A stretch of DNA of 64,000 bases from an uncultured Clostridia bacterium (GTDB taxonomy: Bacteria; Bacillota; Clostridia; Christensenellales; Borkfalkiaceae), in contig CALVPS010000002.1 of the NCBI GenBank assembly GCA_944354035.1, positions 1 through 64,000 on the forward strand, given 5' to 3'. Below the pieces are notes generated by a model, which was not told the DNA's origin, did not search any database, and worked only from the letters and a program-made list of their open reading frames with translations. A program made the translations under genes and the position numbers. Positions 1 through 64,000 of this stretch are shown in pieces (within the stretch, counting starts at the first letter, position 1; the number at the start of each line of letters is the position of its first letter).

Positions 1-220
1 TGGCGGCGTTGTTTTTGTGCAGCACGCCTTTGCTGGCCGCGGAATCGATGGCGGAGACCGTTTCGGGATAGAGGGCGGTCGCCGTATCCTTGTCGCCAGC
101 GTTAACGGCGGCGAGGAATTTTTTAATGGTCGTCTTCAGCGCGGATTTGATCATTTTGTTTTCTTGCGTCTTTTTTTCGGTAACCAGAACGCGCTTTTTT
201 GCAGATTTAATGTTAGGCAC
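1..220 (-). CDS. rpsT: 30S ribosomal protein S20, 3' part cut by window edge
   Basis: The minus strand reads out from a GTG start at 218-220 with the S20 N-terminus ([12 protein letters not shown]..., then K-rich helices) and stays open to base 1, giving 73 residues of a protein that is usually about 85-90 aa. S20 binds 16S rRNA in the small subunit. The start is fixed by an AAGGAG site about 10 nt upstream. The gene diverges from murI. Identification rests on the highly typical first 25 residues; the C-terminus is outside the window. Confidence 0.93.
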
Positions 221-267
221 GGTACAATAACTCCTTGTCAGTTGCTTTTCTCTTAATAACTTTTGCT

Positions 268-296
268 ATTTTAACATAAAATAATGTGTTTGTAAA
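268..296 (-). promoter_or_regulatory. rpsT promoter
   Basis: On the minus strand a TTTACA -35 (291-296) and a TAAAAT -10 (268-273) are separated by 17 bp, about 50 bp upstream of the GTG start of rpsT. Confidence 0.6.
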
Positions 297-349
297 CTGT
301 TTTTCGTGCCGATCGGCTAAAATTTTAAAAAATTGCGCGGAGGTATCTC

Positions 350-1147
350 ATGCAAAACGACAACGCGCCGCGCGTCGGTGTATTCGACAGCGGCATCGGC
401 GGACTTACCGTGCTGGCGGAGTGTGCAAGACAGGCGCCGCAGGCAATATATTACTATTATGGTGATAATGCACATGCGCCGTACGGGGCGCGCAGTCCGC
501 GTGAGATCGCCGGCTTTGTCGGCGCGGCGGTGCGGCGCCTGCGTCTGTACGGTGTTTGCGCCGTTGTGCTGGCCTGCAATACGGCCACTGCCGTGTGTGT
601 CGACATGCTTCGCAAGACCTGTCCCGTTCCGATCGTCGGTATCGAGCCCGCCGTTGCGCCGGCCGCCCGCCGTTGCCGCCGCGTGCTGGTGCTTACGACG
701 CCCGTTACGGCACGCAGCGAACGGCTCTGTCGGCTGACGGAAGGGTTCCCGCAATGCGATATTACGGTGTACGGCGCGCCGGGACTCGCCGCCGCCATCG
801 AGCGCGGCCTCAGTCGAGGTGAAGGCGTGACCATTTTCGACCACCTACCGTCGGGACGGTACGACGGCGTGGTGCTCGGATGCACGCATTATGCCTTTTT
901 TCGCAGGGAAATCGGTCTTTTTTACGGTTGTCCGGTGTTTGACGGGGCACGGGGGACGGGCGCGCGCCTGCGGCAGCTGCTTTCCGATATGGATCCAGGG
1001 ACGGATGACCACCTTTTATTCACGAGGAATACGAACAAATGTTTTAGCAAAAAAGCGAAATATCACCATAAAAAACAAGTAATATTTTTAGGAAAGTGCA
1101 AAAAAATCAACGAATACGTATATAATACAAACATTTGTTTTATTTAA
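350..1147 (+). CDS. murI: Glutamate racemase
   Basis: Interconverts L- and D-glutamate to supply D-Glu for the peptidoglycan stem. At 265 aa it has the usual family length. The N-terminus has DSGIGG, and the two catalytic cysteines are in ACNTAT (Cys76) and GCTHY (Cys178). GGAGG lies 7 nt before the ATG. The last 35-40 residues are Lys/Asn/Tyr-rich and encoded by much more AT-rich DNA than the rest, so the C-terminal tail may be divergent. It lies just upstream of the dcw cluster but is separated from it by the mraZ promoter. Confidence 0.92.
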   Translation: MQNDNAPRVGVFDSGIGGLTVLAECARQAPQAIYYYYGDNAHAPYGARSPREIAGFVGAAVRRLRLYGVCAVVLACNTATAVCVDMLRKTCPVPIVGIEPAVAPAARRCRRVLVLTTPVTARSERLCRLTEGFPQCDITVYGAPGLAAAIERGLSRGEGVTIFDHLPSGRYDGVVLGCTHYAFFRREIGLFYGCPVFDGARGTGARLRQLLSDMDPGTDDHLLFTRNTNKCFSKKAKYHHKKQVIFLGKCKKINEYVYNTNICFI

Positions 1148-1180
1148 AAGTAAAAATAATTTTGTTTTTCGGCAAAAAAA

Positions 1181-1222
1181 TGGTCAAAGGTGGTTGACAG
1201 TGGTCACAAGTGGTGTTATAAT
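1181..1222 (+). promoter_or_regulatory. mraZ promoter with four phased MraZ boxes
   Basis: A consensus promoter (TTGACA 1194-1199, 17-bp spacer, TATAAT 1217-1222) is overlaid by four TGGT repeats starting exactly at 1181, 1191, 1201 and 1211. MraZ autorepressors bind arrays of short TGG-type direct repeats at about one helical turn spacing, so this is very likely the autoregulatory MraZ operator controlling the dcw operon. Confidence 0.85.
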
Positions 1223-1263
1223 ACTGATTGTAATATTTCAAACGGAATGCACAAAAGGGCAGC

Positions 1264-1710
1264 ATGAAACTTTTAAGCGGAAAAGTCGCGCACCAGTTGG
1301 ATGCCAAAAACAGAATCAGGATCCCGGCGAAGTACAAAAACGCTTTTCCCACCGGCGAGCCGCTTTATTATGTAGAATACGCGCCCGCGTGTATTTCCGT
1401 CATGCCGGAGTCTGTGCTGAACAGCCGGCTTGCCTCGTTTGACGAGGTAAACCCCGGCGATCCGGAAATGATGAATGCCAAGCGCAGGATCTTATGTTCC
1501 ATTGAAGAAGTCGTGGAGGACGGCCAGGGCCGCGCACAGCTGCCAAAGTCGTTCCGCGAGTACGCCTCCATCGAAAAGGACGTGATCACCGTAGGGATGG
1601 GGGATTACGTGGAGATCTGGGCGCAGGATCGGTTTGAACGGGCCGTCGGCGATATGACCATTCAGCAGGCAAACGCGCTGGCCTATAAAAAGAAGGGCGC
1701 GGAGTATTAA
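1264..1710 (+). CDS. mraZ: Transcriptional regulator MraZ
   Basis: A 148-aa protein with two SpoVT/AbrB-like halves, each with the D-x-x-G/N-R-[IA]-x-[IL]-P signature (DAKNRIRIP near residue 13 and DGQGRAQLP near residue 82). It is a ring-forming DNA-binding protein that represses its own dcw promoter, and the matching operator lies directly upstream. It is followed 1 nt after its stop by rsmH, as in most bacteria. Its start lies just beyond the -10 and the leader. Confidence 0.95.
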   Translation: MKLLSGKVAHQLDAKNRIRIPAKYKNAFPTGEPLYYVEYAPACISVMPESVLNSRLASFDEVNPGDPEMMNAKRRILCSIEEVVEDGQGRAQLPKSFREYASIEKDVITVGMGDYVEIWAQDRFERAVGDMTIQQANALAYKKKGAEY

Positions 1711-1711
1711 A

Positions 1712-2644
1712 ATGAGCGCATACCATTGTCCGATCATGCTCCGGGAGGTACTGGAAGGGTTGAACATCCGCCCGAACGGCGTGTACTTTGATGGAACGGC
1801 GGGCGGGGGCGGTCATTCGTACGCCATTCTGGCGAGCGATCCCACGGTGCAGCTGATCGCCACCGACAAGGACGGCGAGGCGATCGCGGAGACGCAAAGG
1901 CGCTTGGCGCCGTTTTCCGGTAGGTTTCGGCTGTATCGCACCGATTTTAAGCGATACGACGAAGTATTGCGCGAGGCGGGCGTGGAAGCGCTGGACGGAT
2001 ATTTGCTGGATCTGGGCATTTCTTCGCATCAGATCGACGACGCGGCCCGCGGGTTTGCCTACATGAGCGACGACGCGCCGCTGGATATGCGGATGGACGA
2101 TCGTTCCGCCCTCACGGCAGAGACGGTGGTAAACGAGTATTCCCCCGAGGCGCTCACACGCATTTTACGGGAATACGGCGAAGAGGTGTTTGCGTCGGCT
2201 ATCGTGCGCCGCCTCGTGGCCGAGCGGGCCGGAGGACGGGTAACGACCTGCGGCGCACTGCGCGTCATTATAGAGGGGGCCGTTCCCGCAAGATATCGGT
2301 ATCATGCCTGCGCCAGAAAGACCTTTCAGGCGATCCGCATCGAAGTGAACGGCGAGCTGGCGGGGTTGAAGGAATGTATTGCGGGGCTTACGCGGCGGCT
2401 GCGGCCGGGCGGAAGGGCGTGCGTCCTCACCTTTCATTCGCTGGAAGACCGCATCGTAAAGCAGGTGTTCCGCGAAATGGCGGAGGGGTGTACCTGTCCG
2501 AAGAGCTTCCCCGTGTGTATCTGCGGGAAAAAGCGCGAGGTAGAGCCCGTTGGCAGACAGCCGCAGACGGCAAGCGAGGCCGAACAGGCCGAAAATTCGC
2601 GCAGTAAGAGTGCAAAGTTGCGAATTGTCCGAAAGGTCGAATGA
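1712..2644 (+). CDS. rsmH: 16S rRNA (cytosine-1402-N4)-methyltransferase
   Basis: Formerly mraW; methylates C1402 in the ribosomal P-site region of 16S rRNA. The 310-aa length is normal. The AdoMet-binding motif FDGTAGGGGHS is near residue 28, LLDLGISSHQID is present, and the C-terminal VLTFHSLEDRIVK motif is typical. The SD (GGAG) overlaps the mraZ stop, so translation is coupled. Second gene of the dcw operon. Confidence 0.96.
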   Translation: MSAYHCPIMLREVLEGLNIRPNGVYFDGTAGGGGHSYAILASDPTVQLIATDKDGEAIAETQRRLAPFSGRFRLYRTDFKRYDEVLREAGVEALDGYLLDLGISSHQIDDAARGFAYMSDDAPLDMRMDDRSALTAETVVNEYSPEALTRILREYGEEVFASAIVRRLVAERAGGRVTTCGALRVIIEGAVPARYRYHACARKTFQAIRIEVNGELAGLKECIAGLTRRLRPGGRACVLTFHSLEDRIVKQVFREMAEGCTCPKSFPVCICGKKREVEPVGRQPQTASEAEQAENSRSKSAKLRIVRKVE

Positions 2645-2683
2645 ACGGACAAACGGCGGAATACAGTATAAGGAGAAAGAATC

Positions 2684-3538
2684 ATGGCAAGGCTTGCGGT
2701 TTTAGAAGAGACCCAAACAAAGCGCGACGAACGCCGCGACGAGCGGCGCGCGTTTTCCGAAGAGGAGCGCGTGCATTCGCAAAAGATTTCCGAGAATTAC
2801 CGAAAGCTACTGTTCGATAACGCCGAGGCCTGGGTACCCGGCGAGGAGACGGCCCGTGCGCCGCGCACTTCTTCCGTTGCGGCCGCAACGCTGGAGCGCA
2901 CAGCGCCCGCGGCGCTCAATGCCATGGCGTTTGCGCCCGTGCATGAGGCTGTGCCCGAGGCGCCCGCGCGCGAAGAGGTGCCTATGAACGGCGCCAATAC
3001 CGCGCAGCGCCTGGCCGATTACGTGGCCTATGCGCCGCCCGCCGGCAAAAAGATGCTGTTCGAAGGGATCGAATATAAAAACGGCGAGCTGATCGATGCG
3101 GCAGTTGCGGCGCCCGCCGCACCCGCCGCGCCGACGATCCCGGAGTTTGCGCCCGTCTATACGCCCGCGCAGGCGCCGACAGAGGCGCCCGCCGAAGAGG
3201 ACGCCATGCCTACGGCGCGTACGATGGAGACGCTGCACCGTGCCGAAGCGGCCGTACAGGACGAAACGCGTACCGGTCTGTTTGCGTCGCTTTCGACGGC
3301 GACAAAGGCGGTATTGTGTGCGGTGATCGCGGCGATCGTCCTTGCGGTGGTCCTCATCTGCATCAATACGGGCATTTTAAGTTCGGTCAATGCGAACATT
3401 GCGGTAAAGAGCAACGAGCTTCAGGAGCTTACGCAGGAATATGCCGATATCCGCGAAGAGATCGATGCGATCGAAGATCCGTCCGCCGTCGCGGAATGGG
3501 CGCAGGAGAACGGGATGGTATCTGTAAACGGAAACTGA
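2684..3538 (+). CDS. ftsL: FtsL-like divisome protein with long cytoplasmic N-terminus
   Basis: 284 aa. About 205 residues of charged then Ala/Pro-rich, low-complexity sequence precede one transmembrane helix (about 209-230) and a short extracytoplasmic heptad-like segment ending in a DPSAVAEWAQENGMV-type tail. The position between rsmH and ftsI and the single-pass coiled-coil end match FtsL, which in other bacteria forms a complex with DivIC and DivIB/FtsQ. Canonical FtsL is about 90-120 aa, so the cytoplasmic domain is greatly enlarged. Function is inferred from position and topology, since sequence conservation in FtsL is weak. Confidence 0.75.
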   Translation: MARLAVLEETQTKRDERRDERRAFSEEERVHSQKISENYRKLLFDNAEAWVPGEETARAPRTSSVAAATLERTAPAALNAMAFAPVHEAVPEAPAREEVPMNGANTAQRLADYVAYAPPAGKKMLFEGIEYKNGELIDAAVAAPAAPAAPTIPEFAPVYTPAQAPTEAPAEEDAMPTARTMETLHRAEAAVQDETRTGLFASLSTATKAVLCAVIAAIVLAVVLICINTGILSSVNANIAVKSNELQELTQEYADIREEIDAIEDPSAVAEWAQENGMVSVNGN

Positions 3539-3555
3539 GCCCGGAGGAACAGAAT

Positions 3556-5304
3556 ATCAAGCGGAAGGAATTTTCCCTTACGGTTTTACGAAAGAGGTTA
3601 TTGGCCACCGGATTGGCAATAACCTTTCTTTTTTGTCTTTTTTTAGCGCGTTTTTTTTACATTCAGATCGTGTGGAAGGACGAACTACGTTATCGAGCAC
3701 TCGATCAATGGACGCGCGAGATCCCCGTGAACGCCGGCCGCGGCAATATTTACGACGTCAACGGCGAACTCCTGGCGGGCAACGCGGCGGCTTACAGCGT
3801 GTACGCCAGGGCAAACGCCGTTTCGGATGCGGAATCGGAGGCAAGGGTGTTGGCCGAGGCACTTTCGCTCTCGTATTTAGAGACGCTGGAAAAGCTGGGT
3901 GATAAGAGCCGTTCGGAGATCGCCATAGCCAGGCGCGTTTCAAAAGAGCAGGTACGGCGCATTTCGGGAGCGGCGCTCGACGGCGTTTACTATGCGCGTG
4001 ACGACAGGCGGTATTATCCCTACGGCGCGCTCGCCTCGCAGGTGCTCGGCTTTACCTCGTATGACGGATCCGGTTCCACGGGGGTAGAGCAGTACTACGA
4101 TCGTTTTTTGGCGGGAAAGCGGGGCGGGATCCTGTACGAGACCGACCTGGTGGGCGTCGATCTGGAGGGGGCCGTCGCGGCGTATGTTCCGGCGGAAGAC
4201 GGTCTGAACGTGCGGCTGACGGTCGATTACCGTATACAATCGCTTGCGGAAACGGTCATGGAACAGGCTTTACACGAGCACGACGCAAAGGCCGTGCAGG
4301 CGATCGTTCTCAACGTAAAAGATTTTTCTGTGCTGGCCATGGTCAACCTACCGTCGTATGACCTGAACGATATTCCCCGCGACGACCTTGCGCGTTTAAA
4401 CGCGCTCTCGCGCAATGCGCTCGTCAGCGACATCTACGAGCCCGGTTCCACCTTCAAGATCATTACGGCGGCGGCCAATATCGAGGAACATTTACGGGGG
4501 AATCCAAACGCCTATGCCACAAACCGCATTTTTTCGTCGGCGCGGACGCGGACGGTGGACGGAACGACGATCCGTTGTTGGAGCGATCACGCAAACGGAA
4601 AGCATGCCGGTCAGACGCTGGCCGAGGCATTGAACAACAGCTGCAATCCCTGCTTTGTGGATATTGCGCTGGCGCTCGGAAAGCAGACGTTTTACAACTA
4701 TTTGGCCGCCTTCCGGTTCGGCCGCGCAACGGGGATCGACTTTTCGGGCGAGGCGATCGGCATGCTCCTGCCGGAAAGTACGTTGCGCGACTGCGACTTT
4801 GCCCGCATCGGTTTTGGTCAGACGATCGCCGTAACGCCGCTGCAGCTCGCCTGCGCAAGCGCCGCGGCCGTCAACGGCGGGTATTATTATGCGCCTCGTC
4901 TGGTGGCGGAAATTTTTTCGGACGACGGGTCCGTGGTGCAGACCGTACGCCCCACGCTCGTTGCGCGGACGGTCGGCGAGGAAACTTCGCGCATCCTGTC
5001 TTCCATGCTGGAGGGGGTCGTGCGGGACGGCAGCGGAAAAAAGGCGTATATCGAAGGATACCGCGTGGCGGGGAAGACGGGCACGGCGCAAAAATACGAA
5101 AATGGCCGCATTGCGCCCGGGAAGTATGTTTCGTCCTTTGTGGGGTATTTCCCCGCGAACGATCCGCAGTACCTGGCGCTGGTCATCGTGGACGAACCGC
5201 AGGGCGCCTATTACGGCAGCACCGTCGCCGCGCCCTGCGCAAAACAACTGTTCGAGGGTATGATCGGGGCGTTCGGGATCGCTCCGGCCGAGGGGGGAGC
5301 ATGA
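3556..5304 (+). CDS. ftsI: Division-type penicillin-binding protein 2 (FtsI/PBP2B/SpoVD class)
   Basis: Septal peptidoglycan transpeptidase of about 582 aa. A short basic N-terminus and one membrane anchor are followed by the dimerisation domain and the transpeptidase domain with S298-T-F-K, S362-C-N and K507-T-G. It ends without PASTA repeats, unlike SpoVD. The start is uncertain: no ATG/GTG/TTG is well placed, whereas an in-frame ATC at 3556 lies 8 nt after GGAGG (3543-3547) and gives an N-terminus aligned with SpoVD (VLRKRLL). Alternatives are CTG 3535 and TTG 3601. The stop overlaps the murE start (ATGA). Confidence 0.88.
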   Translation: MKRKEFSLTVLRKRLLATGLAITFLFCLFLARFFYIQIVWKDELRYRALDQWTREIPVNAGRGNIYDVNGELLAGNAAAYSVYARANAVSDAESEARVLAEALSLSYLETLEKLGDKSRSEIAIARRVSKEQVRRISGAALDGVYYARDDRRYYPYGALASQVLGFTSYDGSGSTGVEQYYDRFLAGKRGGILYETDLVGVDLEGAVAAYVPAEDGLNVRLTVDYRIQSLAETVMEQALHEHDAKAVQAIVLNVKDFSVLAMVNLPSYDLNDIPRDDLARLNALSRNALVSDIYEPGSTFKIITAAANIEEHLRGNPNAYATNRIFSSARTRTVDGTTIRCWSDHANGKHAGQTLAEALNNSCNPCFVDIALALGKQTFYNYLAAFRFGRATGIDFSGEAIGMLLPESTLRDCDFARIGFGQTIAVTPLQLACASAAAVNGGYYYAPRLVAEIFSDDGSVVQTVRPTLVARTVGEETSRILSSMLEGVVRDGSGKKAYIEGYRVAGKTGTAQKYENGRIAPGKYVSSFVGYFPANDPQYLALVIVDEPQGAYYGSTVAAPCAKQLFEGMIGAFGIAPAEGGA

Positions 5305-6734
5305 AGGTATCGCAGCTGTTGGAAGAGGTAAAGGGCGCGTCGCTGACGGGCGGCGACGCACAGATCTGCGGACTGTGCGCGGACAGCCGCGTCGTCGGGA
5401 AGGGGGATCTGTTTTTTTGCCTCAGCGGAACGCAGGTCGACGCGCACGCCTACGCGCTGCAGGCGCAGGCGCGCGGCGCGGCGGCCGTTGTGTGCGAGCG
5501 GAAGACGGAGGCGACGTGTCCGCAGGCGATCGTGCCGGACGTACGCGAGGCGATGGCGCGCATCGCCGCCGTTTTTTACGGACACCCGGAGCGTAAAATG
5601 AGGATCGTGGGCGTGACGGGGACCAACGGAAAGACGACGACGGCCTTTATGGTCAAAAACATTTTGGACGCCGCGGGGATACGGGCGGGGTTGACGGGGA
5701 CGCTGGGTGCGCGCTATGCAAATATTACGGTCGCCTCCGAGCTCACCACGCCCGACCCCGTATTTTTATTTTCGCTGCTTGCCGACATGGCAAAGGCGGG
5801 GGTGGAGGCGGCCGTTATGGAGGTTTCGGCGCATGCGCTGTTTTTTCGCAAAGAGCGGCCGATCTGCTACGATGTGGGCATATTTACCAATCTCACGCGC
5901 GATCATTTGGATTTTTTCGGAGATATGCGGCAGTATGCCGCTGCCAAGCGTCGGTTGTTTGTGCCCGAACGGTGCCGCTTTGCCGTTCTCAATGCGGATG
6001 ACGCATTCGGACGGACGCTGTTAAAGAGCGGCGTTCCCGCAAAAACTTACGGGCTGGAGTCGCCGGCAGACGCATTCGCCATCGTGGAGAGCGAAACGTT
6101 GCGCGGCTGTCGTGCCGTGCTGAATCTGGAGGACGAACTGTGCGAAGCCACGCTCTCCATGACGGGGCGCCATAACCTGCTGAACGCGTTGGCGGCTGCC
6201 TGCGCCGCAAGGCATTTGGGGGCGGATATGGACGCCGTTGCGCGCGGGCTTGCCGCAACGCAGGTGGAGGGCAGGCTGGAGTGGGTGGCGCGCAAAAACG
6301 GGGCGGATATCTTTGTGGACTTTGCACATACGCCGGACGGCTTGGAAAAATCGCTGACGGCCCTGCGCGAATTTTGCCTCGGAAGGCTCTTCGTCCTGTT
6401 CGGCTGCGGCGGCAACCGCGACGCAGGCAAGCGGGCGAGTATGGGGGCGATCGCCGCCCGATATGCCGATCACGCCATTCTTACTTCCGATAACCCGCGC
6501 TATGAAGATCCTGCGGCCATCCTCTCGGAGATCGAACGCGGTTTTCGCACGGTCAGCGATTCGTATGTCGTAGTGGAGGAGCGTGACCGGGCGATCGGGT
6601 ATGCGGTCGGATGCCTTTCGGAGGGCGATATCCTGTTGGTGGCGGGCAAGGGGGCGGAGCGGTATCAGGAGATCATGGGAATAAAATACGAGTACAACGA
6701 CAAAGCTGTTATTGGCTCGATCCCCGAAAAATAG
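5301..6734 (+). CDS. murE: UDP-MurNAc-tripeptide ligase (meso-diaminopimelate-adding)
   Basis: ATP-dependent addition of the third stem residue to UDP-MurNAc-L-Ala-D-Glu. 477 aa. The P-loop is GVTGTNGKTTT (about residue 100), followed by the Mur-ligase central and C-terminal domains. The substrate motif is DNPRYEDP, the form associated with meso-diaminopimelate rather than lysine, which fits lysA in the same window. ATG at 5301 overlaps the ftsI stop by 4 nt and has GGGGGAG just before it. Confidence 0.95.
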   Translation: MKVSQLLEEVKGASLTGGDAQICGLCADSRVVGKGDLFFCLSGTQVDAHAYALQAQARGAAAVVCERKTEATCPQAIVPDVREAMARIAAVFYGHPERKMRIVGVTGTNGKTTTAFMVKNILDAAGIRAGLTGTLGARYANITVASELTTPDPVFLFSLLADMAKAGVEAAVMEVSAHALFFRKERPICYDVGIFTNLTRDHLDFFGDMRQYAAAKRRLFVPERCRFAVLNADDAFGRTLLKSGVPAKTYGLESPADAFAIVESETLRGCRAVLNLEDELCEATLSMTGRHNLLNALAAACAARHLGADMDAVARGLAATQVEGRLEWVARKNGADIFVDFAHTPDGLEKSLTALREFCLGRLFVLFGCGGNRDAGKRASMGAIAARYADHAILTSDNPRYEDPAAILSEIERGFRTVSDSYVVVEERDRAIGYAVGCLSEGDILLVAGKGAERYQEIMGIKYEYNDKAVIGSIPEK

Positions 6735-6735
6735 T

Positions 6736-7686
6736 ATGCAGCGATATATTCTGGCACTTTTACTGTCTTTTTTGCTCTCTTTCGTCCTGTGCGCGGCCGC
6801 CGTTCCGCTGTTAAAGCGGATCGGAGCAGGACAGCCCATCCTCAGTTACGTCAAAGAGCACGCCCAAAAGAGCGGAACGCCCACCATGGGCGGGCTTGCA
6901 TTTCTTTCGGCTGCCGCCGCGGTCGCGCTGAGTCTGGCGCCGCGCGCGGACAAGCCCTTTTACGTGGCGCTCGCGGTGGGGTTGGGATACATGGCCGTAG
7001 GGTTTCTCGACGACCTTTTAAAAAGGCGCCGCGGAAATAATCTTGGGCTGCGGCCCTATCAGAAGATTGTATTCCAGCTGGCGGTGGCCCTGATGGCGGC
7101 GCTGTTTTGCTGCATGGAGGGGGATACACGGCTGCGCATTCCCTATACGCGCATATCGTTCGAGATCGGATGGTGGATGCTTCCCCTCGGCGTCTTTGTG
7201 CAGCTTGCCACAGTCAACGGGGTCAATCTGACGGACGGGCTGGACGGGTTGGCGGGGTCTGTGTGCGCCGTCTTTTTTCTTGCCGTCGGCGCATTGATCG
7301 CCGTGCAGGGCGGCGATCCCGCGCTTACGGTGCTCGCTCTCTGCCTTGCTGGGGCGCTGTGCGCTTATCTGTGCTTCAATACGCATCGCGCCAGTATGTT
7401 TATGGGCGATACCGGTTCGCTTTCTCTTGGGGGATTCGCCGCGTGCACGGCGCTTTTTTCCGGAAATGCGCTGGTCATTCCCGTTGCGGGCATTATGTTT
7501 GTCGTTTCAAGCATATCCGTCATTGCGCAAGTCATATATTACAAAAAAACGGGCAGGCGGATCTTTTTGATGGCGCCCGTGCACCATCATTTTCAGGAAC
7601 TGGGATTTTCGGAGGGGAAGATCGCCTATGCGTACGCTGCAGTCAGTGCGCTGCTCTCGCTTACGCTGTTCCTGCCGCTTGTGTGA
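6736..7686 (+). CDS. mraY: Phospho-N-acetylmuramoyl-pentapeptide transferase
   Basis: Integral membrane enzyme moving phospho-MurNAc-pentapeptide to undecaprenyl phosphate to make lipid I. About 316 aa with roughly ten hydrophobic segments. Key motifs are GTPTMGG near the N-terminus, GFLDDLLK, NLTDGLDGLA and the C-terminal HHHFQ. The ATG at 6736 is 1 nt after the murE stop; an upstream in-frame ATG at 6712 is less likely. murF, normally between murE and mraY, is missing here. Confidence 0.96.
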   Translation: MQRYILALLLSFLLSFVLCAAAVPLLKRIGAGQPILSYVKEHAQKSGTPTMGGLAFLSAAAAVALSLAPRADKPFYVALAVGLGYMAVGFLDDLLKRRRGNNLGLRPYQKIVFQLAVALMAALFCCMEGDTRLRIPYTRISFEIGWWMLPLGVFVQLATVNGVNLTDGLDGLAGSVCAVFFLAVGALIAVQGGDPALTVLALCLAGALCAYLCFNTHRASMFMGDTGSLSLGGFAACTALFSGNALVIPVAGIMFVVSSISVIAQVIYYKKTGRRIFLMAPVHHHFQELGFSEGKIAYAYAAVSALLSLTLFLPLV

Positions 7687-7709
7687 CCGGTCACGGGAAA
7701 GGAGATCGT

Positions 7710-9110
7710 ATGCATTTTCCCACGCAGTCGTTTTTTGTGGCGGGGTTGTCGCGTTCCGGGGTCGCCGCCGCGGAATATCTCTTGAACAAAGGCGCAAAAC
7801 AGGTGTACTTATACGACGACGTAGCAAGCGACGGGGTAAAGGCCGCACAGGAGGCCCTGTGCCGCGCGGGTGCGGTCGCGGTCTCCGCCGCCGATGCCGA
7901 AAAGTATATCTCCGCCTGCGATGCGCTGGTGCTCAGTCCCGGCATCCCTGTAGATCATCCGCTGCCCGTCGCGTTCCGTAAGGCGGGAAAAGCGATCGTC
8001 GGTGAGGCGGAGTTGGGCGCACGCGCGTTGCGCGGGCCCGTGGTTGCGGTGACGGGGACAAACGGCAAAACGACGACCGTTTCGCTGCTCGAACATATCT
8101 TTCAAACGGCCGGGTGCAAGGCGGTCGCGTGCGGTAATGTGGGAACGCCGATCACCGCGTGTCTCGATCGCCTTGGCGAGGACGGTGTGGCGGTCGCGGA
8201 AATTTCTTCCTTCCAGCTGGAGACGCTTACCTCGCTTCGGCCGCACGTTGCGGTGTTTTTGAACCTTTCCGAAGATCATCTCGACCGACATTACACGATG
8301 GAAAATTACATCTATTTAAAGTTTCGCATGTTGAAGAACAGTGCGGAGAGCGAGTATGTCGTGTTGAATCGCGACGACCCGATTCTATGTACGTTTGCCG
8401 AAAAGACCAAGGCGAAGACGGTATGGTTTTCCGTATCCGGGCGCGTGGACGGCGCATATCTGCGGGACGACGCGTTTTATTACGGCGAGGAACGCGTGTG
8501 TGCGCTTTCGGACTTTTCACCGGAGGGCGAGCACAACCGCGCCAATGCGCTGGCGGCGATTTGTGCGGCAAAGATCATGGGGATCGATACCGCCGCCGTC
8601 GCGGCGGGCCTTAAGAGCTTCCGCGGCATTCGCCATCGCCTGGAAAAGATCGGCGCGGTCGGCGGGGTCACCTTTATCGACGACAGCAAGGCCACCAACG
8701 TCGACTCCGCCTTAAAGGCGATCGCGGCGGTGCGCGGCGAGTGCGTACTCATCCTCGGCGGGAAAGACAAAGGGGAGGCGTACGGCCCGCTGTTCGAGGC
8801 GCTGCGCGGGTCGGACGTGGTACATACCGTTTTATGCGGCGACAACGCCTTTTTGCTGCTGAACGCCGCCGTGGAAAAGGGCTATACCAAACTGACGCTC
8901 TGCCGCCCCTTCGATATGGCGGTGCGTATTGCCTATCTGCTGGCGCGGCCCGGGCAGAGCATTTTGCTGAGCCCCGCGTCGTCCGGTTTCGATCAGTTCC
9001 GCAATTACGAGGAGCGGGGCGACAGGTTTGCGCAGCTGATGCACGAGCTGGAACGGGAGGCGGCCGCAAGACAGCCGGCGGAGGATGCGCGTGAAGAGGA
9101 CAGAGGGTAG
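7710..9110 (+). CDS. murD: UDP-MurNAc-L-Ala:D-Glu ligase
   Basis: Adds D-glutamate to UDP-MurNAc-L-Ala. 466 aa, usual for the family. The N-terminal nucleotide-binding region has VAGLSRSGVAAAEYL, the P-loop is VTGTNGKTTT, and late motifs include DDSKATNVDSA and LSPASSGFDQF. Start chosen at 7710, 5 nt after GGAGA. The 3' end overlaps ftsW by 20 nt. Confidence 0.96.
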   Translation: MHFPTQSFFVAGLSRSGVAAAEYLLNKGAKQVYLYDDVASDGVKAAQEALCRAGAVAVSAADAEKYISACDALVLSPGIPVDHPLPVAFRKAGKAIVGEAELGARALRGPVVAVTGTNGKTTTVSLLEHIFQTAGCKAVACGNVGTPITACLDRLGEDGVAVAEISSFQLETLTSLRPHVAVFLNLSEDHLDRHYTMENYIYLKFRMLKNSAESEYVVLNRDDPILCTFAEKTKAKTVWFSVSGRVDGAYLRDDAFYYGEERVCALSDFSPEGEHNRANALAAICAAKIMGIDTAAVAAGLKSFRGIRHRLEKIGAVGGVTFIDDSKATNVDSALKAIAAVRGECVLILGGKDKGEAYGPLFEALRGSDVVHTVLCGDNAFLLLNAAVEKGYTKLTLCRPFDMAVRIAYLLARPGQSILLSPASSGFDQFRNYEERGDRFAQLMHELEREAAARQPAEDAREEDRG

Positions 9111-10278
9111 ACGCGCCGTCGTCGCGCCCGCCCGACGCGCGGGCGCGAAGGGGGCGGCGCAGGTACTTGGGGGACGCGGCGATCTGCTGTTTTTGTTTTC
9201 CGTGCTGGCGCTGGCGGCGTACGGTGTGATATGCGTGTATTCGGCAAGCAGTTACAATGCGGCCGTACAGTACGGGGACGCACTGTATTTTTTTAAAAAA
9301 CAGGCGGTCGGATTTGTGTTGGGTACGGCCGCCATGGTGGGCGTTTCGCTGATCCCGTACCGGAAACTGAAAAAAATTTCGCTCCCCGCGCTCATCATTT
9401 CGCTGATCTGCCTGGCGTTGGTGTTTGTGCCGGGGCTTGGGAAGAGCAACTACGGGGCGACGCGTTGGATCGGGTTCGGCTCGTTCACCATCCAGCCGTC
9501 CGAGCTGGCAAAGCTGGGTTTTGTGCTGTTCACGGCCGCATATTTTTCCAAGGATCCCGCGCGCCTTACGTCGTTTGCGGGAAGTCTTCCCGTGCTTGTC
9601 GCAGGAAGCGCCGTCTGCGTGCTCATCCTGCTGGAACCGAACATGTCCGTCACCATGTGCGTCGGTGCGCTGATGATCGGTATGCTGTTTTTGGGCGGCG
9701 TCTCCAAAAAGGCGCTGTTGGCCGTGTGTATTCCCGTTTTGCTGGCGGTCCCGGCGCTCATCGCGGCGGCGCCCTATCGTCTGCAGCGCCTTTCGGCGTT
9801 TGTCGACCCCTGGGCATCGCCCAAAGAAGAGGGCTATCAGCTGATCCAGTCGCTGTACGCGCTGGGGAACGGCGACCTGTTCGGCGTTGGGCTGTTCCGT
9901 TCGCGGCAAAAGTTTCGTTTTCTGCCGTTTGCGGAGAGCGACTTTATTTTATCGGTCATTGCCGAGGAGACCGGTTTTTTCGGCGTGCTTGCGCTGTTCG
10001 CCCTCATCGGGTTTATCGTTTGGCGCGGATTCCGCATCGCGGTTTCCTGCAAAAATTTTTACGGCTATATGCTGGCCGGCGGCATCACGCTGGCGTTTGC
10101 CTTACAGGCGGCGCTCAACGCTATGGTCGTCAGCGGCTGCATTCCGCCCACAGGCCTTCCGCTGCCGCTCGTATCGGCCGGGAATACGTCGCTCGTCGTC
10201 ACCATGACGGGGATGGGTATCGTGTACGGGATCTCCAGACACACAGCCCCGCCGCAAAACATAAGATGTACTACCTGA
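9091..10278 (+). CDS. ftsW: Divisome lipid II polymerase FtsW (SEDS family)
   Basis: 395-aa polytopic membrane protein that polymerises septal glycan with its partner FtsI. SEDS hallmarks are YSASSYNA after the first helix, the conserved GATRWIGFGSFTIQPSELAK segment and the PTGLPLPLVSAGNTS C-terminal region. A GTG at 9091 lies 6 nt after GGAGG and is preferred over the ATG at 9085, which directly abuts that SD. It overlaps murD by 20 nt. murG, which often follows, is absent and murA is next. Confidence 0.94.
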   Translation: MKRTEGRRAVVAPARRAGAKGAAQVLGGRGDLLFLFSVLALAAYGVICVYSASSYNAAVQYGDALYFFKKQAVGFVLGTAAMVGVSLIPYRKLKKISLPALIISLICLALVFVPGLGKSNYGATRWIGFGSFTIQPSELAKLGFVLFTAAYFSKDPARLTSFAGSLPVLVAGSAVCVLILLEPNMSVTMCVGALMIGMLFLGGVSKKALLAVCIPVLLAVPALIAAAPYRLQRLSAFVDPWASPKEEGYQLIQSLYALGNGDLFGVGLFRSRQKFRFLPFAESDFILSVIAEETGFFGVLALFALIGFIVWRGFRIAVSCKNFYGYMLAGGITLAFALQAALNAMVVSGCIPPTGLPLPLVSAGNTSLVVTMTGMGIVYGISRHTAPPQNIRCTT

Positions 10279-10336
10279 AAGAGGCGCGGACGGTCTTTCG
10301 GGCTTGTCCGCATGTGAAATACGATAGGAGAGAGTT

Positions 10337-11593
10337 ATGGATAAATATCTCATCGACGGCGGCCGCCGTCTGTACGGGTGTGTCCCGCTGCAGTCTGCCA
10401 AAAATGCCGTGCTGCCGCTGCTCGCCGCCTCCGTTCTGACGGAAAAGCGTGTTACCATCCGTGAGGCGCCGCCCATTGCCGACGTCTTTTGCATGGCGCA
10501 GATTTTGCGCGAGCTGGGGGCGGACGTGACCTTTTCGGGCAACGACGTCGTGATCGACAGCGCCAATGCCTGCAATCACGAAATATCGTCCGCTCTTACC
10601 AAGGAACTGCGCTCGTCGGTCTTTATGCTCGGCTCGCTTTTAACGCGCTTTCGCCGTGCGCTCATTGCCTATCCGGGCGGCTGCGACATCGGCCTGCGGC
10701 CCATCGACCTGCACCTCGCCGCGCTCAGACGGCTCGGAGTGCGCATCGCCGAGCGTGACGGCTTTATTTTTTGTGATTGCGACAAGCTGCGCGGCGCGGA
10801 GATCCTGCTGGATTTTCCGAGTGTCGGCGCGACCGAAAATATTTTGCTGGCGGCGGTCATGGCGGAGGGACGTACCGTGATCGCGGGTGCCGCAAAAGAG
10901 CCGGAGATCGTCGATCTGCAAAATTTTTTAAATACGATGGGTGCAAGGGTCGCGGGCGCGGGGACGGACGTGATCGAAGTAGAGGGCGTGCGTGAACTGA
11001 AGGGCGCGGTCTATCGGCCTATGAAAGATCGCATCGAGGCGGGGACGTTTTTGTTGGCCTGCGCGGCCTGCGGCGGCGAGATCGAAACGAGGGGGGTCCC
11101 GGCGGAGAATATTCGCCTCCTTTTGCACAAATTGCGCGAAAACGGTTGCAAAATACATACAAAAAATGATAGAATACAGATAGAGAGCCGCGGTCGTTTA
11201 AAATGCAATCGCAGGATCGAGACGATGCCGTTTCCCGGATTTCCCACCGATCTGCAGGCGCAGACCGCCGCGTTGAACGCCTCTTGCGAAGGGGGCGCGC
11301 TGATCGTGGAAAATTTGTTTGAAACGCGCTTTAAGTATGTGCCCGAGCTGCAAAAGATGGGTGCGGACATCGAGGTGAAGGGGCGGCATGCGTTCGTACG
11401 CGGCGTAAAACGGCTGCACGGCGCGGTCGTTACGGCGGGCGACCTGCGCGGCGGGGCGGCGCTTGCGATCGCGGCGCTGGGCGCCGAGGGCGTATCGGAG
11501 GTGCTGGATCTTTCGCATATCGATCGCGGATATGCGGATTTTTGCGGAAAGTTCAAAAAACTCGGGGCGGAGATCCGCCGCGTACGCGTTTGA
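10337..11593 (+). CDS. murA: UDP-GlcNAc 1-carboxyvinyltransferase
   Basis: First committed step of peptidoglycan synthesis: transfers enolpyruvate from PEP to UDP-GlcNAc. 418 aa. Lys22-Asn23 (SAKNAVLP) and the catalytic, fosfomycin-reactive Cys116 in PGGCDIGLRP are present. TGGA-type EPSP-synthase folds repeat through the protein. It is preceded by GGAGAG, 8 nt from ATG. Its position between ftsW and ftsQ is where murG/murC/murB often sit in other dcw clusters. Confidence 0.96.
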   Translation: MDKYLIDGGRRLYGCVPLQSAKNAVLPLLAASVLTEKRVTIREAPPIADVFCMAQILRELGADVTFSGNDVVIDSANACNHEISSALTKELRSSVFMLGSLLTRFRRALIAYPGGCDIGLRPIDLHLAALRRLGVRIAERDGFIFCDCDKLRGAEILLDFPSVGATENILLAAVMAEGRTVIAGAAKEPEIVDLQNFLNTMGARVAGAGTDVIEVEGVRELKGAVYRPMKDRIEAGTFLLACAACGGEIETRGVPAENIRLLLHKLRENGCKIHTKNDRIQIESRGRLKCNRRIETMPFPGFPTDLQAQTAALNASCEGGALIVENLFETRFKYVPELQKMGADIEVKGRHAFVRGVKRLHGAVVTAGDLRGGAALAIAALGAEGVSEVLDLSHIDRGYADFCGKFKKLGAEIRRVRV

Positions 11594-11613
11594 AGGATGC
11601 GGGAAGGGTACTT

Positions 11614-12372
11614 ATGAAGATAAAAGCGATCATTACAACCATTCTTTCGGTTTTTTTGCTGGCTGTGGTCATTGCGGCGGGGCTGAACGCCGTGTTTACG
11701 GTGACGTACGTCAATGCGAGTTTTGTAACGTATACCGACGCGGGCGCCGCCGCGGCCGAACGCATGAAAGAGCAGCTGAACGGCTACATCAATTCCAGCA
11801 CCGCCTTTTTGGATCTCGGCGAAGTCCGCGCGACGGTGGAGGCGGATCCGCGTTTCGAGGTGGTTTCGGTCGAAAAGGACTATCCCGAAACGATCGTTGT
11901 GCGGGTGACCGAGCGACGCGAGGCGTTTGCAGTCGCGGACGGCACGACGTATGCGATCCTGGACGAGGAGGGCACCCGCTTGGATACCGCGTCGTCACCG
12001 GACGGACGCGTTCTGCTTTCGGGGTTTACCGTTACGTTTGAAGACGGCCGCGCGGACGGCGCATATTTTGATGCGATCCTATCCGTATTCGCGGCCTTCC
12101 GCGAGGCGTTCGGCGAGGTGCGCGCCAACGTCGTTTCGATCACGATGGACGATAACGGAACGCCGACGCTGCCGCAGAACCACCGCTTCCGCATCGCCAT
12201 GCGCGAGGGGGTGGAGATCGTCTTATTGGAACCATCCGTCCGTGCCGGCGAAAAGGCTGCGGCTGCCGCAGAGCGGTACATGTCTCTCGGCGATCTGCAG
12301 CGCGTGCACGGCAGGATCACCGTTTTGACGCAAAATGAAGATATTGTCGCCGATTACAGCGATCTGTTTTGA
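11614..12372 (+). CDS. ftsQ: Divisome protein FtsQ/DivIB
   Basis: 252 aa with a very short cytoplasmic N-terminus, one membrane helix (about 5-27), then an extracytoplasmic POTRA-like domain (strand-helix pattern around NSSTAFLDLGEVRATVEADPRFEVVSVEKDYPETIVVRVTE, given here by its key residues LG, DPR, V and YP) and a beta domain. FtsQ scaffolds the divisome together with FtsL. ATG 11614 is chosen because it places the helix at the N-terminus and follows GGAAGG. Last gene before a strong terminator. Confidence 0.82.
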   Translation: MKIKAIITTILSVFLLAVVIAAGLNAVFTVTYVNASFVTYTDAGAAAAERMKEQLNGYINSSTAFLDLGEVRATVEADPRFEVVSVEKDYPETIVVRVTERREAFAVADGTTYAILDEEGTRLDTASSPDGRVLLSGFTVTFEDGRADGAYFDAILSVFAAFREAFGEVRANVVSITMDDNGTPTLPQNHRFRIAMREGVEIVLLEPSVRAGEKAAAAAERYMSLGDLQRVHGRITVLTQNEDIVADYSDLF

Positions 12373-12375
12373 ACG

Positions 12376-12414
12376 GCAAAGAAAAAGGGCGCCTTTGGCG
12401 CCCTTTTTCTTTGC
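12376..12414 (+). terminator. Strong intrinsic terminator after ftsQ
   Basis: Perfect 18-bp inverted repeat (12376-12393 and 12397-12414) with a 3-nt loop, containing an A5 run and a T5 run, so it could work in both directions. It closes the mraZ-ftsQ operon. Confidence 0.92.
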
Positions 12415-12511
12415 GGAAAACGGGTGTGGCCTTGGGCTTCCGGGGGGATCTTTGCCCGCTTCCGGGTCCCGAAAATGGTGTGCCGAATGCGGGAAAACGG
12501 GGCGTATTTTC

Positions 12512-12540
12512 TTGACAACGAACGGGCGCGATGTTATAAT
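12512..12540 (+). promoter_or_regulatory. ftsA-ftsZ promoter
   Basis: Consensus TTGACA (12512-12517), 17-bp spacer and TATAAT (12535-12540), 36 bp upstream of the ftsA start and downstream of the ftsQ terminator. ftsAZ therefore has its own transcription start. Confidence 0.88.
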
Positions 12541-12576
12541 AGTAAAAGAAAAATTGCAGTGTTTGCGAGGGCAGTT

Positions 12577-13728
12577 ATGGGACGCAACAGCGTGGCAGTG
12601 TTGGACGTCCGTTCATCCGAGATCGCAGTGGTCGTCGGGGAACGTGGCGTAAACAACACGTTTGTGTTTAAGGCGAGCAAAACGGAGCCGTACGACGGAT
12701 ACGACGAGGAGTCGTTTTTCGACGTCGATAAGCTTGCCGAGGCGATCTCCAATGCCGTCGGCGCCGTTGAGCAGATCACCAACGAGCGCATCCGCCGCAT
12801 CTATATCGGCGTTCCCGGCGCGTTTACGCGCGTGGTTCCCAAAGAGCAGGTAAACGGGTTTCCCAACAAGCGCAAGATCGGCCGCAAAGAACTGGACGCG
12901 CTGTTTGCCGGCGGGAAGGAGCCGCTGGAGGGTTACCGCTTTATGCGCGCCACCAGCATGATCTATGTCACGGCCGATAATCGCCGCGTCGTCGATCCCA
13001 CGGGGCTCGCTTCGTCGGTGCTCAGCGGAGTGCTTTCGTACTTTTATTGCAGGGAATATTTTGCGGAGACGATGGAAAATATCTTTTCCCGCATGAAAAT
13101 TTCCATTCGCTTTTTGCCGACCGAATACGCCATGGCGTCCTATCTCATCCCTTCGGAAACGCGGGACGAATACGCATTGTTTTTGGACGCGGGGTTTATG
13201 TCGTCCACGCTGTGCGTTCTGTTCGGAAACGGAGTTCTTGCTCAACGTACCTACTTTGTGGGGAGGGGGCAGATCGCCGTTTTGCTGATGCAACGGTTTT
13301 CGCTGCCGTACGAGGCGGCCGTGGCGCTGCTTTCTAAGGCAAATTTATATGCGCGGACAAAGAGCGGTTCGATCGAATTTAATTTTCGCGGCGCAACGTA
13401 CGAGATCGACGGCGACGCCCTTATCGATACGGTAAAGGAGGGGCTCGATCAGATCTGCGAAGCGGTGGGCGGTTTTTTGGAGGAGTGCGCGGCCAAAGAG
13501 CTCGATTACAAGCCGCTGTATGTTTCGGGGGACGGCCTTGCGGATATCCGCGGCGCGCTCGAGCATGTTTCCAAGCGCATCAACCGCGTATGTGAGCAGC
13601 TCGCGCCCGATCTTCCGTATTATAACAAACCGTCGATGAGTTCGCGGATCGCGCTTGTCGACATGGCGTACGAGGATCAGCGCAAAAGCGGGCTCCTCTA
13701 CCGGATATTAAACGCAATCGGAGGTTAA
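12577..13728 (+). CDS. ftsA: Actin-like divisome protein FtsA
   Basis: 383 aa, actin/Hsp70-type ATPase fold. Phosphate-1-like AVLDVRSSEIAVVVGE at the N-terminus, phosphate-2-like LFLDAGFMSSTLCV in the middle, and a C-terminal amphipathic helix (SGLLYRILNAIGG) matching the FtsA membrane-targeting sequence. FtsA tethers FtsZ to the membrane. Sequence is divergent from textbook FtsA, but position directly before ftsZ (3 nt gap) and the C-terminal helix make the call secure. ATG 12577 follows GAGG by 6 nt. Confidence 0.85.
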   Translation: MGRNSVAVLDVRSSEIAVVVGERGVNNTFVFKASKTEPYDGYDEESFFDVDKLAEAISNAVGAVEQITNERIRRIYIGVPGAFTRVVPKEQVNGFPNKRKIGRKELDALFAGGKEPLEGYRFMRATSMIYVTADNRRVVDPTGLASSVLSGVLSYFYCREYFAETMENIFSRMKISIRFLPTEYAMASYLIPSETRDEYALFLDAGFMSSTLCVLFGNGVLAQRTYFVGRGQIAVLLMQRFSLPYEAAVALLSKANLYARTKSGSIEFNFRGATYEIDGDALIDTVKEGLDQICEAVGGFLEECAAKELDYKPLYVSGDGLADIRGALEHVSKRINRVCEQLAPDLPYYNKPSMSSRIALVDMAYEDQRKSGLLYRILNAIGG

Positions 13729-13731
13729 CAT

Positions 13732-15093
13732 ATGTTCAACGAAAATATTCCCTTTATCGGGAACGACGATCGGATGCAGAATGCGGCCGTGCCCGCCGCA
13801 AACGATCTGTCTGCAAACGGAAGGGCCAAAATTTGCGTCATCGGCGTGGGCGGCGCCGGAAACAATGCCGTCAACCGCATGATCGATGCGGGGATCACCA
13901 GCGCGGAATACATTGCGGTGAATACCGACGCGCAGATCCTTGCCTGCAACAAGGCCAAGAAAAAGATCCAGATCGGTTCGCAGCGCACCAAAGGTTTGGG
14001 CGCGGGCGCCGAACCGGAGATCGGCCGCGAAGCGGCGGAGGAGAGCAAGGAAGAACTTGCCGCCGCCATCGAGGGGACCGACCTGCTGTTTGTTACGGCG
14101 GGAATGGGCGGCGGTACAGGTACGGGCGCCGCGCCCGTGATCGCCAAGATCGCAAAAGATAAAAAGATCCTTACGGTCGCCGTGGTGACCAAGCCGTTCG
14201 AATTCGAGGGCAAGCGCCGTATGGACAATGCGATCAAGGGGATCGACAATTTAAGAAAGTATGTCGATACCATTGTGATCATCCCCAACGAAAAGATCCG
14301 CGAAGTCGTTCCCAAGAACGCGACGATGACAGATGCGCTTCGTGTGGCGGACGAGGTACTGAAACAGGGGATCCGCGGGATCGCCGATCTGATCGTGACC
14401 CCCGCGCTGATCAATTTAGACTTTGCCGACGTGCGTACGACGTTAAAGGATCGCGGCCTTGCACACATGGGCGTAGGCGTTGCAAAAGGGGAAAACCGCA
14501 TTATCGACGCGGTGCGCCTTGCCGTAAATTCTCCGCTGCTGGAGACGACGATCGAGGGCGCTACCGGTGTGATCTTAAACATTGTCGGCGGGCCAGATCT
14601 CACGCTGGACGAGGTGACAAAGGCCGCCGGGCTCATTCACGGTGTGGTCGACTATTCCGCCAATATCATTTTCGGTGCATGTGTCGACGAAAACGTACAG
14701 GACGAAGTTGAGGTCACCGTCATTGCAACGGGATTCCCTGCCGCCGATCAGACCGCTTCTGCGCTGCAGAATACTCTTCGCGTGTCCGCACAGCCCGCAG
14801 AAAGCCGTCCGCAGCCCGTACAGCCCCCCGTTTATCCGACGCAGCAGGAAGTGCCGCAGCCCGTGCAAGGGGTGAATTACGACCGACAGGCGTACTATAC
14901 GCAGCCTGCCCGGCCCGCGCAGCAGCCGCCCTATGCCGCGCCGTCCCGCCCGCAGCCGCAGGAGGAGGCGTATGATCGCCGTCCCGTGCAGCAAGAGGCG
15001 CCTCGTCAGCCGCAGCCTGAGCCGGAAGAGGAGAGCGAGCGCGACCGCAAGCTCCCGCCCTTTGTGCGCAGGATGCTCGGCAAAAAAAGGTGA
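13732..15093 (+). CDS. ftsZ: Cell division GTPase FtsZ
   Basis: Tubulin-like Z-ring protein, 453 aa. GTP-binding GGGTGTG at 126-132, NTDAQ and the T7-type segment LINLDFADVR are present. After residue about 340 comes a Pro/Gln/Tyr-rich intrinsically disordered linker of about 95 residues, then the conserved C-terminal peptide LPPFVRRMLGKKR that binds FtsA and SepF in other bacteria. GGAGG precedes the ATG. Confidence 0.98.
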   Translation: MFNENIPFIGNDDRMQNAAVPAANDLSANGRAKICVIGVGGAGNNAVNRMIDAGITSAEYIAVNTDAQILACNKAKKKIQIGSQRTKGLGAGAEPEIGREAAEESKEELAAAIEGTDLLFVTAGMGGGTGTGAAPVIAKIAKDKKILTVAVVTKPFEFEGKRRMDNAIKGIDNLRKYVDTIVIIPNEKIREVVPKNATMTDALRVADEVLKQGIRGIADLIVTPALINLDFADVRTTLKDRGLAHMGVGVAKGENRIIDAVRLAVNSPLLETTIEGATGVILNIVGGPDLTLDEVTKAAGLIHGVVDYSANIIFGACVDENVQDEVEVTVIATGFPAADQTASALQNTLRVSAQPAESRPQPVQPPVYPTQQEVPQPVQGVNYDRQAYYTQPARPAQQPPYAAPSRPQPQEEAYDRRPVQQEAPRQPQPEPEEESERDRKLPPFVRRMLGKKR

Positions 15094-15132
15094 GCGTATC
15101 ATAACGGTCTATTGACGATCGCATCGTTTTCG

Positions 15133-15161
15133 GGCGGCGCCGTTCGGCGCCGCCTGTTTTT
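15133..15161 (+). terminator. ftsZ terminator
   Basis: Perfect 10-bp GC-only stem (133-142 with 145-154) and a 2-nt loop, followed shortly by TTTTT; 40 bp downstream of the ftsZ stop. Confidence 0.82.
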
Positions 15162-15313
15162 GCGTTCTCACGGCCCGCAGAAAGTTTGCGGCCGATCCCA
15201 TTGTGCGTTTTTGCGTTCTCACGGCCCGCAGAAAGTTTGCGGCCGATCCCATTGTGCGTTTTTGCGTTCTCACGGCCCGCCAAAAGTTTGCGGCCGATCC
15301 TATTGTGCGTTTT
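15156..15313. repeat. 51-bp tandem repeat, three full copies
   Basis: Units start at 15156, 15207 and 15258, with the beginning of a fourth at 15309. The first two copies are identical over most of their length; the third differs at a few bases. Each unit contains the inverted pair GGCCGC / GCGGCC-like (CCCGCAGAAAGTTTGCGG). 51 bp equals 17 codons and the repeat is open in several frames, but no start, ribosome site or family match supports translation. Confidence 0.93.
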
Positions 15314-15491
15314 GTGGCCTCCGCGCGCTCGGTTTTTAAGTTGCAGCGGCGGCGAACCTACAAATATTTCTGCCGTAGCGTGCAAGGCGTCCACGCGGTT
15401 GTCGTAGTCATAAAAAGTAAGGCCCGCTACGCCGCGAACACGCCGCGGCATATTTTTTTGACGGAACGCGCCGACGGATCGAGCGCGAACG
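15314..15491. other. Remaining ftsZ-groEL intergenic DNA, nothing recognised
   Basis: Between the tandem repeat and the groEL terminator there is no promoter, RNA or credible ORF that can be supported on either strand. Confidence 0.5.
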
Positions 15492-15522
15492 AAAAAAAGG
15501 GGCCTGCCGTCCGGCAGGCCCC
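15492..15522 (-). terminator. groEL terminator
   Basis: On the minus strand an 11-bp stem (499-509 with 512-522) is followed by a T7 run, 20 bp downstream of the groEL stop. Confidence 0.9.
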
Positions 15523-15542
15523 CTGTGGGTCTTGCGATCTTA

Positions 15543-17210
<1,668 letters not shown>

Positions 17211-17221
17211 TTAGAAGAAAT

Positions 17222-17506
17222 TTACTCAACGATCGCCAAAATATCGCTCTGCTTGATGATGGTAAATTCTTTGCCGTCCACTTTAAAGTCGGTGCCGGCA
17301 TATTTCGAGCACAACACTTTGTCGCCGGGTTTTACCTGCATAACGATCTCTTTTCCGTCTACCACGCCGCCGGGGCCCACTGCAACGACCGTGCACGTCT
17401 GTGGCTTTTCTTGTGCCGAAGAGGGGAGAATAAACCCGCTCTTGGTCTTTTCTTCGACGGTGACCGCTTCCACGACTACCTTATCGAACAACGGTTTAAT
17501 GTTCAT
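17222..17506 (-). CDS. groES: Co-chaperonin GroES
   Basis: 94 aa, the usual size. N-terminus MNIKPLFDKVVVEA, mobile-loop region EEKTKSGFILP and C-terminal YAGTDFKVDGKEFTII are typical. ATG 17506 is chosen because of GGAGG 4 nt upstream and because it gives the canonical start; a longer in-frame extension is unsupported. First gene of groESL. Confidence 0.96.
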   Translation of the reverse strand: MNIKPLFDKVVVEAVTVEEKTKSGFILPSSAQEKPQTCTVVAVGPGGVVDGKEIVMQVKPGDKVLCSKYAGTDFKVDGKEFTIIKQSDILAIVE

Positions 17507-17543
17507 GATTACCTCCAAAACTTTACGTTTTATTGTCCTATCT

Positions 17544-17571
17544 ATTATAAACGCGCAAAGCGGCCGCTCAA
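17544..17571 (-). promoter_or_regulatory. groESL promoter, no CIRCE
   Basis: Minus-strand TTGAGC (566-571), 16-bp spacer and TATAAT (544-549), about 38 bp upstream of groES. The TTAGCACTC-N9-GAGTGCTAA CIRCE operator bound by HrcA is not present anywhere between groES and the divergent gene. Confidence 0.65.
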
Positions 17572-17634
17572 ACACAATTTTGCATAATTTTTCCTGTTTT
17601 TTTTCCGCGGCGGACGAGGTGACGCGGCCAAAAG

Positions 17635-17663
17635 TTGACAGGGCCGCCGTATTCGTGTATAAT
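17635..17663 (+). promoter_or_regulatory. Promoter of dCMP deaminase gene
   Basis: Exact TTGACA (17635-17640), 17-bp spacer, exact TATAAT (17658-17663), 22 bp before the ATG. Confidence 0.88.
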
Positions 17664-17685
17664 AAAACGAAAGAGGTACGAAACG

Positions 17686-18144
17686 ATGGATAAATGGGAC
17701 AGGCGCTTTATGGAGCTGACCGAACAGGTCGGCAGTTGGACCAGCTGCCTTCGGCGGAAGGTCGGGGCGATCATCGTAAAAGAAAAGCGCGTTATGACGA
17801 CGGGCTATAACGGCGCGCCCGCGGGGATCCGCTCGTGCGTGGAGCGCGGCGAATGCCTGCGCGAAAAAATGAACATTCCCAGCGGCACGCGCGCGGAACT
17901 CTGCTTTGGCGTGCACGCCGAGCAGAACGCCATTATCCAGGCGGCGCGCTACGGGATCGATATCAACGGCGCCACACTGTATTGTACGCATCAACCCTGT
18001 GTGATCTGCGCAAAAATGATCATCAATGCGGGGATCTCGCGCATCGTATATAAAGAAGGTTATCCGGATGCGTTCTCGCTGCAGCTGTTTGCGGAGGCGG
18101 GTACCAAAATTGAAAAATACGAGGAGGAGAAGTATGGCAAATAA
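17686..18144 (+). CDS. dCMP deaminase family protein (ComEB-like)
   Basis: 152 aa zinc deaminase. Catalytic HAEQ (His-Ala-Glu) and the second zinc motif CTHQPCVIC are present, with an inserted CxxxxGxC-like loop (RSCVERGEC) typical of deoxycytidylate deaminases, which make dUMP for thymidylate synthesis. Called ComEB in competence operons, but no com genes are nearby. Overlaps the next gene by 11 nt, so probably co-translated with it. Confidence 0.88.
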   Translation: MDKWDRRFMELTEQVGSWTSCLRRKVGAIIVKEKRVMTTGYNGAPAGIRSCVERGECLREKMNIPSGTRAELCFGVHAEQNAIIQAARYGIDINGATLYCTHQPCVICAKMIINAGISRIVYKEGYPDAFSLQLFAEAGTKIEKYEEEKYGK

Positions 18145-18658
18145 CCCCGTTGTTACATTTGAAATGGCGGACGGTAAGACGTTTAAGGCGGAGCTGTATC
18201 CCGCGGTCGCGCCCAATACCGTAAACAACTTTTTATCGTTGGTAAGCAGCGGATTTTACGACGGCGTCGTGTTTCACCGCGTCATCGCCGGGTTTATGAT
18301 CCAGGGGGGAGACCCCAAAGGGATCGGTACGGGCGGGCCGGGGTATCGCATCCGGGGCGAGTTCACCGCCAACGGTTTTAAAAACAACTTAAAGCACACG
18401 CGCGGCGTGCTTTCGATGGCGCGTGCGCAGCATCCCGATTCCGCGGGATCGCAGTTTTTTGTCATGCATGCGGATGCCGAGTATTTGGACGGGCAGTACG
18501 CCGCGTTCGGCAAGGTGATCGAAGGGATGGACGTTGTGGACGCCATCGCTTCGGCGCGCACCGACTTCCGCGATAAACCGCTGACGGAGCAGCGGATGAA
18601 GAGGGTGACGGCGGAGACGTTCGGCGTCGCTTATCCCGCGCCGGAAAAGATAATATAA
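18134..18658 (+). CDS. Peptidyl-prolyl cis-trans isomerase, cyclophilin type
   Basis: 174 aa single-domain cyclophilin with FHRVIAGFMIQGGDP and GSQFFVM, the catalytic and substrate-binding signatures. No signal peptide, so cytoplasmic. GGAGGAG lies just before the ATG, which is inside the end of the deaminase gene. Accelerates X-Pro bond isomerisation in protein folding. Confidence 0.93.
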   Translation: MANNPVVTFEMADGKTFKAELYPAVAPNTVNNFLSLVSSGFYDGVVFHRVIAGFMIQGGDPKGIGTGGPGYRIRGEFTANGFKNNLKHTRGVLSMARAQHPDSAGSQFFVMHADAEYLDGQYAAFGKVIEGMDVVDAIASARTDFRDKPLTEQRMKRVTAETFGVAYPAPEKII

Positions 18659-18793
18659 GCCCATCGTTTTTCCGCGCGCCGAAAAACGGCGGATGGCGCG
18701 TTTTGCGGCGCGCGGGCGGCACTGCATATGATGGATGCGGCTGCGAGACGGCGGCCCTTTTACAGATCGAAACTTGCAATAGGACGGTTTTTT

Positions 18794-20230
18794 ATGATCG
18801 ACAACACCATTTATCAAAATCCCTTGAACACGCGGTACGCCAGCCGCGAAATGCAGGAAAACTTCGGCGACGAAAAGCGCTTCCGCCTTTGGAGAAAGCT
18901 TTGGATCGCGTTAGCCGAATCGGAGATGGAGCTCGGGCTTCCCGTTACGCAGGCGCAGGTGGATGAAATGAAGGCGCATGCGGACGATATCGACTATGCG
19001 CGGGCGGAGGAATACGAGCGGAAATTCCGCCACGACGTAATGGCGCACGTGCACGCCTTTGGCGATGTTGCGCCGCTGGCCGCGCCCATCATCCACCTGG
19101 GGGCGACGAGTTGCTTCGTCGATTGCAATTCCGAGGTCATGATCATCAGGGACGGGCTTGATATCCTGTTAAAAAAGCTTGTCAACGTAATGGACAAACT
19201 GAAAAAGTTTGCCCTTCGCTATAAAGATCTTCCAACGCTCGGTTTTACCCACCTGCAGCCGGCGCAGCTTACGACGGTGGGGAAGCGCGCCACGCTTTGG
19301 CTACAGGATCTGATGCTCGACTACGAAAACCTGGTCAATTTGTACGCGCACGTCCGTCTGCGCGGCGTGAAGGGGACGACGGGCACGCAGGCCAGCTTTA
19401 TGGAATTGTTCGGCGGCGACGAAAATAAGGTAAAAGAGCTGGAGCGCCGCGTCTGTCAAAAGCTCGGCTACGAAAACGTGTACGGCGTTACGGGGCAGAC
19501 GTATCCCAGAAAATTCGATTACAACGTGCTGTGCGTTCTTTCGCAGATCGCGCAGAGCGCTTATAAGTTTTCTAACGACATCCGCATTTTGCAGAACATG
19601 AAAGAGGTGGAAGAACCCTTTGAAAAGTCGCAGATCGGCTCTTCCGCCATGGCCTACAAGCGCAATCCCATGCGCTGCGAGCGGATGGGGTCGCTGGCGC
19701 GCTACATGCTGTCGCTGCCCATAAATACGGCCGTCACCGCCTCCACGCAGTGGTTCGAGCGTACGTTGGATGATTCGGCCAACCGCCGCATCGTCAACGC
19801 GCAGGCATTCTTGACGGTAGACGCCATTTTGAACATCTACATGAACGTGGCGGAAAATCTTGTTGTGTACGAAAAAGTTATTGCCAGACACATTGCGGCG
19901 GAGCTGCCGTTTATGGCGACGGAAAATATCATGATGGAGTGCGTAAAGGCAGGCGGCAACCGTCAGGAGCTGCACGAGCGCATCCGCGTACTCTCGATGG
20001 AGGCGGGGAAAAACGTAAAAGCGGAAGGGCGCGAAAACAATCTGATCGACCTTATCAAGGCCGATCAGATGTTTGCCGCGGTACATGACCGCATAGACGA
20101 AATTTTGGACGCACGAAAGTTTGTCGGCCGTGCGCCCGGCCAGACGGAGGCGTTTATCGCCAACGAGATCGATCCCATTCTTGAGCGGCATAAGCAGTTG
20201 CTCGGCGCGCAGGGGGACGTCCGCGTATAG
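18794..20230 (+). CDS. purB: Adenylosuccinate lyase
   Basis: Acts twice in purine synthesis, cleaving SAICAR and adenylosuccinate to release fumarate. 478 aa. Signature SSAMAYKRNPMRCERM (fumarase/aspartase superfamily GSSxMPxKxN equivalent) near residue 290, plus HLGATSCFV and TxLQPAQ-type motifs. ATG 18794 is chosen (AGGA 9 nt upstream); an earlier in-frame ATG at 18728 would add an atypical basic tail. Confidence 0.95.
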   Translation: MIDNTIYQNPLNTRYASREMQENFGDEKRFRLWRKLWIALAESEMELGLPVTQAQVDEMKAHADDIDYARAEEYERKFRHDVMAHVHAFGDVAPLAAPIIHLGATSCFVDCNSEVMIIRDGLDILLKKLVNVMDKLKKFALRYKDLPTLGFTHLQPAQLTTVGKRATLWLQDLMLDYENLVNLYAHVRLRGVKGTTGTQASFMELFGGDENKVKELERRVCQKLGYENVYGVTGQTYPRKFDYNVLCVLSQIAQSAYKFSNDIRILQNMKEVEEPFEKSQIGSSAMAYKRNPMRCERMGSLARYMLSLPINTAVTASTQWFERTLDDSANRRIVNAQAFLTVDAILNIYMNVAENLVVYEKVIARHIAAELPFMATENIMMECVKAGGNRQELHERIRVLSMEAGKNVKAEGRENNLIDLIKADQMFAAVHDRIDEILDARKFVGRAPGQTEAFIANEIDPILERHKQLLGAQGDVRV

Positions 20231-20335
20231 GGGTGCGGAGTCGATCGTAATTTACGCTGAATAAGGACAGAACGTGGTTTTTTTGCGCTTTTGCGGCGAT
20301 ATTCCGATCGGCCTTTGCACAGAATAAGGAGTGTT

Positions 20336-21346
20336 ATGAATGTACTTGTGACGGGCGGCGTCGGGTTTATCGGCTCGCATACGGTCGTAGAATTGCTGCA
20401 GGCGGGCCACAGCGTGGTCGTTGCGGACAATTTGTCAAATTCCAACGAAGAGGCGTTAACAAGGGTGCGCCGCTTAACGGGGAAAGAGGTGACCTTTTAT
20501 CGCTGCGACGTACGCGACAGAGAGGCGCTTGCGAGCATTTTTTCGCGCCATACATTCGATTGGGTCATCCACTTTGCCGGGCTGAAGGCGGTGGGCGAAA
20601 GCGTGCAAAAACCGCTGCTGTACTACGATAACAACCTGCTCTCTACAATCGTTCTGTTAGAGAGCATGCAGCGGTTCGGGGTAAAGCGGATGGTGTTTTC
20701 GTCGTCGGCCACCGTATACGGCGAGCCGGAGCGACTGCCCCTCGACGAGACGTGCAGACTTTCGGTGACCAATCCCTACGGAGCGACGAAACTGATGCAG
20801 GAGAATATTCTGCGCGACGTATGGCGCGCGGATCCCGCGTGGAACATTGCGTTGCTGCGCTACTTTAACCCCGTCGGGGCGCATCCGTCGGGAGTCATCG
20901 GAGAGGACCCCAAAGGGATCCCCAACAATCTTATGCCGTACGTTGCGCAGGTGGCAAGCGGGAAACTGCAGTCGATCGGCGTATTCGGGAACGACTATCC
21001 CACGGCGGACGGCACGGGCGTGCGCGACTATATCCATGTTGTCGACCTGGCGCGCGGGCATTTGGCCGCCATCGAAAAGCTGACTGCTCCCGGCGTGCAT
21101 GTGTATAATTTGGGAACGGGAAGGGGATACAGCGTGCTGGAGATGATCCGCGCTTTTGAGAAAGCCTGTCAAAAGAAGCTTCCCTATCAAATAAAACCCC
21201 GCCGTGCGGGCGATATTGCTGCATGCTATGCGGCATGCGATAAGGCTGCGCGTGAACTTGGCTGGCGTGCCGAGTACGGCCTCGAGGAGATGTGCCGAGA
21301 TCAGTGGAATTGGCAAAAAAATAACCCGAACGGCTATGGATCGTAG
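20336..21346 (+). CDS. galE: UDP-glucose 4-epimerase
   Basis: 336 aa extended short-chain dehydrogenase. NAD-binding [10 protein letters not shown] at the N-terminus, catalytic Ser in SSSATVYG and the Y-x-x-x-K pair in NPYGATKLM. Interconverts UDP-Glc and UDP-Gal. AAGGAG precedes the ATG by 6 nt. It stands alone between purB and dinB. Confidence 0.94.
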
Positions 21347-21384
21347 TTTTGCATAGTAGTATGCGTAGCATAATATAGTTTTTT

Positions 21385-21407
21385 GCCCACATTTGCGGGC
21401 TTTTTTA
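21385..21407 (+). terminator. galE terminator
   Basis: Short GCCC/GGGC-based stem with one mismatch (385-400) followed by T6, about 40 bp after the galE stop. Confidence 0.7.
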
Positions 21408-21441
21408 TTTTTCGTCTTTGTCGTTCCATTCTGCAAAAATC

Positions 21442-21481
21442 CGAATGTTTGTTTGACATTTTTGCTCAAATATGGTATATT
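21442..21481 (+). promoter_or_regulatory. dinB promoter with LexA-type box
   Basis: TTGACA (21453-21458), 17-bp spacer and TATATT (21476-21481). A CGAAT-N4-GTTTG element at 21442-21455 overlaps the -35 and differs from the Gram-positive LexA/DinR consensus (CGAAC-N4-GTTYG) at one core position. The gene downstream is an SOS polymerase, which supports the assignment. Confidence 0.75.
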
Positions 21482-21550
21482 CACAGCGGATCGGCCGTTA
21501 TGGCCGTCCGCTTCGGCCCGGCAGGGCACGGCGGATTGCGGAGGTGTCGT

Positions 21551-22807
21551 TTGAACGGCAAACGGTGTATTCTTCACAGCGATCTGAATAATTTTTATGC
21601 TTCGGTCGAGTGTTTGCGCCGTCCCGAGTTTTGGAACAAGCCGCTGGCGGTCTGCGGCAGTTTTGAAGATCGTCACGGCGTAGTCTTGGCTAAAAACATG
21701 CCCGCCAAACAGATGGGGGTAAAGACGGGCGAGGTGTTTTGGCAGGCCAAGCAAAAGTGCCCGGAGCTGGTCAGCGTGCCTGCGGATTTTCCCGCATATA
21801 TCAAGGTATCGCGTGCTGTTCGCGCCATATACGAGCGCTTTACCGACCGCATCGAACCGTTCGGGATCGATGAATGTTGGCTGGATGTGACCGAAAGCCG
21901 TTTTTTGTTTGGCGACGCGCGCGAAATTGCCGAATGCATCCGCGCCGCCGTCAAACGGGAGATCGGCGTTACGGTGAGCGTCGGCGTCAGCTGGAATAAA
22001 ATTTTTGCCAAGCTTGCCTCCGATTTAAAAAAACCGGACGCTGTGACCGTGATCGACGAGCAAAATTACCGCAATGTGGTCTGGCGCCTCCCCGTTTCGA
22101 ATCTTTTGTATGTCGGAAAGGCTACGGCAAAAAGGCTTTTGCAATTGGGCATTGGTACGATCGGCGATCTTGCCCGTGCGGACGAGGCAATGCTCACGGC
22201 CAATTTGGGAAAGTGGGGCAAGGTGCTGCACACGTACGCCAACGGGGAGGATGCATCGGAGGTGCTCCCGGGCGATCGTCCGCACGTCGTTAAAAGCGTG
22301 GGGAACAGCCTTACCTGCTATCGCGATCTCACTTCCCCCGAGGAGGTGCATACCCTGCTGCTGTTGCTGTCGGAGAGCGTTTCAGCCCGTCTTACCGAAA
22401 AGGGATTGGGACGCGCCGAAACGGTAAAGATCTCCGTAACGGACAATGCCTTCCGCGTCTACGGCAAGCAGGGCAAGCCGCGCGTTCCCGTTAGCAGCGC
22501 CAAGGGGATCGCCGATTGCGCGTTTGCGCTGTTTACTTCGCTGTATTCCTGGCGCGCGCCCGTGCGCGCGCTCGGCGTTTCGGTATGCGATTTTACGGTT
22601 GCAGAACAGTTGGATCTGTTCGGGAACGATCGGCAGGAAGAAAAATCTGCCAAGGCTGACGCTGCGGTTTTGCGTTTGCGTGAAAAATACGGAAGCGGCA
22701 TTGTGCAGCGCGCCGCCGTCTTTCAAGATGCGCGCTTGAAAAATATCGATATCAAGGGAACGCATTTGATCCGCCCCGCCTCTCCGGACGCTCCGGACGA
22801 GGAGTAG
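21551..22807 (+). CDS. dinB: DNA polymerase IV / Y-family lesion-bypass polymerase
   Basis: 418 aa. Y-family palm motifs ILHSDLNNFYASVE and the catalytic SIDE-equivalent GIDECWLD, then the thumb helix-hairpin-helix and little-finger domain. Residue changes around the active site (SDLNNF, ECWLD) place it in the Firmicutes DinB/UmuC group. Start TTG 21551 is chosen because GGAGG lies 6 nt upstream and the conserved core begins at once; ATG 21500 has no ribosome site. Confidence 0.9.
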   Translation: MNGKRCILHSDLNNFYASVECLRRPEFWNKPLAVCGSFEDRHGVVLAKNMPAKQMGVKTGEVFWQAKQKCPELVSVPADFPAYIKVSRAVRAIYERFTDRIEPFGIDECWLDVTESRFLFGDAREIAECIRAAVKREIGVTVSVGVSWNKIFAKLASDLKKPDAVTVIDEQNYRNVVWRLPVSNLLYVGKATAKRLLQLGIGTIGDLARADEAMLTANLGKWGKVLHTYANGEDASEVLPGDRPHVVKSVGNSLTCYRDLTSPEEVHTLLLLLSESVSARLTEKGLGRAETVKISVTDNAFRVYGKQGKPRVPVSSAKGIADCAFALFTSLYSWRAPVRALGVSVCDFTVAEQLDLFGNDRQEEKSAKADAAVLRLREKYGSGIVQRAAVFQDARLKNIDIKGTHLIRPASPDAPDEE

Positions 22808-22874
22808 CAGCTGCATTTTTTTAACATTGCGCAGGCTGCGCGGCGTTTTGCAGGGTGCGGGCGCCGTGTTTTGT

Positions 22875-22903
22875 TTGACTTTTTCCGCCTGCCGTGTTAT
22901 GAT
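22875..22903 (+). promoter_or_regulatory. Promoter of candidate small RNA A
   Basis: TTGACT (22875-22880), 17-bp spacer and TATGAT (22898-22903). The ten bases from the -35 (TTGACTTTTT) are identical to those of the second small-RNA promoter about 590 bp downstream. Confidence 0.6.
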
Positions 22904-22908
22904 AGAGC

Positions 22909-22994
22909 CGCAAGAGGGGCGGCAAGCGTAACCCCTCCGCGCTCTTTCCCGTTTCGGTCAGGTTCTCACACGTTCGCCGAAACGGGCTTTTTTA
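22909..22994 (+). ncRNA. Candidate small RNA A with intrinsic terminator
   Basis: About 85 nt between a promoter and a perfect 10-bp terminator stem (CCCGTTTCGG at 948-957 with CCGAAACGGG) followed by T6. Contains an AGGGG/CCCCT hairpin. Directly after the -10, AGAGC pairs with GCTCT 33 nt further on; the second locus has a different sequence in the same places that still pairs. No ORF with a ribosome site. Not recognised as a known RNA family. Confidence 0.5.
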
Positions 22995-23044
22995 TGGGGC
23001 GCAGGCTGCACAGATGCACGGCGTTTCGCGTTCCATATGAATCG

Positions 23045-23239
23045 GTCGAATAAATATTCGCCGGCATAGCCGGTGGTTTTTCAGTTTACTTCTCCTGCGG
23101 CTCGTGCCGCCATAGGCGGGGTGTGCTGTAAGTCCTCATATTACCGGCTGCGCGCAAGCCGCGCCTGTGACGACCCGGCAGTCATGCAATTGTTACTTGT
23201 TACCCGTAAACGGGCCTTTTCTGCACTTAATTTTTTCAC
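23045..23239 (-). repeat. Structured, repeat-like element with two mini-ORFs (possible IS remnant)
   Basis: Read on the minus strand: a purine-rich lead-in with GGAG, a 32-codon frame from GTG (23239-23141), a 17-codon frame from ATG (23139-23086), then a hairpin (CGCCGGC/GCCGGTG, 23059-23075) followed by AT-rich DNA. Composition changes sharply at 23200, where a pyrimidine-rich tract (plus strand) begins. It looks like a dispersed non-autonomous element or the end of an IS200/IS605-type element, but no transposase is present, and family membership is a guess. Confidence 0.3.
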
Positions 23240-23374
23240 CTTTATCCTTGCTCCTCTTTCATTATTATTCTTTATTATTCTTTTTTACTTTTCTGTTTGT
23301 TTTTCTTCTATTTTTTACCTTACCGTTATTTCCGTCTCTCCTGTTCTTTTTTGTGCATCGGCAAAGCCTCTCTC

Positions 23375-23400
23375 AAACCCGCAACCGATCCGCGGGTTTT
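23375..23400 (+). terminator. Possible terminator, plus strand
   Basis: AAACCCGC (375-382) pairs with GCGGGTTT (392-399), with T4 at the end. It lies downstream of the pyrimidine-rich tract; what it would terminate is unclear. Confidence 0.4.
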
Positions 23401-23407
23401 GGGAAAC

Positions 23408-23439
23408 AAAAAAGGGCGACCCGCTCTGTCGGGTCGCTC
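23408..23439 (-). terminator. Intrinsic terminator, minus strand
   Basis: 8-bp stem GCGACCCG/CGGGTCGC (416-423, 430-437) with a T6 run on the minus strand. It probably stops read-through from the small minus-strand gene at 23724-24056. Confidence 0.65.
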
Positions 23440-23462
23440 CGTTAAAATAGCTGTTTTTCCTC

Positions 23463-23491
23463 TTGACTTTTTGCCCCGTTTGCGTTATACT
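23463..23491 (+). promoter_or_regulatory. Promoter of candidate small RNA B
   Basis: TTGACT (23463-23468), 17-bp spacer and TATACT (23486-23491); the same architecture as the promoter at 22875. Confidence 0.62.
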
Positions 23492-23497
23492 GTAAGC

Positions 23498-23577
23498 AAG
23501 CAGAGGGGGCGAGGCAATTGCCCCCGGCGCTTACCCTTTAACCGTTCCGGCTGTCAAGCAAGGGAGCGGTTTTTTTG
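23498..23577 (+). ncRNA. Candidate small RNA B with intrinsic terminator
   Basis: About 80 nt between promoter and terminator. Contains GGGGGC/GCCCCC hairpin around a GAGGCAATT loop, and a 9-bp terminator stem (AACCGTTCC with GGAGCGGTT) followed by T7. GTAAGC right after the -10 pairs with GCTTAC at 529-534, matching the AGAGC/GCTCT pair of RNA A. Shares AGAGGGG and GGCAA with RNA A. No coding potential seen. Confidence 0.55.
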
Positions 23578-23723
23578 TATCCGTCGAGAGTAATGGCCGC
23601 GCTCGAAAACTTTGACGGAGAAGAAGAGCCGTGCCGTGTCGGCGCATTGCCGTACAATACGCTGCGAGCCTCCGCACAATGCTTTTTGCGCGCGGAGCGC
23701 TCCCGTCGATCGGACCTGTCCGG

Positions 23724-24056
23724 TCACGGTTCCTTTACAAACCAAAGGATTTTGTAGGGCAGGCTGATGTCCGCTTTTTTGTCGATCGTATTGACGGAGA
23801 TGGCGATAAACTCTGCGCCTTCCGCTCTTTCAACATCCGTATATATGCTGCCCTTGTATTCCCGTCTTCCCGCCGCATGCCATTCTGTGTTCTGCGTGCG
23901 GCCCCGCAAAATGGCGGGGATGGGGAAATCGGCGTACCGACCGCGCCGCACGTCTTTGTAGCCCCGTAAAACCAATTCCTGCGCGATCGTGCGAACGCTG
24001 CCGCCGCGAGGCGTTTTTCCGTTGCGAAGGATCTCGTCCAGCTGTTCTGTCGTCAT
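23724..24056 (-). CDS. Hypothetical protein, 110 aa
   Basis: No family recognised. Soluble, no signal peptide or membrane helix; a mixed-charge protein with an Arg/Lys-rich first half (RGYKDVRRGRYAD) and a beta-rich second half ending in LPYKILWFVKEP. Of two in-frame ATGs (24062 and 24056), the second has the better distance (8 nt) from AGGAA. It sits alone between small RNA B and tRNA-Trp. The coding call rests on the open frame, the ribosome site and the gap it fills. Confidence 0.55.
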   Translation of the reverse strand: MTTEQLDEILRNGKTPRGGSVRTIAQELVLRGYKDVRRGRYADFPIPAILRGRTQNTEWHAAGRREYKGSIYTDVERAEGAEFIAISVNTIDKKADISLPYKILWFVKEP

Positions 24057-24172
24057 GGTCATATTTCCTGTTTTTTGGTTTATGATGTTATATAAGCGGC
24101 TTTGTTTGGGAGCCTTGCGGCAAAGCGATGGGGTGCAGTAAGCGGGTGCGGCGGCCGTATATGCGATTTTAT

Positions 24173-24201
24173 TTGACTTTCGGCCGCAAAACTGCTATCA
24201 T
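24173..24201 (+). promoter_or_regulatory. Orphan plus-strand promoter
   Basis: TTGACT (24173-24178), 17-bp spacer and TATCAT (24196-24201). Downstream is only about 80 nt before the convergent tRNA-Trp terminator; no gene is visible. Confidence 0.4.
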
Positions 24202-24272
24202 AAAAAGTAACAAAATGGGTGTTTTTTGGTGTTTGTTAGTATTTTTAGATGACATCGAACGCTATATCTTGT

Positions 24273-24316
24273 GTAAAAATACCGCCTGTACCACAATATT
24301 TTGCGATACAGGCGGT
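24273..24316 (-). terminator. tRNA-Trp terminator
   Basis: On the minus strand a perfect 10-bp stem (ACCGCCTGTA with TACAGGCGGT, loop 16 nt) followed by ATTTTT, starting 2 nt after the tRNA CCA end. Confidence 0.85.
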
Positions 24317-24317
24317 T

Positions 24318-24392
24318 TGGCAGGGGAGACGCGATTCGAACACGCAACCTACGGTTTTGGAGACCGCTACTCTACCGTTGAGCCACTCCCCT
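24318..24392 (-). tRNA. tRNA-Trp (anticodon CCA), CCA end encoded
   Basis: Cloverleaf on the minus strand: acceptor AGGGGAG/CTCCCCT, discriminator G, D-arm with GGCTCAACGGTAGAG, anticodon loop CTCCAAA giving CCA, T-arm GTTCGAATC. The 3' CCA is genomically encoded (24318-24320). Monocistronic, with its own promoter and terminator. Confidence 0.97.
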
Positions 24393-24405
24393 GTACACAA
24401 GGGAT

Positions 24406-24435
24406 ATTATATACCATATCCCGTCGGTTCGTCAA
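24406..24435 (-). promoter_or_regulatory. tRNA-Trp promoter
   Basis: Minus-strand TTGACG (430-435), 18-bp spacer and TATAAT (406-411), about 14 bp upstream of the tRNA 5' end. Confidence 0.7.
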
Positions 24436-24473
24436 CAAAAAACGGGTAAAAAAATACAAAAAGGAGCCATGTT

Positions 24474-25271
24474 ATGCAAAATCGTACCACGCTCGGCGTT
24501 ATCGGAGGCGGATTTATGGCGCACGCCATTGTTTCGGGCGCGCTTTCGTCAGGATTTCTTGCCGCGGGAGATATCCTGGTCAGTGAGCCCGATCTCGTTC
24601 GCAGAGACGGTTTTATAAAGCTCGGCGTGCGAGTCACGCAGGAAAATGCAGAGACGGCCGCGTGCGATTTTTTGCTGCTGGCCGTAAAGCCGCAGGTATT
24701 TGTTGAGGCGGTCGCATCGCTGCGGCATGCCGATCGGCTCCCCGTGGTGATCAGCATCATGGCCGGAAAAACCAGGCGTGCGATCCGCCAAAGCCTGCCG
24801 TCTGCCAAAATTGCGCGCGTCATGCCCAATCTGCCCTGCGCCGTCGGCGCGGGGATGGCGGGGATGGATACTTCGGAACTCTCCGGGGAGGAGCGGGTGT
24901 TCGTAGAGAGGCTCTTCCGTTCGGTCGGGCAGACGGCCGAGGTGGAGGAGGCGCTGCTGGACGCCGTGACCGGGATTTCGGGAAGCGGTCCCGCATATGT
25001 ATATTTGTTTCTCCGCGCGCTGATCCGCGCCGGCGTGGCGCACGGATTGACGGAGGAGCGCGCCAAACAGCTGGCGCTGCAGACGATCGCCGGCGGGGTG
25101 GAGATGGCGCGCCGCTCCGAACGATCGCCCGACGAACTGATCGCGGCGGTCTCCTCCAAGGGCGGGACGACGGTCGCGGCGCTTGAAAGTTTTCGGGAAG
25201 ACGATTTTGAAGGCAGTGTGCTGCGTGCGGTCGACGCCGCCGTATGCCGCGCAAAGGAACTTTCGGAATGA
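24474..25271 (+). CDS. proC: Pyrroline-5-carboxylate reductase
   Basis: Last step of proline synthesis (P5C to proline, NAD(P)H). 265 aa. Rossmann start GVIGGGFMAHAI, then the C-terminal signature around AVTGISGSGPAYVYLF and the SKGGTTVAAL segment. GGAG is 7 nt before ATG. Stop overlaps the rnhA start (ATGA). Confidence 0.95.
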   Translation: MQNRTTLGVIGGGFMAHAIVSGALSSGFLAAGDILVSEPDLVRRDGFIKLGVRVTQENAETAACDFLLLAVKPQVFVEAVASLRHADRLPVVISIMAGKTRRAIRQSLPSAKIARVMPNLPCAVGAGMAGMDTSELSGEERVFVERLFRSVGQTAEVEEALLDAVTGISGSGPAYVYLFLRALIRAGVAHGLTEERAKQLALQTIAGGVEMARRSERSPDELIAAVSSKGGTTVAALESFREDDFEGSVLRAVDAAVCRAKELSE

Positions 25272-25702
25272 AGCGGGTCATATTGTACACCGACGGCGCG
25301 TGTTCCGGCAATCCCGGCGCGGGCGGTTGGGGCGCCGTTTTACAGTACGGCGAACATATGTTGGAACTTTGCGGCGGCGCGCGGGAGACGACGAACAACC
25401 GCATGGAGATGACCGCTGTGATCGAGGGGCTAAAAAAACTGAAATATACTTGCAGCGTCGATATATACAGCGATTCCGCCTATGTCGTCAACGCATTCAA
25501 CGAGGGTTGGCTGCGGGGTTGGAAGAGGGACGGCTGGAAAAAGAAGGACGGGAAAGAGGTGCTGAACGCCGATCTCTGGCGGGAACTGGCGGCACTCGTC
25601 GAGCGGCACGACGTCCGCTTTCATAAAGTAAAGGGACACGCGGACGACGTATGGAACAATCGCTGCGACGCTTTGGCGCGCAGCGCTGTTCCCGATGACT
25701 AA
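25268..25702 (+). CDS. rnhA: Ribonuclease HI
   Basis: 144 aa, degrades RNA in RNA-DNA hybrids. Full set of catalytic carboxylates: YTDGACSGNPG, NNRMEMTA, YSDSAYV and NNRCDALA. The ATG overlaps the proC stop by 4 nt and starts the canonical N-terminus (MKRVILYTDG). Confidence 0.96.
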   Translation: MKRVILYTDGACSGNPGAGGWGAVLQYGEHMLELCGGARETTNNRMEMTAVIEGLKKLKYTCSVDIYSDSAYVVNAFNEGWLRGWKRDGWKKKDGKEVLNADLWRELAALVERHDVRFHKVKGHADDVWNNRCDALARSAVPDD

Positions 25703-25777
25703 TCGGAGAAAAAAGGGTGTATAATAGGAGTGAAGATCGAAAGGCCGTGTTGTAAGGACGCGGCGGAGGTTTCGGCC

Positions 25778-26848
25778 ATGCCCGAACAAGAAAAACCTTT
25801 TAAAAGGAACGGTGCGCTTCACTATTTCGGGATGTTGATCCCCGCGATCGCCTTCCAGGCGCTGTATATGTTGTTTGTCGCACATTTTTTCGGAACATGG
25901 TCGGAGACGCTCCGGATCCTTGCGGTGGTCGGCGGAACTTTGTTGAATACGGCACTGCTGACGATCGATTACGTCTGTTATGCATTGCAAAGGCAGGCGA
26001 TCTACAAATTTTGCATGATCGCGTACATCATTCTCATCTTTTTTGCCGCCGTTTTGTTCGCGTTGGTCGAAACGGGATTTGATGAAGTGATGCGCGACGA
26101 AAAAAAATTGGAGGCGTATTTGGAGCGCGCCGGGAAGTGGATGATCCCGCTGTTTATCCTGCTGCAGTTTTTGCAGGTCGTCGTGCTTCCCATTCCCAGC
26201 ACAGTTACGGTGCTGGCCGGCGCGGCGTTGTTCGGTCCGTTGTTCGGCAGCCTGTACAGTCTGATCGGGATCGCGGCCGGATCGGTCACCGCATTTGCGA
26301 TCGGGCGATTTGCCGGATATCGCGGCGTCGCTTGGATGGTGGGAAAGGATGCGTTGGACAAATGGCAAAAAAAGGTAAAGGGAAAAGATAAGCTGTTTTT
26401 AACAGCCATGTTTCTTTTGCCCGTGTTTCCCGACGATATACTGTGTTTTGTGGCCGGGCTGTCGTCGATGTCGTTTCCGTATTTTTTTGCAGTCATCTTC
26501 ATCTCGCGCGTGCTGTCGATCTTTACGACAAGTTATTCCGTAACGCTTATCCCGTTCGACACCTGGTGGGGGCTGCTGTTCTGGGGAATTTTATTTGCGC
26601 TGGTCGTTGTGTTGTTTGTGGTACTTTATAAAAAGTCCGATGCGATCCTGGCGTGGTTCGATCGCACGTTCCGCCGTGAAACGCGCGTCGAAAGTAAGGT
26701 GGAGCGGGATGAATTCCTCCTGGAAATGGTGGATGCGGACGGTTCCGTGGTAAAAAAGGGCGTAAAAAAAGCGGACAAAAGTCGGGAGACCGCGCACGGG
26801 GACGATACGGTCTCCCGAAAGCGCAAGGGCTCCGAGGGGCGGTCATAA
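25778..26848 (+). CDS. VTT-domain (TVP38/TMEM64, DedA-like) membrane protein
   Basis: 356 aa polytopic membrane protein. Three N-terminal hydrophobic segments, then a VTT core with LPIPSTVTVLAGAALFG and the glycine-rich re-entrant region, FLLPVFPDD and further helices; a hydrophilic, Lys/Arg/Glu-rich C-terminal tail of about 75 residues follows residue 280. Family members act as lipid scramblases or transporters; the substrate here is unknown. ATG 25778 has GGAGG 8 nt upstream. Confidence 0.82.
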   Translation: MPEQEKPFKRNGALHYFGMLIPAIAFQALYMLFVAHFFGTWSETLRILAVVGGTLLNTALLTIDYVCYALQRQAIYKFCMIAYIILIFFAAVLFALVETGFDEVMRDEKKLEAYLERAGKWMIPLFILLQFLQVVVLPIPSTVTVLAGAALFGPLFGSLYSLIGIAAGSVTAFAIGRFAGYRGVAWMVGKDALDKWQKKVKGKDKLFLTAMFLLPVFPDDILCFVAGLSSMSFPYFFAVIFISRVLSIFTTSYSVTLIPFDTWWGLLFWGILFALVVVLFVVLYKKSDAILAWFDRTFRRETRVESKVERDEFLLEMVDADGSVVKKGVKKADKSRETAHGDDTVSRKRKGSEGRS

Positions 26849-26861
26849 CGGTATAACACAT

Positions 26862-28079
26862 ATGAAAAAAGTGATCGTGATCGGCGGAGGTGCTTCCGGC
26901 CTGATGGCGGCATATGCCGCGGCGCAGGGCGGTAAGGATGTTTTGCTGTTGGAAAAAAACGAAAAATTAGGTAAAAAAATTTATATTACGGGGAAGGGAC
27001 GCTGCAATCTTACCAACGACTGCCCGCCGGATGCCTTGCTGGAGCATATCGTCCGCGGCGGAAAGTTTTTTACGCGTACCGCCTATCTTTTTCCGCCCGC
27101 GCGGACCATGGAGTTTTTCAGCGCGCACGGCCTTGCACTGAAGACGGAGCGCGGCAATCGCGTGTTTCCGCAAAGTGACCATGCCAGCGACGTAACGGCG
27201 ACGCTCGAGCGCGCCTGCCGCGGGGTCGGCGTAAAGATCGCTCTCAACGAGGCGGTTCGCCGCATCGTTACGGAAAACGGCGGCGTGACTGCCGTGGAGA
27301 CGGATCGTGCGCGGTACGACTGTGACGCGGCGATCGTTGCCTGCGGCGGGCTCTCCTATCCGTCGACGGGTTCTACGGGCGACGGATATCGCTTTGCGAA
27401 GGCGTGCGGACACGATATTGTGACGCCCGTTCCCTCCCTGGTCGGCGTAGAACTCATCCAAAAGATGGGGGCGGCGCAGGGTGTAAGTCAAAAAAATTGC
27501 AGGCTTACGGCGGTTCGCGGGGGAAAAGAGATATATGGCGCCATGGGCGAACTGCTGTTTACGCATTACGGGATCGGCGGGCCGCTCGTACTAACGCTGT
27601 CTGCGCAGATCAACCGCATCCCGCCGGAGGAGATCGCGCTGTATCTCGATCTTAAGCCTGCCCTGGACGAAAAGACGCTGGACGATCGGCTGCTGCGCGA
27701 CTTTTCCGAACGGAAAAATGAACAGCTGAAAAATGTGATGCGCGGATTGCTGCCCGCGGGCGTGACCGCTCTTGTGCTGCGTGCGGCGCGGATTTCGGGC
27801 GACAGACAGGCAAACGGCGTAACGCGCGAAGAGCGGAAACGGCTGCTTCGTGCGTTGAAAAAGTTGCCCCTGACGCCCGTACGGTTGCGCGGATTCGAAG
27901 AGGCGGTCGTCACCTCGGGAGGCGTCAGTTTAAAGGAGATCGATCCCAAGACCATGAAGAGCAAGTTGGTCGCAGGGCTGAGTTTTTGCGGCGAGGTGTT
28001 GGATCTGGACGCATATACCGGAGGGTATAACTTGCAAATTGCTTTTTCAAGTGGCTACATAGCGGGAGAAAATGCGTAA
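26862..28079 (+). CDS. FAD-dependent oxidoreductase, HI0933/YhiN (BaiN-like) family
   Basis: 405 aa flavoprotein. N-terminal FAD-binding VIGGGASGLMAAYAAA and the family motif GKKIYITGKGRCNLTN, middle VACGGLSYPSTGSTGDG and a C-terminal TGGYNLQIAFSSGY for flavin binding. Physiological substrate unknown for most members. It starts 13 nt after the VTT gene; no shared pathway is evident. Confidence 0.88.
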   Translation: MKKVIVIGGGASGLMAAYAAAQGGKDVLLLEKNEKLGKKIYITGKGRCNLTNDCPPDALLEHIVRGGKFFTRTAYLFPPARTMEFFSAHGLALKTERGNRVFPQSDHASDVTATLERACRGVGVKIALNEAVRRIVTENGGVTAVETDRARYDCDAAIVACGGLSYPSTGSTGDGYRFAKACGHDIVTPVPSLVGVELIQKMGAAQGVSQKNCRLTAVRGGKEIYGAMGELLFTHYGIGGPLVLTLSAQINRIPPEEIALYLDLKPALDEKTLDDRLLRDFSERKNEQLKNVMRGLLPAGVTALVLRAARISGDRQANGVTREERKRLLRALKKLPLTPVRLRGFEEAVVTSGGVSLKEIDPKTMKSKLVAGLSFCGEVLDLDAYTGGYNLQIAFSSGYIAGENA

Positions 28080-28147
28080 TAACGATATTAGCACAGTACT
28101 ATGACAGATATAATTTATTGTTTGTTGCAGGTTCATGCGTCAGATAT

Positions 28148-28176
28148 TTGACATTTTTGTAAAAATCGCGTATAAC
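28148..28176 (+). promoter_or_regulatory. Promoter of aroH-cmk operon
   Basis: TTGACA (28148-28153), 17-bp spacer and TATAAC (28171-28176), 40 bp upstream of the ATG. Confidence 0.78.
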
Positions 28177-28216
28177 GGAAGTGTAAAATATCGATATTTG
28201 CACCGAGGAAAAAAGG

Positions 28217-29224
28217 ATGACGGTAATTCGCGGGGCGACGACGATCGCCGAAGACAGTGCGGACGAGATCCGTTCCGCCGTAAAGGAGCTGCTGGAACAG
28301 ATCGAAAACATGAATTCGATCCGCAGAGACGAAATTTTGAGCATTGTGTTTTCGAGCACGTCCGATATCCATTCATATTATCCCGCCAAGGCCGCGCGTG
28401 AAGCGGGCTTTGAAAGCTGCTCGCTCTTTTCCGCGCAGGAGCCTGAGATCGAGGGCGGGCTGGGGTTGTGCATCCGTGTAATGCTGTTCGTTGAAAAGAA
28501 TATACCGCCGCGCCACGTATATTTGCGCGGCGCGCGCTTGCTGCGCAAAGATCTTTCGGGCAAAATGAATATTGCGATCGACGGTCCCGCGGGGAGCGGA
28601 AAATCGACGATCGCAAAATTATTGGCAAAGGATTATCACATTTTATATTTGGATACCGGCGCAATGTACCGCGCCTGCGCGCTGAAGGCGCTGCGTTCCG
28701 GCGTGGATCCCGATAACGAGGCGCAGGTGTGCGATCTGATGCGTACGCTCGCATTGAACGTAGAGTATGCCGACGGCTGCCAGCGCACGTTGCTGGACGG
28801 CACAGACGTCTCCGACGAACTGCGTACGCCGGAGGTCTCCATGGCAGCTTCCTCTATTTCGCGCCATGAGTGCGTGCGCAGCAAAATGGTGGAAAAGCAG
28901 CGCGAGATCGCGGCGAAACTTTCGTGCGTGCTGGACGGGCGCGATATCGGGACCTGCGTTCTGCCCGACGCCGATTTTAAATTTTTTCTTACGGCAAGCC
29001 CCGATGTGCGTGCCGCGCGCCGCTTCGACGAAATGACGGCCAAGGGCTATCGGGTCGACTTTGAGGAGCTTCGCCGCGAGATCATGCGGCGCGACGAGCA
29101 GGATTCTACCCGCGCCATCGCTCCGCTCAGGCCCGCAAATGACGCGGTCATCATCGATACCTCCCGTTTGTCCGTCGCCGAAGTGCTTGCGGCGATAAAA
29201 CAAAAAATGCAGGAGAAAATATAA
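28217..29224 (+). CDS. Chorismate mutase (AroH) - cytidylate kinase fusion
   Basis: One 335-codon frame joins two complete enzymes. Residues 1-116 match monofunctional AroH chorismate mutase (IRGATT, YPAKAARE, QEPEIEGGLGLCIRVM, HVYLRGARLLRKDL). From residue 117 (MNIAIDGPAGSGKST) it is a full CMP kinase with P-loop, LDTGAMYRA, LDGRDIGT and RRDEQDSTR. No stop codon or ribosome site separates them, and the linker is only a few residues. The first half feeds Phe/Tyr synthesis, the second phosphorylates CMP/dCMP. plsC starts on the stop codon. An internal start at 28565 cannot be excluded. Confidence 0.9.
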   Translation: MTVIRGATTIAEDSADEIRSAVKELLEQIENMNSIRRDEILSIVFSSTSDIHSYYPAKAAREAGFESCSLFSAQEPEIEGGLGLCIRVMLFVEKNIPPRHVYLRGARLLRKDLSGKMNIAIDGPAGSGKSTIAKLLAKDYHILYLDTGAMYRACALKALRSGVDPDNEAQVCDLMRTLALNVEYADGCQRTLLDGTDVSDELRTPEVSMAASSISRHECVRSKMVEKQREIAAKLSCVLDGRDIGTCVLPDADFKFFLTASPDVRAARRFDEMTAKGYRVDFEELRREIMRRDEQDSTRAIAPLRPANDAVIIDTSRLSVAEVLAAIKQKMQEKI

Positions 29225-30033
29225 TGTGCGAAGTCGAAACGCCGACGAATGACACGGGAAAGGCGTGTGACAAGGCCGCCGAAAAGGCGCGCCAAAAACA
29301 GGAAAAAAGGCGCTTAAAGGAAGAAAAGCAGCGCAGATTGTTGTTTCCGGCCGATAAAAAGGGCCGGCACGTGATGCATCGGCTGAATTTTTTGCGCGTC
29401 GTCTTTTATCCCGTTCACAGTATTTTGTATCCATTCCGCATGCACGGGCACACCAAGGTAGGACTTGGGCCGTATATTTACGTGGGCAATCATTTCGGGC
29501 TGTGGGATGTGTTTTTTCCGGCGCATACCACCTGGGAAGGCATCCATTATTTGGCAAAAGATTCCGTTTTGCGCGCGCCGATTCTCGGGTATTGGTCGCG
29601 CAAGCTGGGCGTGATCAGCGCGATGCGCGACGGTTCGGACGTCCGTACGCTGATGGAAGCGATGAAGGTCTTAAAGAACGGCGAAAAGATCTCGATGTTT
29701 CCCGAGGGGACGCGCAACAAGGGGGACGGCGAAGAGATGCTGCCCTTTCACGGCGGCGCGGCGCTGCTTGCCATCAAGACCAAAACGCCCATCATCCCGT
29801 TCGTCATCTGCAATCGCCCCAAGCCCTTTCACATGACGCACGTTGTGTTCGGCGAACCGTTCGAGTTGTCTGAATATTACGGGAAGAAGCTCTCTCCCGA
29901 GGAATATGTAAAGGCGGAAGAGGCGCTGCGCAACAGAATGTACGAGCTGCGGGCGCATTTTCGCGCGGAGCAGGCTGCAAAAAAGGCCGCAAAAAAGAGA
30001 AAAAAAGGCACTGCCGAGGAGAATAAGCCGTAA
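29224..30033 (+). CDS. plsC: 1-acyl-sn-glycerol-3-phosphate acyltransferase
   Basis: 269 aa. Acyltransferase block NHFGLWDVF (H-x4-D) near residue 93 and the substrate motif FPEGTRNK near residue 160. A Lys/Glu-rich helix of about 45 residues precedes the domain and a Lys-rich tail ends it, longer than in compact PlsC. Makes phosphatidic acid. TAATG overlaps on both sides show tight coupling to aroH-cmk and ispH-rpsA. Confidence 0.9.
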   Translation: MCEVETPTNDTGKACDKAAEKARQKQEKRRLKEEKQRRLLFPADKKGRHVMHRLNFLRVVFYPVHSILYPFRMHGHTKVGLGPYIYVGNHFGLWDVFFPAHTTWEGIHYLAKDSVLRAPILGYWSRKLGVISAMRDGSDVRTLMEAMKVLKNGEKISMFPEGTRNKGDGEEMLPFHGGAALLAIKTKTPIIPFVICNRPKPFHMTHVVFGEPFELSEYYGKKLSPEEYVKAEEALRNRMYELRAHFRAEQAAKKAAKKRKKGTAEENKP

Positions 30034-32234
30034 TGCAGGTCATCGTTGCCGAGCATTGCGGCTTTTGTTCGGGTGTGAAAAGCGCCGTCGATACGGCGCT
30101 TCGCGTGCCGTGCGGCAATACGTATGTGCTGGGCGAACTTATCCACAACGAAGAGGTGACGCGCAAAATTTCCGCCCGCGGGATCCCCACCGTTCAGTCG
30201 TTGGACGAGGTGCCCGACGGTGCGACCCTCCTGATCCGTTCGCACGGGGTGGGGAAGGCGGTGTACGAGACCTGTTTCAGGCGCGGGATACGCACGATAG
30301 ACTGTACCTGCGCGTTTGTCCAGCGCACGCAGCGCATCGTGGCGCAGGCCGCCGCCGCGGGTAAGACGGTTGCCATCGTAGGGCATCGCGAGCATCCCGA
30401 AGTGGTCGGGCTGTTGGGCTGGTGCGGGGGCGAGGCGTACGTGTTTGCCTCCGAAGACGACGATTTTTCCTGTCTGTCACATAAAAACGTCGTTTTGGTC
30501 GCACAGACGACGTTTTCGGCGCAAAGATTTTTAAAAATTGCCGAAAATCTTAAAAAAGTATATCCGAAAACAGTTGAGATTTTTAAAACAATTTGTTATA
30601 CTACTGTCTGCAGGCAAAAGGAAGCGGAGTCGATCGCAAAGCGCGCAGACGCGGTGCTTGTCATCGGCGGGCTCAACAGCAGCAATACCAATAAGCTTGG
30701 CGAAATTGCGTCCCGATACTGCAGCCGCGTCATACGGCTGAACAGCGCGGACGATTTCGAATATGAAAAAATCAAATTTTTTAAGAGGGTCGGCGTCGTA
30801 GCGGGGGCAAGCACTCCCGATTGGCAGACCTCGGAGGTTCTCAGGAAGATGGCAGAAAACAACGCAGAAGTACAGGAGACGACGGAGATCGTTGAGGAGA
30901 CGGTGCAGGCGCCCGTTGCAGAAGAAAAGGCGGAGGAGATCCCCGCGGAAGAGCCCGCAGCGGTTGCCGAAGCGCCCGAAGAAAAGCCTACGATGGCGAA
31001 GGTGATCGAAGATATCGATAAGGGCGCTCCCAACACCTACAAGAGAGGGCAGCTCCTTACGGTCAAAATCGTTTCCGCAAGCGACGAGGGCGTATACGTT
31101 TCCCTTTCGGGCAAGGGCGAAGTGCTGGTAGAAAAGGCCGAGCTCGATTGCGAGGAATACAGCCGCGAAGCGTATTCTGCGAAAAAGGACGAGAGCGTCG
31201 ACGTGATGGTCGTGGAGACCAAACCCCTTAAGCTCTCCGAAAAAGCGGTAAAAAAGGTAAAGGAAGAGGAAGCTCTGTTAAAGGAGATCGAAGAGGGAAA
31301 GGAATTTTCCGTCGTCTGCACCGGTTTTAACAAGGGCGGCCTTACCGCCGAGCTGGGTTCGTATGCGGTGTTTGTTCCCGCCCGCGAGATCCGCTCCGGC
31401 TACGTAAAAGAGCTCGATAAAATGGTCGGCAAAAAGCTCCGTTTAAAGCTTCTCGAGATCCGTAAAGAGCGCAGAAAGGAGATCATCGCCTCACAGCGCG
31501 TCATTCTCGAGGCCGAAAAGGCGGCGCGCGAAGCGGCCAAGGCCGAAAAAGAGGCGGCGTTCTTCGATTCGATCAACGTCGGCGACGTGGTAGAGGGCAA
31601 GGTGGAGCGCGTTACTTCGTTCGGCGCGTTTGTTTCGGTCAACGGGTTCGATTGCCTTGCGCACATTTCCGATCTTTCCTGGACGGGCGTAAAGGAAGTG
31701 ACCGACGTGCTGGAGATCGGCAAGCGCTATCAGTTTAAGGTATTAAAGGTCGACCGCGAAAATAAAAAGGTCTCGATCGGCTACAAGCAGTTGCAGCCCC
31801 GTCCTTGGGATACGGCGGCGGAGCGCTATGCCGAGGGCGATATCGTTCACGGAAAGGTCGTCCGCATCGTGCCGTTCGGCGCGTTTGTAGAGCTGGAAAA
31901 GGGCATCGACGGCCTGGTCCACGTTTCGCAGATCTCGCACGAGTGGCTGGAAAATCCCACCTCCGTTCTGACGATCGGCGAAGAGATCGATGCAAAGGTG
32001 CTTGCTTTCAATCCCGAAGAGCATAAGATCACGCTTTCCATCAAGGCGCTGCAGCCGAAGCCCTGGTCGGAACCGCGCGAGCGGAACGAAGAGGGCGGAC
32101 GCTCCCGCAAAAAGGGAGGGCGCCGTTCCTCCGCCAGCGACTACGCGGACGAGGAAGAGTACAGAGAGTGGAACGAGGGCGGCTACGGCGGCGCCTCGAT
32201 CGCCGAAATACTCGGTACGGACGAGAATAAGTAA
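30033..32234 (+). CDS. IspH (HMBPP reductase) - ribosomal protein S1 fusion
   Basis: 733 aa. The first 275 residues are 4-hydroxy-3-methylbut-2-enyl diphosphate reductase (MEP pathway) with the Fe-S cysteines in GFCSG (Cys12), DCTC and the third in YTTVCRQKEA. After a Glu/Ala-rich linker come four S1 RNA-binding repeats; the last two are canonical (SFGAFVSVNGFDCLAHISDLSW and PFGAFVELEKGIDGLVHVSQIS, each shown up to its key residues). Such fusions are known in Clostridia. Ends with an acidic Gly-rich tail. Follows plsC in a TAATG overlap. Confidence 0.93.
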   Translation: MQVIVAEHCGFCSGVKSAVDTALRVPCGNTYVLGELIHNEEVTRKISARGIPTVQSLDEVPDGATLLIRSHGVGKAVYETCFRRGIRTIDCTCAFVQRTQRIVAQAAAAGKTVAIVGHREHPEVVGLLGWCGGEAYVFASEDDDFSCLSHKNVVLVAQTTFSAQRFLKIAENLKKVYPKTVEIFKTICYTTVCRQKEAESIAKRADAVLVIGGLNSSNTNKLGEIASRYCSRVIRLNSADDFEYEKIKFFKRVGVVAGASTPDWQTSEVLRKMAENNAEVQETTEIVEETVQAPVAEEKAEEIPAEEPAAVAEAPEEKPTMAKVIEDIDKGAPNTYKRGQLLTVKIVSASDEGVYVSLSGKGEVLVEKAELDCEEYSREAYSAKKDESVDVMVVETKPLKLSEKAVKKVKEEEALLKEIEEGKEFSVVCTGFNKGGLTAELGSYAVFVPAREIRSGYVKELDKMVGKKLRLKLLEIRKERRKEIIASQRVILEAEKAAREAAKAEKEAAFFDSINVGDVVEGKVERVTSFGAFVSVNGFDCLAHISDLSWTGVKEVTDVLEIGKRYQFKVLKVDRENKKVSIGYKQLQPRPWDTAAERYAEGDIVHGKVVRIVPFGAFVELEKGIDGLVHVSQISHEWLENPTSVLTIGEEIDAKVLAFNPEEHKITLSIKALQPKPWSEPRERNEEGGRSRKKGGRRSSASDYADEEEYREWNEGGYGGASIAEILGTDENK

Positions 32235-32252
32235 AAATTGCATGTTTTATCA

Positions 32253-32281
32253 AAAAATCCGCTTAACGGCGGATTTTTTTG
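32253..32281 (+). terminator. ispH-rpsA terminator
   Basis: AAAAAATCCGC paired with GCGGATTTTTT around a TTAACG-type loop, 20 bp downstream of the stop. Confidence 0.88.
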
Positions 32282-32325
32282 TTTATATATCGGTTGTATA
32301 TCGAATATGAAAGGAGCAAGCAGAT

Positions 32326-34149
32326 ATGGAAAAACAGGGAAATATTCGCATTTCCAGCGAAAATATGATGCCGATCATCAAAAAGTGGCTGTATTCCGAA
32401 AAGGATATTTTCGTGCGAGAGATCGTGGCCAACGCACAGGATGCGATCACGAAATATAAAAAGCTGACCGAGCTCGGTGAGGCGCCCGCGCAGGAGGCCT
32501 ACCGCATCACCGTTACTGCCGATCCCAAGGCCGGCACGCTTACCGTGGAAGATAACGGTATCGGCATGACGGAAGAGGAGGTCGAAAAATATATTACACA
32601 GATCGCTTTTTCCGGCGCCGCAGACTTTTTGGAGAAGTACGAAAAGGCGGGCGGCGAAGGGATCATCGGCCATTTCGGGCTGGGATTTTATTCCGCATAC
32701 ATGGTTTCGGACGATATAGAGATCTTTACCCGGTCGTATCGCGAAGGGGCGGAGGCAGTTCACTGGCAGTCCGACGGCAACAGCACTTATACGATCGGCC
32801 CGTGCGACAAGTCGACGCGCGGCACAAAAATCGTCATGCATATCGCAGCGGCCGAAAAGGAGTTTTTAAAGGAGAACACCATCCGCGCGTTGCTGAAAAA
32901 ATATTGCTCGTTCATGCCCTACGAGATCTATTTGAACCCCAAAGAGGGCGAGGAGAGCAAGCCGGTCAACGACACCCACCCGCTGTATTTAAAGCAGCCG
33001 AAAGAGTGCACCGACGAAGAGTACAAGACGTTTTACCGCGATACGTTCAGCGATTTTAACGAACCGCTGTTCTGGATCCACCTGAATATGGAGTATCCTT
33101 TCCGCTTAAAGGGCATTTTGTATTTCCCGAAGGTGAGAAAACAGGTCGAGCTGGAGCGCGGACAGGTAAAGCTGTACTGCAACCAGGTGTATATCGCCGA
33201 CAACATCAAAGAGGTCATCCCCGAGTTTTTAATGCTTTTGAACGGCGTGATCGACTGTCCCGATATTCCGCTGAATGTTTCGCGGTCCTTCCTGCAAAAC
33301 GATAAGCAAGTCCAGAAGATCGCAAAGCACATTACAAAAAAGGTTGCCGATAAGCTGATCGAACTGTACAAAAACGACAAAGAGCGCTACGAATCGTGCT
33401 GGCCCGATTTGGCCACCTTTGTAAAGTTTGGCTGCATCAAAGATGAGGACTTCTACAAAAAGGTAGAGGACATCATCATCTATAAGAATCTTGCGGGCGA
33501 ATATCGTCCTGTCAGCTCCTTTTATGGCGAGGCGGTATCGGAAGAGGATGCCAAAAACGGAAAAGAGCCGCAGCCGGTATACTATGTTTCGGACGAAAAC
33601 AAGCAGGCGCAGTACATTAAGATGTTCCGCGATGCGGGGCTTGACGCGATCTACTGCGATACCTATATCGATCCGCACTTTTTAAGTTATCTCGAGTACA
33701 AAAATCCGACGCGCGTACGCTTTTTGCGCATCGATGCCGATATCGACGGCGCGCTCAAGGAAAATGGTGAAGAAGACGCCGATCTGAAGGCGATCTTCGA
33801 AAAGGCGCTTGAGGGTCGCCGCGTCTCCGTCAAAACGGAGGCGCTGAAAGATGCCAACGTGCCCGCCGTGATCAATGTTTCGGAATTCGTGCGACGGATG
33901 TCCGAGATGCATAGTTTTTATCGGATGGGTGAATCGCCCGTCGATGTTACGCTGATCGTAAATACGTCGAACCGCGCGGTCACCGCGCTGAAAGAGGCGC
34001 CGGAAGAGGAGCGCGGCCGTGGCGCGGAGCAGATCTATTATCTCGCGCTGATGAACTATCGTCAGCTTACGCCGGACGAACTTTCTGCATTTGTATCGAC
34101 AAACGTCATGCTGTTGGAGAAATATTTAAAAAAATCGCAGGATAATTAA
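32326..34149 (+). CDS. htpG: Molecular chaperone HtpG (Hsp90)
   Basis: 607 aa. GHKL ATPase domain: REIVANAQDA (usual ELISNASDA), VEDNGIGM and IGHFGLGFYSAYMV; middle-domain NVSRSFLQ. AAAGGAG lies 9 nt before the ATG. The N-terminal helix reads VANAQDA instead of the common SNASDA, a small variation seen in divergent HtpG. Single-gene unit between a terminator and the csp promoter. Confidence 0.94.
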   Translation: MEKQGNIRISSENMMPIIKKWLYSEKDIFVREIVANAQDAITKYKKLTELGEAPAQEAYRITVTADPKAGTLTVEDNGIGMTEEEVEKYITQIAFSGAADFLEKYEKAGGEGIIGHFGLGFYSAYMVSDDIEIFTRSYREGAEAVHWQSDGNSTYTIGPCDKSTRGTKIVMHIAAAEKEFLKENTIRALLKKYCSFMPYEIYLNPKEGEESKPVNDTHPLYLKQPKECTDEEYKTFYRDTFSDFNEPLFWIHLNMEYPFRLKGILYFPKVRKQVELERGQVKLYCNQVYIADNIKEVIPEFLMLLNGVIDCPDIPLNVSRSFLQNDKQVQKIAKHITKKVADKLIELYKNDKERYESCWPDLATFVKFGCIKDEDFYKKVEDIIIYKNLAGEYRPVSSFYGEAVSEEDAKNGKEPQPVYYVSDENKQAQYIKMFRDAGLDAIYCDTYIDPHFLSYLEYKNPTRVRFLRIDADIDGALKENGEEDADLKAIFEKALEGRRVSVKTEALKDANVPAVINVSEFVRRMSEMHSFYRMGESPVDVTLIVNTSNRAVTALKEAPEEERGRGAEQIYYLALMNYRQLTPDELSAFVSTNVMLLEKYLKKSQDN

Positions 34150-34159
34150 AAAACCGCTA

Positions 34160-34188
34160 TTGACAATGCAAAAAAATGCGTGTATAAT
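34160..34188 (+). promoter_or_regulatory. Cold-shock gene promoter
   Basis: TTGACA (34160-34165), 17-bp spacer and TATAAT (34183-34188), with a leader of about 55 nt before the GTG start; long leaders are common for cold-shock genes. Confidence 0.85.
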
Positions 34189-34248
34189 AAAAAAAGCGTG
34201 AGTCACGCGATCGGTCCGCGCGCGGCACGGATCACAGGAGGTAACATT

Positions 34249-34461
34249 GTGAACGGAACAGTCAAATGGTTCAACGACGGAAAGGGATACGGCTTTATTT
34301 CCAACGACGAGGGCGGAGCGGACGTATTTGTGCACTTTTCCGCCATTCAGACGGAGGGTTTCCGTACGTTGAAGGAGGGGCAGAAGGTGACGTTTGAAAC
34401 CGAGCCCGATCCCAAAGACAGCGGAAAGCTTCGCGCTGTGAACGTCGTTCCCGTATCGTAA
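34249..34461 (+). CDS. Cold-shock protein (CspA family)
   Basis: 70 aa single CSD domain: [15 protein letters not shown] (RNP1) and DVFVHFSAI (RNP2), ending [11 protein letters not shown]. Binds single-stranded RNA/DNA. The start is GTG 34249, 7 nt after AGGAGG; upstream in-frame codons lie outside the transcript. Followed by a terminator. Confidence 0.95.
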
Positions 34462-34475
34462 GGTTGGGCCAACGA

Positions 34476-34509
34476 AAAAAGACGCGTTTCGTAAGGAACG
34501 CGTCTTTTT
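34476..34509 (+). terminator. Cold-shock gene terminator
   Basis: GACGCGTT/AACGCGTC stem flanked by A6 and T5, 15 bp after the stop. Confidence 0.9.
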
Positions 34510-34740
34510 GTGTCCGAAAACTCCCGCGACGGGCGCGCGGTTCCCGGAGAACCAGCGCCGACGATAACAAATCGACGAAAGGCCGGCTTTACGCCCTCGC
34601 GCAAGGAAGGGGACGGGCTTACGGGCGGCAGACGCGGCGGAGTATCTGCGGACCGGAATGCGGTAAAACGGCGGACGCGGCGCATATTGTGCGTGCCGCA
34701 TCGCCGTCGGATCGCGGATCTTACAGTGCGCGCGGCGAAC
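34510..34740. other. Intergenic stretch between csp and spoVG, nothing recognised
   Basis: An 80-codon plus-strand frame covers it, but it lacks a ribosome site, lies right after a terminator and has an Arg-rich out-of-frame composition. No RNA or promoter could be supported. Confidence 0.45.
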
Positions 34741-35016
34741 TTACGCCTGTGAATTTTCCGTCATCCGTGCGCGGTAGACCTGTAAAATGGCCTGTTGCAG
34801 CCGTTCCCGCGTTTCGGAATTGAGTGGGTGCGCAATGTCTTTGTATTTTCCGTCCGACGTTTTGCGGCTGGGCATGGCAATGGCATAGCCGTCTTCGCGT
34901 TCAAAAATTTTAATGTCATGAACGGCAAAGCATTCGTCGATCGTGATCGAGGCAACGGCACGAAGTTTTCCTTCGTGATTTTTTACTTCGCGTATGCGAA
35001 TATCTCCGATGTACAT
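34741..35016 (-). CDS. spoVG: Septation/sporulation regulator SpoVG
   Basis: 91 aa. Strong SpoVG pattern: I-x-D-I-R-I-R start, KLRAVASITID, FAVHDIKIFE, IAMPSRKT and DIAHPLNSETR. RNA/DNA-binding regulator involved in asymmetric septation and other processes. GGGGGA lies 8-12 nt before the ATG. Monocistronic, divergent from murC. Confidence 0.95.
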   Translation of the reverse strand: MYIGDIRIREVKNHEGKLRAVASITIDECFAVHDIKIFEREDGYAIAMPSRKTSDGKYKDIAHPLNSETRERLQQAILQVYRARMTENSQA

Positions 35017-35119
35017 GTAGAGTCCCCCATAAAAGCAGCCTGTCGTTCATTATATTATCATATTTTATAGATTATTGCAATGATTTTGTGGTCTATTTGC
35101 TAAATTTATACAAAAAAAT

Positions 35120-35149
35120 TTCACATTTTTGCGGAGTGAAGCATATAAT
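35120..35149 (+). promoter_or_regulatory. murC promoter, -10 only 5 nt before ATG
   Basis: TATAAT (35144-35149) with a TTCACA-like -35 (35120-35125, 18-bp spacer). The murC ATG begins at 35155, so the expected start of transcription falls on or next to the start codon. Confidence 0.6.
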
Positions 35150-35154
35150 ACGAT

Positions 35155-36492
35155 ATGTTTTCCGAAACGGACCTCTTTCGAGACGGGTGTTACATGATCG
35201 GGATCGGCGGCGTCAGCATGAGTGCGCTTGCGCGGCTGCTGCGTGACCGAGGCGTGCGTGTACGCGGGTGCGACGCAAGGGCAAGTACCTTTACGGATAT
35301 GCTTGTGCGGAACGGTATTCCCGTGTGCATCGGTCGGGAGGAGATCGCGGAAGGCACAGTGGTCTATACCGAGGCCGTGGACGTCCACGGCGAACAGCTC
35401 GGGCAGGCGAAACGGGCGGGAAAACGTCTGCTTTCGCGTGCGGAACTTTTGGGCAGGATCGCGGAGGAATATCCGTGCGTCCTGTCCGTTGCGGGCTGTC
35501 ACGGGAAGACTTCCGCAACGTCGATGCTGGCGCACGTCTTAATGCATGCCGGACAGCGGTTTACCTGCCACATCGGCGGGGAGGACCGTGCGTTCGGCAA
35601 TTATTTTACGGCGGGGGACGAAGTGTTTCTGACCGAAGCGTGCGAATTCAGGCGGAGTTTTTTGCGCCTGCGCAGCGATATCGCCGTTATTCTGAATACC
35701 GACCTCGATCATACCGACTGCTACCGCAGCCGAGGCGAGCTGTTGAAGGCCTATGCGCAGTTTGGCCCGTCGGCGGAGTCGGTCGTCGTAAACGCGGACG
35801 ATCCGGGCGCGCGCACCCTGCCGCATGCGCTGTCGTTCGGGCGGTATGCGGGCGACATCCGCGCAGTCGATCTGTTTGAAAAGGACGGGAAGTTCACCTT
35901 TACCGTGGCGGAGGGCGGGGTGCCCGTCGTGCGCATTGCGCTGCGCGTGTTCGGACAGATGCAGACGGAAAACGCGCTTGCCGCTTACGCCGCCGCAAAA
36001 TTGTACGGGATATCGCCGCAGACGATAAAGGAGGGACTGGAACATTTTTACGGCGTAAAGCGCAGGTTCGAGCCGGTCGGAAGCATGGGCGGGATCCCCG
36101 TCGTATGCGATTACGCGCATCACCCGCGCGAGATCGCGGCTGCCTATGCCGCAGCGCGCGCCATTTGCTCCGGAACGGTGCGTACCGTGTTCCAGCCGCA
36201 CACATACACGCGTACGCGCGATCTTTTGGAAGAGTTTGCGGCGGTACTGAAGACGATGGAATCGCCCGTTGTCTATCGTACCTACGCGGCGCGGGAGGAG
36301 TATCTTCCGGAGGGCAGCGCGGTCACGCTGGCAAGTCGCGTACCGGAGGCGCTGTATGTGCAGTCGCCGCAAAATTTAAAAAAGCGCCTGACGGAACTGT
36401 GTCGCGCAGACGATCTGATCCTCGTGCTCGGTGCGGGCGATATATACGATGTCGCGCTCTCGCTCGCGGACGAGGCGCGGCGGCGGGCATAA
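35155..36492 (+). CDS. murC: UDP-MurNAc:L-alanine ligase
   Basis: 445 aa, adds L-Ala to UDP-MurNAc. IGIGGVSMSALA nucleotide-sensor start, P-loop GCHGKTSATSM, EACEFRRSFL, YAHHPREI, FQPHTYTR and LGAGDIYDV are all MurC-type. It is located 20 kb from the dcw cluster. No ribosome site precedes the ATG; a -10 box 5 nt upstream suggests a leaderless mRNA. Internal ATG 35194 would remove the start of the Rossmann strand's lead-in and has a weak site. Confidence 0.93.
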   Translation: MFSETDLFRDGCYMIGIGGVSMSALARLLRDRGVRVRGCDARASTFTDMLVRNGIPVCIGREEIAEGTVVYTEAVDVHGEQLGQAKRAGKRLLSRAELLGRIAEEYPCVLSVAGCHGKTSATSMLAHVLMHAGQRFTCHIGGEDRAFGNYFTAGDEVFLTEACEFRRSFLRLRSDIAVILNTDLDHTDCYRSRGELLKAYAQFGPSAESVVVNADDPGARTLPHALSFGRYAGDIRAVDLFEKDGKFTFTVAEGGVPVVRIALRVFGQMQTENALAAYAAAKLYGISPQTIKEGLEHFYGVKRRFEPVGSMGGIPVVCDYAHHPREIAAAYAAARAICSGTVRTVFQPHTYTRTRDLLEEFAAVLKTMESPVVYRTYAAREEYLPEGSAVTLASRVPEALYVQSPQNLKKRLTELCRADDLILVLGAGDIYDVALSLADEARRRA

Positions 36493-36511
36493 TACCCGCC
36501 GCCGCGCTTTT
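36475..36511 (+). terminator. murC terminator overlapping the stop codon
   Basis: Perfect 13-bp GC-rich stem (475-487 with 495-507) and T4. The murC TAA (36490-36492) lies in the loop. Confidence 0.8.
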
Positions 36512-36525
36512 GCATTGCCCGACGC

Positions 36526-37668
36526 CTAAAACTCCGGCGTCGATTTTTTTTGTTCGCAGGCAAAGACGTAATCGATAAACTGCCTGGCGCGGCGCGGCGA
36601 CCGCCCGCCGCGCAGCAGCGCCCAGCGCTCTGCCAAAGCAAACAGCGTCTGCTGCGGCGTTGTAAGCCCTGTATCCGCCGCAAGATCTGCCACGATGCGC
36701 AGATATTCTTCCTTGTTGACGGCGGCAAACAGCACGGTGATACCGAAGCGGTCGGAGAGGGACAACAGTTCTTCCTCGCTGTCGCCCATATGCACGCTGT
36801 TCATGCGGGAATCGAAATTTTCTTCCACGATGTGCCTGCGGTTGCTGGTTGCAACGATCATGACGTTTCCGACGTGGCCCTCCATGCTTCCCTGCAGGGC
36901 GGCCTTAAGGGTGGAGACGCGGTCATCGCTTTCGCGGAGCGAAAAGTCGTCGATGAACACGACAAACTTCATGGGGATCGCGGCAAGTTTTGTCTTCAGC
37001 GCAGGGAGCGACAGAATATTTTCCTTGGAAATTTCCACAAGACGCAGTTTTTTATCGGCAAAAAGGTTGACCGCCGCATGAACGGTGGAGGACTTTCCCG
37101 TGCCGCGGTCGCCGTACAGCAGCATGTCGGCATAGGGAAGGCCGGAGACGAAATTTTCAATGTTATCCGTCACCTGCGCCTTTTCGCTTATGTAGCCCTT
37201 GAGGTCGTCCATTGTGACCGCCGACGGCGCGCTGACGGGAACGAGTTCCCCGTCGAGGTAGCGGAAGGAGCTGCAAAAGAGAAATCGCCCGTAGCCGTTC
37301 TGACGATAATAATCCGCAAGGCGTTCGGCGGCATGCTTGTCCCAACCTTTAAACAGCGTCGGCGTTGTTCCGATCAAAAATCCGCGCGGACGCAGGGAGA
37401 GGGCTCTTCCGATGAGGGAAAGATCGTTTGCGACGGCGGTGCGGACAAGCTCCGATACCCCGACGCCTGCGGCACAGCTGCGCGAAAAGATATTTTCGTC
37501 CGACAGAACGGCCCGTGCGATCCGTTCGGCGAAGGCGCCTTCGCTGCCGTCCGCGTACAGAAGACGCAAAAAGTCGGTATCCGCTTTTCCCGCATGCAGC
37601 CGCGAAAAGGCGTTGATCAGCGGATCGCGCAAGATCCCGTGATAAATTGTAAGATGATCCAAACGCAT
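36526..37668 (-). CDS. DUF815-family AAA+ ATPase
   Basis: 380 aa cytoplasmic ATPase. Walker A GDRGTGKSS near residue 188, Walker B VVFIDDFSL near residue 239 and a sensor-like VATSNRRH; the N-terminal 160 residues are helical and family-specific. Biological role is not established for this family. It converges with murC; the expected DUF815 core PYADMLLYGDRGTGKSS is well conserved. Confidence 0.85.
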   Translation of the reverse strand: MRLDHLTIYHGILRDPLINAFSRLHAGKADTDFLRLLYADGSEGAFAERIARAVLSDENIFSRSCAAGVGVSELVRTAVANDLSLIGRALSLRPRGFLIGTTPTLFKGWDKHAAERLADYYRQNGYGRFLFCSSFRYLDGELVPVSAPSAVTMDDLKGYISEKAQVTDNIENFVSGLPYADMLLYGDRGTGKSSTVHAAVNLFADKKLRLVEISKENILSLPALKTKLAAIPMKFVVFIDDFSLRESDDRVSTLKAALQGSMEGHVGNVMIVATSNRRHIVEENFDSRMNSVHMGDSEEELLSLSDRFGITVLFAAVNKEEYLRIVADLAADTGLTTPQQTLFALAERWALLRGGRSPRRARQFIDYVFACEQKKSTPEF

Positions 37669-37752
37669 CGTGGCGATCTCCGTTGTTTTTTTGCATTATA
37701 ATTGATTGCGCCAAAAAAAGCAACCGAATGTAAAAAAATATTCGCGCAACAC

Positions 37753-37782
37753 TTGACGAAAACGGCGGCAGGGGGGTATAAT
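37753..37782 (+). promoter_or_regulatory. ilvC promoter
   Basis: TTGACG (37753-37758), 18-bp spacer and TATAAT (37777-37782), 28 bp before ATG. The leader is too short for a T-box or peptide attenuator. Confidence 0.75.
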
Positions 37783-37810
37783 AAAAAGAAATCAGTTCGG
37801 AGGAAATGGT

Positions 37811-38860
<1,050 letters not shown>

Positions 38861-38865
38861 ACAAA

Positions 38866-38901
38866 GAACGGTCTCCGATCGCGGTCGGGGGCCGTTTTTT
38901 T
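38866..38901 (+). terminator. ilvC terminator
   Basis: AACGGTCTCCGA pairs imperfectly with TCGGGGGCCGTT and is followed by T7. Confidence 0.8.
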
Positions 38902-39168
38902 GTATAAGTGTAAATCTGCGCCGTGTCGTACGCGCTGCGTTCGGGAATGTGCCGCTTTTGCGGATAGGCAAGACGGGCCGCCGCAAAAAACCGCGGGGCG
39001 ATTTTTTTGTAATCGGCCGCGGCGCGGCGCCCGTGGATTGCAAAGAGAATAAACGTACGTGCGCTCCAAAGCCGTTTACGGGCGGGGCGTCCCGGGTCAT
39101 CTTGCGCCATTGTGGCGTTTTTGTCGTAAAATTTTTTAAAAAAGCGGGCAAAAAATGCAAAATGGGTA
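38902..39168. other. Intergenic DNA between ilvC and the glg locus
   Basis: No gene recognised. It includes a weak CGCCA/TGGCG hairpin followed by T5 near 39105-39125, then AT-rich DNA leading to the glg promoter. Confidence 0.45.
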
Positions 39169-39197
39169 TTGAAACCCATCGCAAAATATAGTATAAT
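39162..39197 (+). promoter_or_regulatory. glg operon promoter with palindrome over the -35
   Basis: TTGAAA (39169-39174), 17-bp spacer and TATAAT (39192-39197). ATGGGT-N6-ACCCAT (39162-39179) is centred on the -35 and looks like a repressor operator; the regulator is unknown. Confidence 0.65.
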
Positions 39198-39271
39198 ATG
39201 GTCGATGCGTAACGGATATTTTCCGTTTGCGCGAAAACGATAAGGGGTAATCGGCTTTGAAAGGAGACGCG

Positions 39272-41251
39272 ATGCAAAAGAAATTGACGAATGAAGTTCC
39301 CCACGGAACAGATTTCCCGCTGTATTTGTATCATCACGGCAAAAACGATCGGATCTACGAACTGTTCGGCGCACACAAAGAGGTGCGCGACGGTAAGGAG
39401 GGCTATGTCTTTCGTGTGTGGGCGCCGCACGCCCGCAGCGTGTCCGTCGTGGGCGATTTTAACGATTGGAACGTAAATTGCAATGTAATGTATCGTATGA
39501 TCGACGGGGAGAGCTTTGAGCTGTTCATCCCCGACTTAAAGCAGTTCGATACCTATAAGTACTGCATCACCGCGCAGGACGGACGGCAGCTGATGAAGGC
39601 GGATCCCGTGGGCTTTCATACGGAGACGCCGCCTGCAACGGCCTCGAAATTGTATGAACTGGACGGCTACGTCTGGCAGGATGCCGAATATTTCAACGGC
39701 CTGAAAAAGAAAAACATTTTTACCTCGCCGATGAACATCTACGAGGTAAATCTGCTTTCGTGGCGTCGGCATGCGGACGGTAACTTTTATTCCTACCTCG
39801 ATCTTGCGCGCGAGCTCGTTCCGTATGTAAAGGAAATGGGCTATACGCATGTGGAATTTATGCCCGTGACGGAGTTCCCGTTCGAGGGGTCGTGGGGATA
39901 TCAGGTGACTGGCTATTACGCAGTTACTTCGCGCATGGGAACGCCGAAAGACTTTATGTACCTGGTCGACAGTTTCCATCGGGCGGGGATCGGCGTCATT
40001 TTGGATTGGGTGCCTGCGCATTTCCCCAAGGACGCGCCCGGCCTGTACGAATTTGACGGTCAGCCGCTGTACGAGAGCAGTCAGTGGGATAGAATGGAGC
40101 ATAAGAGCTGGGGCACGCGCCGCTTCGATTACGGCAGAAACGAAGTGCTCTCTTTCCTCATTTCCGACGCCTGCTTCTTCTTCGATAAATATCACGTGGA
40201 CGGACTGCGCGTAGACGCCGTTGCCTCCATGCTCTATCTCGACTACGACAAGCGTCCCGGGGAATGGGTCCCCAATATCTACGGCGAAAACAAAAACCTG
40301 GAGGCGATCGCCTTTTTGCGCAAACTCAACGAAGCGGTATTTTTGCGCTTCCCTTACGCGCTGATGATCGCAGAGGAGTCGACGGCCTGGGGTCTTGTTA
40401 CAAAGCCGGGGTCGGTCGGCGGGCTCGGATTCAACTTTAAGTGGAACATGGGCTGGATGAACGATATGCTCTCGTATATCTGTTTAAATCCTTATTTCCG
40501 TTCGTATAATCACAGCAAGCTGACATTTTCGATGATGTACGCCTTTTCGGAGAACTATGTTTTACCCATTTCGCATGACGAAGTGGTGCACGGGAAGTGT
40601 TCGCTGATCAATAAAATGCCCGGAACGTACGAGGAAAAATTTGCCGGCGTACGTTCGTTCCTCGGGTACATGATGGCGCATCCCGGCAAAAAACTCAACT
40701 TTATGGGGTATGAGTTCGGACAGTTCAAGGAGTGGGACTATCACGAGGGACTGGAATTTTTCCTGCGCGATACCTATGAGCTGCACGGGAAGCTTGCGCT
40801 GTTTGTAAAAGATTTAAATAAGTTTTACCTCGATACGCCCGCGATGTTCGAAGTGGAAGATTCCTGGGACGGGTTCGAATGGCTGGCGCCCGACGATGCA
40901 GACCGCAACATCGTATCGTTTATCCGCAGGGATAAACAGGGGAACGAGCTGGTCGCATTGGTTTGTTTTTCGGGCAGTGACGTGACCGATTACCGCCTGG
41001 GCGTACCCAATCGCGGTAAGTACAAGGTCGTGTTCAATTCCGACGACAAAAAATACGGCGGTGAGGGGAAACTGACCAAAAAGACGGTGACGGCGGTGAA
41101 AAAGCCTAGCCACGGAAAACCGTATTCCTTCCCGATCGCCATGCCAAAGCTCACCTGCGTATATCTCGTGCGCGAGCCGGATGTTCCGGAGAGCGAAAAG
41201 CCTAAAAAGCGGGCGGTGCGCGCGGCCGCGAAACCGGCAAAAAATAAGTAA
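39272..41251 (+). CDS. glgB: 1,4-alpha-glucan branching enzyme
   Basis: 659 aa GH13 enzyme with an N-terminal CBM48 (VWAPHARSVSVVGDFNDWN). Catalytic nucleophile Asp in GLRVDAVASM, acid Glu in MIAEEST and the transition-state Asp in ISHDEVVHGK. C-terminal 40 residues are a Lys/Ala/Pro-rich tail. Introduces alpha-1,6 branches into glycogen. ATG 39272 follows AAAGGAG. First gene of the glycogen locus. Confidence 0.95.
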   Translation: MQKKLTNEVPHGTDFPLYLYHHGKNDRIYELFGAHKEVRDGKEGYVFRVWAPHARSVSVVGDFNDWNVNCNVMYRMIDGESFELFIPDLKQFDTYKYCITAQDGRQLMKADPVGFHTETPPATASKLYELDGYVWQDAEYFNGLKKKNIFTSPMNIYEVNLLSWRRHADGNFYSYLDLARELVPYVKEMGYTHVEFMPVTEFPFEGSWGYQVTGYYAVTSRMGTPKDFMYLVDSFHRAGIGVILDWVPAHFPKDAPGLYEFDGQPLYESSQWDRMEHKSWGTRRFDYGRNEVLSFLISDACFFFDKYHVDGLRVDAVASMLYLDYDKRPGEWVPNIYGENKNLEAIAFLRKLNEAVFLRFPYALMIAEESTAWGLVTKPGSVGGLGFNFKWNMGWMNDMLSYICLNPYFRSYNHSKLTFSMMYAFSENYVLPISHDEVVHGKCSLINKMPGTYEEKFAGVRSFLGYMMAHPGKKLNFMGYEFGQFKEWDYHEGLEFFLRDTYELHGKLALFVKDLNKFYLDTPAMFEVEDSWDGFEWLAPDDADRNIVSFIRRDKQGNELVALVCFSGSDVTDYRLGVPNRGKYKVVFNSDDKKYGGEGKLTKKTVTAVKKPSHGKPYSFPIAMPKLTCVYLVREPDVPESEKPKKRAVRAAAKPAKNK

Positions 41252-41318
41252 GCAAAAGGGATTGTTCGGCACATTGTGCCGTCCAAATAAATAATAAGGA
41301 GTTTACAGGGGGTTCTTT

Positions 41319-42515
41319 ATGCAAAGAAAGAAGGAATGTGTGGCAATGTTGCTTGCGGGCGGGCAGGGGAGCCGTCTGTACGCGCTCACCAACAACATTG
41401 CAAAGCCGGCGGTTGCATTCGGCGGAAAGTATCGTATTATCGATTTCCCGCTCTCCAACTGCATCAATTCGGGCATCGATACGGTGGGCGTTCTCACGCA
41501 GTACGAGCCGCTCGAGCTGAACGAATATATCGGAAACGGGCAGCCGTGGGATCTGGACCGCGCCTTTGGCGGCGTGCACATCCTCTCGCCCTATCAGGCC
41601 AAGAAAAAGTCGTCGTGGTTCGAGGGGACGGCGAATGCCATTTATCAGAACATGCACTTCATGAAGAAGTATAATCCCGAGTATGTTCTTATCCTCTCCG
41701 GAGATCACATCTACAAAATGGATTATGCGGCCATGCTGAAGGCGCACAAGGCCACGGGTGCCGACTGTACGATCGCCGCCATCGAAGTCCCCATGAAAGA
41801 AGCTTCGCGCTTCGGGATCCTGAACACCAACGAGGACGGATCGATCTATCAGTTCGAAGAAAAACCCAAGCAGCCGAAGAGCAATCTGGCCTCGATGGGC
41901 ATCTACATTTTTACGGCGAGCAAGCTGTTCAAATACCTCGACGAGGACGAGGCAAACCCCAATTCCAGCAAAGATTTCGGCAAAGACGTGCTGCCCGCCA
42001 TGCTGAACGCCGGCGAAAAGATGTTCTCGTACCGCTTCAGCGGTTATTGGAAGGATGTAGGAACGATCTCCTCCCTTTGGGAATCGAATATGGACCTGCT
42101 CGGCGAAGATCCTGCCTTCGACGTAGGCGATGCCGATTGGAAGATCCATTCGCGGAATCCGCTTGCGCCGCCCGAATATATCGGGGACGAAGCTGTTGTC
42201 GATAACTCGCTCGTTTCGCTCGGCTGCGAGATCGAGGGCACGGTAAAAAATTCGGTGCTTTCCAGCAATGTTGTGGTGGAAAAGGGAGCCGAAGTGATCG
42301 ACAGCGTCATTATGGCCGGCGCCGTCATAAAGGCAGGCGCCAAGGTTACATATTCCATCATCGACGAAAACACGGTGGTGGAGGCGGGCGCAGTCGTCGG
42401 CGAAGATCGGAATACCGCCTCCGGCATCGCCGTTTTGGGCCGCAATATCACCATTGCCGCAGGCGTCAAGGTCGCCGCGGGACAAATACTCGATAAGGAC
42501 TATAAGGGGGAGTAA
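41319..42515 (+). CDS. glgC: Glucose-1-phosphate adenylyltransferase, catalytic subunit
   Basis: 398 aa. Nucleotidyltransferase motif [40 protein letters not shown] and [10 protein letters not shown], then a left-handed beta-helix C-terminus of hexapeptide repeats. Makes ADP-glucose. The paralogous non-catalytic GlgD follows 6 nt after the stop, implying a GlgC/GlgD heterotetramer. Confidence 0.96.
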
Positions 42516-42521
42516 AGTACC

Positions 42522-43640
42522 ATGGCAAATTCTGCAGTAGGCGTTATTTTTTCCAATGTACATGACGAGAATATTCCTGAACTTTCCCGTCACCGCACCA
42601 TGGCGTCTATTCCTTACGGGGGAAGATACCGCCTGATCGACTTCATGCTTTCGAATTTTGTCAATTCCGGCATTACGACGGTCGGCATCGTTACAAAATA
42701 TAACTATCAGTCGCTGATCGACCACCTGGGCAGCGGTAAAGATTGGGATCTCGCCCGTAAGGACGGCGGCATCATCCTGCTCCCGCCCTATTCGGACGAA
42801 ACAGACGCGCCGTACACCAATCGATTGGAGGCGCTGAAGGGGATCACCGGATTTTTGAACCACAGAAACGAAGAGTATGTGGTCATCTCCGACTGCGACG
42901 GGATCGCCCGGGTAGACGTAGCCGATATCGTGCGTTTCCACGAGGAGAAGGGGGCCGATATCACCATGGTATACCATGCCGAAGAGGGGCCCGTTGCGTC
43001 AAATTACTACATTACGCTTACGCCCGGCGAGGACGGTCGCATCAAGGGGGTAAAGATCAACCCGCGCATCAAGGGGAACGCCAAAAACGATGTTTATATC
43101 AACATCATGGTCATTAACCGCGAGTTCCTGATCGATATCATTCAGGACGCCGTGACGCGTGGGCTCTCCAGCTTCGGAAAGGACATTTTGGCAAAGAACG
43201 TCGATACGTTAAAAATCTACGGATATGCCTTCGGCGGGTACTATGCAGGCATCAATTCGCTGCAAAAGTACTACAAGCACAGCATGGAGCTGCTGAACAA
43301 GGATGTCCGCGACGAGCTGTTCGGCGCGCGCGATATCTACACCAAGGTCCGCGATTCGGCGCCTTCCAAGTATATCGACGGTGCCGTAGTGAAGGATTCG
43401 CTGATCTCCGACGGCTGCGTCATCGAAGGTACGGTGGAAAACTGCATCCTGTTCCGCGGCGTAAAGATCGGAAAGGGGAGCCGGATAAAAAATTCCATCA
43501 TCATGCAGGACAGTATTATCGGCTCGAATGTGGAACTTAATTGCGTCATTACCGATAAAAACGTGGTAGTGCGTGATCGGCATCACCTTTCCGGATGCGA
43601 GGAGCTGCCGTACTTTATAGCCAAGGGCAGAATGATCTGA
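42522..43640 (+). CDS. glgD: GlgD, regulatory ADP-glucose pyrophosphorylase subunit
   Basis: 372 aa paralogue of GlgC. The catalytic GGxGxRL loop is replaced by FSNVHDENIPELSRHR while IPYGGRYRLIDFMLSN and the beta-helix are kept, as in the GlgD subunits of Firmicutes that activate GlgC. Lies directly after glgC. Confidence 0.94.
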   Translation: MANSAVGVIFSNVHDENIPELSRHRTMASIPYGGRYRLIDFMLSNFVNSGITTVGIVTKYNYQSLIDHLGSGKDWDLARKDGGIILLPPYSDETDAPYTNRLEALKGITGFLNHRNEEYVVISDCDGIARVDVADIVRFHEEKGADITMVYHAEEGPVASNYYITLTPGEDGRIKGVKINPRIKGNAKNDVYINIMVINREFLIDIIQDAVTRGLSSFGKDILAKNVDTLKIYGYAFGGYYAGINSLQKYYKHSMELLNKDVRDELFGARDIYTKVRDSAPSKYIDGAVVKDSLISDGCVIEGTVENCILFRGVKIGKGSRIKNSIIMQDSIIGSNVELNCVITDKNVVVRDRHHLSGCEELPYFIAKGRMI

Positions 43641-43728
43641 CAAATTTTGTTATGATCAGCGCGCGCGGCCCGGCGTGGATGACCCGCCGGGGCCGTGGGA
43701 ATGGGGATAATTGATAAGGAGGATCGAA

Positions 43729-45360
43729 ATGAGCACCGCAAAAACTGCTGCCGGTACAAAAAAATCAACGGCAAAAAAGAAGCCCGTGATCACGGAGCCT
43801 GTCGCGGAGGTGAAAGAGCCGGCTGTCGCCGAGCAGACGGAAGAGGCTACCATTGTAAGCGTTCCGCCTGTAGAGGTCGTTGCGGACGCGGAGACGGCGC
43901 CCGTAGAAGAACCCGCACCCGAACTGCACGTCGAACCGAAAAAGAAAATTTTGTTTGTCGCCTCCGAGGCAGCGCCGTTTATCGCAACGGGCGGCCTTGC
44001 CGAGGTGATCGGCTCGCTTTCCAAGGCGATCGCCAAGGATGACACGTACGACGTCCGCGTGATCATTCCGCTCTATCAGGATATCAAAAAGGAATACCGG
44101 AAAGACTTTAAGTTTATCGGCAATATTTTTGTTCCGCTCTCTTGGAGAAATCAGTACTGCGGGATCTTTGAATACGAGGCGAATAACGTCCGCTTCTATT
44201 TCGTGGACAACGAATATTACTTTAAGCGGCCCGGTTGTTACGGCTATTATGACGACGGTGAACGGTTTGCTTTCTTCTGCCGCAGCGTCATGGAGATCCT
44301 TTCCTTCCTGGGGTTCTACCCCGATATCCTGCACTGCCACGATTGGCAGGCGGCTTTGGCGGCGCTCTATTTAAAGACGATCTATTGTTTCCGTCCAGAG
44401 TACCAGTTTATCCGCGCGGTGTTCACCATCCACAATATCGAATACCAGGGAAAATATTCGCTGGATATTTTGGAAGATCTGTTCGGCATCTCCAATCGGT
44501 TTCGCTATCTTGTGGAGTACGATCGTTGCATCAACCTGATGAAGGGCGCCATTGAATGCTGTGAACGCTTCTCTACCGTCAGCCCCACCTATGCGGGCGA
44601 GATAAAAGATCCGTATTATTCGCACGGGCTGGATCCGATCATCCGCCGCAACGAGTTTAAGCTGTGCGGGATCCTGAACGGCATCGATCCCGATTACTAT
44701 AATCCCGCCACCGATAAATCACTGTTTGCCAACTACAGCGCCGACGATCCGGGCAATAAGGCGATCTGCAAAGAGGAGTTGCAGCGCATGCTTAATCTTC
44801 CCGTAAAGCCGGATACGCCCGTCATTGCCATGATCACGCGCTTGGTGGCGCACAAGGGTCTTGACCTTGTTAAGGAAGTGATCGAGCAGGTATTGCGTCA
44901 GGACGTGCAGTTTGTGCTGCTGGGAACGGGCGATTCCGCTTACGAGAACTATTTCAGCGACCTTGCGCGCAGATATCAGGGGAAAGTCGTTTCGATCATT
45001 TCGTTCAACTCCGATCTCTCCCGTAAAATTTATGCGGGCGCCGATCTGTTCCTCATGCCCTCCAAGAGCGAGCCCTGCGGGTTGTCGCAGATGATCGCTT
45101 CGCGCTACGGCACGGTTGCGATCGTGCGCGAGACGGGCGGCCTGCGCGACAGCATTACGCCGTACGGCGCCGGCGGAAACGGATTTACTTTCCACGACTA
45201 TAATGCATACGATATGTTGTATGTGATAAACGAAGCGCTTGGCGTGTACCGCGACAAGGCGGCATGGGAGACGCTGCGCAAAAAGGCGATGGAGACCGAC
45301 TTCAGCTGGGCTACTTCTGCCAAATACTATATGGGCCTTTATATGGGGATGTTAAAATAA
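43729..45360 (+). CDS. glgA: Glycogen synthase, N-terminally extended
   Basis: 543 aa GT5 enzyme extending alpha-1,4 chains from ADP-glucose. The catalytic domain starts near residue 74 (KKKILFVASEAAPF), preceded by a Lys/Ala then Glu/Val/Pro-rich low-complexity extension absent from standard GlgA (about 475-480 aa). The ADP-glucose loop reads ATGGL (Ala86) instead of the usual KTGGL. C-terminal SKSEPCGLSQMIASRYG carries the E-x7-E-type motif. GGAGG is 6 nt before ATG. Confidence 0.93.
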   Translation: MSTAKTAAGTKKSTAKKKPVITEPVAEVKEPAVAEQTEEATIVSVPPVEVVADAETAPVEEPAPELHVEPKKKILFVASEAAPFIATGGLAEVIGSLSKAIAKDDTYDVRVIIPLYQDIKKEYRKDFKFIGNIFVPLSWRNQYCGIFEYEANNVRFYFVDNEYYFKRPGCYGYYDDGERFAFFCRSVMEILSFLGFYPDILHCHDWQAALAALYLKTIYCFRPEYQFIRAVFTIHNIEYQGKYSLDILEDLFGISNRFRYLVEYDRCINLMKGAIECCERFSTVSPTYAGEIKDPYYSHGLDPIIRRNEFKLCGILNGIDPDYYNPATDKSLFANYSADDPGNKAICKEELQRMLNLPVKPDTPVIAMITRLVAHKGLDLVKEVIEQVLRQDVQFVLLGTGDSAYENYFSDLARRYQGKVVSIISFNSDLSRKIYAGADLFLMPSKSEPCGLSQMIASRYGTVAIVRETGGLRDSITPYGAGGNGFTFHDYNAYDMLYVINEALGVYRDKAAWETLRKKAMETDFSWATSAKYYMGLYMGMLK

Positions 45361-45496
45361 GTCTTCCGGCATACAGAAGACCGCGGGAATAGGGGCTGGG
45401 TGCGTTTCCTAATTCCATCCGCCCCTCTTTCTCATGTCTTCGGTACGGCCGCCCGATCCGAAACGTCACTAATTTTTCAGGAGATAAAGCAAATTC

Positions 45497-47923
45497 ATGA
45501 GCAAGTTAACCGAACAGGAAGCACATCGGCTGATCGCGGGAAAACTCTCGCGCTATTTTGGCGTTGTCCCGCAAGAGGCCTCGCAGGAACAGATCTATAA
45601 AGCGGTCGTCATGAGCGTTCGAGACATCATGGCCGAGATGCATCAGAAGTTCCATTACAAAATGAAGAGCGCAAAGGCAAAGCGCGTCTATTATTTATGC
45701 ATGGAATTTTTGATGGGGCGTTCGTTGAAAAACAGCGTATACAACCTGGGGATCCACGACGCCTTGCAGGGCGCCTTAAAGCAGTTTAAGGTGACGTTGG
45801 AAGATCTGTACGAGCAGGAACCCGATGCCGGGCTGGGCAACGGGGGATTGGGTCGTCTTGCCGCTTGTTTTTTGGACGGACTTGCCACGCAGCATTACCC
45901 TGCAATGGGATTTTCCATCTGCTATCAGTACGGATTGTTCAAGCAAAAGATCATCGACGGTTGGCAGATCGAATTGCCGGACGTATGGCTGCCCGGCGGT
46001 GCAGCATGGCTGATCCAGCGCACCGACAAGCAGTTTATCGTCCGCTTTGACGGTACGTTGGAAGAAAAGTGGACCGATCACGGCATGGAGACCGTGTACC
46101 ACAACGCAAAGGAAGTGGAGGCCATTGCATACGACATGATGGTATCCGGAAAAGATTCCGAATGCGTCAGCGTGTTGCGGCTGTGGCGGTCGCGCGCGAT
46201 CCAAAAGTTCGATATGCAGTTGTTTTCGCAGGGCCACTACGAGGAGGTCATGCAGGACGATACCGATGCGCAGCTGATCTCTAAGGTGCTGTATCCCTCC
46301 GACAACCATTACGAAGGGAAGACGCTTCGCTTAAAGCAGCAATATTTTTTGGTTTCCGCCTCGCTTCAATGCATCGTCTCCGATCACAAGCGCCGCTACG
46401 GCTCGCTTGCACTGCTGCCGCAGATGGCTGCTATCCATATCAACGATACGCATCCTGCGCTTGCGATCCCCGAGCTCATGCGCATTTTGGTGGACGAAAA
46501 TTATTTCAGTTGGGAGGTCGCGTGGAATATTACAACGGCCACCTGTGCGTACACCAATCATACCGTGCTGGCCGAGGCGCTTGAAACGTGGCCGGAGGAT
46601 CTGATTTCCCGTCGGCTGCCGCGTATTTATCAGATCTTAAAGGAGATCAATCGTCGCTTCTGCGAAGATTTATGGGCAAAATTCCCCGGCGATTGGAATA
46701 AAATTTCGCGCATGGCCATTCTGTCGCACAACACCGTGCGCATGGCAAACTTGTGTGTGATGGGGTCGCACAGTACAAACGGGGTATCCGAATTGCACAG
46801 CGAGATCATTCGCGGAAGCATTTTCCGCGATTTTTACGACTATGAACCGCACAAGTTTTGCAATGTTACCAACGGCATTGCGCATCGCCGCTGGCTGAAT
46901 CAGTCCAATCCAGAACTGTGCGAGTTGATCACCGACTGTATCGGCGACGGGTACGACAAGCGGGCTGAAAAGCTTGCCGAGCTTTCAAAATTCGCCGACG
47001 ACGAAAGTGTGTTAAAGCGGCTGGATGCGATAAAGCGCATCAAAAAGGTTCAGTTTGCCGCATATGCCAAAAAACAGCAGGGGATATCGATCGATCCCGA
47101 CACCGTGTTCGATGTACAGGCAAAGCGCATGCACGAGTATAAGCGCCAGCTGCTGAACGTGCTCCACATCATTGCCGACTACAACGCGCTGCGCGAGGAT
47201 CCGGAGCGCGATATTCTGCCGAAAACGTATATTTTCGGGGCTAAGGCGGCCGCAGGATACGATATGGCAAAGCAGATCATAAAACTTATCTGCTTTCTGG
47301 CGGAGGATATCCGTAAAAATCCTAAGATCAATCAAAAACTGAACGTCGTCTATATGGAAAATTATAATGTTACCATGTCAGAGGCGCTTATGCCGGCAAG
47401 TGAAATTTCCGAGCAGATCTCGCTCGCCGGAAAGGAGGCCAGCGGGACGGGCAACATGAAGTTTATGATCAACGGCGCGCTGACCATCGGAACGCTGGAC
47501 GGCGCCAATGTGGAAATGGCGCAGCGGGTAGGGGACGATAATATCTTTATTTTCGGACTGACTTCCGACGAGGTGAACGAAATTTGGTCAAGCGGATACA
47601 ACTCCAGCGCCTATTATAATCAGAACCAGTCCATGCGAAAGATCATCGAATCGCTGATCGTCGGCTTCAACGGTACGTCGTTTGCCGATATCGCAAACTA
47701 TCTGTTGCGCAATGCGCCGGTGGCCGATCCGTATATGTGTCTTGCCGATTACGAGTCTTACGCCACGACGCAGGATATGATGTCCCGCCTGTATCGCGAC
47801 GAAAAGATGGCGTGGAACAGAAAATCGCTAATGAATATTGCAGCGTCGGGATATTTTTCCGCCGATCGCAGCGTGCGGGATTATGCACACGAAATTTGGG
47901 GCTTAAAGGCCATCGTAAAGTGA
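45497..47923 (+). CDS. glgP: Glycogen/alpha-glucan phosphorylase
   Basis: 808 aa GT35 enzyme releasing glucose-1-phosphate from glycogen. N-terminal YYLCMEFLMGRSL, GLGNGGLGRLAACFLDG, and the PLP signature EASGTGNMKFMINGALTIGTLDG carrying the Schiff-base Lys. Full length. AGGAGA is 12 nt from ATG, slightly long. Together with glgB-glgA it makes the locus both synthetic and degradative. Confidence 0.96.
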   Translation: MSKLTEQEAHRLIAGKLSRYFGVVPQEASQEQIYKAVVMSVRDIMAEMHQKFHYKMKSAKAKRVYYLCMEFLMGRSLKNSVYNLGIHDALQGALKQFKVTLEDLYEQEPDAGLGNGGLGRLAACFLDGLATQHYPAMGFSICYQYGLFKQKIIDGWQIELPDVWLPGGAAWLIQRTDKQFIVRFDGTLEEKWTDHGMETVYHNAKEVEAIAYDMMVSGKDSECVSVLRLWRSRAIQKFDMQLFSQGHYEEVMQDDTDAQLISKVLYPSDNHYEGKTLRLKQQYFLVSASLQCIVSDHKRRYGSLALLPQMAAIHINDTHPALAIPELMRILVDENYFSWEVAWNITTATCAYTNHTVLAEALETWPEDLISRRLPRIYQILKEINRRFCEDLWAKFPGDWNKISRMAILSHNTVRMANLCVMGSHSTNGVSELHSEIIRGSIFRDFYDYEPHKFCNVTNGIAHRRWLNQSNPELCELITDCIGDGYDKRAEKLAELSKFADDESVLKRLDAIKRIKKVQFAAYAKKQQGISIDPDTVFDVQAKRMHEYKRQLLNVLHIIADYNALREDPERDILPKTYIFGAKAAAGYDMAKQIIKLICFLAEDIRKNPKINQKLNVVYMENYNVTMSEALMPASEISEQISLAGKEASGTGNMKFMINGALTIGTLDGANVEMAQRVGDDNIFIFGLTSDEVNEIWSSGYNSSAYYNQNQSMRKIIESLIVGFNGTSFADIANYLLRNAPVADPYMCLADYESYATTQDMMSRLYRDEKMAWNRKSLMNIAASGYFSADRSVRDYAHEIWGLKAIVK

Positions 47924-48052
47924 TCGCACCGGGCGCTGATTTGGCCGACGAAACGGGAGAGAGAAACAGCGGAACGGTCGCCGCACGGCGATCGTTCAAC
48001 GCATAAATTAATTGTCCTTGGAAGAAGCAACGCGATCGCAGCGGTATCGAAT

Positions 48053-49870
48053 ATGAGTTTTTACTATAATCCTTTAAACCGAGCATGCAAAAATCTTATG
48101 GGTGCCTTTGCGCGGGGCAGCACGCTTGTCCTGCACGTCTATTTTGATCCGGAAGATTTTGCCGACGAATGCTTTTTTGTCTATTTTTCCGATGGTAAGG
48201 ATCCCGTGCGCATTCCGATGCAGCGGGACGGCAATCGTTTTAAACTGTCGCTGAAATTTCATCAGATCGGCCTATATTTTTACTATTTTTTGATCGGCGG
48301 AAAAGTTTTTGAGTGCGGACGGTTTCGTGACGGCGTCATTTCGAACGATTCTCACATCCGTGCATGGCAGATCACCGTATATGACGAGGCATATCATACG
48401 CCGGATTGGATGAAGGGCGGCGTGATGTACCAGATCTTTCCCGATCGGTTTTACCGTTCCGGGAATTATCCCATTGCAAAAAACAAAGTGCTGCGCGGCG
48501 ATTGGGGCGGACTGCCGAATTATCGGCCGAACGAGTACGGAAAGGTATTGAACAACGACTTTTTCGGCGGGAATTTGAACGGGATCAATAAAAAGCTCGA
48601 CTATTTAAAGGAGCTCGGCGTTACGGTCATCTATTTAAATCCCATTTTTGAAGCGTACTCTAATCACCGCTACGATACCGGCGACTATATGAAGATCGAT
48701 CCGCTTTTGGGGACGACAGCCGATTTCGACAAACTGACCGAAGAGGCCTCCAGGCGCGGGATCCGCATCATTTTGGACGCCGTGCTCAATCACACCGGAG
48801 ACGACAGCCGCTATTTTAACCGATACGGCCATTACAAAGACAGCGTCGGCGCCTATCAGTCGCCCAATTCCCCGTATTTTTCGTGGTATAATTTTCGTAA
48901 TTATCCGGAATCGTACGACAGCTGGTGGGGCATTGAAACGCTTCCCGCCGTAAACGAGGCGTCGCCATCCTATCAGGAATTTATTTTCGGCGAGGATGGC
49001 GTGCTGAAAAATTGGTTGCGGCACGGTATCAGCGGCTATCGTTTGGATGTCGCCGACGAATTGCCCGATTTCTTTTTGCAAAAGCTGCGTGCCGCGGTCA
49101 AGGACGAGAAGTCGGACGCCGTAGTAATCGGCGAGGTCTGGGAAGACGCCTCCAACAAAATCGCGTACAGCGAACGCAGGCAGTATCTGCAGGGCAAGGA
49201 ACTTGACAGCGTTATGAATTATCCCCTGAAGGACGCCATTATCAGCTACGTGCAGTCGGGGAACGCCACGCAATTGCGCGAAACGATCTATATGCTGATC
49301 GATAACTATCCAAAGGAGACGCTCGACTGCCTGATGAATATTTTGGGAACGCACGATACGCCGCGCATCCTTACGGTGTTCGGCGGAAAGACGTGCGCCA
49401 ACAAGGACGAGATGGCCGTTACCTTTTTGAGCCAAAAGGAAAAGATCGCTGCCAGAAAAAAGTTGATGATGGCGGCCGTGCTGCAATTTACGCTGCCGGG
49501 GATCCCGTGCATCTTTTACGGCGACGAAAATGCGACCGAGGGCTACCAGGATCCGTTTTGCAGGCGTTGTTTCGATTGGACGCATACAGACGAGGAGCTT
49601 ACGTCATTTTATAAAAAGCTCGGCGCGATCCGCGCGTCGCTGCCGCAATTCCGCGACGGAGAATACGACGAACTGTTTGCCGATAGTAGCTGTATCGTAT
49701 ATGAGCGGCGCACGGGGGAAGGCGTTGTGTATGTATATGTCAATAATTCCCAGGGGGAATATTGCATCGATCTGAACGGCGTGTATTACGAGCATCTTAG
49801 CGGAAAAAAATTTTTGGGACGTTTGAATTGCCTTCCGCACTCCTACGGAATTCTTACAAAGCTTGAATAG
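48053..49870 (+). CDS. GH13 alpha-glucosidase/neopullulanase-type enzyme
   Basis: 605 aa, no signal peptide, so intracellular. An N-terminal beta domain of about 110 residues is followed by a (beta/alpha)8 barrel with DAVLNHTGDDSRYF, catalytic Asp in GYRLDVADE, Glu in VIGEVWED and Asp in GTHDTPR, then a C-terminal beta domain. Resembles cyclomaltodextrinase/neopullulanase-like GH13. Likely trims maltodextrins from glycogen turnover. No clear ribosome site before the ATG. Confidence 0.88.
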   Translation: MSFYYNPLNRACKNLMGAFARGSTLVLHVYFDPEDFADECFFVYFSDGKDPVRIPMQRDGNRFKLSLKFHQIGLYFYYFLIGGKVFECGRFRDGVISNDSHIRAWQITVYDEAYHTPDWMKGGVMYQIFPDRFYRSGNYPIAKNKVLRGDWGGLPNYRPNEYGKVLNNDFFGGNLNGINKKLDYLKELGVTVIYLNPIFEAYSNHRYDTGDYMKIDPLLGTTADFDKLTEEASRRGIRIILDAVLNHTGDDSRYFNRYGHYKDSVGAYQSPNSPYFSWYNFRNYPESYDSWWGIETLPAVNEASPSYQEFIFGEDGVLKNWLRHGISGYRLDVADELPDFFLQKLRAAVKDEKSDAVVIGEVWEDASNKIAYSERRQYLQGKELDSVMNYPLKDAIISYVQSGNATQLRETIYMLIDNYPKETLDCLMNILGTHDTPRILTVFGGKTCANKDEMAVTFLSQKEKIAARKKLMMAAVLQFTLPGIPCIFYGDENATEGYQDPFCRRCFDWTHTDEELTSFYKKLGAIRASLPQFRDGEYDELFADSSCIVYERRTGEGVVYVYVNNSQGEYCIDLNGVYYEHLSGKKFLGRLNCLPHSYGILTKLE

Positions 49871-49917
49871 TATGTCAGACGTACTATTCAATACGTGCAT
49901 CGATCGCCGGGCGCCGT

Positions 49918-49940
49918 AAAACGCTCCGGCGTTTTGTTTG
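49918..49940 (+). terminator. Terminator after the GH13 gene
   Basis: AAAACGC/GCGTTTT with a TCCG loop followed by GTTTG. Confidence 0.78.
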
Positions 49941-50100
49941 TTTCTGCAAAAATGTCTGTAAAACGGTATATAAGACGAAAAGCGTCTGCGCCGCATCCGT
50001 GTTTTGTTCGGACAAAACCAATAACGGTGCATGCCGTATAAAATTTTATCAAGCGGCGATTTTTTCCATTATTTTTTGTGTTAAACAGTCTTTTTTATAC
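49941..50100. other. Intergenic DNA upstream of the recombinase gene
   Basis: AT-rich, T-tract-containing DNA with no supported gene. The region continues into the inverted repeat at 50104. Confidence 0.4.
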
Positions 50101-50103
50101 CAT

Positions 50104-50135
50104 ACTATTCGTAAAAGCTGCATTTTGCGAATAGT
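50104..50135. repeat. 13-bp inverted repeat, 6-bp centre
   Basis: ACTATTCGTAAAA (50104-50116) and the reverse complement of ACTATTCGCAAAA (50123-50135) flank GCTGCA. Only one position differs between arms. The same 13-mer occurs a third time at 50333-50345. Confidence 0.9.
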
Positions 50136-50332
50136 TTTATCTCTCCTTGCGCGCATCTTTTTCTGTCGTTGCAGTACTTTTTTCTTCCGGCCGCGCGCGC
50201 TGGTTCGATCGTGGCCGAATTTTTAATAGCCCCTGTCTTCTCTTCTTTTTCTTTTGCCGCCCGTATACGTGCGGCGTTATGTCTTTGCCGCGCCCTGCAT
50301 CGCCCTCGCATCTGTGATTATTTTTTCGTTGA

Positions 50333-50381
50333 ACTATTCGTAAAATTGACAAATATGTCGTCGTATGCTATAATTGTCAAT
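50333..50381 (+). promoter_or_regulatory. Recombinase promoter with direct-repeat and palindromic elements
   Basis: TTGACA (50346-50351), 17-bp spacer and TATAAT (50369-50374). ACTATTCGTAAAA (50333-50345) abuts the -35. ATTGACAA (50345-50352) and TTGTCAAT (50374-50381) form an inverted repeat around the promoter. The ATG starts 7 nt after the -10. Confidence 0.75.
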
Positions 50382-51455
50382 ATGGCAAACGGTACAAAAA
50401 ACGCACCCGATTATTACAGGGAACGGAACGTAAATAATTTGGAAAAAATCGACGCCTTGCTGCAGGAGCTCCCCTCTTTCTGCGAGGATTTTTTGCGCGG
50501 CGTGGAGACGCGCACAAGCTCGCTGACTCGCTTGAATTATGTGTACGATCTGCGGATTTTTTTCGATTTTCTCTCTAAAAAGAAGTTTCGCGGCAAGGAT
50601 GTGCACGAAATCACGCTGGAAGAGCTTGAAACGGTGACCGATACCGATCTGGAGATTTTTTTAAGCTACTTGTCCAATTATCGCTTTGGCGAAAAGCGTC
50701 TTTCCTGCAACGAACGCGCCAAGGCGCGCAAACTTTCGACCGTACGCTCCATGTTTCGTTACTTTTTTAATAAGGGACTGATCGAGGTCAATAATTCCGC
50801 GAAGGTCGCCACGCCGAAGCTGCACGAAAAAGAAATTATCCGCCTGGAGCGGGACGAGGTGTCCTCTCTGCTCGATACGGCGGAACTGGGCAGCGGGCTT
50901 TCGCAGCATGCAAGCGGCTATCATGAAAAGACGAAGATCCGCGACAGCGCTATCCTCACCTTGTTTTTAGGGACAGGTATCCGTATTTCCGAGCTGGTAG
51001 GCCTCAACAACGAGAGTATCGATTTTACCAACAATTCGTTTGTGGTGACCCGTAAGGGCGGCAATCAAGCGATCTTGTATTTTTCCGAAGAGGTTGGCGA
51101 CGCACTGGCTGCCTATATGGCGCAAAAGGAAGAAGATCCAAAGGTCCCCCACGGTGAACACGCACTTTTTTTATCGCTGCAATACCGCAGGATCACGGTG
51201 CGCGCCGTGGAGAATTTGGTCAAAAAATATGCCAAAATCGTTACGCCGCTCAAAAAGATCACGCCGCACAAACTGCGATCCACATACGGCACAGAGCTCT
51301 ACCGCGAGACGGGCGATATTTATATCGTGGCCGACGTACTGGGACATCGGGACGTAAATACGACCCGTAAGCACTACGCCGCCATCTCCGAAGACCATCG
51401 CCGCGCTGTCGCCGATGCGGTCAAACTTCACAAACCGGACGATTGGGAGGATTGA
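50382..51455 (+). CDS. Tyrosine recombinase, XerC/XerD family
   Basis: 357 aa. N-terminal SAM-like domain, then catalytic Arg201 (GTGIRIS), Lys in RKGGNQ, His296-x-x-Arg299 (HKLRS), His322 (LGHRDV) and Tyr332 (KHYA), a complete active site. Slightly longer than XerC/D (about 300 aa), with an inserted region near residues 160-180. Stand-alone gene beside hflX and lexA rather than in a mobile element; chromosome dimer resolution or a dedicated site-specific role are both possible. Likely leaderless. Confidence 0.88.
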   Translation: MANGTKNAPDYYRERNVNNLEKIDALLQELPSFCEDFLRGVETRTSSLTRLNYVYDLRIFFDFLSKKKFRGKDVHEITLEELETVTDTDLEIFLSYLSNYRFGEKRLSCNERAKARKLSTVRSMFRYFFNKGLIEVNNSAKVATPKLHEKEIIRLERDEVSSLLDTAELGSGLSQHASGYHEKTKIRDSAILTLFLGTGIRISELVGLNNESIDFTNNSFVVTRKGGNQAILYFSEEVGDALAAYMAQKEEDPKVPHGEHALFLSLQYRRITVRAVENLVKKYAKIVTPLKKITPHKLRSTYGTELYRETGDIYIVADVLGHRDVNTTRKHYAAISEDHRRAVADAVKLHKPDDWED

Positions 51456-51458
51456 CCT

Positions 51459-52661
51459 TTGGAATCGGTATACGTTATCCAGCCCGTATTTGACGGGCGC
51501 GCCGAGCACCTCTGCCGCGAAGCGGTCGCGCTGATCGAAAGCGCGGGCGCGTGTTGTGTCGGCGCTATGTTTGTAAAGATCCGCGAGATCGATCCCTACG
51601 CCTATCTCGGCGAAGGCAAGATTGCGGAATTAAGAGAACGATTACACGACACGGACGCGACGGTGCTGTTTAACGGGGAACTCTCCCCTTCGCAGACGAG
51701 CAATCTTGCGGCGGCGCTGGAAGGAAAAAAAGTGATCGACCGCGTTGCGCTGATCTTGGATATTTTTGCGCAGCGTGCCGTCAGCAGCGAAGGCAAACTC
51801 CAGGTAGAATTGGCGCAGTTAAAGTATTTGTATCCGCGCCTGAAGGGAAAGGGCGCTGCCCTTTCGCGCCTTGGCGGCGGGATCGGAACGCGCGGCCCCG
51901 GGGAAAGTCAGCTTGAGACGGACCGCCGCCATATCCGTGCGCGGATCGGTTCGCTGGAAGAGCGGCTGCGCACCACCGAGCGCCGCCGTGCCCTGCAGGT
52001 GACGCGCAGGATCAAGGACCGCGTGCGCACGATCGCGCTGGTCGGATACACCAATACGGGGAAATCCACCTTGCTGAATGCGCTGACCGGAGCGGATACG
52101 CTGACCAAAGACGCCTTATTTGCCACGCTCGACCCCACCGCCCGGCGCATGGAGATCGACGGGCTACCCTTTTTGCTGGTCGATACCGTAGGATTTTTGC
52201 AGGATCTGCCCCATCATCTTATCAAAGCATTCCGCTCCACACTGGAAAGCGCGCTTCGCTGCGATCTGGCGCTGTTTGTATGCGACGTCACGGACGACTA
52301 CGAACGGCAGCTGCAGACTACGCGGACGACGTTGGAGGAGATGGGATTTTCTTCCCCCTATCTCGTTGTGCTGAACAAGTGCGACGGCCTTGATTCTGCC
52401 GCAGGCCTTCCGCACGACGCCGTCTGCATCAGCGCAAAAAATAAAACGGGGCTCGATGCGTTAAAACGCCGTATTTTAGAGGAATTGCGCGAAGAATACC
52501 GCCGCGTTACACTGTTTGTTCCCTATGCGCGCGCTGCGGAATACGCGTCGCTGCGGGCATGCCTGTCCGAGTGCTCCGTAACGTACGACGGCGACGGCGC
52601 GCACATCACCGCCGTGATCCCGGTAGAACACGCAGAAAAGTTTCAACCGTTTATACAGTAA
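51459..52661 (+). CDS. hflX: Ribosome-associated GTPase HflX
   Basis: 400 aa. N-terminal HflX domain (YLGEGKIAEL, SPSQTSNL) with the GIGTRGPGESQLETDRR connector, then the GTPase domain with G1 GYTNTGKSTLLN, G3 DTVGF and G4 NKCD. Splits stalled ribosomes. Starts with TTG 8 nt after GGGAGG, 3 nt after the recombinase stop. Confidence 0.94.
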   Translation: MESVYVIQPVFDGRAEHLCREAVALIESAGACCVGAMFVKIREIDPYAYLGEGKIAELRERLHDTDATVLFNGELSPSQTSNLAAALEGKKVIDRVALILDIFAQRAVSSEGKLQVELAQLKYLYPRLKGKGAALSRLGGGIGTRGPGESQLETDRRHIRARIGSLEERLRTTERRRALQVTRRIKDRVRTIALVGYTNTGKSTLLNALTGADTLTKDALFATLDPTARRMEIDGLPFLLVDTVGFLQDLPHHLIKAFRSTLESALRCDLALFVCDVTDDYERQLQTTRTTLEEMGFSSPYLVVLNKCDGLDSAAGLPHDAVCISAKNKTGLDALKRRILEELREEYRRVTLFVPYARAAEYASLRACLSECSVTYDGDGAHITAVIPVEHAEKFQPFIQ

Positions 52662-52690
52662 AAAACGCCCGCTGCGGGCGTTTTATTTTT
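52661..52690. terminator. Bidirectional terminator between hflX and the Cys-rich gene
   Basis: CGCCCG/CGGGCG stem flanked by A5 and by TTTTATTTTTTTT. Serves hflX on the plus strand and overlaps the 3' end of the convergent small gene. Confidence 0.85.
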
Positions 52691-52877
52691 TTTGAGTCTT
52701 TTCGTATTCCTCCGGGTCGGTGTATACCCGGTCGATCTTTATCGCGGCATATTCACGGATATTCAGGCATTTTCCGCAGTTGTCGCAAATTTTTGTGGGG
52801 TCGAGATCGCAGACCTCGCATTCGAGACAGCCGTCGCACTCCTTCGCCTCATCCAACACGCACATCTTTTTTTCCAT
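52683..52877 (-). CDS. Cys-rich small protein (64 aa), putative metal-binding
   Basis: 64 residues with nine cysteines arranged as CxxCxxCxxC and CxxCxxC (CDGCLECEVC ... CDNCGKC), a layout suited to Zn or Fe-S binding. No signal peptide. GGAG lies 6 nt before ATG 52877; a longer frame to 52943 is unlikely. Function unknown. Convergent with hflX and divergent from lexA. Confidence 0.75.
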   Translation of the reverse strand: MEKKMCVLDEAKECDGCLECEVCDLDPTKICDNCGKCLNIREYAAIKIDRVYTDPEEYEKTQKK

Positions 52878-52973
52878 AACATTCTCCAACATTCTCCGCA
52901 TCGTCGATGTCTCCAGTATACTCTGTTTGCAAAAAAAAATCAAGGAAAGAAGAAAAATTTTTGCAAAAAACGG

Positions 52974-53013
52974 AGAACATTTGTTTGCAAAATGCGCCGC
53001 ATTATGGTATAAT
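52974..53013 (+). promoter_or_regulatory. lexA promoter with LexA box
   Basis: AGAACATTTGTTTG (52974-52987) matches the Gram-positive SOS box at the core GAAC-N4-GTTT and overlaps a TTGCAA -35 (52985-52990); TATAAT -10 at 53008-53013, 17-bp spacer. Implies autorepression. Confidence 0.85.
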
Positions 53014-53041
53014 GGCAGTAAGAGACGGCGGAGGTGATAGC

Positions 53042-53638
53042 ATGCTCGATAAAAGCAAACTCTATATGGTCCTTTCGTTTATCAACCGCTATGCGGACGA
53101 AAACGGCTTTCCGCCCACCGTACGCGATATTTGCGGCGAGTTGGGGATAAAATCTACGGCCACCGCCTACGATTACGTAAACCGCCTGAAGGAGATGGGC
53201 CTTTTACAAAAGGCCGATCGGAAAAAGCGCGCCGTCGTATTAAAGAATGCCGGGAATGTCCGCATTCCCCTCCTCGGTACGGTCACGGCCGGCCAGCCAA
53301 TTCTTGCTACAGAAAACTGCGATGGCTATTATTCGCTTCCCTCTTCCGATTTTTCGGGCGACGATTTATTTATGCTTCGCGTCAAGGGCGACAGCATGAT
53401 CGAGGCGGGCATTTTCGACGGCGATAAAATTATTGTGCGCAAGCAGGAGAGCGCGGACGACGGCGACATTGTTGTTGCCATGTTCGACGACGGGATCGAG
53501 GAAGGCGCCACTGTAAAGCGGTTCTATCGCAGGGGCGGCAAAATCGTGCTTCATCCCGAAAATTCGGAGATGAGCGACTTTGTGCTGGACGAAGCGGTGA
53601 TTTTAGGAAAGGTGATCGGTCTGCTGCGGTGTATGTGA
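53042..53638 (+). CDS. lexA: SOS repressor LexA
   Basis: 198 aa. N-terminal winged helix (FPPTVRDICGELGIKSTAT), self-cleavage site Ala83-Gly84 (TAGQP), catalytic Ser118 (KGDSMIEAG) and Lys159 (GATVKRF). Represses DNA-damage genes until RecA-stimulated autocleavage. GGAGG precedes the ATG and its operator is upstream; dinB in the same window has a similar box. Confidence 0.96.
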   Translation: MLDKSKLYMVLSFINRYADENGFPPTVRDICGELGIKSTATAYDYVNRLKEMGLLQKADRKKRAVVLKNAGNVRIPLLGTVTAGQPILATENCDGYYSLPSSDFSGDDLFMLRVKGDSMIEAGIFDGDKIIVRKQESADDGDIVVAMFDDGIEEGATVKRFYRRGGKIVLHPENSEMSDFVLDEAVILGKVIGLLRCM

Positions 53639-53850
53639 TACTTATAAGACGGCATGCGGCGCGCTGCGCTTTTTTGCGTACGATCGCCATGCGGCCAGCA
53701 AGCCGATACGGCGTACATATGCAAAAAAGCCGGGGGTTTGTTTGTACTGCGATATCTTTTGGCGGGCACGGTTTCAGGCAGCGGTAATGCTACACCCTCT
53801 TCTCCGGTGCGTTATTGCCCGCTTTTTGCTGAAAACTCCCATAAACGCAC

Positions 53851-53885
53851 AAAAAGCCGAACAAGGTATGCTTGTTCGGCTTTTT
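53851..53885. terminator. Bidirectional terminator between lexA and rluB
   Basis: Perfect 15-bp stem AAAAAGCCGAACAAG/CTTGTTCGGCTTTTT with a 5-nt loop. The 210 bp between lexA and this hairpin hold nothing recognised. Confidence 0.92.
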
Positions 53886-53910
53886 GTATGTAAAAAACAG
53901 CGTCGGTATA

Positions 53911-54615
53911 TCACAGATTCTTTAAATAGAACACTTCTTCCCGGGTAAGTTTTCGGACGGCGCCGCGGTCGAGCCCCGTCAGCGTGAGATCGCCGATGCG
54001 GATACGCTTTAAAAATTTGACCTCCTTCCCTACCGCTGCAAACATTTTGCGGATCTCGCGGTTTTTGCCTTCGGTCAGAACGATATGCAGCTTTGTGTAC
54101 TTTTTGTTGGTCTCCACCACATTGAGTTTACAGCGCTTTGTGACAACGCCCGGCTCGATCTCCACACCGGCGCGCAGACGATTTAATTGGATCTCCGAGA
54201 TGGCGCCCTCCACCCGCACCAGATAGGTCTTGGCGATCTCGTTCTGCGGCGCGGTCAGGCGAAAGGCCAGTTCGCCGTCGTTGGTCAGCAGCAGCAGACC
54301 TTCTGTGTCGTAGTCAAGTCTGCCGACGGGGAACACACGCCCCGCGCCCGCAGAAAGCAACTGCATGATGGTTTTGCGGTCCTTATCGTCTTTTACGGTG
54401 CAGACGTACCCCTTGGGCTTATTCATCATATAGTATTCGTATTTTACTTTGTGCGAAAGGATCTTGCCGTCCAGCATAACGGTATCCGACGCCTTTACAT
54501 CGTCGCCGGGTACCGCGGTTTTGCCGTTAATGGCGACGCGTCCCTCCGCAATGATCGCGTCGCACATACGGCGGGAGGCGATCCCCTGTTCCGCTAAAAA
54601 TTTATTGATCCGCAT
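53911..54615 (-). CDS. rRNA pseudouridine synthase, RluB/RsuA family
   Basis: 234 aa. N-terminal S4 RNA-binding domain (RINKFLAEQGIASRRMCDAI) and catalytic GRLDYDTEGLLLLTNDGE with the conserved Asp. In Clostridia this family modifies 23S (RluB) or 16S (RsuA) rRNA; the exact target cannot be told from sequence. The start overlaps the end of dacF by 22 nt. Confidence 0.92.
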   Translation of the reverse strand: MRINKFLAEQGIASRRMCDAIIAEGRVAINGKTAVPGDDVKASDTVMLDGKILSHKVKYEYYMMNKPKGYVCTVKDDKDRKTIMQLLSAGAGRVFPVGRLDYDTEGLLLLTNDGELAFRLTAPQNEIAKTYLVRVEGAISEIQLNRLRAGVEIEPGVVTKRCKLNVVETNKKYTKLHIVLTEGKNREIRKMFAAVGKEVKFLKRIRIGDLTLTGLDRGAVRKLTREEVFYLKNL

Positions 54616-55658
54616 ATTGTTTGTCCCATAACCGTTGGAGTCGATTCCATCATATACAAATTCTGTGAAAAAAGCAAGTTATTTTCAAGCATGATCTGCA
54701 GTCGGCCTGCAATTTCTCCCGCCTGCGCGGGCTGCGGACGATCGAGCACCGGTATCACGCGTACTTTTTTTCGCTCGGCGGTCGTCAGCGGATAAAAAAA
54801 GTCGTAGAGCACGCGGCATCCGCAAATCGCCGCCTCGCGCGAGCAAAGCTGCGTCATACGGTAGGCGGAAAAGGCATTTTCCAGCAGTTCTGCCGTACGC
54901 GCGTACATGTCGGGGCTGTTTAAAACGACGGATACAAGGGTCATCCCCTCCCGCTGCGCCGCCGTGACAAGGCAGCGCCCCGCGGCCGTCGTAAATCCGG
55001 TTTTTATGCCGACGGCGCCGGGGAGTTCCCAAAGCATTTTATTTTTATTTTTCCAGGCCCGCGGCTCGTAGTATTTGGTGGAGACGATGCGGCGGAAAGT
55101 TTTGTTTTCCATGGCATACGCGGAGATAAGGGCAAGATCGCGCGCGGTGGTAAAATGGTCTGTGTTTTGCAAGCCGTGCGGATTGGCAAACCGACTGTCG
55201 GTCGCGCCGAGCAGGGCGGCCCGCGTCTCCATGACGCGGGCAAAGGCCTCTACGCTTCCGCTGTGATGGATAGCGAGCGCCGTTGCCGCGTCGTTCCCGG
55301 AGCGCAGCATCAGCCCGTACAGCAACTCTTCCACCGTGTATTCCTCCCCCGCCCGCAGGTAGACGGACGAGCCCTCTATCCCGACCGCTTCGTTTGGGAT
55401 GGTCACGCGATCGTCGAGCGGACAATCTTCGATGAGGACGATCGCCGTTAGGATCTTGGTGGTGCTGGCCATGGGAAGGCGCGTCTGTTCGTTGCGCTTG
55501 TGGAGGATGCGGCGGGAGGATACCTCTACAACGCATTCCGCCCTTGAGGGGGTCGCCGCATGTGCCGTACGGCAACGCGGGACGCCGCCCGCAACGAAAA
55601 GTGCAAACAAGATCGCCGCTCCTGCGGCGATCGCGGCGCGCAGCCAACGGCTATGCAT
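54594..55658 (-). CDS. dacF: D-Ala-D-Ala carboxypeptidase (DacF-type PBP)
   Basis: 354 aa exported low-molecular-weight PBP. Signal peptide (Arg then hydrophobic to about 35, AHA-A), Ser65-T-T-Lys68, Ser120-G-N and Lys219-T-G. Trims stem pentapeptides. In B. subtilis DacF acts during sporulation, which suits the neighbouring gerW- and spoIIM-like genes. Overlaps rluB and the gerW-like gene by a few bases, so transcribed with them. Confidence 0.93.
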   Translation of the reverse strand: MHSRWLRAAIAAGAAILFALFVAGGVPRCRTAHAATPSRAECVVEVSSRRILHKRNEQTRLPMASTTKILTAIVLIEDCPLDDRVTIPNEAVGIEGSSVYLRAGEEYTVEELLYGLMLRSGNDAATALAIHHSGSVEAFARVMETRAALLGATDSRFANPHGLQNTDHFTTARDLALISAYAMENKTFRRIVSTKYYEPRAWKNKNKMLWELPGAVGIKTGFTTAAGRCLVTAAQREGMTLVSVVLNSPDMYARTAELLENAFSAYRMTQLCSREAAICGCRVLYDFFYPLTTAERKKVRVIPVLDRPQPAQAGEIAGRLQIMLENNLLFSQNLYMMESTPTVMGQTICGSINF

Positions 55659-56028
55659 GGTCGTCGCGTCGGCTCAGACGTTCCAACAGCGCCCCGGCTT
55701 TTTCTACCAGGCCGTCGAGCGGATCATCCGTTACGCGTACCAGCCGGCACTGCTTCCCGTCGTCGATCAAAAACCCCGCCGGTTTTATATTGACCACCGT
55801 ACCTGCGCCGCCGGAGAACGGCAGACATTCGCCGTCCTCTATTTTTTTGACTTCGCCGTACTCGCCGCCGCCCGAAAGATATCCCAGGGTGATTTTGGTA
55901 AACGGTACGATCTGCGCGCCGCTTGCGGTGACGACGGGCTTTCCTATCACAGTATTTACGTCAACAAGGCTTGTCAGGCGCTGCGCCGTCTTTTCCATGA
56001 TGCCGTCGATTTTTTTCTTTTCATCCAA
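55651..56028 (-). CDS. Sporulation protein GerW/YtfJ family
   Basis: 125 aa. Conserved GKPVVTASGAQIVPFTKITLGY, glycine-rich GGGEYGE and FSGGAGTVVNIKPAGFLI segments of YtfJ. TTG start at 56028, 10 nt after GGAGG. In B. subtilis this family is needed for L-alanine-type spore germination. Between DUF2953 and dacF, the arrangement common in Clostridia. Confidence 0.88.
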   Translation of the reverse strand: MDEKKKIDGIMEKTAQRLTSLVDVNTVIGKPVVTASGAQIVPFTKITLGYLSGGGEYGEVKKIEDGECLPFSGGAGTVVNIKPAGFLIDDGKQCRLVRVTDDPLDGLVEKAGALLERLSRRDDHA

Positions 56029-56543
56029 TTTAAAAATACCTCCAACCCCTTTTTGATCAGGGCGACCGCAAGGACCGCCCCGTTGAATACGGCCGCCGTT
56101 CGGACGGAGATCCTAAGGCGGGATGTATGATAGAACAGCGCCTTATTTTTGAGCGATAAAAAGGCGCTGCGGGCACGCATGGCGGAAAAGAGCATTCCGG
56201 CGATCGCCGTAAACGCAGCTGCGACGGCGATCCCGGCGCCGGAATCGGCTCCTCCGCATTCGACGATGCAGTGCAGCTTCCAAAGCTGAAAACCCTTTGT
56301 GATCTCAAATTTTTTTCGCGCCGCACTTATCTGCGCAAAACGCAAAAAAACGGCCTTATGTTTTGCGACATGAAAGACTGCCCCGCCGCCGCGCAGTTCG
56401 ACATAGCCGCCGAACAGTTTGACGCTGTGATACAGGCTGACGGCAAACCAAAGGCGGTTTTGCGAGGGATCGGCGTAAATGTCCGCGTACAAAAAGACGG
56501 GAAACAGAGCGATCAGTGCGGCAACAAAAAAGCAGACGACCAT
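55974..56543 (-). CDS. DUF2953-like membrane protein
   Basis: About 189 aa with an N-terminal membrane helix and a second one near residue 115-140. Weak sequence conservation; the call relies on the scpA-scpB-DUF2953-gerW order typical of Clostridia. ATG 56543 is preferred because a longer frame would start inside the scpB terminator. Its 3' end overlaps the gerW-like gene by 55 nt. Confidence 0.6.
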   Translation of the reverse strand: MVVCFFVAALIALFPVFLYADIYADPSQNRLWFAVSLYHSVKLFGGYVELRGGGAVFHVAKHKAVFLRFAQISAARKKFEITKGFQLWKLHCIVECGGADSGAGIAVAAAFTAIAGMLFSAMRARSAFLSLKNKALFYHTSRLRISVRTAAVFNGAVLAVALIKKGLEVFLNWMKRKKSTASWKRRRSA

Positions 56544-56577
56544 ATCTCGTTCACGCGGGCAGACGGATTTTGCGCAT

Positions 56578-56611
56578 AAAAAAACTGCCCGTATCAACAA
56601 TATGGGCAGTT
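56578..56611 (-). terminator. scpB terminator
   Basis: On the minus strand AACTGCCC pairs with GGGCAGTT, followed by T7; 19 bp after the scpB stop. Confidence 0.82.
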
Positions 56612-56629
56612 AAGCGCAAATTATAAGGT

Positions 56630-57358
56630 TCAGTCGATTTTTACAATATCGGCGTCGTCCAGGCCGCGTAAAAAATCGGGGATCTCATAGCCTCCGACGG
56701 CGCTTTCGTCGGCCTTTAAGTTCTCTTTCCGGGCGACGGGCGGTTTTGCGTCATCTGTGTCAGAGGATTGCGCGTTCTGCGCGCCATCCTCCGTCAGTTC
56801 TGCCCGCGCGTACAAATAGCTGTCGCGCGGCTCGTCTTCGCGGGAAATGGCGGCCATCAGCGCATCGTAATCGGGCAAGTCCTCCAAAGAGCGCAGTCGA
56901 AAACGCTTTAAAAATTCGTCCGTCGTGGCAAACAGCACCGGCCTTCCCACAGCGTCCTTGCGGCCGCAGGGATAGATGAGCTTTAAATCGAGCAGCGCGT
57001 TTACCGCATAGTCGCTGTTCAGCCCGCGCAGCAGTTCGATCTCCGTTCGCGTGATCGGCTGCTTATAGGCGATGATCGCGGCCGTCTCCAGGATCGTACG
57101 CGTCAGTTCCTTTTCGCGGATAGGATTCAAAACCGCCGCAACGGCATCTTTGTAGACGGGGTTGGAGGCGAGCTGCGCCTTTTTGTTGAATTCCAAAAGC
57201 TGTATGCCGCCCGCTTCGCCGTAGCGTTCCTTTAATTGGCGCAGCGATTTTTTAACTTCCCCTTCTGTAACGCCGAGCTTTTCGGCGATATCCGCAATGG
57301 CAACGCCCTTGCCGGAGGCGAACAGGATCGCCTCAATCGTATTCGTCAATTGCTCCAA
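56630..57358 (-). CDS. scpB: Segregation and condensation protein B
   Basis: 242 aa. Winged-helix kleisin-partner pattern: TNTIEAILFASGKG, then ETAAIIAYKQPITRTEIELLRG and the second winged helix, with a charged C-terminal extension of about 60 residues. Partners ScpA and SMC. TTG start with GGAGG 6 nt upstream. Overlaps scpA by 26 nt. Confidence 0.95.
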   Translation of the reverse strand: MEQLTNTIEAILFASGKGVAIADIAEKLGVTEGEVKKSLRQLKERYGEAGGIQLLEFNKKAQLASNPVYKDAVAAVLNPIREKELTRTILETAAIIAYKQPITRTEIELLRGLNSDYAVNALLDLKLIYPCGRKDAVGRPVLFATTDEFLKRFRLRSLEDLPDYDALMAAISREDEPRDSYLYARAELTEDGAQNAQSSDTDDAKPPVARKENLKADESAVGGYEIPDFLRGLDDADIVKID

Positions 57359-58151
57359 GTTCCGCCTCCTTATCTCTGTCCGGGTTGAGGGTTATGGTGA
57401 TCTCGCCGAACGCATGTTCTTGCCTGACGCGCAGGAACTGGTATTTCAGCAGTTCGAGGATCGCCTGAAAGGTGGTCACGATCTCCGGTTTTGTATAGTC
57501 GCGCGTAAACAGTTCTTCAAACTGTACTTCGCTGCGCGTTTCCAAACTCTCCAAAACAAATTGTATTTTTTGCTCTACGGTAAACGAGTCGCGGGGAATT
57601 TCGCGCACCTCCTCTACCTTTAATGATTCCTCGCGCTTTAAAAGCAGGGTGGAAAACGCGGAGATCAGCCCTTCCAGCGTCAGATGTTCCATGGTGAACA
57701 CGGTGCGCGTTTCGCCGACGTCTTTATCGGGTTCCTTGAAGTAATACCCGATCGTCTCCATCTCCTTTAATTTTTTGGTCTCTTCTTTGATGAGCCGGAA
57801 CTCTTCGAGGGCGCGGATAAGCTCCGCTTTGTCCTCTTCGATTTCGGCGTCCAGCGCGGGATCTTCGTCTAGATTGGGCACCAGCGCCTGCGCCTTGATC
57901 TTGATGATGGTGGCCGCAATGTTTAAGTAGTCGCTGATCTTATCGACGTCGAGGTATGGCAGTCCCTTCATATAATCTAAAAACTGCTCGGTCACCTGCG
58001 ACACAAATACGTCTTTTATTTCGATCTCCTCGCGGTTGATCAAATATAAAAGCAGGTCGAGCGGGCCTTCGAAGTTGCTCAATACCGTGGTATAGTCGAC
58101 GTTGGAATCGAATTTTTCGCGGATCGATTGTAATTTGTCCGGATCTACCAT
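57333..58151 (-). CDS. scpA: Segregation and condensation protein A
   Basis: 272 aa kleisin. FEGPLDLLLYLINREEIEI, YLNIAATIIKIKA and the C-terminal SMC-binding winged helix. GGGAG precedes ATG 58151; upstream in-frame codons would lie inside the M50 gene. Overlaps that gene by 7 nt and scpB by 26 nt. Confidence 0.96.
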   Translation of the reverse strand: MVDPDKLQSIREKFDSNVDYTTVLSNFEGPLDLLLYLINREEIEIKDVFVSQVTEQFLDYMKGLPYLDVDKISDYLNIAATIIKIKAQALVPNLDEDPALDAEIEEDKAELIRALEEFRLIKEETKKLKEMETIGYYFKEPDKDVGETRTVFTMEHLTLEGLISAFSTLLLKREESLKVEEVREIPRDSFTVEQKIQFVLESLETRSEVQFEELFTRDYTKPEIVTTFQAILELLKYQFLRVRQEHAFGEITITLNPDRDKEAELGAIDEYD

Positions 58152-58867
58152 ATCAACAGCTCCCAAAGCGATTGGACCGGCATCCCAAAGACGGTCCCCC
58201 AAACGGCAAGGATAGGAAATCCTACGTACTTGGTGGCGCCTTTCATGATCCAGCCGAGAATATCGAACAACTGCATGATGTCGACGCCGAAGCGCACAAA
58301 CATGCGGCAGAGAAAGCTCTCCGCGATCAGTCCCAGCAGGATCCAATGACCGTTATCGCGCAAAAAACAGAAAAATTTGCCGCGCCGCCGCGTCAAAGCG
58401 TCGACGAGACGAAACCCGTCCAGCGGATGCAGGGGCAACAGGTTGAATACGCAAAAGCTTAAACTATAAGAATACAAAAGTTGCGTAAGACGATACAAAA
58501 AGTCTTTCAGGAACACAATGTCCGGCATGTAGTTGTGGATCACGAGCGCCAAAGGAAAAAACGCGAACGCCATGATATAGTTCATGACGATGCCCGCGGA
58601 GGCGGTAAGGCCAAGGCCGAGACGATATTTTTTAAAGTTGGAGGGATCGATCGGCACAGGTTTGGCCCAGCCGAACCCCACCAGCGTAAAACAGACAAGA
58701 CCCAAAATATCGAAATGGCGCAGCGGATTGATCGAGAGACGGCCATACCATTTCGGTGTGGGATCGCCGCAGCGGAATGCTACGTAAGCGTGCGCAAATT
58801 CATGGAGCGTCAACACGACGACGACCGCACAAAAAGACGCAAGCAGTTGGATCAGATAACTAAACAT
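58145..58867 (-). CDS. Site-2 protease family M50 metalloprotease
   Basis: 240 aa, five to six membrane segments. Zinc motif His22-Glu23-x-x-His26 (HEFAH) in the first helix and second motif NLLPLHPLDG. Homologous to compact FtsH-independent S2P proteases of Clostridia that sit before scpA. The start sits 7 nt after a -10 box with no ribosome site. Confidence 0.9.
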   Translation of the reverse strand: MFSYLIQLLASFCAVVVVLTLHEFAHAYVAFRCGDPTPKWYGRLSINPLRHFDILGLVCFTLVGFGWAKPVPIDPSNFKKYRLGLGLTASAGIVMNYIMAFAFFPLALVIHNYMPDIVFLKDFLYRLTQLLYSYSLSFCVFNLLPLHPLDGFRLVDALTRRRGKFFCFLRDNGHWILLGLIAESFLCRMFVRFGVDIMQLFDILGWIMKGATKYVGFPILAVWGTVFGMPVQSLWELLIW

Positions 58868-58874
58868 TTCTACT

Positions 58875-58903
58875 ATTATATAGGATTTCCCGAAAAATTG
58901 CAA
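58875..58903 (-). promoter_or_regulatory. M50-scpAB promoter, leaderless configuration
   Basis: Minus strand TTGCAA (898-903), 17-bp spacer and TATAAT (875-880); ATG starts at 58867, 7 nt after the -10. Confidence 0.75.
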
Positions 58904-58951
58904 GAAAATGTTCCCACAAATTTCTTTTGTGGGAAAACCGCTTCGTCCCAT

Positions 58952-60451
58952 TCAGTGTTGGCAGCGAATCCCGTCGGAAGCTATCAACTTCACCGCCCGC
59001 GTCGCAACGGCGGCCGTGAACGCGGCGTCGTGTTCGACGAACAGCAGGCTTGCTCCGGACGAGAGGACCGCTTTTTCGATCTGTTCGCGCGAGGCGATGT
59101 CAAGATAGTTGAGCGGTTCGTCCCAAACGTAGAGATGGGCTCGTTCGCACAAGCTGCGTGCCAACGCCGCTTTCTTCTTCTGGCCCTCGCTCATCTCCCG
59201 CATATCTCGTGAAAAATCGCGTTGTGAAAAACCGAATTTTGCGAGAACGGCTTTAAAATATGCCTCATCGATGCCGTAACCCGCGGCGTAGTCTGCCAAG
59301 GTCCCCTCGTACAGGGCGATCTGGGGCACGTATGAGATTTTTAGACGAGGCGAGAGGTCGATCGTTCCGCAGGCGGATACCTCCCCTGCGAGGACTTTTA
59401 AAAAGGTGCTTTTACCCGTCCCGTTGCCGCCGGTTAGCGCAACGCGCTCGCCGGCGTTCATGGAAAAATCAAACTGCCGCAGAACGCAGGGTTCGCCGTA
59501 TCTGACGGAGAGGCCGGAAACGCTGAAAAGCCGCTTCCGAAAAAAAGGTTCGGGGAACAGGCGCAGCGTTTCGATCTCTTCGTAGCCTTTGAGGAGCTCC
59601 GCGATGCCCTCTTCCGCGCGTACAGTCCTGTTGCGCGCGGCAATCGCCCGCTTCATGACTCGCGCCGCGTTTGCGCCAATAAAGCCGCGGTCGGGCCGAA
59701 TTCCTGAATTCCGTGCGGAAAATTTCTCCCCCTCCGCCGTATTCGACCATTCCGCAATGCGCCGCGCCGCGACTTGCAGACGCGTCCGTTCCTTTTCGAG
59801 CTTCTCCTTTTTCACGCTGTCCGCGCGCTCCCGTTTCTCGCGCTCCTCTTTCCATATGGCGTAATTGCCGCGCGTGACGGTTGCCCCCGTCTTTTCAAAA
59901 CAAAGAATATGATCGCAGCAGCCGTCCAATACGGTGCGGTCGTGCGACACGAGGAAGAACCCGCGCTTTGCGGCGAGATAGCGCGCAAGCGTCGCTCTGC
60001 CCGCGGCGTCCAGATGGTCGGTCGGCTCGTCGAGGAGCGGAAACCCCTCGGACGCGAACAGGACGGCGAGCTGCAATTTCGTGCGTTCGCCGCCCGACAG
60101 CGTCGCGATCGGGCGGAACAGGCTCCCTTCGGAAAGTCCCAGTAACCGCGCCTCCCGCAGGACCTTCCATTGCGAAGAATCGTCGAGATAAGTTGCTGAA
60201 AAGTCGTACCCGCACGCGGTTTCATCGGGAATCGGAAGCGGGAAACGAAGAAAGGAGCGTTCCGAGGAGATATTCCCCTCGCCCGCGATCTCACCTGTGA
60301 GGAGCTTGAAAAAGGTGCTTTTCCCCATGCCGTTCCTGCCGATGATCCCGAGTTTCCAATCGGTATCGAGATGAAGGGTCAGATCCACAAATACGGGCGC
60401 AAGCCCGCTCGGGTAGGTATATGTGATATGATCGAGTTGAATATAAGACAC
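58952..60451 (-). CDS. ABC-F family ATPase (Lsa/Vga-like ribosome protection type)
   Basis: 499 aa, two fused ABC domains, no membrane segments. First domain GRNGMGKST, LSGGERTKLQLAVLF and DEPTDHLD; a basic helical linker (P-site interaction arm region); second domain GGNGTGKST and the diverged MSEGQKKKAALARS and DEPLNYLD. Resembles Lsa-type antibiotic-resistance ABC-F proteins. GTG 60451, 7 nt after GGAGG, gives the canonical YIQLDHITYTY start. Preceded by an attenuator-like leader. Confidence 0.88.
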   Translation of the reverse strand: MSYIQLDHITYTYPSGLAPVFVDLTLHLDTDWKLGIIGRNGMGKSTFFKLLTGEIAGEGNISSERSFLRFPLPIPDETACGYDFSATYLDDSSQWKVLREARLLGLSEGSLFRPIATLSGGERTKLQLAVLFASEGFPLLDEPTDHLDAAGRATLARYLAAKRGFFLVSHDRTVLDGCCDHILCFEKTGATVTRGNYAIWKEEREKRERADSVKKEKLEKERTRLQVAARRIAEWSNTAEGEKFSARNSGIRPDRGFIGANAARVMKRAIAARNRTVRAEEGIAELLKGYEEIETLRLFPEPFFRKRLFSVSGLSVRYGEPCVLRQFDFSMNAGERVALTGGNGTGKSTFLKVLAGEVSACGTIDLSPRLKISYVPQIALYEGTLADYAAGYGIDEAYFKAVLAKFGFSQRDFSRDMREMSEGQKKKAALARSLCERAHLYVWDEPLNYLDIASREQIEKAVLSSGASLLFVEHDAAFTAAVATRAVKLIASDGIRCQH

Positions 60452-60632
60452 TGCATTGCCTCCGTAAAAAATTTCCGCGAGAAAATCCCGCGGAAACGCA
60501 GAGCCGCTCCGCCATCGATCTCTCGCAAGGCGCACAAATTCTGCCCGTCCGGATACGGTACGGGAGAAAACCGTGCAGATAACACTTGCCGAAAGATCAA
60601 AGGCGCAATGCAGTATCCCTCCTAAATAGAGT
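60452..60632 (-). promoter_or_regulatory. Attenuator-like leader of the ABC-F gene
   Basis: Minus strand: a strong AGGAGGG site right after lysA, then TTG-CGC-CTT-TGA (possible Met-Arg-Leu micro-ORF, 8 nt from the SD), further hairpins, and an intrinsic terminator at 60466-60496 just before the gene's own SD. ACTGCATTGC in the leader (60605-60614 on plus as its complement) is exactly complementary to the ABC-F start region (60450-60459). Confidence 0.6.
60466..60496 (-). terminator. Leader terminator in front of ABC-F
   Basis: Minus-strand TTTCCGCG/CGCGGAAA stem, 9-nt loop, T6 run ending 2 nt before the GGAGG of the ABC-F gene. Confidence 0.8.
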
Positions 60633-61961
60633 TTATTTCAGCCGTTCGGGGATCACGTCGTTGCGGACGAGGTCCTCGTAGGTCTGCGGCTTTACAATAT
60701 ATTCTGCGTGGCCCTCGTTTACCAGAACAACGGGCGGGATAAGGTTGCGGTTATAGTTGGAGGCCATGGAATAATTGTACGCCCCCGTGGAGAGCACGGC
60801 AAGCAGATCGCCCTCTTTTGCCTTCGGAAGGTGAAATTGCGTGCCGATCAAATCGCCGCTTTCGCAACATTTGCCGGCAATGGCCACAAGTTCGGTCGGC
60901 TGTTCGGCAGCGCGGTTGGCAAGGACCGCCGTATAGCGGCTTTGATAGAGCGCATAGCGCGGATTATCGAACATACCGCCGTCGATCGCAAGATATTTGC
61001 GAACGCTGGGGATCTCTTTGATCGCTCCGACGGTGTACAGGGTGATCCCCGCCTCGCCGACGACGGAACGGCCGGGTTCGAGATACACAAACGGCCGCCG
61101 CAGTCCGCGCAGGGAGCATTCTTCCTTGATGGCTGCCAGCAGAGCCGTTAGGTATGCGCGGTATCCCTCGACGCCGATCATCGCATCGTCGTCCGCGTAC
61201 CAGATGCCGAACCCGCCTCCCATGTTCAGCGCGTCCGCCTCAAAACCAAGCGACTGCTTTACGGCGTCCACAAAGGCAAGATTTTTACGCACCGCCAAAA
61301 CAAACGACTGCTTTTCAAAGATCTGAGAGCCGATGTGACAATGGAAGCCGTGCAGACGTAAATGCTTTTTTTGCAGCACATAGGCGGTAAACGCCTCCGC
61401 GCTGCCGTTGGCTACGGAAAAGCCAAACTTTGAATCGGGGGTGGCCGTCTGTACATAGGCGTGTGTATGCGCCTCCACACCGGGATTGATGCGGATCATG
61501 ACATCCTGCACCATTCCGCGCTGCGCGGCCGTACGATCTACAAGGTCAGCCTCGGAATAGGCGTCGAGCACGATCATACCGACGCGGTGATCGAGCGCCT
61601 CCTCTATTTCATGCGGCAGTTTGTTGTTGCCGTGCATCACAATTTTGTCTGCGGGAAATGCAGCCCACATGGCCGTATACAATTCGCCGCCCGATACGAC
61701 GTCGATCCCGATGCCTTCCTGCTTTGCGATCGCGCAGATCGCCGTGCAGCACAGCGCCTTCGAGGCATACAGGACCAAGCCGTGGCCGTCATATTCATCG
61801 TCGATCGTGTTACGGTAAACGCGCATCATATTGCGGATATGTTGTTCGTCCAATGCGTACAACGGCGTTTGAAATTGTTCTGCCAACTTACAGCAATCGG
61901 CGCCGCCGATCGTAAGGTGCCCCAAAGAATTTATTCGGAATGTCTTTCGTGCGTTCATCAT
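60633..61961 (-). CDS. lysA: Diaminopimelate decarboxylase
   Basis: 442 aa PLP enzyme, last step of lysine synthesis from meso-DAP. Schiff-base Lys68 in YASKAL, GFHCHIGSQI, NMGGGFGI, EPGRSVVG and the C-terminal CESGDLIG. Standard length. The ATG at 61961 lies 6 nt after a -10 box and has no ribosome site. ABC-F follows after the leader region. Confidence 0.95.
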   Translation of the reverse strand: MMNARKTFRINSLGHLTIGGADCCKLAEQFQTPLYALDEQHIRNMMRVYRNTIDDEYDGHGLVLYASKALCCTAICAIAKQEGIGIDVVSGGELYTAMWAAFPADKIVMHGNNKLPHEIEEALDHRVGMIVLDAYSEADLVDRTAAQRGMVQDVMIRINPGVEAHTHAYVQTATPDSKFGFSVANGSAEAFTAYVLQKKHLRLHGFHCHIGSQIFEKQSFVLAVRKNLAFVDAVKQSLGFEADALNMGGGFGIWYADDDAMIGVEGYRAYLTALLAAIKEECSLRGLRRPFVYLEPGRSVVGEAGITLYTVGAIKEIPSVRKYLAIDGGMFDNPRYALYQSRYTAVLANRAAEQPTELVAIAGKCCESGDLIGTQFHLPKAKEGDLLAVLSTGAYNYSMASNYNRNLIPPVVLVNEGHAEYIVKPQTYEDLVRNDVIPERLK

Positions 61962-61967
61962 GCCATG

Positions 61968-61996
61968 AGTATAGCATGAATCTTGTCTGCGGTCAA
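61968..61996 (-). promoter_or_regulatory. lysA promoter, leaderless configuration
   Basis: Minus strand TTGACC (991-996), 17-bp spacer and TATACT (968-973), 6 nt before the first ATG of lysA. Confidence 0.75.
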
Positions 61997-62060
61997 ACGA
62001 TTGACGGTTCAACTGCCGATATTTTTAATTATTTCACGCATATTACTATGCAAAATTCGA

Positions 62061-63242
62061 TTATTTGCTATTCCAATGGCGCGCCCCCTCTCTGTACGCC
62101 TCTGCCCAGGTAAAGCGTTTGGCCGCGCCCTGCGTAAGAAGATCGGTGCGCGCGATCTCAATACCGTTGCAGTACATGACGGCATATCCCGCCCGGGTGC
62201 CCGTCTCTACGGGAGCGACAAGCGGTTCTATGCAATATTCCAGCGTAAATTCGTCCTGCGTTCCCCTGCGCCGGACAGCAGCAAGCGTATGCGCGGGCAG
62301 CAGCGGCAGCCTGGTCGTCTCGCTTCCGCGTACGATCGCCTGCCGTTCGGCCGGATGATCGTTTTTCAGCAGTACCACGCTCTCAAAACGGTCGAAGGCG
62401 TAGTCGAGCAATGCGGCGCTCTCCGCAAAGCGAGTTTTGGAGTCGCTTGCCCCGATAACGACGGATACGACATGCATATCCTGCCGTCCGGCGGATGCTG
62501 CCAGGCAAAATCCGGCTTCGTTGGTAAAGCCCGTCTTTCCCCCGTCACAGCCGCGATATGTGCGGATGAGCCGGTTGGTGTTCGTCATCTGCGTCGTCCT
62601 TCCGTCCGGGTGTAAAAAGTCTTCCAGCCATATCTTACAATATTCATGGTATTTTTCGTGACCGAGCAGTGCGCGCAGCATGATCGCCACGTCTTTTGCG
62701 CATGAATACTGCGTCTCCTTGGGTAGTCCCGTACAATTGGCAAACAGCGTATTTTCGGCGCCGAGCTGTTCGGCGCGCGCATTCATACGGTCAACAAACG
62801 CGCCTTCGCTGCCGTCGATGCGTTCTGCAATCGCTACGCATGCGTCGTTTGCCGAGCAGACGGCAATACTTTTTAACAGGTCGTCCGCGCGATAGGAAAG
62901 TCCCGCGCCTAAAAATACCTGCGAGCCCCCCATTCCCGCGGCACGTTCGGAGACGGTGATCGTGTCGTCATAGCCAAAAACGCCCTGTTCTTCCGCCTCG
63001 AATGCAAGCAGTAGCGTCATGATCTTGCACATGCTTGCGATCGGCAAGCGCTTTGTTTCATCCTTAGCATACAACTGCATGCCGCTTTCCCCGTCTGCAA
63101 GATAGGCCGCTTTGCAGGTGAGCGATATCTCTTGCGCAAGGGCCTCGGCTTCGCACATTCTTCCCGCCGTTCCGCAGACGGCCGCCGTTACCGCCGCCGC
63201 GCCGAGCGTCAGCGCGGCAGTGTATTTTAAGAGTTTTTTCAT
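62061..63242 (-). CDS. Second D-Ala-D-Ala carboxypeptidase (DacF/DacB-like)
   Basis: 393 aa exported PBP. Signal peptide with KKLLK and hydrophobic core, Ser70-M-C-Lys73, Ser130-A-N and GGKTGFTN. A C-terminal beta domain of about 100 residues follows. Paralogue of the gene at 54594-55658, but with SMCK instead of STTK. Only a weak GAAAG ribosome site. Next to the spoIIM-like gene, as dacF genes often are near spore genes. Confidence 0.9.
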   Translation of the reverse strand: MKKLLKYTAALTLGAAAVTAAVCGTAGRMCEAEALAQEISLTCKAAYLADGESGMQLYAKDETKRLPIASMCKIMTLLLAFEAEEQGVFGYDDTITVSERAAGMGGSQVFLGAGLSYRADDLLKSIAVCSANDACVAIAERIDGSEGAFVDRMNARAEQLGAENTLFANCTGLPKETQYSCAKDVAIMLRALLGHEKYHEYCKIWLEDFLHPDGRTTQMTNTNRLIRTYRGCDGGKTGFTNEAGFCLAASAGRQDMHVVSVVIGASDSKTRFAESAALLDYAFDRFESVVLLKNDHPAERQAIVRGSETTRLPLLPAHTLAAVRRRGTQDEFTLEYCIEPLVAPVETGTRAGYAVMYCNGIEIARTDLLTQGAAKRFTWAEAYREGARHWNSK

Positions 63243-63276
63243 GCTTTCAGTATGTTCCGTTTTAAAAAAAATACGC

Positions 63277-63873
63277 CTAAAACAGACTGCCGATCGGCCG
63301 CACCAACAAAAACAACAGCACTGTTTCCGCCAGGCAAACCGCCGCCGCCCCTGCGGCAAGCAGACAAAAATCGGCGCATAGTTCGCGCAGATCGTGCCCG
63401 CAGACACGAAATCTTCCGGCGCGCTCGAAAGCGAGCGCCGCGGCAAGACATTCGAGGCATGCGTTCAGCAGTCCTGTCGGAAGCGTTAAAGCAAGGACGA
63501 TCAGCACCCCCAAAATCCCGTACGACCCGACAAAGACGACGACGGTCCCGCCCAGGATACAGGCGCGAAAGGCAAGCGCCGCGGGCGTTACAAACAGCCC
63601 CGCTCGATGCACGCCCGAAAGCGTGATGAGCGCAAGGACGATCAGGCGTTCGGCCAGCCGCTCGAAACAGTAAGCCGCGATCTTGCGATCGGCATGCAGA
63701 AGTTCCGCAACGCGGCGACACAGCGCGGCGTTATGATCGTATACTTCCGGCATGCGGCAAAAAAGCATGCCGGCGATTGCAAACAGCAGCATGCCCGCCG
63801 CCAGCAGAATCAGCGAGATTTTTTTATAAACAGCGCGCGAAAGGGCATCCCTTACAAAAAAAAGAGGGTGCAT
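63277..63873 (-). CDS. SpoIIM-like membrane protein
   Basis: 198 aa with about four to five membrane helices. Position between spoIVB and a dacF-type gene, topology and the FVGSYGILGVLIVLALTLPTGLLN-type segment suggest SpoIIM, which works with SpoIID and SpoIIP in engulfment. Sequence similarity is weak. The ATG lies inside the loop-side arm of a terminator hairpin and has only AGGAT next to it, so the start is uncertain. Confidence 0.5.
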   Translation of the reverse strand: MHPLFFVRDALSRAVYKKISLILLAAGMLLFAIAGMLFCRMPEVYDHNAALCRRVAELLHADRKIAAYCFERLAERLIVLALITLSGVHRAGLFVTPAALAFRACILGGTVVVFVGSYGILGVLIVLALTLPTGLLNACLECLAAALAFERAGRFRVCGHDLRELCADFCLLAAGAAAVCLAETVLLFLLVRPIGSLF

Positions 63874-63897
63874 ATCCTATGATATGACCCTCTTTTT
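63855..63897. terminator. spoIVB terminator, bidirectional
   Basis: AAAGAGGGT(g)CATATC pairs with GATATGACCCTCTTT; runs of A8 and T5 flank it, giving U-runs on both strands. It overlaps the start codon of the spoIIM-like gene. Confidence 0.82.
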
Positions 63898-63910
63898 ATG
63901 GAATATTCGT

Positions 63911-64000
63911 TCAGTTGTCAAGCATCTTTTCGATGCCGATCCCATAGCCGCGCGTGGGATCGTTTAAAAAGACGTGTGTGATCGCGCCGATGAGCTTTCC
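63911..64000 (-). CDS. spoIVB: SpoIVB peptidase, C-terminal end (cut by window)
   Basis: 29 codons plus stop before the window edge. The sequence has the SpoIVB C-terminal signature G-K-x-I-G-A-x-T-H-V-F-x-N-D-P-T-x-G-Y-G-I. SpoIVB is the serine peptidase that triggers sigma-K processing during spore formation, so the organism should have a full sporulation pathway. Confidence 0.85.
   Translation of the reverse strand, partial: GKLIGAITHVFLNDPTRGYGIGIEKMLDN

What the first reader, a model, noticed from the sequence alone, without database searches (positions are those of the whole stretch)
22875..23577. Two paralogous small-RNA loci with covarying stem
Two promoter-to-terminator units 590 bp apart share TTGACTTTTT promoters, the AGAGGGG...CCCC hairpin, a GGCAA motif and nearly equal distances between elements. 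The first stem is AGAGC/GCTCT in one and GTAAGC/GCTTAC in the other: different sequence, same pairing. That is compensatory change expected of a functional RNA. No known family was recognised.
Basis: partly seen in the sequence, partly recalled or inferred. Interest (0 to 1): 0.62.

Follow-up and report, generated by a model that had tools for sequence, protein, structure and literature searches.

The report
Solo copies of phage antisense RNA
The two small-RNA genes are real and belong to an undescribed RNA family; in prophages and viral contigs the same RNA gene lies antisense to the leader of an early gene operon, so the copies here are probably stand-alone antisense RNAs left behind by, or used against, such mobile elements.

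Summary
Observation confirmed: two promoter-hairpin-terminator units start at 22875 and 23463, and a third paralogue lies elsewhere in the genome. No Rfam family matches. A pattern scan plus covariance models found about 30 distinct members in Christensenellales (including Cand. Borkfalkia), other clostridial MAGs and viral contigs. The core hairpin and terminator covary.

Its 5' arms sit between the -10 box and the predicted start, so in these transcripts they are mostly not RNA. The shared TTGACTTTTT promoter is ordinary for this genus.

New result: the promoter spacer is complementary to the RNA's own hairpin loop (cluster-level permutation p = 2e-5; absent from ordinary promoters). That makes sense only on the opposite strand. 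In 12 of 32 members (1.9% of control promoters) that strand carries at least two of: a strong promoter, a small ORF ending at the sRNA terminator, and a gene starting just past the sRNA promoter. Several sit in prophage early regions. There the sRNA is a countertranscript of an early-gene leader that can form a pseudoknot before the ribosome-binding site, resembling IncI-alpha/IncB RNAI control.

The window copies lack that leader: solo antisense RNAs, probably trans-acting or relics. Expression is untested.

The parts
22875..22903 (+). sigma70-type promoter of sRNA copy 1 (TTGACT, 17-nt spacer, TATGAT, TG upstream of the -10)
   Evidence: conserved in orthologues L131, L194
22910..22993 (+). 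predicted sRNA copy 1, about 84 nt (start inferred 7 nt after the -10)
   Evidence: R3 89 bits; about 93% identical by eye to the L131 RNA; start not measured
22914..22937 (+). core hairpin of copy 1: GAGGGG / loop CGGCAAGCGTAA / CCCCTC
   Evidence: fold; covariation
22886..22894 (+). promoter-spacer segment CGCCTGCCG, complementary with one mismatch to loop CGGCAAGCG (22920-22928)
   Evidence: sequence; family statistics (copy 1 alone is not above background)
22904..22908 (+).
22948..22993 (+). intrinsic terminator of copy 1 (CCCGTTTCGG...CCGAAACGGG + T-run)
   Evidence: fold; same stem sequence in L131, L194
23463..23491 (+). sigma70-type promoter of sRNA copy 2 (TTGACT, 17-nt spacer, TATACT)
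   Evidence: orthologue L167
23498..23577 (+). predicted sRNA copy 2, about 80 nt (start inferred)
   Evidence: R3 71 bits
23505..23525 (+). core hairpin of copy 2: GGGGGCGA / GGCAA / TTGCCCCC
   Evidence: fold; covariation with copies 1 and 3
23498..23532 (+). outer stem that can lie in the transcript: AAGC 23498-23501 with GCTT 23529-23532
   Evidence: AAGC/GCTT kept in L167, L198, L262, L266
23540..23577 (+). intrinsic terminator of copy 2
   Evidence: fold

Best explanation
The two units are members of a new family of about 80-nt antisense RNAs that comes from mobile elements, mainly temperate phages of clostridia. In full-length members the RNA is read from one strand while, on the other strand, an early-operon leader is read through the same DNA. 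That leader carries a small ORF ending at the sRNA terminator hairpin, then the complement of the sRNA hairpin, whose loop can pair with a segment (the sRNA's promoter spacer read on the other strand) shortly before the ribosome-binding site of the next gene: a pseudoknot. The sRNA would bind the leader loop, block the pseudoknot and silence the early gene. In the window both units keep promoter, hairpin and terminator but have no leader promoter, small ORF or target gene on the other strand, so they are solo copies that could act only in trans on a related incoming or resident element, or are relics. Shown: family, structure, complementarities, enrichment and genomic context of the leader module. 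Inferred: transcription, pseudoknot formation, silencing, and any trans action of the window copies.
For: Three copies in the genome. Homologues in other genera, families and viral contigs with covarying hairpin and terminator. Spacer-loop complementarity: mean score 15.8 own versus 13.2 permuted at cluster level, p 2e-5; peaks at the loop position and is absent in 266 ordinary promoters. Later-found viral members L425, L421 and L360 also show it. Leader module: at least 2 of 3 features in 12/32 members versus 1.9% of 792 control promoters; all three in 6/32 versus 0.25%. Opposite-strand promoters of 11-12/12, mostly at +276 to +374, and small ORFs homologous to each other within two groups (E 1e-6 to 1e-11). 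Prophage context: L295 with serine recombinase, HTH+S24 repressor, siphovirus Gp157; L264 with Sak annealing protein and replication initiator; L259 with DnaC-like loader. Copy 1 matches the L131 RNA, whose locus has the opposite promoter and small ORF; copy 2 likewise matches L167.
Against: No expression data. Window copies 1 and 2 have no detectable leader module, and their spacer-loop pairing is at background (scores 14 and 13). L131 itself lacks a gene after its leader. Many members (20 of 32) are solos or lack a clear module, so the leader may not be the main function. Members are related, block boundaries were set by hand after the pattern was seen, and viral member L368 pairs no better than average. 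Pseudoknot formation was not computed.
Confidence: 0.6

Rival explanations
1. An ordinary chromosomal trans-acting sRNA family (like the paralogous csRNAs of streptococci) that regulates host mRNAs; the phage-linked members are secondary captures.
For: Most members found in chromosomes are solos in unrelated contexts such as downstream of rRNA (L129) or next to SecG (L292); promoter and terminator are kept without a leader.
Against: It does not explain spacer-loop complementarity or the enrichment of opposite-strand promoter, small ORF and gene.
Confidence: 0.25
2. The window units are decaying relics of integrated elements, still transcribed but without function.
For: The dinB-tRNA-Trp region is rearranged and lineage-specific; no leader module remains; only this species of 103 in its genus carries confident copies.
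Against: Promoter, hairpin and terminator are intact in all three copies, and the copy 1 RNA is about 93% identical to that of another genus while flanks are unrelated.
Confidence: 0.2
3. A DNA-level operator: a repressor binds inverted sites in the promoter spacer and the early transcribed region.
For: XRE repressor genes lie near several members.
Against: The distance between the two complementary segments varies continuously over about 29-38 nt (read by eye from the sequences), not in helical steps, and the sequence pair changes between members while staying complementary.
Confidence: 0.05

Closest known systems
Inc RNA / RNAI of I-complex, IncB and IncL/M plasmids (ColIb-P9 repZ control)
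   Same: Short antisense hairpin RNA against a leader; pseudoknot upstream of the target gene's ribosome-binding site; small upstream ORF (RepY-like); loop-loop contact (PMC8383071, PMC10724649; RepY detail from own knowledge)
   Different: Temperate phage and clostridial setting, no sequence family match; the small ORF lies upstream of the target hairpin; the pseudoknot is local; the antisense promoter itself encodes the pseudoknot partner; many solo copies
C4 antisense RNA of phages P1/P7 (and P4 CI RNA)
   Same: Phage immunity-region antisense RNA that blocks translation of an early gene through loop sequences (PMC12197685)
   Different: C4 is read in the same direction as its target operon (own knowledge), here the RNA has its own promoter on the opposite strand; no Rfam match
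csRNAs of streptococci
   Same: Paralogous about 80-nt two-hairpin RNAs with a pyrimidine-rich linker (own knowledge)
   Different: No sequence relation was found via Rfam; no CiaR-type promoter was looked for; antisense leader context in this family

Membership tests
Rfam 15 families (4227, including phage and plasmid antisense RNAs) | score above the family's gathering threshold | tested here: not met
   only tRNA, 5S and LSU rRNA reach threshold
IncB/IncI-alpha type antisense-pseudoknot control | antisense RNA read opposite to the leader of a gene | tested here: met
   for leader-bearing members only; not met for window copies
IncB/IncI-alpha type antisense-pseudoknot control | leader loop complementary to a segment before the ribosome-binding site | tested here: met
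   family-wide; not above background for window copies 1 and 2
IncB/IncI-alpha type antisense-pseudoknot control | translated leader ORF | tested here: inconclusive
   conserved small ORFs with SD; translation untested; position differs from RepY
IncB/IncI-alpha type antisense-pseudoknot control | target encodes a replication initiator | tested here: inconclusive
   L264 yes; others XRE or unknown proteins
C4 antisense RNA | RNA and target in the same transcript | tested here: not met
   sRNA and target gene lie on opposite strands

The most novel reading that the evidence does not exclude
Bacteria keep solo copies of a phage's own antisense RNA as a heritable RNA-based immunity against related temperate phages: the solo RNA binds the leader of the incoming early operon and stops its pseudoknot-dependent translation.
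Probability: 0.25. Interest if true: 0.8.

Novelty: new variant of a known kind. Interest (0 to 1): 0.6.

Why it matters
It adds an RNA family that Rfam does not hold, in clades for which the library search found almost no sRNA literature, and links small RNA genes in a gut bacterium to the early-gene switch of temperate phages. The promoter of the antisense RNA and the pseudoknot partner of its target are the same DNA, an economical design that can be tested directly. If solo copies act in trans, they would be a simple RNA form of superinfection immunity.

Tried and rejected
Direct DNA searches in the genus mainly find ordinary promoters. Model R1 in the genus: the hits outside the genome itself lie in genes or are bare hairpins without promoter. 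Candidate fourth copy G000:C1:66030 rejected: plain terminator hairpin, no promoter. Weak Rfam L20 leader hit (E 0.49) is noise. A transcript from further upstream that would include the spacer: no conserved upstream promoter. General effect of promoter composition: rejected by 266 control promoters. No similar DNA in annotated phages or plasmids by blastn. Most weak R3 hits (27-31 bits) were ordinary promoters.

Full report
Observation. Both units are present at the stated coordinates: promoter, hairpin, linker, terminator. A simple scan finds both promoters at 10/12 consensus. Both transcripts fold about 3.4 standard deviations below shuffles. Rfam at gathering and at permissive thresholds gives nothing. 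The TTGACTTTTT...TATACT promoter, however, is shared with ordinary genes of related species, so it does not by itself indicate paralogy.

Family. The genome holds a third copy at G000:C18:10740-10850, with the same 5' hairpin plan. A model of the three core hairpins (R1) finds no convincing member in 102 congeneric genomes. A promoter-plus-hairpin pattern in 85,000 genomes found true homologues: L131/L154 (Cand. Borkfalkia avistercoris and a chicken MAG; orthologue of copy 1), L167 (iMGMC-748 MAG; copy 2), L129 (copy 3), and L152 and L181 (roe-deer Clostridia). Models R2 and R3 extended this in the family and order. Members were accepted only if promoter, hairpin and usually terminator were visible by eye. 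Four more came from viral contigs. About 30 distinct sequences are now known. On eight of them the core hairpin and terminator pair in 90.8% of cells, with 21 doubly changed cells and 0/500 shuffles reaching this. The alignments were padded by hand with N to keep the arms in register, and the structure was named by me, which favours it.

In copy 1 the 5' arm AGAGC (22904-22908) follows the -10 box directly; in copy 2 GTAAGC (23492-23497) does the same. Transcription normally starts about 7 nt after the -10, so these arms should not be in the RNA (established promoter knowledge; the start was not measured). Orthologue L131 has ATAGGC instead of AGAGCC yet keeps the 3' arm. Using the discriminator alone, complementarity to the linker is marginal between clusters (p 0.05); with four more nucleotides it is significant (p 1.6e-4). 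In copy 2 and its relatives a shorter stem AAGC/GCTT can lie in the RNA.

An unexpected complementarity. In many members the promoter spacer is complementary to the loop of the RNA's own hairpin, with changing sequence: ATTCCGCCG/CGGCGGAAT in L181, GCTTGCT/AGCAAGC in L289, GCCTGCCG/CGGCAGGC in copy 3, CCGCCG/CGGCGG in L152. Permuting whole clusters gives p 2e-5. It is confined to the loop position and absent from 266 ordinary promoters. Copies 1 and 2 themselves score near background. Caveats: members are related, and blocks were drawn by hand after the pattern was noticed; R3 also includes a spacer and a loop consensus, though it does not reward their pairing.

What it means. The spacer is upstream of the start, so the pairing cannot be in the sRNA. 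Read on the other strand, many members show a Shine-Dalgarno and start codon 15-75 nt beyond the -35 box, a strong promoter some 150-390 nt on the other side, and a small ORF of 33-56 codons ending at the sRNA terminator hairpin. The small ORFs are homologous to one another in two groups. At least two of these three features occur in 12 of 32 members against 1.9% of 792 control promoters; all three in 6 of 32 against 0.25%. An example is L326: promoter TTGACAACGTTAAGCAAATGCTGTATACT at L326:1435-1463, leader through the sRNA region, ATG at 1637. On this leader strand the hairpin loop can pair with the segment before the Shine-Dalgarno: an H-type pseudoknot. Spacer-loop pairing is stronger in leader-bearing members than in solos (p 0.003 in a first test by divergent gene, with one doubtful ORF included; p 0.03 in the wider test).

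Context. L295 lies in a prophage-like region with serine recombinase, HTH-S24 repressor and siphovirus Gp157; L264 between a Sak annealing protein and a replication initiator; L259 near a DnaC-like helicase loader; L326 beside an XRE gene and a resolvase-like ORF (the last two judged by sequence, not by a profile). Viral contig members L425, L421, L368 and L360 show the small ORF and the divergent gene; L425 and L360 also a promoter of at least 11/12.

The window. Copies 1 and 2 and the third copy have no opposite promoter or small ORF and no credible gene there; the copy 3 'gene' flagged is a 31-codon ORF that I take for chance. They are solo antisense RNAs. Copy 1 is about 93% identical in its RNA, by eye, to the L131 RNA, whose locus has an opposite promoter and small ORF; copy 2 closely matches L167, likewise. 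Solo RNAs of this kind could silence a related element in trans or be relics. The data do not decide this.

Comparison. Inc RNA of ColIb-P9 blocks a pseudoknot upstream of the repZ ribosome-binding site (PMC8383071), and RNAI of I-complex plasmids acts through a kissing loop (PMC10724649). C4 RNA of P1/P7 is a phage immunity antisense RNA (PMC12197685). This family works like the first and sits where the second does, but matches neither in sequence, and several features differ. I file it as a new variant of antisense-RNA leader control, not as a member of either. I found no description of it in the library searched, which holds only open-licence papers.

Noticed in passing
window 22810-24474: In relatives dinB, tRNA-Trp (+) and proC are close neighbours; here tRNA-Trp is on the minus strand (24318-24392) and about 1.4 kb of lineage-specific DNA with both sRNAs separates it from dinB.
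   Followed up: partly
window 23055-23215; L003:1980-2150: A dispersed repeat (ccggcatagccggtgg ... cccgtaaacgggcc) lies between the two sRNAs and recurs, inverted, next to sRNA copy 3.
   Followed up: no
L343:5089-5200; L348:4968-5078: Two family members lie about 45-400 nt from CRISPR arrays with 66-bp period and cas2/cas1/cas9-like genes (genes recognised by eye).
   Followed up: partly
leaders of L425, L368, L295, L181, L260, L167, L152: Conserved small ORFs (33-56 codons), e.g. IIEYLKAKGWTDTDIIEMLVYLAKT; the two scanned have no match above a Pfam cut-off and none in PHROGs; could be leader peptides or small regulators.
   Followed up: partly
L274, L310, L319: A different recurrent unit (TTGAC promoter, GCCACCAGCCCCTGTA(A/T)GGGGAAGC..., terminator AACCGTCC..GGGCGGTT) that looks like another unannotated small RNA.
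   Followed up: no
window 23724-24062 (-): A 112-codon ORF next to copy 2 with no Pfam or PHROG match.
   Followed up: partly
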